From NCBI RefSeq assembly GCF_028330985.1, contig NZ_JAQMUE010000026.1:1-41343 (forward strand): DNA of 41,343 bases. The letters are read 5' to 3'. This document shows positions 1 to 41,343 of the stretch, piece by piece. The translations under genes were made by a program, and so were the position numbers. Origin of the DNA: Roseofilum reptotaenium CS-1145 (GTDB lineage: Bacteria; Cyanobacteriota; Cyanobacteriia; Cyanobacteriales; Desertifilaceae). Under the pieces are notes generated by a model. It ran no database searches. It was not told the DNA's origin and worked only from the letters and a program-made list of their open reading frames with translations. Position 1 is the stretch's first letter; each line of letters starts with the position of its first letter.

Positions 1-327
1 ATCTAAATAATTTCCTAGGTCTAAGGACTCCTCTTTTGCTACGGCTTTGTCTAGAGATATTGCCCCTTCCTCGGGCATAACTAAGGCGTAACCACTACCA
101 TAGCGCTCCAAGCTTAGGGGAACGACAATACCGGTGGAGTTCAGGTTTTTAGAAATGACATACTGGTTGCGGAACTGCACCAGTTCGCTAAAACTGGGGT
201 AGGAGTTGCGTAACAATTTGATCACGACGTTTAGGGAGTCGGATAGGCGGGTTCCTTGATAGACTAGGGTTCGTTCTCCTTCATATATGTTTTGTCCAAT
301 TTGATAGCCGGGAAGTGTTGGAGTCAT
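1..327 (-). CDS. N-terminus of serine/threonine kinase (multidomain sensor kinase type), cut by window edge
   Basis: The reverse strand reads 109 codons from the ATG at 327 to the window edge with no stop. The product begins MTPTLPGYQIGQNIYEGERT, and VVIKLLR (Lys38) matches the ATP-anchoring lysine of a protein kinase N-lobe. The phrase YPSFSELVQFRNQY is characteristic of the very large cyanobacterial proteins that join a Ser/Thr kinase, an AAA-type ATPase, a GAF domain and a histidine kinase. Only the start of the kinase domain is visible, so the downstream domains are inferred. The gene points out of the window and follows two other two-component genes on the same strand. A short relic of a similar gene start lies just upstream at 376-456. 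Confidence 0.8.
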   Translation of the reverse strand, partial: MTPTLPGYQIGQNIYEGERTLVYQGTRLSDSLNVVIKLLRNSYPSFSELVQFRNQYVISKNLNSTGIVVPLSLERYGSGYALVMPEEGAISLDKAVAKEESLDLGNYLD

Positions 328-375
328 TGGTCTAGTCTTTATTAGGGATAGCGATCGCCAAAGAAGACCTTTGTT

Positions 376-456
376 CTATTCAGAAGTATAGTTTACTTCT
401 GTTGTTGGTACGGGTCTGTTTTGCCTAATTTGATAACCAGGTAACTTCAAGACCAT
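376..456 (-). pseudogene. 26-codon remnant of a second kinase gene start
   Basis: Between the partial kinase gene and the histidine kinase, the minus strand encodes a 26-residue ORF beginning MVLKLPGYQIRQN. It repeats the opening of the neighbouring kinase (LPGYQIGQN), then loses similarity and stops at a TAG. It is best read as the left-over 5' end of a tandem paralogue that was deleted. The short open frame is probably not a functional gene. Confidence 0.55.
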
Positions 457-576
457 TTGTCTATGTACTTTTGGCGGAATTTAGATTATAGCCTTTATAT
501 TAGATTCAAGTAGAGATCGCGATCGCTCCTTCATGGTGATGCGATTCCTCCTATCTTGCAGAAGAGTCTATAACCT

Positions 577-598
577 GGTTTTGGCGATCGCCAAAACC
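577..598. repeat. 22-bp perfect palindrome centred on a HIP1 octamer
   Basis: A perfect 22-bp inverted repeat with GGCGATCGCC at its centre and GGTTTT/AAAACC arms lies 3 bp downstream of the stop of the minus-strand histidine kinase gene. HIP1 octamers are common in cyanobacterial genomes. Here the self-complementary arms extend well beyond the octamer, so an RNA copy could fold as a stem and act as a weak terminator or mRNA 3' end. No T-run follows it. Confidence 0.5.
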
Positions 599-601
599 TA
601 T

Positions 602-1990
602 CTACTTCTTATTTTTTGTATTATTTGATACAGGAATGGAGATCGTAAACTCAGTTCCTTTACCCAATTCTGATATGAAAGCTATAGTTCCACCATGTTT
701 TTCTTGGACAATTTTGTAGGCGATCGCCAGTCCCAAACCCGTACCTTTTCCCACCGCTTTAGTCGTAAATCCTTGCTCGAATATTTTCGCTTTCACCTCT
801 TCTGGCATTCCCCTACCATTATCCGCAATTTTAACAACGATACATTTTTTATCTTGACCAAATTTCGTACTGATAGTAATGCAATTGGGTTGTGTTTCTA
901 TTTCTGTAAATGCTTTTCCTGCATTGCTTTCATCCAAGGCATCAATAGCATTAGACAAAAGATTCATAAAGACTTGATTGATGGGGCCAACATAACAGTT
1001 CACTTCAGGAATATCGCCATAGTTTTTCACGATCTCAATAGCGGGTCGTTCTTCATTAGCTTTCAGCCGATATTTGAGAATTAAGAGAGTGCTATCTAGA
1101 CCCTCATGGAGATTGAATTTAACTTTTTCACCGGCATCACTGCGAGAAAAAGTTCGCAACGACGTACTAATATTTTGAATGCGATCGCATCCCGTTTGCA
1201 TTGATTCAATTAGTTTGGGAAAATCTTCCCGAATAAAATCAGGATCAAACTCTTCAATCTCGTCCAGAACTGACTCAGGAGGGGACGTATTTTCTTGATA
1301 GAGAGCCAGAATTTCAAGTAAGTCTTGCAAATAGTCTTGTGCAGCCCCGATATTCCCACCAATAAAACCGAGAGGATTATTGATTTCGTGGGCGACTCCT
1401 GCCACCAATTGACCTAATGTAGCCATTTTTTCACCTTGGACTAATTGCAGTTGGGCTTCTTGAAGCTGCTCCAAGCGTCGGCACAATTCTTGGTTGGTCT
1501 GTCCCAATTGTTCATTCATCTGTTGCAGTAGTACATTTTGTTCCGCTAATTTTAGATCTTGAAGTTCATTTTTTTGCTGTAATTCCTGTTGTAGGCGGTG
1601 CAAAGAGAGATGGGTTTTTACCCTCGCCCAAACCTCTTCCGCCTGAAATGGCTTAGTGATATAATCAACTCCACCGACTTCAAAGGCCTTTAATTTGTCT
1701 AGCACCTCATCAAAAGCACTGACAAAAATCACAGGAATATCTCGCGTTCTTTCATCCTCTTTGAGGTGCTGACAGACTTGGTAGCCATCCATCTCTGGCA
1801 TGGAAATATCCAGTAATATCAGGTCTGGATAGTCTAAATGAATGCCTTGGAGGGCTAATTTACCGCTCGGAATGGGTCTAATGGTATATCCTTTCTCTGA
1901 TAACAAACCCATCAATAGTTGTAAGTTAGCGGGACTATCATCAATAATTAAGATATTGCCTGAATCGCCGTTCATTTGCTCACTATTCAT
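602..1990 (-). CDS. Response regulator receiver-histidine kinase hybrid
   Basis: A 462-residue soluble signalling protein. The N-terminal receiver domain (about 12-128) has the acidic pair DD, phospho-acceptor Asp61 in LLDISMP and Lys113 in KPF. A coiled coil follows at about 130-190. The histidine kinase core then has His201 in AHEINNPL, an N-box [10 protein letters not shown], a G1 box DNGRGMP and a G2 box GTGLGLAI. The HEINNPL phosphorylation box is typical of kinases that sit behind an N-terminal receiver in cyanobacteria. There are no membrane segments, so input must come through the receiver or the coil. It starts 11 bp after the permease-kinase gene on the same strand and is probably its operon partner, perhaps receiving phosphate from it. 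Confidence 0.9.
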
Positions 1991-2001
1991 AGAGGTTGAT
2001 A

Positions 2002-5000
2002 TTATTCGGTCAGTAAATTTAGAATTTTCTGATAGTCAAAGCGATCGCAACATGCTTTGATCGCCTGAGCTAAAGCGGGATCGTCAGCAGCAATCTCGTC
2101 TAGAACAATGGCCAACAGCTTCAGATTGCCCGTGAGTAACAATTCCTGCAATTGTTGCCGAAGAGTCTCTGGGAGTTCCATCAACGCTTCGCGGGTTAAT
2201 GTATTTTCTGTGGAAGTTGCACTGGAAGTGTCAATTTCTTCTAGGCCTTCATAAACATACCGCACCCCTAAATGTTTCTGTATAGCCTCAAGGATTTCTT
2301 CTTGTCGAAATGGTTTGCGTAAAAAGTCATCGCAGCCAGCAGAGACAACCACTGCTCTCTCTTCTTCTAAGACACTAGCAGTGAGGGCAATAATCACCGT
2401 ATTTTGTCCTTGAATCGTCGCTTTGATGCGCCGTGTTGCTTCGTATCCATCCAGAACTGGCATCCTCATATCCATCCAAATCAAGTGCGGTTCCCAACTG
2501 TGCCAATTTTCTATGGCTTCTTTGCCATTGCTGGCTTCTTTAAGTTCAAACCCCAAGGGAGATAGCAATTGGTTTAATAACTTACGATTCAAAGGCTTGT
2601 CATCGACCAGTAAAATCCGGTAGCGAGGTTGACCGGGTTCGAGGGCGATAACATGCCGTTTGGGTCTGCGCTCTTCGACTTGGTCTCGTTCTATAGGAAT
2701 AGCATTGATATCGAATTGAAAGACTGTGCCTTTTCCAACTTGGGATTGAACCGTTAGCTCACCTCCCATCAATTGCACAAAGGAACGGCTGATCGTTAGG
2801 CCTAATCCGGTTCCCTCTTGGGACTTTTTGCCGCTGGTGGTTTGGGAAAATGCTTCAAAGAGCTGGTCTAATTCTTGTTCTGCAATTCCAGCTCCGGTAT
2901 CTTCTACTTCAAAAATCAGTTTAATCTGGGTATCGGAGTAGATGGGACTAGGTGCGACTCTCACCGATACTCCTCCCGTTTCTGTAAATTTAATAGCATT
3001 GTTAATCAAGTTAATCAGAATTTGGCGCACTTTGAGTTCATCGGTACAAATATACCGGGTTAAATCCGGCTCCCACGCTACTGCTAAGTTGAGTCCTTTT
3101 GCCTCTGCTTTCAAGTGTAGTAAATCTTCTATATCGGAGAGTAAGCGGTACAGATCAAAATTCTTGGGATTCAGAGTGGTTCGTCCAGCTTCAATTTTCG
3201 AGAGGTCGAGAACATTGTTAATCAACGTTAGCAAATGTTCTCCACTACGGTTGATAATGCTAACGTTTTCCTGCTGTTCTTCTGGCAGGGTTTGGGAGCG
3301 AATCATCAGTTGGGAAAAACCAAGAATGGCATTGAGGGGCGTTCTCAGTTCGTGACTCATGCTGGCAATAAAGTTGCTTTTTGCAGCGCTGGCAGTATCG
3401 GCTTTTTCTTTGGCAAGTTGGAGTTCGGCAGTGCGTTCTTGAACTCTCAATTCTAATTGTTGCGCTTGCTCTCTGAGTTGGGACTCTGATTTTCGTAGGG
3501 CGGCTTCAGCTTGTTTTTGTTCAGTAATATCGCGCAGAATAATGACATTTTCTTCAAAAAAGTTGTGGGTTAATTCTGAGGTGGACATTTCTAGGACGAT
3601 CGCCCGTTCCCCCAAGATTAATTGCTGTTCGCTCAGTCGCGGCCAACTTTCTACAGTATCCGGCAAATTTCTTAAATAGTCTTTGAGGGGGCGGCCGATC
3701 AGGTCGCGTCTATCGGTTTCAAATAATGCAGTCATGGCTGGGTTAACCTGGCGAATAACTCCCAGGCGGTCAATCGCTCCGATGGCATCTTGGGCAATGG
3801 TAAATAAAAGTTCCGCTTGTTCTCTGGCTTCGGCAATTCTAGCAACTTGAGGTAAGCTCGTCCAACAGGCGATCGCTACTCCTACAAATCCCACCGTTAA
3901 GATAACAATCACTAGCACGCTATTTCGGATCTCTGGGGGTAGCCAGTGGAATCGAGAACTCATCGACCAACCGAGTGCTGCTGCCCCGCAAACGAGAAAG
4001 ATCAATACCGAGACTTGAAGCCCAACAAAATCATTAAAATCTCCGGCTGGCCTCATTTGATAGCGCTTGTTCCACCAAGTGGGCTGAAAAATGGGCAGTT
4101 TTAAGGACCATTGATCGATCGCGCGATCGGCTAAAATCAGTACGATGGGGATAGCTAAACCGACACAAAAATCAGTCACGCTCCAAGCCAAACCGCCAAC
4201 CACCAGCACCAGGGTTTCGATTATTAGAAAACCGAGAGACCACCACGGCCAAAGCACTTCCGGCTTTTCACGATTGAGCCATAGTCCCAGATGAAGCACC
4301 ATCATGGAAACGAGATAGCCAATTCCGGTGATCGAGATAATCCGCAAAACATTTCCCCAAATTAAACAAGCAATGCTAATGATTAGTGTGGCAGTGAGGG
4401 CAGGGCCTAAAACACCTCGACGGGACACCACGCCAAATACTGGGGCAATATAGTCATCAAGAGCAAGTTGGTAGAGAACCCTGGCACTTAGGGCGACTGT
4501 GGTGGCACAACTGAGCAAAGAGGCAAAGGCAATAAGCAATACAATTAATACGGTAGCCGAGTCTCCCCAAAAGGCCTGAGCGCTTTGGATCAAGTTGACC
4601 AGAGCATCGTCTCCGAATGTGCGATCGCTATCCAATCTCATCACAACCCAAGAGCCGCCAATATAGACAATGGGTAATAGTCCAGCAGTCAGTTTCAGAT
4701 AGTGGAGTGCTGAACTGGGTTGGCGACTATCAGCAATAAAGGCCGTTGCACCTTCACTGGCATAAACAGCATAGACCGCGACTAAATACCATTTTGCCCA
4801 TTCTACTGGAGCAAAGGGAGACCAGCGATCGGGGAAAAAGCCTGGACTGTCCGGAGACAGAACTAACCACCCCAATCCCTGAATCGCAAAAACTAGGAGG
4901 AAGCCGATCGCCGGCAGCATAAAGATCAGGTGTAGAATGGCTAGGGCGCGGTTGCCACTGAACGCTAAGATAAAGGCAATTAAGGTAAAGCCAATATTGA

Positions 5001-5421
5001 GAGCTGTATTGGGGATCTCAATGCTATAGGGCGTTAGGAGCGCTGCAATTAAATCCGTCAAAACAATAGCATTAATGGGAATCAGAGCTGCCCAACTAAT
5101 GAAGTAACCACTAGCTGCATATAAACCCAAACCTGGATAAGGCTTTAGCAAGCGGGTTGCGTAGTTGGATGTGCCGCCCGACATCTCCGGCCAATAACTG
5201 CCCAACCGAGCTAATTGGAGATTGAGTAAGATCGCCACAATCACAGCAGGCAACCAAACCCATAGTGCTTGAGGGCCCAAAGCATAATGCATTCCAATCA
5301 CTGTTCCCGGCCAGACTAATAATCCCGTGAGGCTAAATCCAAAATCTTCTAAGCGACTAAAACTACGAGTTAGCCGCATGGTTAGTTTCTGATGTTGATG
5401 TTGGGCGACTAAGCGGGACAT
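2002..5421 (-). CDS. APC-type permease fused to PAS-histidine kinase-receiver
   Basis: A 1139-residue protein. Residues 1-525 hold about 12-14 hydrophobic helices with the look of an amino acid/polyamine (APC) permease, including GGTSNYATR near 82-90. A PAS domain follows (about 535-635, ending ILRDITEQK), then a coil. The kinase core has His690 in MSHELRTPLN, an N-box LINLINNAI, a G1 box DTGAGIAE and a G2 box GTGLGLTIS. A C-terminal receiver has Asp984 in WMDMRMP and Lys1036 in RKPF. A further acidic helical tail of about 85 residues follows. The transporter part probably senses its substrate, by analogy with the transporter-kinase CbrA, which uses a different transporter family. The substrate is unknown. 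An alternative start at Met15 is possible. Confidence 0.9.
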   Translation of the reverse strand: MSRLVAQHQHQKLTMRLTRSFSRLEDFGFSLTGLLVWPGTVIGMHYALGPQALWVWLPAVIVAILLNLQLARLGSYWPEMSGGTSNYATRLLKPYPGLGLYAASGYFISWAALIPINAIVLTDLIAALLTPYSIEIPNTALNIGFTLIAFILAFSGNRALAILHLIFMLPAIGFLLVFAIQGLGWLVLSPDSPGFFPDRWSPFAPVEWAKWYLVAVYAVYASEGATAFIADSRQPSSALHYLKLTAGLLPIVYIGGSWVVMRLDSDRTFGDDALVNLIQSAQAFWGDSATVLIVLLIAFASLLSCATTVALSARVLYQLALDDYIAPVFGVVSRRGVLGPALTATLIISIACLIWGNVLRIISITGIGYLVSMMVLHLGLWLNREKPEVLWPWWSLGFLIIETLVLVVGGLAWSVTDFCVGLAIPIVLILADRAIDQWSLKLPIFQPTWWNKRYQMRPAGDFNDFVGLQVSVLIFLVCGAAALGWSMSSRFHWLPPEIRNSVLVIVILTVGFVGVAIACWTSLPQVARIAEAREQAELLFTIAQDAIGAIDRLGVIRQVNPAMTALFETDRRDLIGRPLKDYLRNLPDTVESWPRLSEQQLILGERAIVLEMSTSELTHNFFEENVIILRDITEQKQAEAALRKSESQLREQAQQLELRVQERTAELQLAKEKADTASAAKSNFIASMSHELRTPLNAILGFSQLMIRSQTLPEEQQENVSIINRSGEHLLTLINNVLDLSKIEAGRTTLNPKNFDLYRLLSDIEDLLHLKAEAKGLNLAVAWEPDLTRYICTDELKVRQILINLINNAIKFTETGGVSVRVAPSPIYSDTQIKLIFEVEDTGAGIAEQELDQLFEAFSQTTSGKKSQEGTGLGLTISRSFVQLMGGELTVQSQVGKGTVFQFDINAIPIERDQVEERRPKRHVIALEPGQPRYRILLVDDKPLNRKLLNQLLSPLGFELKEASNGKEAIENWHSWEPHLIWMDMRMPVLDGYEATRRIKATIQGQNTVIIALTASVLEEERAVVVSAGCDDFLRKPFRQEEILEAIQKHLGVRYVYEGLEEIDTSSATSTENTLTREALMELPETLRQQLQELLLTGNLKLLAIVLDEIAADDPALAQAIKACCDRFDYQKILNLLTE

Positions 5422-5780
5422 AGGCTAGAGTAGCAATTATTTTAGTTTCCCAGAAGTAAATAAATACTTGAATCTGGATCGGGTCAATCTGCTGACTATG
5501 GATGGATTCACCAGCTAGCAGCCAGTAGGATAGCGAATCGACTTTTCTCCCATAGTTGCTCTAACTCTTTTTACTCCCTAGCATCTAGCTCAGTCAAGAT
5601 ATAGCATTTTCCCTTGGTAATAGGTTATGGAGATGACAGGGAAGGGAGTTTGATTACTATCGGCGATCGCCTTTAGGATAATTGTGTTAGCTTAATCTGA
5701 AGTTTCTGTTCACTCTTCGACCTACCCAGTCGGAAAAAAAACTCTATTTTTTTATTCAATAACTTAAGAGGACTAAACCC
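5422..5780. other. Intergenic region between divergent genes
   Basis: This 359-bp stretch separates the permease-kinase gene (minus) from the TauE-like gene (plus), so it should contain both promoters. It holds one HIP1 site near 5661 and runs of A and T near 5734-5755. I found no convincing ORF, RNA gene or operator. Confidence 0.5.
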
Positions 5781-6779
5781 TTGACTCCCCCTAATAAGAT
5801 CTCTGTTCGCAAAGGCACAGTCACGATCTGTATCGCCCTTACAGTTTGGACAATCTGGTTAAGCTTACTCGGTATCAATCGAGCTATTTCTTATGTTATG
5901 GAGTATTGGGAAATTGCTTTAACGATGATCTTTGGATCGGCAGTTTCTGGAGGAACAAGTCTGGGAGGAGCAGCAGTTATTTTTCCTGTATTTACTAAGG
6001 TTTTACATATTGACCCCTCAGAGGCTAAAATATTTTCCTTAGCCATTCAAAGTATCGGCATAACAGCCGCCGCCATAGGGATCGTCTTGACCGGCATTCG
6101 AGTCGATTGGCGGGTTATTTGTTGGGGCAGTATTGGAGGTCTAATCGGTATGGTTTTCGGTGCAATTTTATTAGCCCCTGTTTTGCCTCCAGATGTAATA
6201 AAAATGTCATTTACAGTTCTACTTGCTAGTTTTGGGATTACATTATTAGCCTTAAACCGATTACCGAGAGAAGTCCATCTAGGGATGCCAATCTGGACGG
6301 CAAATGAGCGAATCATCTGGCTACTCGCTGGAACTATGGGCGGAATCATTAGTAGTCTAGTCGGTAGTGGAATTAATATATTTTGTTTTTCTGTGATGGT
6401 GATTCTCTTTCGATTTTGCGAAAGAGTTGCTACGCCAACTTCTGTAATTTTGATGGCCACAAATGCTGTTTTTGGATTTGCGTTTTATGCCTGGATATTG
6501 AATGATTTTATAGAGCCTGTTCGGAGTTACTGGTTGGCAGCAATTCCTGTGGTTGTGGTCGGCGCTCCTCTGGGGGCAATATTATCTTCTCTCTTAACTC
6601 GGCAAACTCTTGCTAATATAGTAATTGGCTTGATTTCGCTAGAAATCATCAGTTCTTTATTACTGGTGGAGATGACTTCACTCGCTATCTATTCTAGCTT
6701 AATTGCTATGATGTTTTTTTCGGGTCTGAATTACTGGATGTACCGGACTAATATCTATAGTAAGGAATCAGTTGATTAG
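5781..6779 (+). CDS. TauE/SafE family membrane permease
   Basis: A 332-residue integral membrane protein with about 8 hydrophobic helices. The duplicated motif pattern GSAVSGGTSLGGAAVIFPV (first half) and GTMGGIISSLVGSGINIF (second half) is the internal repeat of the TauE/SafE (DUF81) sulfite/anion exporter family. The start is a TTG, supported by AGAGGA at 5767-5772 with an 8-nt spacer. No ATG occurs until Met40, inside the hydrophobic region. Family members export sulfite, sulfoacetate or other small organic anions. The substrate cannot be read from the sequence. It appears to be a single-gene unit. Confidence 0.85.
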   Translation: MTPPNKISVRKGTVTICIALTVWTIWLSLLGINRAISYVMEYWEIALTMIFGSAVSGGTSLGGAAVIFPVFTKVLHIDPSEAKIFSLAIQSIGITAAAIGIVLTGIRVDWRVICWGSIGGLIGMVFGAILLAPVLPPDVIKMSFTVLLASFGITLLALNRLPREVHLGMPIWTANERIIWLLAGTMGGIISSLVGSGINIFCFSVMVILFRFCERVATPTSVILMATNAVFGFAFYAWILNDFIEPVRSYWLAAIPVVVVGAPLGAILSSLLTRQTLANIVIGLISLEIISSLLLVEMTSLAIYSSLIAMMFFSGLNYWMYRTNIYSKESVD

Positions 6780-6865
6780 GACAGTTGGGTTATGTTTTGA
6801 GGCAATAGGGTTAGAGTTTATATGAAATCGATCGTAAAAAAGAAAAGATATTCGAGATTCAATCT

Positions 6866-8251
6866 ATGACTACTGAATTAACTAAAGGTGCACGATTTAA
6901 TCTGTCCCAAAACTATCCCGATCTACAAAAAATCCAGATAGCAGTGGGTTGGAGAACTACAGAGTCGGGATATGATATTGATGGTTCAGCGTTTATGTTA
7001 GGGGCAAATGGATTGATTCCTGCCGAAGAATATTTTGTATTTTATAATAATCCCCGATCGCCCGATCGCGCTTTGCAACGACTAGAAGATTCTCGAGAAG
7101 GTCGGCAAAGCTTTATGCTTGATTTGAGTCAAATTAGCCCGGTGATTACTGAACTGGTGTTTGTCGTTACTATTCATGAAGGAGTGGAGAAAAACCAAAG
7201 TTTTTGTTACATTGACCAAGCCTTTATGGCGATCTCCAATCCCCAAACCCAGGAAGAATTAGCCCGTTATGCTTTAACTGAGGCATTTACCTCAGAAACC
7301 GCTCTAGAATTTGGTCGCATTTATCAAAAAGGAGGACAATGGCGTTTTCATGCCCTGGGTCAAGGGTATGATTCTGGATTACAAGGCTTTTTAGACCAAT
7401 ATCATCAAGAAAGAGCAACCCCACCCGCTCGTGTTCCTGTTGCCCCCGAACCCATCCGCAGAGCAAAAGCGGTTGAATTAGAGAAAAAATTGGAAAAGGA
7501 AGCGCCTCTGTTATTCGATTTAGTCAAAAAAGCCGATATTTCTTTGCAAAAGGCAAATTTAACTGACCATCAAGCGCAAGTTGCCCTCTGTTTAGATGTT
7601 TCTGGTTCTATGTACTCACTCTATCACTCCGGTAAAATTCAACGGTTGGCGGAAAAAATATTAGCCCTCGGTTGTCGGTTTGATGATGATGGAGCGATTA
7701 AGATTTTCTTGTTTGCCGGAAATTCCCAGGATATGGGTGAGATGACGGTCGAGAACTTCCATAATTTTATCGGTCAAGCTCAAAATCAATATCGAGGTTC
7801 AGGAGGAACTAACTATTCTCCCGCATTGCAAGCCATTAGAAATACTTATTTTCCTGATGCGAGAGGTGCAAATCGGCGATCGCCATTTAAGGCTAATGTA
7901 CCAGTTTACGTGATGTTTGTCACCGATGGGCGACCGTTCGATCGTGACCCGTCCGAACAACAGTTAAAATGGTCATCCTATGAGCCGATTTTCTGGCAAT
8001 TTATGGCGATTGGGAAATCGAGTAAAGATGTCACATCGAAGCGTGGGGGCATTTTAGGCTTTTTGAGCGGTGGCAGTCAATTTGAGTTTTTAGAAAATTT
8101 GGATGATTTGGAGGGACGATATATCGATAATGCAGATTTCTTCAGTGTAGAAGATCCAGAGGCGATCGCCGACCAAGAGCTGTACGATCTACTGATGACA
8201 GAATATCCCAACTGGCTCAAAACTGCCCGCGATCGAGGTTTACTACCCTAG
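6866..8251 (+). CDS. TerD-domain/von Willebrand A-domain fusion (TerF-like)
   Basis: A 461-residue cytoplasmic protein. Residues 1-190 form a TerD domain, with [11 protein letters not shown] at the start and the acidic calcium-binding segment GYDIDGSAF (35-43). After a charged linker, a von Willebrand A domain begins near 235, with the metal-ion site DVSGS (244-248), a later GGTNYSPAL loop and FVTDGRPFD. The combination matches TerF/TerD-vWA proteins of tellurite-resistance-type stress systems, thought to be calcium-dependent scaffolds in membrane or envelope stress responses. No other ter gene is visible nearby. Its TAG stop overlaps by one base the GTG start of the next gene, so the two are probably co-transcribed. 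Confidence 0.85.
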
Positions 8252-8883
8252 TGATGCCCATGAAATCTGCTTCTAGCGGCGATCGGCCTCAGCGCTATCT
8301 CCTGTTTTACAAACCTTACAATGTTCTCTGTCAATTCACGGATAATAATCCCCATACCCAAGGCAAATCAGCCAGGAAAACCCTGAAGGATTATATACCT
8401 ATTCCTGGTGTTTATCCCGTAGGCAGATTAGACCGGGATAGTGAAGGGTTGCTGCTCTTAACTAATGATGGCATTCTACAGCATCGTCTCTCTGACCCAC
8501 GCTATCGCCATCCGCGCACCTACTGGGTACAAGTAGAACGCATTCCTGACGACCAAGACTTAAATCCCCTGCGTCAAGGCATCAAGCTCAAAGACGGTAA
8601 AACTCGGCCTGCCCAAGTACAAATTATCCCTGAACCGAATCTTCCAGAACGCAATCCACCGATTCGCCACCGGAAAACCGTCCCCACATCTTGGTTGGAA
8701 ATAACACTCACAGAAGGACGAAATCGTCAGGTACGGCGGATGACAGCAGCGGTAGGATATCCGACATTAAGATTAGTGCGGGTTTCCTTAGCAGGGTTAG
8801 GATTAGGAGCTTTAAACCCTGGCCAATGGCGCGATTTGACCCCGGAAGAAGTGGGCAATATAGCAAGGAGCTGGTTAAGTTAG
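8251..8883 (+). CDS. rluE: RluE-type 23S rRNA pseudouridine synthase
   Basis: A 210-residue member of the RsuA/RluB/E/F family. The catalytic loop [17 protein letters not shown] holds the nucleophilic Asp (GRLD), and the C-terminal signature [17 protein letters not shown] is typical of the family. There is no N-terminal S4 domain, as in RluE, which modifies U2457 of E. coli 23S rRNA. The start may be the GTG at 8251 (overlapping the upstream TAG) or the ATGs at 8254 or 8260; the difference is at most three residues. Confidence 0.85.
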
Positions 8884-8918
8884 GACAGCTAAATTGTGGT
8901 TTTAGGGAACAGGCAATA

Positions 8919-8936
8919 GAAAATGTCTTCATTTTC
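8919..8936 (+). terminator. Hairpin after rluE-like gene
   Basis: GAAAATG and CATTTTC form a 7-bp stem with a 4-nt loop, followed by a pyrimidine-rich tail (CCCTTCTTTTG). It lies 36 bp after the rluE-like stop and could end that transcript. The 240 bp from here to the next gene show no other supported feature. Confidence 0.45.
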
Positions 8937-9176
8937 CCTTCTTTTGCTATACAAAATCAGTGGGCAGAAAGCACAAACAACCAGAAATGCTAATTTGTTG
9001 ATTTAGGAATGACGAAATTAATGGCTGCTCGCAAAGCGAAAGAAAAATTTGTTGTTGCAATTAAAAGATTTACGAACCCTTGGGCGATCGCTGATTTAAG
9101 AATAAGTTTTGGGTCAATATTTGATTGAGACTGAAGTGTCAGAAACAGCGCTCTTAGGGAAGCGGAGCAGTGCAGT

Positions 9177-9383
9177 TTAATCTACCACTCGTAGACGACC
9201 TTGGCGTAATCCTTCAAATACTCGATCGATTTGGCGTTGATCGGCAAAACTTAGGGCATCTTTAGATAACAATAATCTCATAAAACCCTCTTGATCGGCG
9301 CGAGAAATTTGGCGAGTTTCAAAAATTCGCTCTATAATTTGCTCAAGATTTACTGTTGATGGACTAGCTAAACTCGTTTTCAT
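9177..9383 (-). CDS. Small conserved cyanobacterial protein, function unknown
   Basis: A 68-residue protein with no membrane segment and no cysteines. It is mostly helical, with two similar charged helices (LEQIIERIFETRQISRADQ and FADQRQIDRVFEGLRQG) and a conserved-looking end GRLRVVD. I recognise the pattern from short unnamed cyanobacterial proteins but know of no function. It is a single-gene unit in antisense orientation to its neighbours. Confidence 0.65.
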   Translation of the reverse strand: MKTSLASPSTVNLEQIIERIFETRQISRADQEGFMRLLLSKDALSFADQRQIDRVFEGLRQGRLRVVD

Positions 9384-9529
9384 CTCAATTCTATTGGTAA
9401 ATAGGAAACTTAAGAGGATTAGATCGCACAGTCAGATTGAAGAACAGGCGACATACTCCTGGAGATGCGAAAGAAACCTTTTAGTTAAATTATACTGGAT
9501 TTTAGAAAATAGTGCAGGCAGGTCAAGGG

Positions 9530-10495
9530 ATGAAACGACGGACTTTTTTCCTTATAAGTAGCGCGATCGCCTCTTTAGGCGCAACTCTAAGTGCCCTAAG
9601 TCGCTCTTTTTCCCGCTCTCCAGTGGTTTTGGCTAATTCAGGAACTCCTTTACCGGAGCGAATTTTGGGCAAAACGGGGGAGAGCTTACCGGTTTTTGGC
9701 TTAGGAGGAGCAGGAAAAACGCCCCTATCCTGGAATGGAGCAGAGTCAGAAGCGATCGCCATTATTGAACGGGCACTAGAATTGGGCATTCGTTATTTTG
9801 ATACAGCCGCTAGTTATGGTCCTAGTGAAAATTATTTAGGAAAAGTTTTACCCTCCTATCGATCGCAAGTATTCTTAACCACGAAAACGGCTGCTCGCGA
9901 TCGCGATGGTGCTTGGCGAGAGTTAGAACAGTCTTTGAAGCGTTTGCAAACCGACTATTTGGATGCTTGGCAATTTCACCATGTCTCTTTTGGGGAAGAA
10001 TTGGATCGCATATTTGCCCAAGATGGGGCGATCGCTGCTTTAGAAGAAGCCAAAGCCCAAAAAATTGTTCGGTTTAGTGGCATTACCGGACACCATGAAC
10101 CCGCTATTCTTGTAGAAGGATTAAACCGTTATCCCTTTGATACCACGCTGGTGTCGATCAACGCAGCCGATAAACATCATCCCCGTCCCTTTATCCCCAC
10201 AGTTTTACCCGTTGCCCAACAAAAAAATCTTGGTGTTATAGCCATGAAAATCCCTGCCTATGGCAAACTTTTAGAACCCGGAAGATTAACCAGTATGGAT
10301 CAAGCCCTAGGCTATGTTTTATCCCAACCTGAAATTCATTCCTGTATTGTTGCTGCTGAACATGTCACTCAACTGGAAGAAAATGTTAAGGTGGCCCAAG
10401 CCTTTCAATCCCTATCCTTAGACCAACTCGAAGCCATTGAAAAACTTACCGCCGAAACTTGGCAAGAAGCCACATTTTTCCGCCGTTGGACTTAA
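9530..10495 (+). CDS. Aldo/keto reductase with Tat-type export signal
   Basis: A protein of 321 residues from the ATG at 9530. A GTG at 9512 in the same frame would add six residues, but MKRRTFFLISSAIASLGATL is a natural twin-arginine-like signal start. After the signal comes an aldo/keto reductase barrel: FGLGGAGKTP, then RYFDTAASYGPSE (catalytic Asp and Tyr), LTTKTAA (Lys) and WQFHHVS (His). It probably reduces small carbonyl compounds with NADPH. Export by Tat would fit folding around the cofactor before transport. It is unlike the second reductase of the window (12110-13090), which has no signal. Confidence 0.82.
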   Translation: MKRRTFFLISSAIASLGATLSALSRSFSRSPVVLANSGTPLPERILGKTGESLPVFGLGGAGKTPLSWNGAESEAIAIIERALELGIRYFDTAASYGPSENYLGKVLPSYRSQVFLTTKTAARDRDGAWRELEQSLKRLQTDYLDAWQFHHVSFGEELDRIFAQDGAIAALEEAKAQKIVRFSGITGHHEPAILVEGLNRYPFDTTLVSINAADKHHPRPFIPTVLPVAQQKNLGVIAMKIPAYGKLLEPGRLTSMDQALGYVLSQPEIHSCIVAAEHVTQLEENVKVAQAFQSLSLDQLEAIEKLTAETWQEATFFRRWT

Positions 10496-10580
10496 TGAAG
10501 TTTAACGATAATTTTCTTGACTTGTATTGACTCTCGTGGTGTTAGACAGGGTATCCTCTTATGGTGAAGTCAAATAGGTT

Positions 10581-11012
10581 ATGTTTGATCGAATTAAAAA
10601 CCAAGCCCAAGAAAGAGCCGCCGAAGTTGCAGATGCAGCTCAAGAAAAAATTGAAGATGTTATTGATGAATTTAACAAATTTCTGCCCTTAGCAGAAGAC
10701 CTAGGTTTAAGCCTAGATAGCTTTAATATTGAAGCTGGAATTTTACCGGAAATCAATGCGACTTTAATCGGTTCTGTTGATCAAATTGATAATGAAACCG
10801 TTGAGCGCATCATTGCCGAAAATGAGAATAACCAGCTCTTAGTCGCTGCCCTAAAAGCTGTCTTGATGGCCAAAGGCTTTCATGAAAAACTCGAGGGCGT
10901 GTATATTCAGATCCTACAAGATTTGGTCATTGATATTAAATTGGGTATTCCTCCCAGTATTTCTTGTAAATTCAAAAAATCGAATCACAACAACGACAAA
11001 AAAGAGAAGTAA
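10581..11012 (+). CDS. Unknown acidic protein with amphipathic N-terminus
   Basis: 143 residues. The first 35 residues (FDRIKNQAQERAAEVADAAQ onward) form a long amphipathic helix rich in Ala, Glu and Asp. A compact region follows (EINATLIGSVDQIDNETVER), then a Lys-rich tail. There is no signal peptide, and the single cysteine (SCKFKK) is near the end. I do not recognise a named family. The gene is followed by a strong bidirectional hairpin shared with moaE, so it is its own transcription unit. Confidence 0.65.
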   Translation: MFDRIKNQAQERAAEVADAAQEKIEDVIDEFNKFLPLAEDLGLSLDSFNIEAGILPEINATLIGSVDQIDNETVERIIAENENNQLLVAALKAVLMAKGFHEKLEGVYIQILQDLVIDIKLGIPPSISCKFKKSNHNNDKKEK

Positions 11013-11117
11013 AGTGCTTCGCGCTAGGCAATAGGCTTGCTTTGCAATAGCTTGTATAGCTTAGGTTCTAAGGCTTCAAGCTGTACCTCAGAGAAGAGAG
11101 AAACGCTATAATACCAG

Positions 11118-11149
11118 TAGGGGCGAAAAACAAAAACTTTTCGCCCCTA
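11118..11149. terminator. Bidirectional terminator hairpin
   Basis: TAGGGGCGAAAA and its exact reverse complement TTTTCGCCCCTA form a 12-bp stem around an 8-nt loop, followed on the plus strand by TTGTCTTTTTC. It sits between the convergent genes 10581-11012 and moaE, and its right arm contains the moaE stop codon. This GGGGCGAA-type palindrome looks like the small dispersed hairpins common in cyanobacterial genomes; a related GGGGCAA hairpin occurs at 22874-22896. Confidence 0.75.
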
Positions 11150-11623
11150 TTGTCTTTTTCCGGACTTCTGCAAGAAGTCTACTGAAGGTTTCACCCAACT
11201 TTGTGTTCCATCTGCCCAACATTCGTTTTTCCAGATGGGAGCATCTTCCTTGAGTGCATCAATGGCATACTGACAAGCAGCAAAGGCTTCTGCTCGGTGA
11301 GGACTACCCACGGCAATAATCACACTCACTTCACCAATTTCCAAATATCCTAACCGATGGTGAATCACCACTCGATTTACGCTAGGATAGGCTTGATGAA
11401 TACGTTGGGCAATCTGCTTAAAGATTTCTAGAGCCATCGGTTTATAGGCTTGATAATCGAGAGCGATCACCGGTTTCCCTTCGGTTTGATTGCGAACCAT
11501 ACCGCTCATCAGGGCGATCGCCCCATTGCCGGGATCTTCTGCTAAATGATACACTTCTTCTAACGAGAGGCGATCGCGAGTAATCTTAAACTGCTCTAAC
11601 ATAACACCATAGCCATCATTCAC
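11147..11623 (-). CDS. moaE: Molybdopterin synthase catalytic subunit MoaE
   Basis: A 158-residue protein with the MoaE hallmarks: GAIALMSGMVRNQTEGKPV, LDYQAYKPMA, VVIHHRLGYLEIGEVSVIIAVGSPHRAEAFAAC, and KNECWADGTQSWVKP near the end, where the active-site Lys lies. It inserts two sulfurs from MoaD into precursor Z (cPMP) to make molybdopterin. The likely start is the internal Met8 (11602), because family members begin near FKITRDRLS. It is divergent from the VOC gene at 11639. No moaD is visible in the window. Confidence 0.92.
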   Translation of the reverse strand: MNDGYGVMLEQFKITRDRLSLEEVYHLAEDPGNGAIALMSGMVRNQTEGKPVIALDYQAYKPMALEIFKQIAQRIHQAYPSVNRVVIHHRLGYLEIGEVSVIIAVGSPHRAEAFAACQYAIDALKEDAPIWKNECWADGTQSWVKPSVDFLQKSGKRQ

Positions 11624-11638
11624 TAAACCTATCTAAAC

Positions 11639-12082
11639 ATGAACTCCCCGCCCCTCCTTCAAGGTCACCTGAAAACCGTCCATCATATTGCCCTCAACGT
11701 CAAAAACATGGACGCTTCCCGGCACTTTTACGGTCAAATCCTAGGCTTAGAAGAACTCACGGGCGAACAAGTCCCCGAAACCCTCATTAACCTCGTCGCT
11801 GCTGGAAAAGTTGCCAACTTTCGCACTCCCGATGGCATCATTATAGACCTGTTCTGGGAAGCTGAATTATCTCCCCCAGACCCCAATCCTAAAACCCAAT
11901 TTACCCGCGCCAACCATCTCGCCTTTGATATTGCCCCAGAAGACTTCGATCGTGCCGTTTCTGTCCTCCAGCATCATCAAGTAGAGATCGATCACGGCCC
12001 CGTCAGTCGCCCCACAGGACGTGGAATTTACTTCTACGATCCCGATGGTTTTCTCGTCGAAATTCGCTGCGATCCCGATTAA
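11639..12082 (+). CDS. VOC (glyoxalase-fold) family protein
   Basis: 147 residues with two beta-alpha-beta-beta-beta modules. HHIALNVKNMDASRHFYGQILGLEE opens the first, and ANHLAFDIAPEDF opens the second, with FYDPDGFLVEIRCD at its end. The His and Glu of these segments are the usual metal ligands of the vicinal oxygen chelate fold (glyoxalase I, dioxygenases, resistance proteins). The substrate is not evident. It starts 27 bp before the aldo/keto reductase gene on the same strand, so the pair may handle reactive carbonyls together. Confidence 0.8.
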   Translation: MNSPPLLQGHLKTVHHIALNVKNMDASRHFYGQILGLEELTGEQVPETLINLVAAGKVANFRTPDGIIIDLFWEAELSPPDPNPKTQFTRANHLAFDIAPEDFDRAVSVLQHHQVEIDHGPVSRPTGRGIYFYDPDGFLVEIRCDPD

Positions 12083-12109
12083 TTATTTTATCAGATTTTA
12101 CCCTTAAAA

Positions 12110-13090
12110 ATGGCAAGCACTTCCACCTTATCTTTACCCAAAATGGGATGCGGAACCTGGGCATGGGGCAATCGATTACTCTGGCAATATGACCCTACCA
12201 TGGATCGAGACTTACAAAACGTCTTTAATCTCTGTGTGAGCAATGGCATTACCCTATTCGACACTGGAGATTCTTATGGAACCGGTAAATTCAATGGCCA
12301 AAGTGAAAAGCTCCTCGGACAATTTGCCCAAGAGTGTATTGCTGCCAATATAGATAGTCTTTGTATCGCCACCAAACTCGCCCCTTATCCTTGGCGCTTC
12401 ACCCGAAATGCCATGGTGCAAGCCGGAGAAGCATCCGCTCAACGCTTGCAACGACCCATTGATTTAGTGCAAATTCATTGGTCTACTGCTAATTATGCTC
12501 CTTGGCAAGAATGGGCACTCTTGGATGGGTTAGCTGATTTATATGAACAGGGAAAAGTAAAAGCAGTGGGTTTATCCAATTATGGGCCCAAACGCTTACA
12601 AAAAGTGGTCAAGCACTTGCAAAACAGAGGCATTTCTGTTCTTACCCTACAGGTACAATATTCTCTCTTATCTACCGCTCCAGTGACCCAACTGAATCTT
12701 AAAGCGGTCTGTGATGATTTGGGCATTCAACTGATTGCCTATAGTCCCTTGGCGTTAGGACTGTTAACCGGAAAATATATGGAATCTGGACAATTACCCC
12801 AAGGACTGCGTAAAGGGTTATTTCAGGAATTATTACCCCAAGTCAAACCGGTTTTAGAGTGCCTGCAAGCGATCGCCAAGTTTCGCCACAAAACCCCCTC
12901 GCAAGTAGCATTAAATTGGTGTATGGCCAAAGGTTCGATTCCGATTCCTGGCGCAAAGAATACTCGTCAAGCTCAGGAAAATATAGGCGCATTAGGTTGG
13001 CCTTTAACCCCTGGGGAAGTCGATGAATTAGATCGAGCAGCGGCAGGTTTGAAAAAGGGAATGGTCAAGAATATTTTTCAGACGGGTTAA
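12110..13090 (+). CDS. Cytosolic aldo/keto reductase
   Basis: 326 residues. MGCGTWAWGNRLLW, then GITLFDTGDSYGTG (Asp and Tyr), CIATKLAP (Lys) and LVQIHWS (His) give the catalytic tetrad. VKAVGLSNYGP and the C-terminal SIPIPGAKNTRQAQENIGAL are the usual NADPH-binding and late barrel motifs. The N-terminus GTWAWGN is typical of a plant-chloroplast/cyanobacterial subgroup of NADP-linked oxidoreductases. It follows the VOC gene closely on the same strand. Confidence 0.85.
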   Translation: MASTSTLSLPKMGCGTWAWGNRLLWQYDPTMDRDLQNVFNLCVSNGITLFDTGDSYGTGKFNGQSEKLLGQFAQECIAANIDSLCIATKLAPYPWRFTRNAMVQAGEASAQRLQRPIDLVQIHWSTANYAPWQEWALLDGLADLYEQGKVKAVGLSNYGPKRLQKVVKHLQNRGISVLTLQVQYSLLSTAPVTQLNLKAVCDDLGIQLIAYSPLALGLLTGKYMESGQLPQGLRKGLFQELLPQVKPVLECLQAIAKFRHKTPSQVALNWCMAKGSIPIPGAKNTRQAQENIGALGWPLTPGEVDELDRAAAGLKKGMVKNIFQTG

Positions 13091-13158
13091 AGGAATTGGG
13101 GAATAGGGAATAGGCAAAAGGCAATTTCCCCGTGTCCCCGTGTATCCGTGTCTCCCAA
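13091..13158. repeat. Short degenerate tandem repeats between convergent genes
   Basis: The gap holds GGGGAATAGGGAATAGG-type repeats followed by CCCCGTG, TCCCCGTG, TATCCGTG and TCTCCC units. Such heptamer-like low-complexity repeats are common between cyanobacterial genes. No T-run terminator is evident. Confidence 0.6.
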
Positions 13159-13764
13159 TTACCGTCCAGCAACGCGAGATTGAGACATGGCCAATAAAAT
13201 CATACTGGGATCAACCCATTGACCGGCGTATTTCAAGCCCCAATGCAAGTGCGGGCCACTGGTGCGTCCGGTCATACCGATTCTACCAATGCGATCGCCA
13301 GAATTCACCATCTGACCTTCCCAAAGAATAATGCCACCAGCCTGATCCATCAAATAGGGACGACCTTGATGGGTTCCTACCCGTCCCTTGACATGGCAAT
13401 AAATATGCTCCCAATATCCTGACTCAATCACAATTCCTGTGCCGCAGCGATTATCTTCCCACACTTCCACGACCCTTCCAGTCCACCAACTGCGAATATA
13501 ACTACCATAGGGAGCGGCCAAATCTAAACCGTAATGATAGCCTCCAGCACGGGGCCCAAACCGGGACGTATACTCCACAAAATTTTCCACAGGAAATGAA
13601 GCACTATTCCAACCCCTCATGGCCGCCATTGGTACCGATTCTACCACCTGGCCTCGATCAATCTCGATACTTTGAGTTGGCAATCCCGTTGCATTCAACC
13701 CCAACGTCAGGCTTAAGCCCAAAAACGCTTTCCAGAACCCTAATCTATGTTTGCGTGCTACCAT
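13159..13764 (-). CDS. Secreted M23 (LytM-type) metallopeptidase
   Basis: 201 residues. An N-terminal signal (about 1-30, KHRLGFWKAFLGLSLTLGLN) precedes an M23 domain. The zinc and catalytic residues appear as HYGLDLAAPYG (His and Asp), HIYCHVKG and SGPHLHWGLK. It probably cleaves peptide cross-links in peptidoglycan or binds them during division or envelope remodelling. The core HxxxD and HxH motifs are intact, so an active enzyme is likely. An AGAGGA ribosome site precedes the ATG. Convergent with the aldo/keto reductase gene. Confidence 0.88.
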   Translation of the reverse strand: MVARKHRLGFWKAFLGLSLTLGLNATGLPTQSIEIDRGQVVESVPMAAMRGWNSASFPVENFVEYTSRFGPRAGGYHYGLDLAAPYGSYIRSWWTGRVVEVWEDNRCGTGIVIESGYWEHIYCHVKGRVGTHQGRPYLMDQAGGIILWEGQMVNSGDRIGRIGMTGRTSGPHLHWGLKYAGQWVDPSMILLAMSQSRVAGR

Positions 13765-13975
13765 GATTCCTCTGTGCGATCGCTCTAGATAATGTACTAA
13801 AAAATCTATGTTTAGACCATTCTCATTGCTGTTGCGATCATCCGGATACCCCAGACTATCACTTCAGCTCATCTGCATTTTATAAAAAAATCTAAAATCC
13901 CGATGGCCATAACTCATTCAATGCGATACCTTAAAGGATTATTGTACGCAGATTAAGTCATCATCAAGATCATCA

Positions 13976-14332
13976 ATGGAACCTGATTTATTGCCCACAG
14001 AGATTATTGTCACCCATCCCCGTGAGAACTTAGGCAAAATTCAACTCGACTGGACTCCCCAACCGGGAAACTATCTTAATATTGAAGGCAAAACCTATAC
14101 TGTTCTGGAGCGTCGTCATCGCTATACCCTAAAATCGGGCCAATATCGTTTACACAAAATTGCCCTCTATGTTCAACCGTCCTCCCCTCCCAGAGAACAA
14201 AGCTTAGTCGAGGGACGGTGGATTATTGGCGATAGTACTTGTCGCTTTAATGCCTTATCTGAATTAATTCGTTGTGCAGTCTATCCAGAAGGCCCCTGTT
14301 CTAGTTGTAGATTCTATGAACAGAGAACTTGA
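13976..14332 (+). CDS. Small conserved cyanobacterial protein (DUF6464-like)
   Basis: 118 residues: a beta-rich first part (YLNIEGKTYTVLERRHRYTL, YRLHKIALYVQ), then a C-terminal cysteine cluster with GDSTCRF, LIRCAVYP and GPCSSCRFYE. Four cysteines in C-x(n)-C-x(n)-CxxC spacing suggest a metal site or disulfides. The sequence resembles the cyanobacterial DUF6464 family; this is recognition, not a search result. No signal peptide. Function unknown. The 211 bp upstream have no other ORF. Confidence 0.65.
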   Translation: MEPDLLPTEIIVTHPRENLGKIQLDWTPQPGNYLNIEGKTYTVLERRHRYTLKSGQYRLHKIALYVQPSSPPREQSLVEGRWIIGDSTCRFNALSELIRCAVYPEGPCSSCRFYEQRT

Positions 14333-14352
14333 GCTGTATTAATCTTCATTGT

Positions 14353-15264
14353 CTAGTCATCGGGATAATGATATTTATGCCAATGACGAGCAATATCTAC
14401 CCGACGACAAATCCAAATCCGCTCGTGCTGTTGCACATAATCTAAAAAGCGAGCCAAAGCTGCCGCTCGTCCAGGTCTTCCTGCTAATCGGCAATGTAGA
14501 CCAATACTGAGCATTTTGGGACTCTCTTCACCTTCTGCGTACAAGAGGTCAAAGGCATCTCGCAGATAAGTAAAAAACTGATTTCCACTATTAAAGCCTT
14601 GGTAAGTGGCAAACCGCATATCATTGGTATCTAGAGTATAGGGAATGACCAAGTGGGGTGGGCCATACTCCATGATCCAGTAGGGTAAATCATCAGCATA
14701 ACTATCTGCATCATACAAAAAACCCCCAGCTTCTATCACCAGTCTCCGGGTATGGGGACTCACTCGACCGGTATACCATCCCAAGGGACGAGACCCAGTT
14801 ACTTGAGTATGGATTTCTATAGCTTTTGTAATATGTTCTCGTTCGGTTTCTTCGCCAATATGTTGATAGTCAATCCAGCGGTAACCATGGGAGGCAATTT
14901 CCCAGTCTGCTTGTTTCATTGCAGCTACGGCTTCTGGATTGCGCTCTAAGGCCATGGCTACCCCATAGATGGTGACGGGGATTTGGCGTTTCGTAAACAG
15001 GCGATAGAGTCGCCAGAATCCAACTCGACTTCCATATTCATAGATGGATTCCATGTTCATATTACGAACTCCATCTAAAGGTAATGCACCTATAATTTCT
15101 GAAAGAAAAGATTCAGAATGAGAATCACCATGAAGAATACAGTTTTCTCCACCTTCTTCGTAGTTAATGACAAATTGAACCGCAATTCTGGCTTGATTTG
15201 GCCATTGAGGGTCAGGAGGATGTTGGCCATAACCGATAAATTCACGAGGAGATTGAGGGAGCAT
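14353..15264 (-). CDS. puuE: PuuE-like polysaccharide deacetylase (putative allantoinase)
   Basis: 303 residues of the NodB-type deacetylase barrel. INYEEGGENCILHGDSHSES and MNMESIYEYGSRVGFWRLYR are typical of the PuuE branch, described as cofactor-poor allantoinases in purine (urate) breakdown. IASHGYRWIDYQHI and WYTGRVSPHTRRL follow. Family members hydrolyse allantoin to allantoate, but many genome copies are untested and could act on other amides. No other purine-catabolic gene is visible. The start lies just upstream (minus sense) of a 45-bp gap to the STAS gene. Confidence 0.8.
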   Translation of the reverse strand: MLPQSPREFIGYGQHPPDPQWPNQARIAVQFVINYEEGGENCILHGDSHSESFLSEIIGALPLDGVRNMNMESIYEYGSRVGFWRLYRLFTKRQIPVTIYGVAMALERNPEAVAAMKQADWEIASHGYRWIDYQHIGEETEREHITKAIEIHTQVTGSRPLGWYTGRVSPHTRRLVIEAGGFLYDADSYADDLPYWIMEYGPPHLVIPYTLDTNDMRFATYQGFNSGNQFFTYLRDAFDLLYAEGEESPKMLSIGLHCRLAGRPGRAAALARFLDYVQQHERIWICRRVDIARHWHKYHYPDD

Positions 15265-15309
15265 AACAACCGTCCAAATGTTTTATTTCATTTCTAAATC
15301 TTGCTAAGG

Positions 15310-15672
15310 TTAACTTTGAAGTTCTTCCAGTTCTAAGGTTAACGAAGGCATTAACCGTTGTAAATTTTTCAAAGATTTTCCTTGCCAAGGAATCCCTTTT
15401 GATCCTTTGACGACCATGGCCATATCTTTCTTCTGACGAATTTTAATTACGAATTTTGAGAGCATACTAATCCCTGAACTATTCAGAAATTCCAAGTTTC
15501 GTAAATTCAACGTAATCACAGGAGGCTGTTGTTCAGCAATCTCTTCTAAAATTTGTACAATCGGGGCATATTCATCCATGCCACTTAACCGTAGAGAGCC
15601 TTGAAAACTAATGGTTTTCGTTTCATCATCATAGTATACGTTGTAGTCCTCTGTTTTTATTTCGATAGTCAT
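15310..15672 (-). CDS. STAS-domain regulator (slr1659-type)
   Basis: 120 residues, one STAS domain. The phosphorylation loop LNLRNLEFLNSSGISMLSKF carries the paired serines where an anti-sigma-type kinase would act. It resembles the Synechocystis slr1659 group. In partner switching, the unphosphorylated STAS protein binds a target or the kinase, and a PP2C phosphatase resets it. The gene follows the GHKL ATPase on the same strand by 78 bp, which matches kinase-antagonist pairing. The target is not known; the nearby diguanylate cyclase is a candidate by analogy with SiaC-SiaD. Confidence 0.75.
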   Translation of the reverse strand: MTIEIKTEDYNVYYDDETKTISFQGSLRLSGMDEYAPIVQILEEIAEQQPPVITLNLRNLEFLNSSGISMLSKFVIKIRQKKDMAMVVKGSKGIPWQGKSLKNLQRLMPSLTLELEELQS

Positions 15673-15750
15673 TCATTCATTCTCCTTAGTGTCGATAATT
15701 ATTTTTGATTGTCTTTAACTACACTTAAACAGGATTAAGTGTTAATCAAT

Positions 15751-16338
15751 TTATATGGGGAGTTGTACCATGGTAGTTACTTTAATTATACCAGGGTGAT
15801 CGGGAACCGTTTCAAAGCTCCATCCCAACTTGGCAAAGTAGTCATTAAGCATGGTCAACAGTCCTAATCCTGAATTAGAGCTGCTCTCTTCTTGGGCACT
15901 ACTTTCGAGTTGTTCCAAGTATAGAGTTTGAGGATCGCCTTGCTCTATTTTTTTCAAGAACGTTTGGAATTTATTCACATGTTGACCGGGGATACTGTTC
16001 GAGGTGGTAAAGATGATTTTATCTTCTCGTACTTGCAGACGAATACTAATCGGAAATTCTGAAGTTTCGTCGTTAAACTTCATGGCATTTTCTAATAATT
16101 CATTGGCAATGTAGCTGACCGCACTCTTGACTTCTGCTTGCTGTTGTTCTGAAATATCATCTTTGGCAGGGAAAAAAGTAGTCAGATAGTCAGCGAGGAA
16201 GTCTGCTGATAAGCCATTGTTGCGCCAACGCTGTTTTAAGGGAACAGAGCTGGGGGAAAATCCAATAATTAAGTATTCTGGACTCTCCGGTAAGTCGTCG
16301 ATATAGTCACCAAAAGTTTCTGCCATTTTTGAATTCAC
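15751..16338 (-). CDS. GHKL ATPase/serine kinase-like regulator (slr1658-type, DUF6272-like)
   Basis: 195 residues. The N-box SYIANELLENAMKF and a glycine box SNSGLGLLTML mark a GHKL ATP-binding fold like that of RsbW/SpoIIAB anti-sigma kinases. The overall sequence resembles the Synechocystis slr1658 group and the SiaB-type DUF6272 kinases. There is no His phospho-acceptor box, so it is not a two-component kinase. It probably phosphorylates the STAS protein encoded next. The gene is preceded by a diguanylate cyclase gene, 131 bp away, on the same strand. Confidence 0.72.
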   Translation of the reverse strand: MNSKMAETFGDYIDDLPESPEYLIIGFSPSSVPLKQRWRNNGLSADFLADYLTTFFPAKDDISEQQQAEVKSAVSYIANELLENAMKFNDETSEFPISIRLQVREDKIIFTTSNSIPGQHVNKFQTFLKKIEQGDPQTLYLEQLESSAQEESSSNSGLGLLTMLNDYFAKLGWSFETVPDHPGIIKVTTMVQLPI

Positions 16339-16469
16339 CTTTGACCATTTTTCTTGCTCTATGGATTTAAATATATTGTATATAGCGTTTCTTTTTTCTC
16401 CTTAGATTTGGATAAATGAGACGGGACTTGTTCATTGTACTATGGATATTTGCTTTGAGATCAAGGAAG

Positions 16470-17030
16470 TTAAGGGTAAAGGATGACCCGATCGCGGCCT
16501 TGTTTTTTTGCTTGGTACAAGGCCACATCGGCTGCTTTGATTAATTCTCTAGGGGTAGATCCATGCATAGGATAGCAAGCAACACCAAGGGAAATGGTGA
16601 CTGGAGCTAATTGTTGTCCTTGATGATGAACTTCAAGGTTTTTAACTTCTTGCCGCACTTGTTCAGCGAATTCCGCCGTCTCCTCCAGACTGCGATCTGG
16701 TAGGACGAGGGTTAATTCTTCTCCACCATAGCGAAATGCACTTCCTATCTGTTCCACTTGCTTTTGTAAACATTGACCAACGGCTTGGAGGACTTTATCC
16801 CCTGCATCATGACCAAATGTGTCATTAAATACTTTGAAATAATCGATGTCAATCATCACTACCTCTAAGCAGAGGTGATATCCTTTAGCGCGATTGAGTT
16901 CTCGCTCTAAGACTTCTTCGAGGTGGTGACGATTATATAGTTGAGTTAAACTATCATGAATACTTTCTTGATGGCTTTGCTCTTCAATAAAATCTGCATG
17001 TTCAGTAATCGCCTCTAAAATAATTTCCAA
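16470..17030 (-). CDS. Diguanylate cyclase GGDEF domain (3' part of a frameshifted gene)
   Basis: 186 residues forming an intact GGDEF domain: HDSLTQLYNRHHLEEVLERE, MIDIDYFKVFNDTFGHDAGD and the active site RYGGEELTLVLP. The segment EQIG where an RxxD inhibitory site would lie suggests no product feedback. The apparent TTG start is probably artificial. Reading through the A9 run at 17094-17102 with one A fewer joins this frame exactly to the upstream ORF (17074-17385), giving about 304 residues. Both parts carry a similar coiled-coil phrase (QDLEILLENTIDHSD and EDLEIILEAITEHAD), which supports their being one protein. Confidence 0.85.
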   Translation of the reverse strand: MEIILEAITEHADFIEEQSHQESIHDSLTQLYNRHHLEEVLERELNRAKGYHLCLEVVMIDIDYFKVFNDTFGHDAGDKVLQAVGQCLQKQVEQIGSAFRYGGEELTLVLPDRSLEETAEFAEQVRQEVKNLEVHHQGQQLAPVTISLGVACYPMHGSTPRELIKAADVALYQAKKQGRDRVILYP

Positions 17031-17073
17031 ATCTTCTTTCTCCCTAGAGACTATTTCCAGAAGACGATTCAGT

Positions 17074-17385
17074 TCAGTGGTCGAGCGTTGAAGTTTTTTT
17101 TTCTACCTGCTTACGTTCCAAAACTTCTGCTCTCAGTTGTCGATTGGATTCATGAAAAAGGTTTTCTACTGTGTCTGAATGGTCTATCGTATTTTCTAAG
17201 AGAATTTCTAAGTCTTGTTTTTCTTGTTTGAGCATCCTGATTTCCTGACGCAAGCTTTCAAGTTCTGGTTGATATTGACTGAGAGATTGAGAGGAAACAT
17301 CCCTAGAGGTAGACAGTTCAGGATAGGACATAGTAGATTCAATAAAATATTTAACACTCATCGGCTGGCTTTGTATCCGGATCAA
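17074..17385 (-). CDS. N-terminal coiled-coil part of the split diguanylate cyclase
   Basis: 103 codons from a TTG at 17385 (or the ATG at 17361) up to a TGA at 17074. Residues 40-95 are a charged coiled coil (ELESLRQEIRMLKQEKQDLE, then ENLFHESNRQLRAEVLERKQ). The frame is lost at GTA-GAA-AAA-AAA-ACT: the run has nine A, whereas eight would continue into the GGDEF frame. No known sensory domain is visible, so the coil may dimerise the cyclase or dock a partner. Confidence 0.6.
   Translation of the reverse strand: MIRIQSQPMSVKYFIESTMSYPELSTSRDVSSQSLSQYQPELESLRQEIRMLKQEKQDLEILLENTIDHSDTVENLFHESNRQLRAEVLERKQVEKKTSTLDH
17094..17102 (-). other. A9 homopolymer at the frame break (possible slippage site)
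   Basis: The coding strand has nine consecutive A at the exact point where the coiled-coil frame and the GGDEF frame diverge by one base. Runs of nine or more A are known sites of transcriptional slippage in bacteria, and also of replication slippage and sequencing error. One A less restores a continuous reading frame. Confidence 0.7.
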
Positions 17386-17391
17386 CGGTTA

Positions 17392-17670
17392 TCATGGTTT
17401 TAACACTAATAAGGTGATATCGTCATAGATTTTCTGCTGATCAATATGACACAAGATGCCGTTAATGATATCTTGTCAAATGGCTTTTGTGGAATTTTGC
17501 CAATTTTGGCTGAGAATTTGACACAGACGATCTACTCCATACTGCACTTCATCTAAATTTTTCGCTTCCGTAACACCATTCGTATAAAGAAGTACGATGT
17601 TATAAATCGTGCGATTGAGGGCGGTAATTTCTTGATTGGCGTGGGAGAATGGGGCGGTGCGTTGAGTCAT
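17392..17670 (-). pseudogene. 3' remnant of a PP2C/SpoIIE-type phosphatase gene
   Basis: The minus strand encodes NIVLLYTNGVTEAKNLDEVQ, the classic late motif of RsbU/SpoIIE phosphatases, then a TGA at 17476-17478. After it the same frame continues through HIDQQKIYDDITLLVLKP, the usual end of such phosphatases, to a TGA at 17392-17394. The catalytic N-terminal two thirds are missing; upstream lies only the divergent helicase gene. So this is a decayed phosphatase, truncated and interrupted. It sits just upstream of the cyclase, GHKL kinase and STAS genes, where a partner-switching phosphatase would be expected. Confidence 0.8.
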
Positions 17671-17718
17671 TGGAAATATAATGAGTAAGGATGGTCAAGG
17701 TTGAATCGATGAAGGTCT

Positions 17719-19221
17719 ATGACTCGTATCCCCAAATTAACTTACGATCGCGGTACGCTGATTTTGCATCCCCCACCGAAGGGAAAAACTTGGGTTGATT
17801 ATGCTACTTGGGACGATCGAGTAGAAAAGTTTCGTATTTTGGCGATTCATTATCGCCGGTTAATGGAAACGTTGTGGGAGGAAAAGGCTGTATTTGACGA
17901 TCGCGCCAAAGAATTTTACCCCGTAGAGTTAATTCCTGCCTTAGAAATGACTCCCTATCCCCACCAGGTGGAAGCTCTGCAAGCGTGGCGGGATGCCCAA
18001 CGTCAGGGGGTGGTGGTTCTGCCGACGGCTGCGGGAAAGACCTATTTGGCTCAATTAGCCATGCAGATTACCCCCCGAACGACATTGATTGTTGTGCCAA
18101 CGTTAGATTTAATGCATCAATGGTATGCCCATCTAAAGGCAGCATTTCCGGATGTGGAGGTGGGGTTATTGGGGGGCGGATCGCGCGATCGCTCTCCTGT
18201 CCTTGTGGCAACCTATGATAGTGCGGCGATTCATGCGGAGGCGTTGGGGTCTCGCTATGGGTTGCTCATTTGCGATGAGTGTCATCATTTACCGACTGAG
18301 TTTAGTCGTGTGATTGCTGAATATGCGATCGCCCCCTATCGGTTAGGCTTAACTGCGACGTTAGAGCGAGCGGACGGACGACACCAAGATTTAGCCTTTT
18401 TGTTGGGGGCAACGGTGTATCAGAAAACCGCGCAAGAGTTATCAGGTAAGGCTTTAGCGCATCATGAAGTGGTGCAAATTAAGGTGAAATTGTCCCAACA
18501 GGAAAAGCAGCGATATGAAGCATTAATTGAAGAGAGGAACCAGTTTCTGCGATCGTCTAACATTTTCCTCGGTTCCGTGAAAGGCTGGCAACTCTTTGTC
18601 CGCGCCAGTTGCAGGTCTCCAGAAGGTCGTAGGGCAATGTTAGCACATCGTGAGGCCAAGGCGATCGCCCTGTCAACTGATAGTAAACTCCGCGTTCTTC
18701 AAGACCTCCTTAGCCAACATTATCCCGAAAAAATCCTCATTTTCACCGCTGATAACACCACCGTTTATCAAATTTCCCAAACGCTCCTTATTCCTGCCAT
18801 TACCCATCAAACCCCCGTCAAAGAACGCCATGATATGCTTACCCGCTTCCGTCAAGGAGAATATAAAACTTTAGTCGCTTCCCACGTTTTAAACGAAGGC
18901 GTTGATGTTCCCGATGCTCGCATTGCCATTATTTTATCTGGAACCGCATCCAAGCGCGAATATATTCAACGCTTAGGGCGAGTCTTGCGGAAAGGTTCTC
19001 AAAAAAACAAACAGGCTATTCTCTACGAAGTGATTGCCGAAAACACAGCAGAAGAACGCACCTCAGAACGTCGCCGAGGAGAACCTAAAAAAGAATCTAC
19101 TTCGCTCACTCCCTTACGTTTGATTTATGGTCAAGGAGAGACTCAAATCCAACGAGCAGCAGAACACACTTCATCCTACACCACAGAAACCGAAAAAGAC
19201 AAAGGCAAAGACGATCTCTAA
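17719..19221 (+). CDS. XPB/Ssl2-like superfamily 2 DNA helicase
   Basis: 500 residues. An N-terminal region of about 75 residues resembles the damage-recognition part of XPB. Then come Walker A LPTAAGKT (101-108), the DEAH-box variant DECH (186-189), LTATLERADG (211-220, with RAD in place of the XPB RED motif), and in the second RecA domain VASHVLNEGVDVPDA and the arginine-finger motif QRLGRVLRKG. XPB-family helicases unwind or translocate on DNA in repair and, in eukaryotes and archaea, transcription. Bacterial copies are patchy. The Lys/Glu-rich tail (after about 450) is probably disordered. It ends one base before the convergent Rpn gene stop. Confidence 0.85.
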   Translation: MTRIPKLTYDRGTLILHPPPKGKTWVDYATWDDRVEKFRILAIHYRRLMETLWEEKAVFDDRAKEFYPVELIPALEMTPYPHQVEALQAWRDAQRQGVVVLPTAAGKTYLAQLAMQITPRTTLIVVPTLDLMHQWYAHLKAAFPDVEVGLLGGGSRDRSPVLVATYDSAAIHAEALGSRYGLLICDECHHLPTEFSRVIAEYAIAPYRLGLTATLERADGRHQDLAFLLGATVYQKTAQELSGKALAHHEVVQIKVKLSQQEKQRYEALIEERNQFLRSSNIFLGSVKGWQLFVRASCRSPEGRRAMLAHREAKAIALSTDSKLRVLQDLLSQHYPEKILIFTADNTTVYQISQTLLIPAITHQTPVKERHDMLTRFRQGEYKTLVASHVLNEGVDVPDARIAIILSGTASKREYIQRLGRVLRKGSQKNKQAILYEVIAENTAEERTSERRRGEPKKESTSLTPLRLIYGQGETQIQRAAEHTSSYTTETEKDKGKDDL

Positions 19222-19222
19222 A

Positions 19223-20209
19223 TTATGCCTCATTGCGATTAGAATGATCGGCTAACCAATAGGATAAATCTTCCAGATTAGCTAATTGAAAAATAGCAAC
19301 ACTGAGTAACTCTAACTCAGATAAAGACAACTCTTCTATCTGGGTTTTTAGACTCTGTTCCAGCTCTCCAAAACGCTGTTCGAGTAACCGCAATATTAAT
19401 TTAAGTTGTCCCAAAAATTCTCCCTCTGCGCGTCCTTCTTCCCGTCCTTCTTCCCGTCCTTCTTCTCGTCCTTCTTCTCGTCCCTGTGCAAGTCCATCTA
19501 TTCTCGCTTGCACCGCGTAACCTTGCTGGTCTAGCAGCCAGATTTCATTTTGGTGTAACTCTTCTGCTTCCTTTGGACTTAAATTAGCTCGATTAGCAAT
19601 TTCTAGAGCTTTGCCAATTTCTGGCACTTCTTCTAGACGACTGGGAATCATCTGTAAATTAGGTGCTTCTTTCATAAAATAAATCCATTTGTCAGTCAAG
19701 GTTTCCAAGACTTCTAGGGATTTATTGAATTTTTGCAATTCTACAAAGATGAGTTCGATCTGTTCGCCTGGATAGTCAAATGATAATTTTTTTTCCTTTA
19801 AAGAAAAGTGAGTGATAATGGGGTCAACCTTTGGAAACAGAGGAAAATCGACAATCGTTAGGGAAATCACCGGTTGCAGTCGCGTATAACTTTGGGCAAC
19901 ACTGAGTTGATTGCCATAGGTTTTAGCACAGTTATATAAGACTCGCTTTTTAAATGCAGGGGTGTTATATAATTGCATTTCGATCAGTACCGTGGTGCCG
20001 TTGCTTAAGATGGCTTTGACATCAAGATAGCTGTCTTTGATGAGTCTAATGTCACTTTGATTAGAAGGATCGATAATGTCTAGGTCAGTAATTTCTGAGC
20101 GACCTTCATAGATCAGGGCGTTTAAGAAGCTAATCAGAATATCTTTACTTTGTTGGGAGCCAAAGATACGCTTAAAGGCGAAATCGGTTTTGGGACTGAT
20201 AAATTCCAT
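19223..20209 (-). CDS. Rpn-family PD-(D/E)XK nuclease with REEG tandem repeats
   Basis: 328 residues. MEFISPKTDFAFKRIFGSQQ is the classic start of Rpn (recombination-promoting nuclease/PDDEXK_2, once called transposase_31) proteins. The nuclease core has Asp63 in YLDVKA and Glu77-x-Gln79 in IEMQLYN. Residues 243-259 are four copies of GREE, encoded by a 12-bp tandem repeat. A C-terminal DUF4351-like segment (GQLKLILRLLEQRFGELEQS onward) follows. A possible internal start, TTG at 19414 preceded by GAGGGAG, would make the C-terminal 63 residues alone. In studied Rpn proteins such a short product counters the toxic nuclease. Confidence 0.85.
   Translation of the reverse strand: MEFISPKTDFAFKRIFGSQQSKDILISFLNALIYEGRSEITDLDIIDPSNQSDIRLIKDSYLDVKAILSNGTTVLIEMQLYNTPAFKKRVLYNCAKTYGNQLSVAQSYTRLQPVISLTIVDFPLFPKVDPIITHFSLKEKKLSFDYPGEQIELIFVELQKFNKSLEVLETLTDKWIYFMKEAPNLQMIPSRLEEVPEIGKALEIANRANLSPKEAEELHQNEIWLLDQQGYAVQARIDGLAQGREEGREEGREEGREEGRAEGEFLGQLKLILRLLEQRFGELEQSLKTQIEELSLSELELLSVAIFQLANLEDLSYWLADHSNRNEA
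19431..19478. repeat. Four 12-bp tandem repeats inside the Rpn gene
   Basis: Four consecutive units of CGTCCTTCTTCC or CGTCCTTCTTCT encode (GREE)4 on the minus strand. Twelve-base units keep the frame when copy number changes, so length can vary without breaking the gene. The repeat sits at the junction between the nuclease and C-terminal parts. Confidence 0.8.
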
Positions 20210-20226
20210 GATTTTATCCTCTAACT

Positions 20227-21138
20227 TTAGAGTCCTGAAACTTGCTGGAGTAGATTCATTAATCCTACTTTTTTTAATTGTGCCAATTTTTGAGCATCTC
20301 GGACTAATAAAGCTCCAGCAAAACCTAGGGAATTAACGGAAATGGAGTGCCAAGAGTCCTGGGAGCGGGGAATGACCATCATCCAGCGGCGAGTGATCAG
20401 TAAATTATAGGCTCCGGTTTGTTGAATGCCTGGGTTGTCTTGTTCTAAGCGTCCCACATGCCGCAGGAGCTGATAGTAGCAGTTAAGGCTCACCTGAGCG
20501 GCGTTTTCTGGGCTGTTAATTATCTCAGGGTCAAAAAAGCGAATCGCATGGGGAAAGGGCAGTTGATGGCTTTGATAGGGACTACTCTGAGGCGATTTGG
20601 AGTCGAATACCGTCTCTATGGGAATGGCAATGCCTTCGGGGATCAGGGGAAGGGGAACGAGTTGTAGGTGTTTGTGGGGTTGACTTGCCCCGGCATCCGT
20701 GCCACCATTGTAGAACCCGAGACCATCAATTTCTGCTAGGGCGAACCACAAGGCTTGAAAATCGGCAAGGGTGAGCCAATTGTCCTGGGGTTCAAAGTCG
20801 CGGGTGACGATCAGGATATGGTGGCCTACAACGTTATATTTGTTGAGCAGACAGTGGTGGGTGGGGGAGATATTGGTAAGGAAGAGGTTGCGATCGCAGG
20901 GCAAAAATGGATTAACCGGTTTGCTAGACTCTGAAGAGACTTGTTGCTTGCGTTTTTGGGCTTCTTTGCGGGCTAGGTTAGAAATAATTCTGACGAGAAA
21001 GGGAATACCCCGATCTTCGATGATTTCGTAGTTGGTGAGAATAGGATGTAGGGCCCCGCAACTTAAGGCATACTGGGTTTGTTGGCGAATTCGGTCACTT
21101 AATGTGCCAGGGGTGAATAATGGGGAATTCGTTTGCAT
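20227..21138 (-). CDS. Ap4A phosphorylase (ATP adenylyltransferase)
   Basis: 303 residues of the Apa1/Apa2 type. HCLLNKYNVVGHHILIVTRDFEPQ and NGGTDAGASQPHKHLQLVPL are family hallmarks; the last includes the HxHxQ motif whose middle His is the nucleophile. The enzyme splits diadenosine tetraphosphate with phosphate into ATP and ADP, removing an alarmone-like stress nucleotide. ITRRWMMVIPRS closes the fold. It starts upstream of the Rpn gene on the same strand, 17 bp away, but the two need not be functionally linked. Confidence 0.88.
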   Translation of the reverse strand: MQTNSPLFTPGTLSDRIRQQTQYALSCGALHPILTNYEIIEDRGIPFLVRIISNLARKEAQKRKQQVSSESSKPVNPFLPCDRNLFLTNISPTHHCLLNKYNVVGHHILIVTRDFEPQDNWLTLADFQALWFALAEIDGLGFYNGGTDAGASQPHKHLQLVPLPLIPEGIAIPIETVFDSKSPQSSPYQSHQLPFPHAIRFFDPEIINSPENAAQVSLNCYYQLLRHVGRLEQDNPGIQQTGAYNLLITRRWMMVIPRSQDSWHSISVNSLGFAGALLVRDAQKLAQLKKVGLMNLLQQVSGL

Positions 21139-21195
21139 CCGTAGTTGAGGGCCCTTAGTTTCTTCAGCCTTATGATAGGGCTTTCAGGGACAGAT

Positions 21196-21474
21196 TTAAA
21201 CAGCCAGAGCTTCAGGTTCGCTGATGCAGAGGCGATCGCATAATATCTCAGTCACTAACTTGACATTTTCTGGCTCATACCCTTGATAAATTTCCAGATG
21301 TGCAGAAGGAGGCGCTTCAAATAACAGGTATTCTTGGGGGAATACCACCCGTTCAAAATACCAGTTGGGAATATTGGTAATTCGGGCAATCTGAATCGAT
21401 TCAGTTCCGTTTTTATAGCTACAGACTAAACGCTGAGACTGGAGTTGAGATAAGGCATCAAGAATTTGGCTCAT
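21196..21474 (-). CDS. DUF1830 protein
   Basis: 92 residues with the DUF1830 pattern CSYKNGTESIQIARITNIPN and WYFERVVFPQEYLLFEAPP. The family is small, largely cyanobacterial and of unknown function. It has no signal or membrane segment. It lies on the strand opposite por, 348 bp away. Confidence 0.82.
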   Translation of the reverse strand: MSQILDALSQLQSQRLVCSYKNGTESIQIARITNIPNWYFERVVFPQEYLLFEAPPSAHLEIYQGYEPENVKLVTEILCDRLCISEPEALAV

Positions 21475-22794
<1,320 letters not shown>

Positions 22795-22815
22795 TCAGAA
22801 TTAAGCAAGGAAAGT

Positions 22816-22835
22816 CCCTCTCCTGTGAGAGAGGG
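22816..22835 (+). terminator. Hairpin after por
   Basis: CCCTCTC and GAGAGGG form a 7-bp stem with a 6-nt loop, 22 bp after the por stop. There is no good T-run, so it may be an mRNA 3' end or weak terminator. Confidence 0.45.
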
Positions 22836-22873
22836 CAATATCTTGTCGATTCACCAAACTAATCGTAATCAAG

Positions 22874-22896
22874 AGGGGCAATGGCTGTTTGCCCCT
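22874..22896. repeat. GGGGCAA inverted repeat between por and chlP
   Basis: AGGGGCAA and TTGCCCCT form an 8-bp perfect stem with a 7-nt loop. The arms resemble those at 11118-11149, suggesting a dispersed small hairpin family. The remaining 250 bp to chlP hold its promoter region but no other feature I can support. Confidence 0.55.
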
Positions 22897-23145
22897 ATAC
22901 CGTGTCTGCTTTTCATTTAAAAACGCTATAGAACCCCTTGAGCAACTTGTCTTTCAAGAATTGATGACAGCACGAAGCGCTAATGTAACGATGGATTTAT
23001 GTTAACCATCAGTGCCCTCACATATTTCGTATCATTGTGTTAAACTCTGTTGCAGTTTAGTTACATTACGCCCCAACTGGCCCAGAAAACCCCCAGAAAA
23101 TGGTACGATTCAATCCGTGTTGTGTAACGATTGTGGAGAAAACCT

Positions 23146-24366
23146 TTGGGTATAAGGGTTGCTGTAGTAGGATCGGGGCCAGCAGGTGCAAGCACTGCTG
23201 AGACCCTAGCAAAGGCAGGGATTGAAACTTATCTGTTTGAGCGTAAGCTAGACAACGCGAAACCCTGCGGTGGAGCTATTCCCCTCTGTATGGTCAGTGA
23301 ATTTGACTTACCGCCTCAGATTATTGATCGGCGCGTAAGAAAGATGAAAATGATCTCGCCATCTAACAGAGAAGTTGATATTAATATAGAGCGGGAAGAC
23401 GAATATATTGGTATGTGTCGCCGGGAAGTGCTAGATGGCTTCATGCGCGATCGCGCAGCCGAACTGGGCGCTACTTTAATTAACGGAACGGTCCAGAAAC
23501 TGGAAATTCCCACCAATAGCACAGATCCCTATACCCTGCACTATAGTGACCATTCTCAGGGAGGCACGGTTGGAGTGGCGAAAACTCTCCAGGTTGATGT
23601 TGTCGTTGGTGCAGATGGAGCAAACTCCAAAGTCGCTAAAGCGATTAAAGCAGGAGACTATAACTACGCGATCGCCTTCCAAGAGCGTATCCGTATTCCC
23701 GATCATCTAATGAACTACTATGAAGACTTGGCGGAAATGTATGTCGGAGACGATGTATCGCCAGACTTCTACGCTTGGGTATTCCCCAAATACGACCATG
23801 TGGCTGTCGGAACGGGAACGATGAAAGTTAACCAAGCCAAAATTAAACAATTGCAAGCCGGAATTCGCGCTCGTGCTGCCAAGCGCTTGGTTGGCGGAGA
23901 AATTATCAAGGTGGAAGCCCACCCCATCCCCGAACATCCCCGTCCCCATCGAGTACGCGGTCGGGTTGCCCTCGTGGGTGATGCCGCAGGAACCGTAACC
24001 AAGTCTTCTGGAGAAGGAATTTACTTTGCTGCCAAGTCCGGTCGTATGTGTGCAGAGGCGATCGTCGAATTTTCCAACAACGGTCAACGCATTCCCACAG
24101 AAGACGATCTCAAGGTTTACATCAAACGCTGGGATAAGAAATATGGCCTGACCTACAAGGTACTCGATATCCTGCAACAGGTCTTCTATCGCAGCGATGC
24201 CACCCGCGAAGCCTTTGTCGAAATGTGTTCCGATAAGGACGTACAACGGCTAACCTTTGACAGCTACTTGTACAAAACCGTGGTTCCCGCGAATCCCTTG
24301 ATCCAAATGAAGATTACTGCGAAAACCATTGGTAGCTTGCTCCGGGGTAATGCTTTAGCCCCTTAA
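23146..24366 (+). CDS. chlP: Geranylgeranyl reductase ChlP
   Basis: About 406 residues. The best start is the TTG at 23146, with GGAG at 23135-23138 and a 7-nt spacer, giving MGIRVAVVGSGPAGAS. A TTG at 23131 is in frame but lacks such a site. Motifs are the FAD site GSGPAG, FERKLDNAKPCGGAIPLCM, GMCRREVLDGF, VVGADGANS and VGDAAGTVTKSSGEGI. ChlP reduces the geranylgeranyl chain to phytyl for chlorophyll a and tocopherol, at the thylakoid membrane. A strong terminator follows the stop. Confidence 0.96.
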   Translation: MGIRVAVVGSGPAGASTAETLAKAGIETYLFERKLDNAKPCGGAIPLCMVSEFDLPPQIIDRRVRKMKMISPSNREVDINIEREDEYIGMCRREVLDGFMRDRAAELGATLINGTVQKLEIPTNSTDPYTLHYSDHSQGGTVGVAKTLQVDVVVGADGANSKVAKAIKAGDYNYAIAFQERIRIPDHLMNYYEDLAEMYVGDDVSPDFYAWVFPKYDHVAVGTGTMKVNQAKIKQLQAGIRARAAKRLVGGEIIKVEAHPIPEHPRPHRVRGRVALVGDAAGTVTKSSGEGIYFAAKSGRMCAEAIVEFSNNGQRIPTEDDLKVYIKRWDKKYGLTYKVLDILQQVFYRSDATREAFVEMCSDKDVQRLTFDSYLYKTVVPANPLIQMKITAKTIGSLLRGNALAP

Positions 24367-24415
24367 GTGCTGTAACTTACTGTACGTATCGCCAATACGA
24401 ATCAACATCGATAAG

Positions 24416-24446
24416 ATCCTCCCTCTCATACAGAGGGGGGATTTTT
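24416..24446 (+). terminator. Rho-independent terminator of chlP
   Basis: ATCCTCCCTCT pairs with AGAGGGGGGAT (11 bp, one G-T wobble) around a 5-nt loop, followed at once by TTTT. This is the best intrinsic terminator in the window. Confidence 0.85.
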
Positions 24447-24560
24447 AATGGTCATCGCCCTGGACTTATTTAGAATTATTTGCAATAATGATCTTGTTAA
24501 ACCTCACGACACAGATGAGGATGAACAACAAAATTTATTACAGATTGAGGAAATAGATAG

Positions 24561-24863
24561 ATGCTCCAAACGACTCTGGCACAGACTTTATCGATCGCCA
24601 TAGAATCAGTATGTCCTCTAGCCTTATCAGCCTTATTTCTTGGATTCTGCGGAGCAGTGGTTGCAGCCTTTCAAAAAGCCATCCCTCAGATGAAACGGCT
24701 GCATTCTGTGCCTTGCAATTATTGTGTGTATTTTACAGGCTGTCATTATCTCAAATGCACCGTTCACCCGTCTAAAGCATTAACAGAGGAGGCGATTGAC
24801 TGTCGTGACTTTGAACACCTATCCTACAGAAAATCCTGTTGCACTAAAGATTGTAAAAGTTAG
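24561..24863 (+). CDS. Small cysteine-rich single-pass membrane protein
   Basis: 100 residues. One transmembrane helix (about 13-38, IAIESVCPLALSALFLGFCG onward) is followed by a cysteine-rich domain: VPCNYCVYFTGCHYLKCTVHP, AIDCRDF and CCTKDCK. The pattern CxxC-x-F-TG-x-x-x-LKCTVHP recurs in unnamed cyanobacterial proteins. The cysteines could bind zinc or an Fe-S cluster. It lies between chlP and the iron-stress antenna operon, convergent with the latter. Function unknown. Confidence 0.75.
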   Translation: MLQTTLAQTLSIAIESVCPLALSALFLGFCGAVVAAFQKAIPQMKRLHSVPCNYCVYFTGCHYLKCTVHPSKALTEEAIDCRDFEHLSYRKSCCTKDCKS

Positions 24864-24876
24864 TTAAGCGAAAGAA

Positions 24877-24904
24877 GGGAAACCTTGAAAATGCAAGGTT
24901 TCCC
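24877..24904. terminator. Bidirectional hairpin between convergent genes
   Basis: GGGAAACCTTG and CAAGGTTTCCC form a perfect 11-bp stem with a 6-nt loop. It lies between the cysteine-rich gene and cpcL. On the minus strand it is followed by CTTCTTTCGCTT, so it could serve both directions. Confidence 0.7.
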
Positions 24905-24943
24905 GATTAACCATCTATATAAAACAACTGGAGAACTCAGACC

Positions 24944-25657
24944 CTATTGAGGAGCAGCGATAAAGATCAAGGTTGTAATCAATATTACTACAGCAAGTGC
25001 AGGAACAATCAATAACACCCGACGGTAAACTGCGGCACTGCAATCTTGGACTCCATTGCTAAAAGTTCGCAATAATCCCAACCTTTGTAATTGTCGCAGA
25101 TAAGAGGCATCATAACGGGCCATCCGTGCAAACGGAAGGTCACCTTGCGATCGCTGGGGCAAAATCCGCCGCCGTTGATACGGGACAATATCATCTCCGA
25201 AGTTTTCTTGATATTCTTCAGTATCAAGCAACTGATCGATAAATCCGCGCAATCCTTTGGTGGCTAAAACAATTGACCAAGCCAGCTTTTCTTGAGGATT
25301 ATACACTTCACGTCCTAAAAAGCGTTGAATGCACATTTCGACAAACCGATAATTATTATTGGTGTCGTAATTCAAGCGCCGAAACGAATCCGAAAGAGCC
25401 AAACCGCGCATAAAACCGCGCACGGTAATTTCGCCGTGACGGAATTGCGATTCTAAAGCAAGTTGGCGATTAAACGCGATCATTTGTTGTTCATTAAACA
25501 CCTGTCGATAACCCGCCCAAATAATTTCATCGATTTCTGTTCCTTTGGGCAAGTTTTCAGCGCTGTAAATCCTCGGTTGTTCATCCCCAGGAATTTCATA
25601 GTTTTTGACTCGCTGATTTTGGCTCGACAGTGGATAAGTTAAAAGGGGAAGATTCAT
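24944..25657 (-). CDS. cpcL: Membrane-anchored phycobilisome rod linker (CpcL/CpcG2-type)
   Basis: 237 residues. Residues 20-150 form the PBS-linker (Pfam 00427) domain: IIWAGYRQVFNEQQMIAFNR, ITVRGFMRGLALSDSFRR, RFVEMCIQRFLGREVY and KGLRGFIDQLLDTEEYQENF. The last 24 residues (VLLIVPALAVVILITTLIFI) form one transmembrane helix. That layout defines CpcL (also CpcG2), which docks phycocyanin rods without a core onto photosystem I. It is last in a minus-strand operon after the CP43-like/PsaL fusion, 70 bp downstream. The same order (isiA4, then cpcG2) is known in Leptolyngbya JSC-1. So this copy is probably an iron-stress CpcL; a second cpcG may exist elsewhere. Confidence 0.92.
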   Translation of the reverse strand: MNLPLLTYPLSSQNQRVKNYEIPGDEQPRIYSAENLPKGTEIDEIIWAGYRQVFNEQQMIAFNRQLALESQFRHGEITVRGFMRGLALSDSFRRLNYDTNNNYRFVEMCIQRFLGREVYNPQEKLAWSIVLATKGLRGFIDQLLDTEEYQENFGDDIVPYQRRRILPQRSQGDLPFARMARYDASYLRQLQRLGLLRTFSNGVQDCSAAVYRRVLLIVPALAVVILITTLIFIAAPQ

Positions 25658-25698
25658 GTCACACTTTTGTCCGTTGAGTTATCAAAAAGGGATACCGA

Positions 25699-25717
25699 TC
25701 CCCCTGAAGAAGGGGGA
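25699..25717 (-). terminator. Hairpin between the PsaL fusion gene and cpcL
   Basis: On the minus strand TCCCCCT and AGGGGGA give a 7-bp stem with a 5-nt loop, and CCCTTTTTGAT begins about 10 nt later. It could be a leaky terminator or an RNA-processing site that lowers cpcL relative to the antenna genes. Confidence 0.45.
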
Positions 25718-25727
25718 CTTTTGGGAA

Positions 25728-27275
25728 TTAGGTCAGTCCAGCTCGACTGATTTCGAGCAAAATGAAACTGGCAAAAATAACGCCACCTAAACCCCCAACT
25801 AGAAAGCCGGAAGTGAATAAACTCCAATCTTTGTAGCCTTTGATGTTATCGGGTAGAACACCTCGTGGTTTTTGTCCGGGTTGAAAGATTGCCGATCCAT
25901 ATAAGAACAGACAAATACTAAGAATCAGAACTAAACCGCAGGCACTGCCAAATCCGGCTAAAAGAGCGGAATCTGTATCGCGCAGGGGCCCTAGTTTCAG
26001 AAATGGGCCCAGAAGCAAATAACCGTGGGCCATGCCAATTTCTAATCCTCGGGCAATGGGAGATAATCCTTTTCGATAAATAGGGAGATTTTTCACCCAA
26101 GTTAGACTAATCTCACTGGTGTTTAGGGGAGTAGCCAGATTACCTTGTTGGAAATCATTTTCGTAGGGTTGCACGATCCCTGAAAATAAGGGTTGGTTAA
26201 ATTGAGTATCCCCAAATAAGGCTTCTGGATTGAATTTCATGTTACTGAAGACAAACCCAGCCGCGATCGCCCGTGCCCTCAGGGCGTGCCAAAAATGACC
26301 AGCTAAGAGCAAACTGGCAAAAATGATATGAAACAACATTAACCAAGTCCGCACAGTGATGGTGCCATCGACCGTTAAGGTTTCAGCAGGGCCATAGAAT
26401 ACGGAAGGATAGACCGTCTCATTCACCCAAACCAAGTAGGCAGCGAAGTAACCCATGTAAGCTAGAGCCGCCTGAGAGTAAGACAAATAAGCCTCACCCG
26501 ACCAGACAAACAGCCCTTTAGCCCAAGCAGTAGGCTGGGTATAAATATGCCAAATTCCACCTAAAATACAGAGGATACCGATCCATACATGACCGCCCAC
26601 CACATCTTCTAGATTGTTGACTGCGGCCATACCTTGCAGTGTCCAGCCATCGGGGGTAATGCCTACCACATAGCCAAAAATGGTTAGGGGGTTGAGTGTG
26701 GGATCGGTGACCAAGCGAACATCGGCGATCGCCGGATCGTATAATCCTCCTACTACAGTTGCCTTCAGTACTAGCAACAGCGCCCCCATTCCCAGCAACA
26801 CCAAGTGAATGCCGAGAATGCTCGTCATTTTGCCCCCATTTTCCCAGTCATAGCCAAACCCTTTTACATCCAGGGTTTCCGGGCCAAGGACTGCATGATA
26901 GATCCCCCCAGCTCCCAGAATGGCAGAACTGATTAAATGAACCACACCAATGGAAAAATAGGGAACGGTATCAATAATTTGTCCTTCACCTCCCACTCCA
27001 ATCCCTAATGTTGCCAGATGAGGCAACAAGATCAGACCTTGGTTATAAATGGGCAAGTCAGGATTGAGGCGTGAGAGTTCAAACAACGTCATTGCCCCAG
27101 CCCAGAGGACAATCAATCCTGCATGGGCAATATGAGCGCCGAGCAACTTACCCGACAGATTGACAAAGCGGAAGTTACCCGCCGACCAGGAATAGGGATT
27201 AACAGAATCTTTAACGTAGTCGGTTTCCGGAGAACTTCCTGGAAACGCTACAGAAGTTAAGTTAGCGCTGGTCAT
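25728..27275 (-). CDS. CP43-like antenna fused to a PsaL domain (IsiA4-type)
   Basis: 515 residues. Residues 30-345 are a six-helix CP43-like chlorophyll protein ([68 protein letters not shown]) with the usual chlorophyll-binding histidines. Residues 365-510 are a PsaL (photosystem I subunit XI) domain: [40 protein letters not shown] and two more helices. Fusions like this are known, for example IsiA4 of Leptolyngbya JSC-1, which was found with monomeric PSI. It may replace the normal PsaL and attach an antenna ring to PSI. The start is one base after the upstream stop (TGA-C-ATG), so translation is coupled. Confidence 0.95.
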
Positions 27276-27276
27276 G

Positions 27277-28308
27277 TCAACTTACCTGTCCTCGTGTCGA
27301 TGTAATGACGCGGCCTTCAACAAAGCTGTATCCTGCTGCTCGCAAGGCATGGAAGAGATGACCTTGTAGAAAGAAGAAGCCCAGCCAAAAATGAGCGTTG
27401 GCGAGCCAAACCCGTACAGTTAATGCACCATTCGTGCTGGTAAACACCGGGAAGCGATCGAACGTTAACGATAAGGTAGGGCCGTAAAATTCTATGGGAA
27501 ATACCGTGGAGTTAACGGAGACAAACAAGGTAGCGATAAAGGCCATTAGGCTAACCGCACCGATGCTATACGAAAGATAGCCCTCACCTGACCAAACAAA
27601 GAGGTTTTTTGCCCAAGAGAATGGAGTCGTCTGGATGTGCCAAATTCCACCAAAAATGCAGATTGCACCGATCCAAATATGTCCACCGATGACATCTTCT
27701 AGGTTGTCCACACTGGCTAGCCAGTATTTTCCTTGAGTGCCAAAGAAATAACCAAAAATCACGGAGGGGTCTAAGGTAGGATTGCTGACAACGCGCACAT
27801 TTTGTACTACAGGGTCATAAATTCCTCCTAAGATCGTGGCTTTGGCCACAAGGAGAAACGCGCCTATACCGAGTAAGACCAGATGAATACCAAGAATCGT
27901 AGTCATTTTGTTGGCATCATCCCAGCGATAGCCGAAGAAGGGAAAGTTTTGTTCCAGAGTCTTCGGCCCTTTGAGGGCGTGGAATATTCCGCCAGCTCCC
28001 AGGAACGCAGAGCTGATGAGATGCAAAACCCCGATGACGAAGTAGGGATAAGTATCAATGATTTGACCTCCTTCTCCGACTCCCCAACCCAAGCGCGCGA
28101 GGTTGGGCAGAACAATCAGTCCTTGTTCGTACAGAGATTGATCGGGTTTATACCCCGATACTTCAAAGAGGGTAATTGACCCGGCCCAGAGTACAATCAG
28201 TCCAGCGTGGGCTACATGAGCGCCCAATAGTTTTCCAGAAAGGTTGACCAGACGAGCATTCCCGGCTCGCCAGGGAATGGCTTGCATGGTGTCAGTGGCA
28301 ACTGCCAT
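27277..28308 (-). CDS. Iron-stress CP43-like chlorophyll protein (IsiA family)
   Basis: 343 residues from the ATG at 28308, which has a strong AGGAGGAG site. A GTG nine bases upstream is in frame but overlaps that site. Six hydrophobic helices: [91 protein letters not shown] and [13 protein letters not shown]. It lacks the large lumenal loop of true CP43, as IsiA and Pcb proteins do. It should bind chlorophyll a and form part of a ring around photosystem I under iron shortage. It lies between the other two antenna genes, 14 bp after the first. Confidence 0.93.
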
Positions 28309-28322
28309 AAGATACACTCCTC

Positions 28323-29402
28323 CTATTCAGATTGTTGTATTTGTAAGCCTGTAGGTACGATTAAGGTGACATCTTTGGCTACGAAGTCAAAGAACGTGTT
28401 AAACCGTACTCCTTTTTCCGCTATGCGGGCCCGATAGGCGTGCCAGATATGACCAACAAGGGCGATAAATCCAAGAGCGGCATGGACGCTTGAGAGGACG
28501 GCTCGGATTCCGGATTCACCAACCGGGCCGTAAAAGGCACTGGGATAAGCAATGTCGTTGACGGTGACAAAGCAAGCGACGCTGAAACCGGCGATCGCCA
28601 GCGCTCCTAAGCTGTAAGATAGATAGGCTTCTGCTGACCACACCAGCCTTTGCTTGGCCCAATCGAGGGGTTTAGAAACGATGTGAAAAATCCCCCCACT
28701 CATGCAGAGTATGCTCACCCAGACATGACCTCCAATCACATCTTCCAAGCTATTCACGCTGGCCATGCCGGTCATGGTCCAGCCATCGGGACTAATTCCC
28801 ACGAGATAACCAAAGATTTGTCCAGGATCGAGATTGGGTTGCACCAAGCGGACTTGTTCAATGAGGGGATCGTAGATGCCCCCAAAGCGAGTGGCTTTCA
28901 TCACCAGCAGTGCCGCTCCCATTCCCAGTAATACGAGATGAATGCCGAGAATCGTGGTCATTTTGTTGCCATCTTTCCAGTCATAGCCAAATCCTTTGAT
29001 ATCCAAAGTATCCGGCCCGAGAACGGCGTGGTAAATTCCACCCGCTCCTAGGACAGCAGAGCTAATCAGGTGTAGCATCCCAATCAGGTAGTAGGGATAG
29101 AGATCCACGATTTGTCCTCCGTCTCCTACCCCCCAACCAAGGGTGGCTAGATGAGGCAGCAAGATCAGGTTTTGCTCGAACATCGGTTGCGAGGGATCAA
29201 ACTGGGAAAGCTCAAACAGAGTCATGGCTCCTGCCCAGAGAACGATTAAACCCGCATGGGCAACATGCGCTCCTAATAATCGCCCGGAAAAGTCAATAAA
29301 TCGAGTATTTCCTTCGAGTAAGGGGGCCCCAGATTGAGGATTGTCGCCTGGAGACCAGCCCAAGGCTTGGAAGGCTGGCTTCCAAAAGATTGATACGGCC
29401 AT
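28323..29402 (-). CDS. First CP43-like antenna gene of the operon (IsiA family)
   Basis: 359 residues from the ATG at 29402; GAGGA lies 6 nt before it, and only 2 nt before the in-frame ATG at 29408. Six helices with [66 protein letters not shown] and [20 protein letters not shown]. The N-terminal extension ([20 protein letters not shown]) and the C-terminal tail ([20 protein letters not shown]) differ from canonical IsiA, so it is a divergent IsiA/Pcb-type protein. It is the promoter-proximal gene and follows the Fur box. No flavodoxin gene (isiB) lies in the window. Confidence 0.92.
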
Positions 29403-29494
29403 TTGCATTCCTCAAGTATCCAAACAACAGCGCAAATGAGAACTCGATACCCTCTATTCATGCAAGAATACTAAGGGAAAAAGAGTTTTTCAGA

Positions 29495-29509
29495 TGAGAA
29501 TAATTTTCA
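29495..29509 (-). promoter_or_regulatory. Fur box of the antenna operon
   Basis: TGAGAAT-A-ATTTTCA is a 7-1-7 inverted repeat matching the classic Fur core TGATAAT-N-ATTATCA at 12 of 14 positions. It starts about 10 bp downstream of the TATAAT box of the antenna operon and 93 bp upstream of its first ATG. Bound Fur there would block transcription start while iron is available. Confidence 0.78.
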
Positions 29510-29518
29510 CTAAATTGA

Positions 29519-29524
29519 ATTATA
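29519..29524 (-). promoter_or_regulatory. -10 element of the antenna operon
   Basis: A perfect TATAAT on the minus strand. At a 17-bp spacing upstream lies TTCCAG, a poor -35. The start of transcription would then fall at about 29510-29513, inside or just before the Fur box, giving a 5' leader of about 110 nt. Confidence 0.65.
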
Positions 29525-29771
29525 GGGATAGAGGCAATTTTCTGGAATAAAATTCACATATCGTTACATTCTCTGGAGAAAGTCGCCAAATAGTCGGTTT
29601 TATAGGCTTTACAGTGTTACTGAGCGTTACAAGATTTCCAGGAGTGAGAGGAGCAGCGAATCTTAATTAAGAGTCTTTCTTAATTGAATAGGCTCTTAAT
29701 AACTTTAATTTAGAGAATAGTTATTCAGTATATCGCAGTACTTGAGATTTGTTGCAAGTCAGTAGGACAGG
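29525..29771. other. AT-rich region between the antenna promoter and DUF309
   Basis: This stretch has no ORF worth calling. It contains short AT-rich inverted and direct repeats, such as CTTAATTAAG near 29662 and GAATA-GT-TATTC at 29715-29726. Either might bind a regulator. I see no RNA gene. Confidence 0.4.
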
Positions 29772-29811
29772 ATTCCCCCTCTTCTGTCACTTTCCACAAA
29801 AAAGGGGGAAT
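29772..29811. terminator. Inverted repeat after DUF309
   Basis: ATTCCCCCT and AGGGGGAAT form a 9-bp stem across a 22-nt loop, 20 bp after the DUF309 stop on the minus strand. The stem would separate the fur-DUF309 transcript from the antenna operon. There is no T-run. Confidence 0.5.
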
Positions 29812-29830
29812 GATGGTTTCTGGGTCAAGT

Positions 29831-30226
29831 TTAAGAAGTGCGATCGCTTAACTCGATTTTGGGAAATAGTTGAAAATATTGAGCAATATCTAGCTGATCC
29901 GTCTGATTAAGACTGTCTTCTTGCAGTTGAGTGAGTAACGTTTTGCTTTGCAGGAGCAGTTTGCGAATATCTAATCCGGCGTATTCTGGTTGATAGCGAC
30001 TTAAGCGGCCAATACCTTCACCAAGTAGAATCATCGCCCCCCGCAAATTTTGATTACTGAGATGATAAATACCGACAGCAATTTGCAAAATCCCTTGATA
30101 GAGCGTGCGTTCGGGTTCAGAGGCTTCTAGCCAAATGGCTTCTAGGGTATCGTGACAAGCATAAAACTCTTGTTGATTAAATTGTTGAATGCCGTGCCAA
30201 AATTCGGGGGGCAGTTGATTACACAT
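29831..30226 (-). CDS. DUF309 family protein
   Basis: 131 residues, helical. FWHGIQQFNQQEFYACHDTLEAIWLEASEP and LYQGILQIAVGIYHLSNQNLRGA are the DUF309 signature, with the conserved HDTLE. The family resembles a helical enzyme or binding fold of unknown function. The gene starts 11 bp after fur on the same strand, so it is probably co-transcribed and may share its regulation. Confidence 0.85.
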   Translation of the reverse strand: MCNQLPPEFWHGIQQFNQQEFYACHDTLEAIWLEASEPERTLYQGILQIAVGIYHLSNQNLRGAMILLGEGIGRLSRYQPEYAGLDIRKLLLQSKTLLTQLQEDSLNQTDQLDIAQYFQLFPKIELSDRTS

Positions 30227-30237
30227 GAGATTCGGTT

Positions 30238-30795
30238 TTACTCAGACTCTTGATCGTCTTGATGCAACTGTTCTTGGATCTCTTCTAAACTATTATTACT
30301 AGAGGCGATCGCCCTCGAACAAGACCAACTACTGGGTAACATGGCTGGCCAGCCTTTACGGATTGCTTCTGGACAGATGGCATGAATGGTAAGTTGACAA
30401 TCAATCATCTGTACACCGGTTTTCGAGGCTTGTTTTAAGCTTTGCTTGAGAATTGTATCATTCTTAAATTCTAGGGTTTGGTTGCACTGAACGCAGACAA
30501 TGTGATGATGGTGATGGGGATAGGGATGGTTCAACTCGTAATGTTTGTGACCTTCAGCAAGTTCCAGTTCCCGAATAATCCCCATTCTAGCCATCAGTTT
30601 CACCGTGCGGTAAATAGTCGATAGGCTAATCCTCTCACCCCTCTGTTTGAGGAGATCGTGGAGTTCTTCGGCGCTCAGATGGTTTCCCCTAGGAAGATTC
30701 TGAAAAACATGCAAAATCGTTTCCCGTTGTGGAGTTAAGCGCCAACCTTTGGAATTGAGTTCGGCTTTGAGGGAAGTGGGAGTATATAGAGACAT
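30238..30795 (-). CDS. fur: Ferric uptake regulator, FurA type
   Basis: 185 residues. The winged helix (LKAELNSKGWRLTPQRETIL through SLSTIYRTVKLMARMG) reads the Fur box. The hinge and metal part has HYELNHPYPHHHHHIVCVQC, with His94-98 and Cys101-x-x-Cys104. Cys133 and Cys141 lie at positions that match those of Anabaena FurA, whose Cys101/Cys104 are redox active and whose Cys141 takes part in heme and corepressor contacts. The second CxxC of Zur/PerR is missing (CPEA), so FurA is more likely. It represses iron-uptake and iron-stress genes when Fe(II) is present. The antenna operon and its Fur box lie 0.7 kb away on the same strand. Confidence 0.9.
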   Translation of the reverse strand: MSLYTPTSLKAELNSKGWRLTPQRETILHVFQNLPRGNHLSAEELHDLLKQRGERISLSTIYRTVKLMARMGIIRELELAEGHKHYELNHPYPHHHHHIVCVQCNQTLEFKNDTILKQSLKQASKTGVQMIDCQLTIHAICPEAIRKGWPAMLPSSWSCSRAIASSNNSLEEIQEQLHQDDQESE

Positions 30796-30866
30796 GAGAG
30801 ACTCTCAAAAACAATGGTGTTCTCAAAATTATAAAGCTCGAATTACTGATTTGCAAAAAAACAAGC

Positions 30867-30879
30867 TTATTGAGAATAA
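30867..30879. promoter_or_regulatory. Possible Fur-like site upstream of fur
   Basis: TTATT-GAG-AATAA is a 5-3-5 inverted repeat, overlapping TGAGAATAAC, which resembles a Fur half-site. It lies about 70-85 bp upstream of the fur ATG. Fur genes are often autoregulated, but the second half-site is poor, so this is only a candidate. Confidence 0.3.
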
Positions 30880-30974
30880 CTCGCAATGTACCCAACTCGA
30901 CTGTTTCCGCTACATTCTCCATGACCTGACTCAAAGAATCCCCATCCGTTCAGTCTGGGGATTGCTCCAACGTC

Positions 30975-31763
30975 CTAAGCACTTTTATACTCGTCTTTAG
31001 ATTCTGGTAAGGTAAGGATTTCTACTCCACTGTCGGTAACGGCGATCGTATGTTCAAACTGGGCAGAGAGCTTGCCATCTTTCGTGATGGCTGTCCAATT
31101 ATCGTCTAAAACCTGCGCTTCATAAGTTCCTTCATTAATCATCGGCTCAATTGTAAATACCATACCTTTACGCAAGCGTTTGCCCTTGCCCTTTACCCCA
31201 TAATGAGGAACCTGGGGAGCCGTATGAAATTCACGATTAATCCCATGACCGACAAAATCGCGCACGACAGAAAACCCATGGCCTTCTGCATACTCTTGAA
31301 TCGCTGCGCCAATATCTCCAATTCTCCCCCCTGGTTTGACCGCAGCAATCCCGCGCATCATGCATTCATAGGTCACGTCTACTAACTTTTTGGCGACTGG
31401 AGAGGGTGTTCCCACAAAAAATGTGCGCGATGTATCGCCATAATAGCCATCAAGAATCGGAGTCACATCGATATTGATAATGTCGCCATCCTTGAGTTTT
31501 TGTTTAGCATTGGGGATACCGTGACAAATCACCTCATTTACACTGGTACAAATGGATTTAGGGAATCCGTTATATCCCAACGGCGCACTAATGGCTCCAT
31601 TTTCACGAGTCCAGCGCTCGGCTTCATCATTTAACTCTAAGGTACTGACTCCCGGTTGCACCATGGGTGCTAAGTGATCCAGTAACTGACTGGCTAAGAT
31701 TCCTGCTTTCCGCATTTTGTCGATTTCACGCCGCGATAATAATACGATCGTTTCGCTTCCCAT
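30975..31763 (-). CDS. map: Methionine aminopeptidase, type I
   Basis: 262 residues. The two-metal site ligands appear in IINIDVTPILDGYYGDTSRTF (two Asp), FVGHGINREFH (His), FTIEPM (Glu) and AQFEHTIAVTDSG (Glu). The enzyme removes the N-terminal methionine of new proteins. It lies in the same direction as fur and DUF309, with 179 bp between the map stop side and fur, enough for a separate fur promoter. It is divergent from the EF-G-like gene, with a G-rich tract between them. Confidence 0.95.
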   Translation of the reverse strand: MGSETIVLLSRREIDKMRKAGILASQLLDHLAPMVQPGVSTLELNDEAERWTRENGAISAPLGYNGFPKSICTSVNEVICHGIPNAKQKLKDGDIINIDVTPILDGYYGDTSRTFFVGTPSPVAKKLVDVTYECMMRGIAAVKPGGRIGDIGAAIQEYAEGHGFSVVRDFVGHGINREFHTAPQVPHYGVKGKGKRLRKGMVFTIEPMINEGTYEAQVLDDNWTAITKDGKLSAQFEHTIAVTDSGVEILTLPESKDEYKSA

Positions 31764-31804
31764 GTTTCTAATTTCTCAAAGGTCATCACTCTTTACCTAT
31801 GATA

Positions 31805-31839
31805 GGGGAATCGGGGGATAGGGGGATACGGGGATGGGG
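31805..31839 (+). repeat. G-quadruplex-type G-tract array
   Basis: Five G-tracts (4, 5, 5, 4 and 4 G) are separated by 4, 3, 4 and 2 nt. Four such tracts with loops under 7 nt satisfy the usual G-quadruplex rule. The tract lies 42 bp upstream of map (opposite strand) and 246 bp upstream of the EF-G-like gene. The units GGGGAT recur, so it may also be a relic of tandem duplication. Confidence 0.7.
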
Positions 31840-31841
31840 AG

Positions 31842-32036
31842 ATGTCCACCGATCTCTCTCGGGTGAAGCACGACAAGAAAGTTGACAAAAATTCATCAAA
31901 ACTAATACTCATTCACTTTAGTTCAAAAAAGTACCCCAATTGCTTTAAAAGAGATTGCGAGTTGTTCAATCTCGATGCAGAAGAGGTAACCTCAAAAAAT
32001 AACGAAGTGATGGTGCATACCGACAACAAAGGATAA
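31842..32036 (+). CDS. Short ORF, weakly supported
   Basis: 64 codons starting at an ATG right after the G-rich tract. The product is lysine-rich with two cysteines and no recognisable motif. A minus-strand ORF overlaps it, and neither has a good ribosome site. It may be untranslated leader of the EF-G-like gene. Confidence 0.2.
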   Translation: MSTDLSRVKHDKKVDKNSSKLILIHFSSKKYPNCFKRDCELFNLDAEEVTSKNNEVMVHTDNKG

Positions 32037-32084
32037 AAAATGCCCATCATACCCTCCTTTACCTTAAGAATTGAGGAGAATATT

Positions 32085-34130
32085 ATGAAAGAAACAGGAG
32101 TATTGAGCAGCCGTAATGTGGCCATTGTTGGCCCTTACATGAGTGGTAAAACCACGCTGCTCGAAAGTTTAGAATATGTCAGCGGCGCACTATCGCGCAA
32201 AGGCTCGACAAAAGACGGAACCAGTATTGGAGACGGATCGCCCGAAGCGCGATCGCAACAAATGAGTGTTGAAATTAATGTTGCCTCCACAGACTATCAA
32301 GACATTCATTTCACATTCCTCGACTGTCCCGGTTCCATCGAATTTGCCCAAGAAACCTACAACGCTCTTGTCGGCGTAGGTGCAGCCATTATTGTCTGCG
32401 AACCCGAACCCGATCGCATCCTCACCCTGGCTCCTCTCTTCAAATTCCTAGACGACTGGGAAATTCCCCATCTTGTCTTCATCAACAAAATGGATCGCGT
32501 CTGCACTGACGAAGAACGCTGCCTAACCAGTTTTTCCGCTCTGCTTACCGCTCTACAATCTGTATCTTCACGGCCCATCATTCCCCATCAATTCCCGATC
32601 GCCGCTCAAGACAAAATCATCGGTTATATCGACCTAGTGAGCGAACAAGCCTACCACTACCACCCCGATGCCCCTGCCGATCCGGTTCCCCTTCCAGAGT
32701 CCCTCAAAGATTCTGAAACTCAGGCGAGAACCCAGATGCTTGAAACCCTAGCTGACTTTGACGATCACCTACTCGAAGAACTGCTCGAAGATATCCAGCC
32801 CTCCCAAGAAGAAATCGTCAAAGATCTGAAAATGGAATTAGGAGCCGATTTGATCGTGCCCGTATTCCTCGGTGTGGCTTCCGAAGGCTATGGCGTGCGT
32901 CCGCTCCTGGAGTCCCTGAAACGGGAAGCGCCCTCCCCAGATGTCACTTCAAAGCGGCGTGGAGTCGATCTAGACAGCGATACCCCCATTGCCCAGGTCT
33001 TAAAAACCTTTTACACTCCCCAAGGCGGAAAAATGTCTCTGATCCGTGTTTGGCAAGGAGAAATTACGGAAGGCCTAGTCCTCAATGGAGTCCGCCCTGG
33101 TGGAATTTATCGCCTGTTCGGACAGCAACAACACTCAGTCTCCAAAGCCGGAATTGGAGAAATTGTGGCCCTAGCACGGATGGATGGGGTGTACACAGGA
33201 GATACTCTATCGCCAACGAAAAATGTGGAAGGACTACCCAAAGCGGATAGAGTCCAACCGGTTTATGCTATGGCGATTACCCCCCAAAACCGCAAAGACG
33301 AAGTCAAACTTACCCCTGCTCTCAACAAACTCCTAGAAGAAGACACCTCCCTCTATTGGGAACAACATGGAGACACCCATGAAGTCATCCTCTGGGGACA
33401 AGGGGAAATCCATCTCAAAGTCAGCCTAGAGCGACTCAACCGTAAATACAATATCCCCATGGCCACCCATTTACCCAGGGTTGCCTACAAAGAAACCATC
33501 CGTAAAACAGTTGAGAGTGTTCACGGACGCTATAAACATCAAAGTGGCGGTCACGGTCAATTTGGCGATGTCTACTTAAATATCCGCCCCTTGGAGAGGG
33601 GAGAAGGCTTTGCCTTTAATGACACCATCGTTGGTGGAGTCGTGCCTAAACAATATATTCCTGGTGTAGAAACTGGAGTACGAGAATACCTGAGCCAAGG
33701 GCCTCTAGGCTTCCCTGTGGTTGACGTGGGGGTTACCCTCACCAATGGTAGTTACCATAGTGTAGACAGTTCGGAACAAGCCTTTAAACAAGCAGCTCGG
33801 TTAGCCATGAACACAGGGATGAGTCAAGGTAAACCCACCTTACTCGAACCGATCGCCGCTATTACCATTTCTGCACCCACGGAATTTACCTCCAAAGTCT
33901 TGCAACTGCTCAGTGGTCGTCGCGGTCAAATTCTCGGTTATGAACCCTTCGACTCTTGGAAAGGATGGGATCAAACTTCTGCGTATCTTCCCCAAGCTGA
34001 AATGCAAAACTTTATTATTGAATTACGCTCTCTCACCATGGGAGTCGGTTTCTTTGATTGGAAGTACGATCATTTACAAGAAGTCCCCGATAAAATTGCC
34101 GATCGCGTGTTAGCAACTACGGCTGAATAG
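32085..34130 (+). CDS. EF-G-like translational GTPase (EF-G2-type)
   Basis: 681 residues from the ATG at 32085, with GAGGAGAA 4-12 nt upstream; the in-frame ATG at 32040 has no ribosome site. P-loop GPYMSGKTT (16-24), FLDCPG (G3) and FINKMD (G4) make the G domain. Then come domain II, a domain IV with GRYKHQSGGHGQFGDVYLNI and GGVVPKQYIPGVETGVREYL, and domain V. The P-loop sequence and the absence of the usual G2 threonine context mark an EF-G paralogue, like the cyanobacterial second EF-G, rather than the main elongation factor. Its role (back-translocation, recycling or organelle-type translation) cannot be read here. Confidence 0.85.
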   Translation: MKETGVLSSRNVAIVGPYMSGKTTLLESLEYVSGALSRKGSTKDGTSIGDGSPEARSQQMSVEINVASTDYQDIHFTFLDCPGSIEFAQETYNALVGVGAAIIVCEPEPDRILTLAPLFKFLDDWEIPHLVFINKMDRVCTDEERCLTSFSALLTALQSVSSRPIIPHQFPIAAQDKIIGYIDLVSEQAYHYHPDAPADPVPLPESLKDSETQARTQMLETLADFDDHLLEELLEDIQPSQEEIVKDLKMELGADLIVPVFLGVASEGYGVRPLLESLKREAPSPDVTSKRRGVDLDSDTPIAQVLKTFYTPQGGKMSLIRVWQGEITEGLVLNGVRPGGIYRLFGQQQHSVSKAGIGEIVALARMDGVYTGDTLSPTKNVEGLPKADRVQPVYAMAITPQNRKDEVKLTPALNKLLEEDTSLYWEQHGDTHEVILWGQGEIHLKVSLERLNRKYNIPMATHLPRVAYKETIRKTVESVHGRYKHQSGGHGQFGDVYLNIRPLERGEGFAFNDTIVGGVVPKQYIPGVETGVREYLSQGPLGFPVVDVGVTLTNGSYHSVDSSEQAFKQAARLAMNTGMSQGKPTLLEPIAAITISAPTEFTSKVLQLLSGRRGQILGYEPFDSWKGWDQTSAYLPQAEMQNFIIELRSLTMGVGFFDWKYDHLQEVPDKIADRVLATTAE

Positions 34131-34151
34131 ACGGCTTGCAGAAGTTAGGCA

Positions 34152-35063
34152 ATGGTCAGTCAATTGTTAGGGTGGGTAGTGCCCACCCTGTCAAGCCGCC
34201 TATCTTTAATTAAGTTAAAACAACCCGGTTTTACTCCCTTGGCCTACGACAACACCTGCAAATACCTCGCCGAAAAATTCCCAGAGTCCTTCATCAAATG
34301 GTTGCTTCCCCTAGCGCAACTGACTCCCGTTGAAGTCCTCAAAACCGAACTAATACAAGAACCCATCCGCGCTGATTCTGTCACCTTCTTAAAAGCGGGT
34401 AATCAAATTCTACACATCGAGTTTGAAACCCGTCCCTATTCTAAACCTCCCCTACCGTTTCGGATGCTCGACTACTACGTGAGACTCAAACGGCAATATG
34501 GTGTCTCCGTGCATCAAGTGGTGATTTTCTTACGAGAAATGGTTTCCGAGCAAGCTTTGGTCTCCAAGTACGAGGACGGAGAAACCCAACATCCTTATCA
34601 GGTAATTCGACTCTGGGAACAAGATCCCAATTTACTCCTATCGTCTCCCGGTTTGCTACCCTTGGCCACCTTATCTAAAACGACTGAACCGCGCCAGTTA
34701 CTACAGCAAGTGGCTAATCGGGTTGCTACAATCGAGGAGAGCCAACAACAAGCAGATGTCCTAGCTTGTAGTCAAGTACTGGCGGGTTTGAGATTTGAGA
34801 AAAAGTTAATCAGACAACTATTGAGGAAAGAGACGATGCGCGAGTCAGTGATTTATCAGGAAATTCACGAAGAAGGGCGGCAAGGTGAAGCCGTGTCTTT
34901 AGTTACTCGTCAATTGACACGACGAGTGGGGGCGCTTTCTCCGGAATTGGAAGCGCAGATTCAGTCTTTATCTGTGGAAGTTTTGGAAGATTTGGGGGAA
35001 GCGCTGCTCGATTTTACGGGAGTTGAGGATTTAGTATCTTGGTTGGCAGAGCGCCACTCTTGA
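34152..35063 (+). CDS. Rpn-family/DUF4351 putative nuclease
   Basis: 303 residues as drawn. Family members begin near YDNTCKYLAEKFPE, so the first 30 residues, which run over the hairpin at 34169-34189, are probably not native. A TTG at 34239 could be the real start. The PD-(D/E)XK core appears as PIRADSV (Asp75) and LHIEFET (Glu90, Glu92), after which comes PFRMLDYYVRLKRQYG. The C-terminal DUF4351 region is SLVTRQLTRRVGALSPELEA to LVSWLAER. An internal ATG at 34836 with GAGGA and an 8-nt spacer could make a separate 75-residue product. It is unrelated in detail to the first Rpn gene of the window. Confidence 0.8.
   Translation: MVSQLLGWVVPTLSSRLSLIKLKQPGFTPLAYDNTCKYLAEKFPESFIKWLLPLAQLTPVEVLKTELIQEPIRADSVTFLKAGNQILHIEFETRPYSKPPLPFRMLDYYVRLKRQYGVSVHQVVIFLREMVSEQALVSKYEDGETQHPYQVIRLWEQDPNLLLSSPGLLPLATLSKTTEPRQLLQQVANRVATIEESQQQADVLACSQVLAGLRFEKKLIRQLLRKETMRESVIYQEIHEEGRQGEAVSLVTRQLTRRVGALSPELEAQIQSLSVEVLEDLGEALLDFTGVEDLVSWLAERHS
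34169..34189. repeat. GGGTGGG hairpin at the start of the Rpn gene
   Basis: AGGGTGGG and CCCACCCT form an 8-bp perfect stem with a 5-nt loop. It lies inside the first 13 codons of the annotated Rpn frame, where no family homology exists. It may be a small inserted repeat that added a new in-frame start region, or simply leader sequence. Confidence 0.55.
34836..35063 (+). other. Possible internal gene (C-terminal Rpn product)
   Basis: Within the Rpn gene, GAGGAAAG at 34823-34830 precedes an in-frame ATG at 34836 with good spacing. The 75-residue product would contain only the DUF4351 part. Work on Rpn proteins has shown intragenic short products that inhibit the full-length nuclease. Here it is a prediction from the ribosome-site pattern alone. 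Confidence 0.4.
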
Positions 35064-35081
35064 GTTGAGGAAGTAGAACGG

Positions 35082-35810
35082 ATGAGAGTTGATGAAGCGC
35101 TGGCGATCGCTGTTTCTAATCTGAATTTTTCTTATCCTGACCAACCCAACGTCCTGCAAAACCTCAATTTCACCATTCGAGAAGGGGAACGGGTGGGGTT
35201 AATTGGCCCCAATGGAGCTGGAAAAACTACGCTATTTTTTTGTTTGTGCGGGATCTTATCACCGACGAGCGGAGAGATGCGACTCTGGGATAAACCCGTT
35301 GAGGTGGGACAGTTTCGGCCAGAAATTGGTTTGGTCTTTCAAAATCCCAACGATCAGCTCTTTTCGGCTTCTGTCTGGGATGATGTGGCCTTTGGCCCAG
35401 AAAATATGGGTCTGTCTCCCGATCGCGTGAAAGCCTGTACTGAAGAAGCCTTGAGCTTAACTGGAATGACCGAATTAGCCGATCGCTCTCCCTATCATCT
35501 ATCAGGGGGACAAAAGCGCATGGTGGCCATTGCCTCTGTGTTATCCATGCATCCCCAAGCGATCATTTATGATGAACCCAGTGCTAATCTCGATTTGCGA
35601 TCACGGCGACGTTTAATCAACTTCCTCCAAGCGTCCCGAGAAACCCTACTCATTTCCTCCCATGACCTCGATTTAATCCTAGAAGTCACCTCTCGCACGC
35701 TTCTCCTCGACTCCGGTAACATCATTACAGATGGGCCGACGGTGGAAGTCATGGGAAACACGCAAACCATGATTGACCATGGCTTAGAAGTTCCCCACCG
35801 ACTCCAATAA
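35082..35810 (+). CDS. CbiO/EcfA-type ABC transporter ATPase
   Basis: 242 residues. Walker A is GPNGAGKTT (42-50), the Q-loop VFQNPNDQLF is typical of cobalt/nickel and ECF-type transporters, the signature is LSGGQ, Walker B AIIYDEPSANLD and the switch His SSHDLD. The partner membrane subunits (CbiM/CbiQ or EcfT/S) are not in the window. It could energise uptake of Co, Ni or a vitamin. The gene begins 18 bp after the Rpn stop. Confidence 0.85.
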   Translation: MRVDEALAIAVSNLNFSYPDQPNVLQNLNFTIREGERVGLIGPNGAGKTTLFFCLCGILSPTSGEMRLWDKPVEVGQFRPEIGLVFQNPNDQLFSASVWDDVAFGPENMGLSPDRVKACTEEALSLTGMTELADRSPYHLSGGQKRMVAIASVLSMHPQAIIYDEPSANLDLRSRRRLINFLQASRETLLISSHDLDLILEVTSRTLLLDSGNIITDGPTVEVMGNTQTMIDHGLEVPHRLQ

Positions 35811-35821
35811 TACAGTGCTTC

Positions 35822-35856
35822 CCTATTGCCTACTGCCTATTGCCTATTGCCTACTC
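35822..35856. repeat. Five heptamer tandem repeats (STRR type)
   Basis: CCTATTG, CCTACTG, CCTATTG, CCTATTG, CCTACTC are five consecutive 7-bp units between convergent genes; the last overlaps the DUF3598 stop codon. Short tandemly repeated repetitive sequences of this kind are well known in filamentous cyanobacteria. Isolated single units resembling these occur near 11030 and 37808. Confidence 0.85.
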
Positions 35857-36670
35857 ATATTTTCCTTTCCCTCACCAAGCTTAAACGCTGCCATGCCCCC
35901 TGAGCATCGTAACTGCGAATTAACCGTAGGCGCTCAGTAGGGGAAATTAACCATCCCACCTCTAAAAAGAAGGGTTTTCTAGATTCCACATGAATAGGAG
36001 TCGTGGTAGAACTCCCATCGGGGAGTAAGAGGACTTGTACCGGTTGAGATCCTCCAGTAAATTCTAGTCTTGAACCTTCTAAGGTCGTGGTTGAGGTCAG
36101 GGAAATATCACCGCTCTTGAGTGTTTGAGTAATTTGATTACCCTCTCGTGAAATAGATAGGGTGCTTCGAGTATAGTTTGGGGGACGTAAGTCAGGATAG
36201 AGAGCGATCGCTTCTCCTTCCCAGGTTCCTAAGAGTTGATCGATCGTTAAAGGGGGACGTTCGGGAACGGTTGTGTCTCGGAGTTTTTCCCGAATCAGGG
36301 TAATTTGATCCAGGTAGCCTTTTTGATAAAGGATAACAAAGCGTAAACGGCGCTGTTCGTGAATGAAGCCAAATTCACCCCCAAAAGTGCCTACTGGGTT
36401 ATAGTGGGCGCTGCCTTGGGAAAAGTGCCCATTGTCAAAGAAGAGAAGGTTGCGATGGAGAGATTTATATTCAAGTTCTAGAATTGGGGGTGGGGTTTCT
36501 CCTGGGGGAAAGCGTTGTACGGTTTGATAAACGGTTTGGTTGTTATCTCTACCTTCAAAGGTAACGACGGTGGGAGTATCTTTTTCAACGATGCCCAGGG
36601 GGGAAAGTTGGGTAAAGGAGCCATCCCAAATACCGAGGTTTTCTAGGAGATTTTGCCACTGCGATCGCAT
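35855..36670 (-). CDS. DUF3598 family protein
   Basis: 271 residues, two beta-barrel-like halves: WQNLLENLGIWDGSFTQLSP in the first and LLGTWEGEAIALYPDLRPPN in the second. The repeated (G)xWxG starts are lipocalin-like and match the cyanobacterial DUF3598 family. No signal peptide, no obvious catalytic residues. Function unknown; a small-molecule or pigment-binding role is possible. The start is followed upstream by short AGGGAATAGGG repeats and the next minus-strand gene. Confidence 0.78.
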   Translation of the reverse strand: MRSQWQNLLENLGIWDGSFTQLSPLGIVEKDTPTVVTFEGRDNNQTVYQTVQRFPPGETPPPILELEYKSLHRNLLFFDNGHFSQGSAHYNPVGTFGGEFGFIHEQRRLRFVILYQKGYLDQITLIREKLRDTTVPERPPLTIDQLLGTWEGEAIALYPDLRPPNYTRSTLSISREGNQITQTLKSGDISLTSTTTLEGSRLEFTGGSQPVQVLLLPDGSSTTTPIHVESRKPFFLEVGWLISPTERLRLIRSYDAQGAWQRLSLVRERKI

Positions 36671-36691
36671 AATTTAGGGAATAGGGAATGG

Positions 36692-37633
36692 TTAATTTGT
36701 TGTATCTTCACAAACTTGAGGGAGTACTGCGCCGTTTAGACAAGCCTGTTGTGCCATGGCTACGGCTACTGCATCAAATACGGGAGTCGCCCATTGGGTA
36801 GCGGCTTCCCAGGATCTGGCTTTAGCAATAATTTCCCTGGCTTGGGCAACTTCTAGAATAGCGACATGCGGATTATATTCGGCTGCGCGTTCAATTAAGG
36901 GATGCCAAGCAAGAGAGTGACCTTCGCGATCGCTTTTTCCACCGCGAACTCTGGGACCGATGTTGCGTAAACCCTGCTGTTGATAGAAGGGTTGGAGTTT
37001 GGCTTGAATCCGATTTTCCCATAGGCGATCGCGCTGATGCAACCCCGTAACGAGCATTTGTGCCCCTGGAAAGGGGTTTGCTTCACTGACAACATGGGCA
37101 TCGGCGGTTAAAATCATAGTCTGTACATTGCGATTCCCTTTATGTACACCCGCAATAAAGTGTTCTAAGGCTTGAAACCCGTCGAGATTTTCGCCATACA
37201 TTTGAATGGTGGGAACCAAGACATAAAATCCGAGGGCGTTTAAGCGTTCATAGAGTTGATTAGCCGTAACCGTATTCCAATAGAGTCCTACATGGTAGCC
37301 ATCAACTTTAGCTCCAGGTTGCATGGAGTTGCTGGTGTACTGAATGGGTAAAATGGCGATCGGACGGTTGGTGTTGATGCGAATGGGAGCAACATCGGCA
37401 TGAGTCCAGTTTTTACCGGTGTAGTTATAACGCACGCGATAGATGCCTTGCCCGGCTTCAAAGCTATAGTTACGGCCATCGTCAATAATGGTGACTTGGG
37501 GAGTAGGGTCAAATGTTGCAGTTTGGGCGCGAGTTATTGCCTGTGGAGTGAGTCCATATAATAGGCTCAGAGCAATAATACGACCCATTGCTGACGAGAC
37601 CACTATTCCCCAAATTTTGGATAAAAAGCTCAT
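36692..37633 (-). CDS. Secreted protein of unknown function
   Basis: 313 residues from the ATG at 37633. A longer frame (to 37696) runs through a palindromic repeat and adds 21 unlikely residues. An N-terminal signal (MSFLSKIWGIVVSSAMGRII onward, cleavage near AITRAQ-AT) precedes a mixed domain with LPIQYTSNSMQPGAKVDGYH, TMILTADAHVVSEANPFPGA, LRNIGPRVRGGKSDREGHSL and a final two-cysteine segment (QQACLNG, PQVCED). I do not recognise a family. Periplasmic or surface location is likely. Confidence 0.65.
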   Translation of the reverse strand: MSFLSKIWGIVVSSAMGRIIALSLLYGLTPQAITRAQTATFDPTPQVTIIDDGRNYSFEAGQGIYRVRYNYTGKNWTHADVAPIRINTNRPIAILPIQYTSNSMQPGAKVDGYHVGLYWNTVTANQLYERLNALGFYVLVPTIQMYGENLDGFQALEHFIAGVHKGNRNVQTMILTADAHVVSEANPFPGAQMLVTGLHQRDRLWENRIQAKLQPFYQQQGLRNIGPRVRGGKSDREGHSLAWHPLIERAAEYNPHVAILEVAQAREIIAKARSWEAATQWATPVFDAVAVAMAQQACLNGAVLPQVCEDTTN

Positions 37634-37643
37634 CGGGAAAATT

Positions 37644-37672
37644 GGGTTTGAAACCCCGCCCTTCCAGGGCGG
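37644..37672. repeat. Double palindrome (GGGTTTGAAACCC and GC-rich hairpin)
   Basis: GGGTTT-G-AAACCC (37644-37656) touches CCGCCC-TTCCA-GGGCGG (37656-37672). This exact style of paired palindrome recurs at ends of cyanobacterial IS200/IS605-type elements and their small derivatives, in my recollection. It sits immediately upstream of the secreted protein gene, where an mRNA leader would be. Confidence 0.5.
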
Positions 37673-37696
37673 CTTGACTTTCTTATTGTGCCACAA

Positions 37697-37959
37697 CCAC
37701 AGATTATGTACGATTTAGCTCTAAGTAGTATTAGAGAGCTATTCTCTCTTCTATAGATTACAGCTTAAAGCCTTAAACCCTAATCACTGCAAGCTTTTGC
37801 TAGAGTCCCTATTGCCTAGTGCGAAACGCTAGACTTCTCCTTCTGCTTGATGAAATGGATAACCATTACGGATCGGAGGATACGTTTTCCTGACTCCAGG
37901 AGACGCTACACTGGGAAACTCCTTCATAATTAGAGAAACGAATCAGGAGAGCGACCCAT
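37697..37959. other. Region upstream of acnB
   Basis: Together with 37634-37696 this is a gap of about 320 bp between divergent genes. It contains one isolated heptamer-type unit (CCCTATTGCC, near 37808) and an AGGAGAG ribosome site just before acnB. No clear promoter elements or Fur-like site were found. Confidence 0.45.
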
Positions 37960-40551
37960 ATGTTTCTAGATGACTATCGTCAACATGCCCAAGAACGGGC
38001 TGCCCTCGGTATCCCTCCCCTTCCTTTGGATGCCGCTCAAGCCTCTGAACTGTGCGAACTGTTGAAAGATCCGCCAGAGGAACTCAAAGAAGAGTTACTG
38101 ATGTTACTGCGCGATCGCACTCCGCCTGGAGTCGATGAGGCAGCTTACGTAAAAGCGGGGTTCCTAACGGCTGTTGCGAAGGATGAGATCCAGTGTCCGT
38201 TGATTTCCCATCAGGGGGCGATCGACTTGCTGGGGACGATGGTGGGAGGATATAATGTGCGATCGCTCGTTGATATCCTCAAAAGCAATGATAACGGCAT
38301 GGCCAGTGAAGCAGCGGCTGCTCTGAGCAAAACCACCCTCGTCTTCGATGCCTTTAACGAAGTCCTAGAACTCTCGGAAGTCAACCCCTACGCCAAACAA
38401 GTCATCGACGCTTGGGCGAATGCCGTCTGGTTTATCCGTCGTCCCAAAGTAGCTGAAGCCATTACCGTCACCGTCTTCAAAGTTCCTGGCGAAACCAACA
38501 CCGATGACCTTTCCCCTGCACCCCACGCCACTACCCGCCCTGATATTCCTCTCCACGCTCTAGCCATGCTAGAGTCTCGGATGCCAGAAGGCTTGGAAAC
38601 CATTGCCAAACTGAAAGAAAACGGCCATCCTGTCGCCTATGTGGGCGATGTTGTGGGAACCGGTTCCTCCCGCAAGTCTGCCATTAACTCCGTTCTCTGG
38701 CACATTGGCGAAGATATTCCCTTCATTCCCAATAAGCGGGCAGGAGGATACATCCTCGGTAGTAAAATTGCTCCCATTTTCTTCAATACCGCCGAAGACT
38801 CTGGCGCACTGCCCATCGAATGCGATGTTAGCAACCTGAACACTGGGGATATCATCACCATCCATCCCTACAAAGGAGAAATTACCAACCAAGCGGGAGA
38901 AGTCATTTCCACATTTGCTCTGAAACCCGAAACTATCCTCGATGAAGTGCGCGCGGGTGGGCGTATTCCCCTGCTCATCGGACGCAGTTTAACCGATAAA
39001 ACCCGCGAAGCTTTGGGGTATGAAACCAGTCCTTTGTTTACCCGTCCCAGCGTACCGAGCGATACCGGGAAAGGCTTCACCCTAGCGCAGAAAATGGTCG
39101 GGAAAGCCTGCGGACTCCCAGGTGTGCGTCCGGGAACCTCCTGTGAACCGATCATGACGACGGTTGGTTCTCAGGATACCACGGGACCGATGACTAGGGA
39201 TGAGTTGAAAGAACTCGCCTGTTTGGGTTTCAACGCAGATTTAACCTTACAAACCTTCTGCCATACCGCCGCCTATCCGAAACCGGTAGACATCAAAACC
39301 CACAAGGACTTACCCGACTTCTTCTCGACTCGTGCCGGGGTTGCTCTGCGTCCGGGAGATGGCATCATCCACTCCTGGCTCAACCGGATGCTCTTACCGG
39401 ACACCGTAGGCACGGGGGGCGATTCCCACACCCGTTTCCCCCTGGGTATTTCCTTCCCCGCCGGTTCCGGGTTGGTCGCATTTGCGGCTGCTCTGGGCGT
39501 GATGCCGTTGGATATGCCAGAGTCGGTGTTAGTCAAGTTTACGGGAGAGTTGCAACCGGGGGTTACCCTGCGCGATATCGTCAACGCCATCCCCTGGGTA
39601 GCCATGCAACAGGGTAAGCTGACTGTCGCCAAAGAGAACAAAATCAATGTGTTCAATGGGCGCATTATGGAGATGGAAGGCTTACCGGACTTGAAGTTGG
39701 AGCAAGCGTTTGAGCTAACGGATGCCACGGCAGAGCGTTCTTGCGCTGGTTCTACGATTAAGTTAAGTGCGGAGACAGTGGCTGAGTATCTGCGATCGAA
39801 TATTGTATTGATGAAAAACATGATCGCTCGCGGCTATGAGGATGCCGTTACTCTCACTCGTCGCATTGCCAAAATGGAGCAATGGTTGGCAAACCCAGAG
39901 TTAATGTCAGCCGATGCAGATGCCGAGTATACCGATCGCATCGAGGTCAATTTAAGCGAGATAAAACAACCCATTGTTGCCGCTCCCAATGACCCGGATA
40001 ATGTCAAGTTAATGAGCGAATGTTCTGGCGATCGAATTGATGAAGTATTCATCGGTTCTTGTATGACCAATATCGGCCATTATCGGGCAGCCGCGAAGAT
40101 TTTGGAAGGCGCAGGAACGGTAAAAGGTCGCCTCTGGATCTGTCCCCCAACCCGCATGGATGAACAACAGTTACGGGATGAAGGAATGTACGGTATTTTT
40201 GCCGCTTCTGGCGCAAGAACGGAAATGCCGGGATGTTCTTTGTGCATGGGAAATCAAGCTCGCGTGGAAGATAATGCCACGGTTTTCTCGACTTCGACCC
40301 GTAATTTTAACAACCGCATGGGTAAAGGTGCGCGAGTCTATTTAGGCTCGGCAGAGTTAGCAGCCGTCTGCGCTCTTCTCGGTAAAATCCCCACGGTGGA
40401 TGAGTATTTAGATATTGTCGCCAAGAAGGTCGATCCATTCAAGGCTGAATTGTACCGTTACCTGAACTTCAATGAGATTGAGAACTTCGAGGATTTCGGT
40501 CGCGTCATTCCTGTGGAGCAGATGCCCAAGTTAGAGGAGGCTGTAGTGTAG
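37960..40551 (+). CDS. acnB: Aconitate hydratase B
   Basis: 863 residues, close to the 865 of E. coli AcnB. Residues 1-155 are the HEAT-like N-terminal domain, about 165-370 the swivel domain ([40 protein letters not shown]), and the rest the three catalytic domains. The [4Fe-4S] ligands are Cys701 ([10 protein letters not shown]) and Cys759 and Cys762 (GCSLCMGNQ). The enzyme converts citrate to isocitrate through cis-aconitate and in some bacteria doubles as an mRNA-binding iron and oxidative-stress sensor. AGGAGAG precedes the ATG. The last 37 codons recur, diverged, at 41050-41160. Confidence 0.97.
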
Positions 40552-40566
40552 TAGTATAATTATTGG

Positions 40567-40589
40567 GGTGGGTCTTTTATTGACTCACC
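40567..40589 (+). terminator. Hairpin after acnB
   Basis: GGTGGGTC and GACTCACC form an 8-bp stem (one G-T pair) with a 7-nt loop 15 bp after the acnB stop. A related hairpin follows the acnB 3' copy at 41174-41197, so the duplication includes it. Confidence 0.6.
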
Positions 40590-40608
40590 TCGATCGAGAT
40601 TATAATTT

Positions 40609-40797
40609 ATGGGAAAAAGTCATTTTAAAAAAGCAATATTATCTTTGGAGGCTCGGATTGCTGAACATCAAGAAAAAAGTAGATTAGAATTAAATAAGGA
40701 GTTTCCAGATCAAGGATTGATTAACCATTGGCAAAAGGAAATTAAAGCCTTTGAATAAGGTATTCAACAAGCATTAAAAAGGTTAGGGAAAAACTAA
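40609..40797 (+). pseudogene. Small gene with premature stop, first of a pair
   Basis: The frame opens at ATG 40609 (MGKSHFKKAILSLEARIAEH) and runs 49 codons to a TAA at 40756-40758. The same frame continues GIQQALKRLGKN to a second TAA at 40795-40797. One change (CAA to TAA) would explain the break. The natural end TAATG overlaps the start of the next gene, the usual sign of coupled translation. The product is a short basic helical protein, of the type seen in unnamed cyanobacterial small gene pairs. The 49-residue form might still be made. Function unknown. Confidence 0.5.
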
Positions 40798-41027
40798 TGC
40801 AATTAATTACTAAAAAAAATAGCACTCAAAAGTCCACTTTCAATCAATTGATTATAGAATTACAGGAAGAATGTCAAAATGTTCTTTCTTTGATTAATCA
40901 ATTACAACTTTCTGAGTTAAGCGATCGCCAAAAAGGTCAAATTTTATCAGAGTTATTAGTAGCGTCAATTCATTTACATTCTCACTGTGATGAGGATTGG
41001 CAAAATTTAATTTCTGATGAGTTATAA
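40797..41027 (+). CDS. Small helical protein, second of a pair
   Basis: 76 residues: FNQLIIELQEECQNVLSLIN, LSELSDRQKGQILSELLVAS and IHLHSHCDEDWQNLISDEL. Acidic, probably all-helical, two cysteines, no signal. Its ATG overlaps the stop of the preceding frame (TAATG). The pair lies between acnB and a second copy of the acnB 3' end and has a lower GC content than its surroundings. Such overlapping pairs often encode interacting proteins, for example toxin and antitoxin, but I see no known toxin motif. Confidence 0.6.
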   Translation: MQLITKKNSTQKSTFNQLIIELQEECQNVLSLINQLQLSELSDRQKGQILSELLVASIHLHSHCDEDWQNLISDEL

Positions 41028-41049
41028 TCTTTAACTGATGATGAGAATT

Positions 41050-41160
41050 AAAACTGAGTTATACCATTATCTCAATTTTGATGAGATTGACGGTTTCAAG
41101 GATTTCGGTCGCGTCATTCCTGTGGAGAAGATGCCCAAGTTGGAAGAGTCTGTGGTATAG
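41050..41160 (+). pseudogene. Diverged second copy of the acnB 3' end (37 codons)
   Basis: The frame reads KTELYHYLNFDEIDGFKDFG and RVIPVEKMPKLEESVV-stop, matching the acnB C-terminus (40441-40551) at 28 of 36 residues. Of the codon differences, 11 are synonymous and 8 change the residue, yet a 29-bp core (41099-41127 against 40490-40518) is identical. No acnB homology exists upstream of Lys1, and no start codon fits, so this is a fragment. It retains codon-level conservation that local decay would not give. Confidence 0.85.
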
Positions 41161-41173
41161 TATGATAATTAGG

Positions 41174-41197
41174 GTGAGTCCTAAGTTTAGGACTCAC
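41174..41197 (+). terminator. Hairpin after the acnB 3' copy
   Basis: GTGAGTCCTAA and TTAGGACTCAC form an 11-bp stem with a 2-nt centre. It corresponds in position and sequence to the hairpin after acnB (GGTGGGTC/GACTCACC). Confidence 0.65.
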
Positions 41198-41226
41198 ATA
41201 CTCAATAGACATCTCCTAAAACCATT

Positions 41227-41250
41227 AAAACCTTTGAGCATAAGGTTTTT
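41227..41250 (+). terminator. Hairpin with T-run
   Basis: AAAACCTT and AAGGTTTT form an 8-bp stem with a 7-nt loop, running into TTTTTA. It is a plausible intrinsic terminator, about 67 bp after the acnB copy stop. No gene is visible from here to the window end. Confidence 0.6.
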
Positions 41251-41343
41251 ATCCCATCATCAACTCGGAAGCTCCCAATGCAACTTTAACGAATTTATAG
41301 GACTTTAAGCTATTTCACAATAGCCACTTTCAAAAAACATAGG

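Follow-up and report, generated by a model that had tools for sequence, protein, structure and literature searches.

Genome comparison points to insertion of a small gene pair, with duplication of the gene end, at the 3' end of acnB in Roseofilum

At icd, e14 and phage 21 replace the end of a gene of the TCA cycle, and the old end is kept. In cyanobacteria, the XisH-XisI pairs are small two-gene units linked to excision of an fdxN element, a link that also appears in a PDB name. According to the passages of PMC3874152 that bear on the question (citing Nobusato et al. 2000 and Furuta et al. 2010), some restriction-modification systems duplicate a long target stretch on insertion, variable in length and on the order of 100 bp, so that cargo without a known mobile element comes to be flanked by long duplications. 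Homology-facilitated illegitimate recombination, as outlined in the relevant part of PMC3240628, combines homology on one side with a chance joint on the other, which would leave a duplicated tail of random length. Among titles and abstract openings in the literature, we found no account of acnB as a hotspot of this kind.

The locus considered here lies behind acnB near the end of a contig of Roseofilum reptotaenium CS-1145 (genome G000), whose genes have cyanobacterial relatives; the window is this whole contig of 41,343 nucleotides, ending at 41343. Two small genes, A and B, stand there between two copies of the acnB end. As in the restriction-modification insertions, the cargo is flanked by long duplications of variable length, 111 nt in the window, 79 bp in G044 and 74-1302 nt in other lineages. 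Restriction-modification and Zorya genes, which may count as selfish or addictive cargo, stand at some acnB sites; A-B matches no known family. The present cases differ from those insertions, as the passages describe them, in that the cargo consists mostly of tiny pairs (A-B, XisH-XisI), one gene end is hit repeatedly, and the tails seem to provide homology for later transfers. The repeated use of acnB and the exchange between tails also go beyond homology-facilitated illegitimate recombination as outlined there, and the founding joint is one that we infer. The acnB case is set apart from e14 and phage 21 by the lack of an integrase and of a fixed core and by an insert of about 450 bp. XisH-XisI pairs share the acnB site with A-B and have a duplicated tail of the same kind; their proteins are unrelated to those of A-B. 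What these cases add is that unrelated cargo reuses one gene end, that A-B is among the passengers, and that there are signs of later exchange through the tails.

The duplicated acnB end and its empty sites

The acnB product carries the Pfam domains Aconitase_B_N, Aconitase_2_N and Aconitase, and the end of the gene recurs 609 bp downstream (Table 1). In register from 40441 and 41050 (36 codons and the stop), the two tails are 81% identical and agree in 28 of 36 residues; a wider alignment (40445-40562 against 41054-41171) gives 82%, and a 29-bp core (40490-40518 and 41099-41127) contains no mismatch. A 161-bp query matched the 5.67-Mb assembly at only these two places, and because the second match has an E value of 3.4e-28, the second tail is not due to chance. 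An earlier note on this DNA had described the hairpin behind the gene as part of the repeat; the tail is indeed repeated, but the two hairpins differ in sequence, and hairpins similar to that of copy 1 stand behind copy 1 of G001 and G005.

Table 1. Features of the acnB locus in the window
Feature	Position	Strand	Basis and remarks
acnB, host gene targeted at its 3' end	37960..40551	+	863 aa, intact; ORF and Pfam
acnB tail copy 1, working gene end	40441..40551	+	alignment
Hairpin 3' of copy 1	40567..40589	+	alignment; pattern search of the assembly
Inserted unit, about 448 bp	40597..41044	+	match in G031; alignment; gene B missing from G002, G003 and G004
Gene A, cut short by an in-frame TAA	40609..40758	+	49 aa here; about 62 aa in relatives
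Gene B, acidic product	40797..41027	+	76 aa; predicted two-helix hairpin
acnB tail copy 2, read as displaced old gene end	41050..41160	+	alignment; stop codon in the G005 equivalent
Hairpin 3' of copy 2	41174..41197	+	by eye from the sequence

The codon differences between the window's tails comprise 11 synonymous and 8 non-synonymous changes. In G000, G001 and G005, for which a 111-nt tail register was used (BLAST trims that of G000 to 107 nt), non-synonymous changes between the two tails fall below those of a neutral simulation (P = 0.0004 to 0.0008), and the tails are therefore taken to have diverged as working acnB ends and not as a decaying local duplicate, as the earlier note had held. 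The identical 29-bp core is better read as a trace of recombination or gene conversion between the tails than as an attachment core.

Within the genus, we compared six genomes (G000-G005). Gene B and a second acnB tail occur together in G000, G001 and G005, and neither occurs in G002, G003 or G004, each of which has one tail only. The closest pair in the genus is G004 and G005, with acnB 95.5% identical. The DNA behind the second tail of G005 matches the DNA that directly follows acnB in G004 (99.5% over 1,954 bp), which is why we take copy 2 for the old end, now displaced; over the 60 nt that follow copy 1, G005 is only 63% identical to G004 and instead resembles G000 and G001. By this comparison the acnB duplication is the footprint of an insertion and G004 is the empty site, in which a single tail joins the downstream DNA, so that the proposal of an insertion supplying a new acnB end and leaving the old one downstream holds. 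Because the contig stops at 41343, the DNA past copy 2 is unreadable in G000. Further downstream, G001, G002 and G003 are unlike G004 and G005.

The unit itself has a near counterpart in G031, which belongs to another family. Over 448 bp the two inserts are 94.6% identical, as against 75.4% for acnB of the same two genomes, and on this ground we conclude that the unit moves horizontally. In G031 it has no adjoining acnB tail and no clear target duplication, and the gene upstream looks by eye like ispD. Within the genus, the inserts of G005 and G001 agree at 97.8% over 314 bp, but acnB of G005 is only 89.1% identical to acnB of G001. The G005 tails were scored at the sites that differ between G004 and G001 (16 informative sites on the left, 13 on the right). 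Counting back from the last base of the stop codon, copy 1 is G001-like at 7 consecutive sites between 46 and 25 nt and G004-like at 7 nt; copy 2 is G001-like at 6 consecutive sites between 46 and 33 nt and G004-like at 16 and 4 nt, and the G005 DNA downstream of copy 2 is G004-like too. Towards the upstream side the mosaic is patchy, with G004-like sites at 76 and 72 nt (left) and at 70, 59 and 49 nt (right). Such a pattern agrees with exchange within the tails, but the mosaic would also be blurred by conversion between the two copies in G005.

Nine filled genomes were compared with their relatives, and an empty site was found for G183 and, more loosely, for G008. Behind acnB, G183 has an array of XisH-XisI, a tail, A-B, other genes and a further tail. 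Its second tail and A-B are collinear with acnB and A-B of two genomes of the same genus, G088 (88.0% over 640 bp) and G120 (83.7% over 613 bp), in both of which A-B lies directly behind acnB, so that XisH-XisI with one tail is the difference. A weak further tail follows A-B in G088, and in G135, also of this genus, XisH-XisI stands behind acnB and a second tail was not found. In G008, which carries a methylase island, the DNA behind the displaced acnB piece matches the DNA behind acnB in G007 in two blocks, the first 82% identical (317 bp) and the second 99.4% (331 bp), but G007 has about 535 bp more between the matching blocks, which makes this a looser case. The comparison with relatives gave no clean empty site for G093, G160, G078, G051, G048 or G021. 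In G142, the flanks of the second tail are joined directly, without a tail, in G129 and G189 of the same genus; here the tail was either added as a further piece or lost on two occasions, and the case does not fit simply with the reading that we prefer below.

The acnB 3' end as a recurrent target

The survey covered 291 genomes labelled as the same order, of which 276 match the acnB end, nine of them weakly (best E above 1e-10). Every genome with at least two acnB-end matches at E <= 0.001 was inspected, in a first set of 59 genomes and then in 36 more. In 16 of the 276, the acnB end occurs again no more than about 7 kb away on one contig (G000, G001, G005, G008, G009, G048, G051, G064, G078, G093, G117, G126, G142, G160, G183 and G250). 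These genomes span 12 genus labels and 8 family labels; the count of 16 is a lower bound, since weaker tails such as that of G088, at 44% identity, were missed. The end of chlP served as a control. It is matched in 273 genomes, five of which have a second match, and in only one of the 273 is that match clearly separate: the second match of G108 is weak (33 aa, 229 bp downstream), that of G236 overlaps its own first match, and those of G201, G258 and G283 are on other contigs. The difference (16/276 against 1/273) gives a Fisher P of 0.00012, to be taken as a guide only, given that related genomes are not independent and that one control gene was used. Measured against this one control gene, the counts mark the acnB 3' end as a hotspot for small gene pairs and defence genes.

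The main second tail starts 74 to 1302 nt before the stop (18 loci; G126 is cut by its contig), positions that were taken from BLAST ends and are not exact junctions. Long second copies of 1.2-1.3 kb are found in G008, G009 and G078, and extra short tails, starting 39 to 82 nt before the stop, in G048, G117, G008 and G009. G048, G142 and G183 share a tail start at 147 nt, possibly a sign of a preferred site. The second tails of L084 and G160 end about 95 nt short of the gene end. In G126 the contig start truncates the upstream copy, and this genome has another acnB on a second contig.

The cargo between the ends is diverse. A-B is present in G000, G001, G005 and G250, and XisH-XisI in G093, G117, G183, G048 (two pairs) and G064 (together with a DDE transposase); the identity of these genes is based on Pfam (PF08814, PF08869) for the G093 pair and on likeness in the other genomes. 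G142 carries a Phd-like gene, with a match under the Pfam cut-off, and a DUF29 gene. A C5 methylase stands beside an uncharacterised gene in G008 and G009, and beside genes for a Bpu10I-like nuclease and an AAA-like protein in G160. The remaining cargo comprises ZorA, ZorB and ZorC in G078, a P-loop ATPase and an LGFP-repeat protein in G051, and small genes, one of them DUF6883, in G126. G183 and G048 have three acnB ends each, the middle one of G048 being a short tail between its two XisH-XisI pairs. Small uncharacterised gene pairs, restriction systems and Zorya genes are in this way linked through one site and one footprint, and such cargo is easy to find by a search for displaced gene tails.

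The pair also occurs away from acnB. Gene B was followed in 80 named loci, the best 80 of 105, and A stands upstream of it in 61 of them, broken copies counted. The retrieved stretch includes acnB in 12 of the 80. ESFC-1 (L084) and Pleurocapsa (L103) are two further acnB cases with B. In L082 a tail is also present. A direct repeat within 600 bp straddles the A-B unit in 16/80 loci, as against 9/279 random placements (P = 3.7e-6; same loci, up to 400 tries, with placements near the unit or on short loci dropped). The other 64 units are without a straddling repeat, and several of the 16 repeats are weak (29 to 56 bp). Four of the straddled units are at acnB (L072, L076, L084, L103). Elsewhere the repeat duplicates 79 bp from the beginning of a WYL-type gene (L074), 47-50 bp from the end of an M50-like gene (L104, L127) or the start of an MTQEPDKK gene (L137, L148), all three gene names being given by eye; the repeat of L078 is interspersed, and those of L093 and L149 are weak. 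L074 belongs to G044, in which B lies at the WYL-type gene between the 79-bp copies, and in its relative G066 one copy joins both flanks. Both copies of G044 share bases against G066, so both appear to come from the local target; at acnB the copies are mosaic.

Mechanism and alternatives

We propose, with a probability of about 0.7, that the units arise by insertion with a long target duplication, the duplicated gene end then serving their spread by homologous recombination. A unit of about 450 bp with only A and B would have entered the 3' end of acnB and left about 111 nt of acnB on both sides, the upstream copy completing the gene and the downstream copy being its former end, now displaced; a site-specific recombinase does not seem to be involved. 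The founding junction was not caught in any genome compared, and we infer a founding step in which, for example, DNA was joined through homology to acnB at one end and by a chance joint within acnB at the other. Once present, the two tails would offer homology to the acnB of relatives whatever follows it, so that the unit could enter by ordinary homologous recombination, a step documented in part, since the mosaic tails of G005 point that way. The same route seems open to XisH-XisI, restriction-modification, Zorya and Phd-like genes, which would make the acnB 3' end a hotspot. This suggests that genes without a transposase or integrase of their own may still reach one reliable site, for which a duplicated conserved gene end serves as the address. 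Filled and empty sister genomes would moreover provide a natural system in which to study the origin of long target duplications, a question raised for restriction-modification genes.

A site-specific integrative element at the acnB 3' end, of the e14 and phage 21 type and with its recombinase acting in trans or lost, would likewise restore the gene end, leave the old end behind and have empty sites, and the 147-nt tail start of three genomes would agree with it. We consider it quite improbable: only A and B, and no recombinase gene, lie between the window's copies; no integrase domain was found in the cargo proteins scanned (part of the cargo ORFs), the one DDE transposase being that of G064; main tail starts spread over 74 to 1302 nt leave no fixed core; the cargo is unrelated from case to case; and B also stands at another gene with a different target. 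The e14/icd-like integration entertained in the earlier note finds no support, for want of a recombinase gene and of a constant tail start, and the deletion of a larger element, its other suggestion, is not needed, as the 448-bp unit stands alone in G031. We give very little credence to a partial duplication of a foreign acnB or a simple local tandem duplication in which the small genes arrived separately; tail copies that differ mostly by synonymous change, the long second copies of G008, G009 and G078 (1.2-1.3 kb) and the G142 tail, which looks like a separate piece, would accord with such an origin, but in the genus copy 2 is present only where gene B is (both in three of six genomes, neither in three), and G183 differs from G088 and G120 by the pair and the tail together. 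Direct repeats of about 110 bp can delete intervening DNA, and the scattered presence over the genus would be understandable if the unit were ancestral and had been lost from G002, G003 and G004 by recombination between the tails; this is very unlikely in view of G004, which at 40 to 34 nt before the end shares bases with G002 or G000 that are missing from both G005 tails, and of the G005 insert, which is nearer to G001 than acnB of G005 is.

An extension of the insertion-and-spread reading, possible in our view though doubtful, would make the gene end and the gene pair together a minimal recombinase-free cassette, with the tail as a working part, that builds up arrays behind acnB and can take its tail along to unrelated sites, perhaps with the aid of its cargo, for instance if XisH or A-B stimulates recombination at the target. 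In G142 a tail is set into other DNA behind acnB, and acnB tails precede XisH-XisI-like pairs away from acnB in G142, G192, G230 and G233. That a unit carries its own acnB tail elsewhere is a possibility; the tails away from acnB were rejected as proof of it, as G230 (by eye) and G192 retain remnants of longer acnB fragments.

An integron-like gene cassette was also considered and rejected: the assembly has a single match to the copy-1 hairpin pattern, so that it is not reused at each junction. The pattern is found in 30/152 loci, many of them overlapping or acnB-linked. With respect to a plasmid or phage vehicle, B is without a match in the plasmid and phage collections. Of 61 plasmid records with a match to the acnB end, 49 align with at least 80% of the query, and no cyanobacterium is among the ten most frequent genera of the 61 records (20 of the 61 matches listed).

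Genes A and B

A pair of small overlapping genes with a basic and an acidic product, as A and B are in the relatives, is the arrangement of type II toxin-antitoxin systems. The earlier note had described the pair as overlapping in the window as well; the pair is there, and the overlap (TAATG) is seen in the relatives, but here TAA as codon 50 truncates A, which ends without reaching B. All 26 A proteins of alignment A3, a set chosen as open frames, read through the codon-50 stop. A is broken in G021 as well as in G000, and B is intact beside a damaged A, or one that was not found, in G000, G005, G021 and G044. In the aligned sequences, which are chosen subsets, A is basic in 26/26 (pI 9.3-10.5) and B acidic in 30/30 (pI 4.1-5.3), and residues C26, H59, H63 and C64 of B are invariant in all 30. 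A and B probably form a complex. They are perhaps a toxin-antitoxin-like pair with A as the costly member, and damaged A beside intact B would suit such a role for A, but A-B shows no significant similarity to a known toxin or antitoxin family. More generally, neither protein has a significant family match in Pfam, PADLOC, PHROGs, NCBIfam or PDB sequences.

Both products are predicted to fold as two-helix hairpins, with a mean pLDDT of 92.8 for A (from G001) and 81.9 for B. A Foldseek comparison of the B model with PDB folds gave 0 matches at E <= 0.001; the non-significant matches include helical hairpins, some of which we take to be encapsulated-ferritin-like.

The second acnB tail of G142

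In G142, a second acnB tail, that is, a further copy of the acnB 3' end (see table), is present that is absent from two genomes of the same genus, G129 and G189, in which the sequences flanking it in G142 are directly joined without a tail. Either this tail was inserted on its own or two losses have occurred.

Tails and small gene pairs at other sites

XisH-XisI-like pairs are directly preceded by acnB tails away from acnB at L159, L164, L165 and L167 (G142, G233, G192 and G230). In G230 and G192, traces can still be seen of an acnB fragment that was once longer. The small gene pair A-B precedes the same MTQEPDKK-type gene in one Pseudanabaena and one Microcoleus genome (L148 and L137), each with an upstream copy of that gene's start. 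The genes behind acnB also include a Zorya-like set in G078, bounded by acnB on one side and by a second, 1.3-kb piece of acnB on the other, and, within an array in G183, a reverse-transcriptase-domain protein.

Coordinates of the features discussed
Feature	Location	Strand	Description
Gene B	window:40797-41027	+	second gene of the A-B pair
Fusion ORF	window:25728-27275	-	N-terminal part matches CP43-type antenna protein; C-terminal part matches photosystem I subunit XI
Zorya-like set (G078)	L153:1489-5664		ZorA, ZorB, ZorC
Reverse-transcriptase-domain protein (G183)	L160:2916-4511		
Second acnB tail (G142)	L158:2297-2418		

Gene B and an antenna-type ORF

Cys26, His59, His63 and Cys64 of gene B are kept in all 30 aligned sequences and could form a metal site. 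Elsewhere in the window, an ORF is, as judged from its sequence matches, a predicted antenna-photosystem I fusion.
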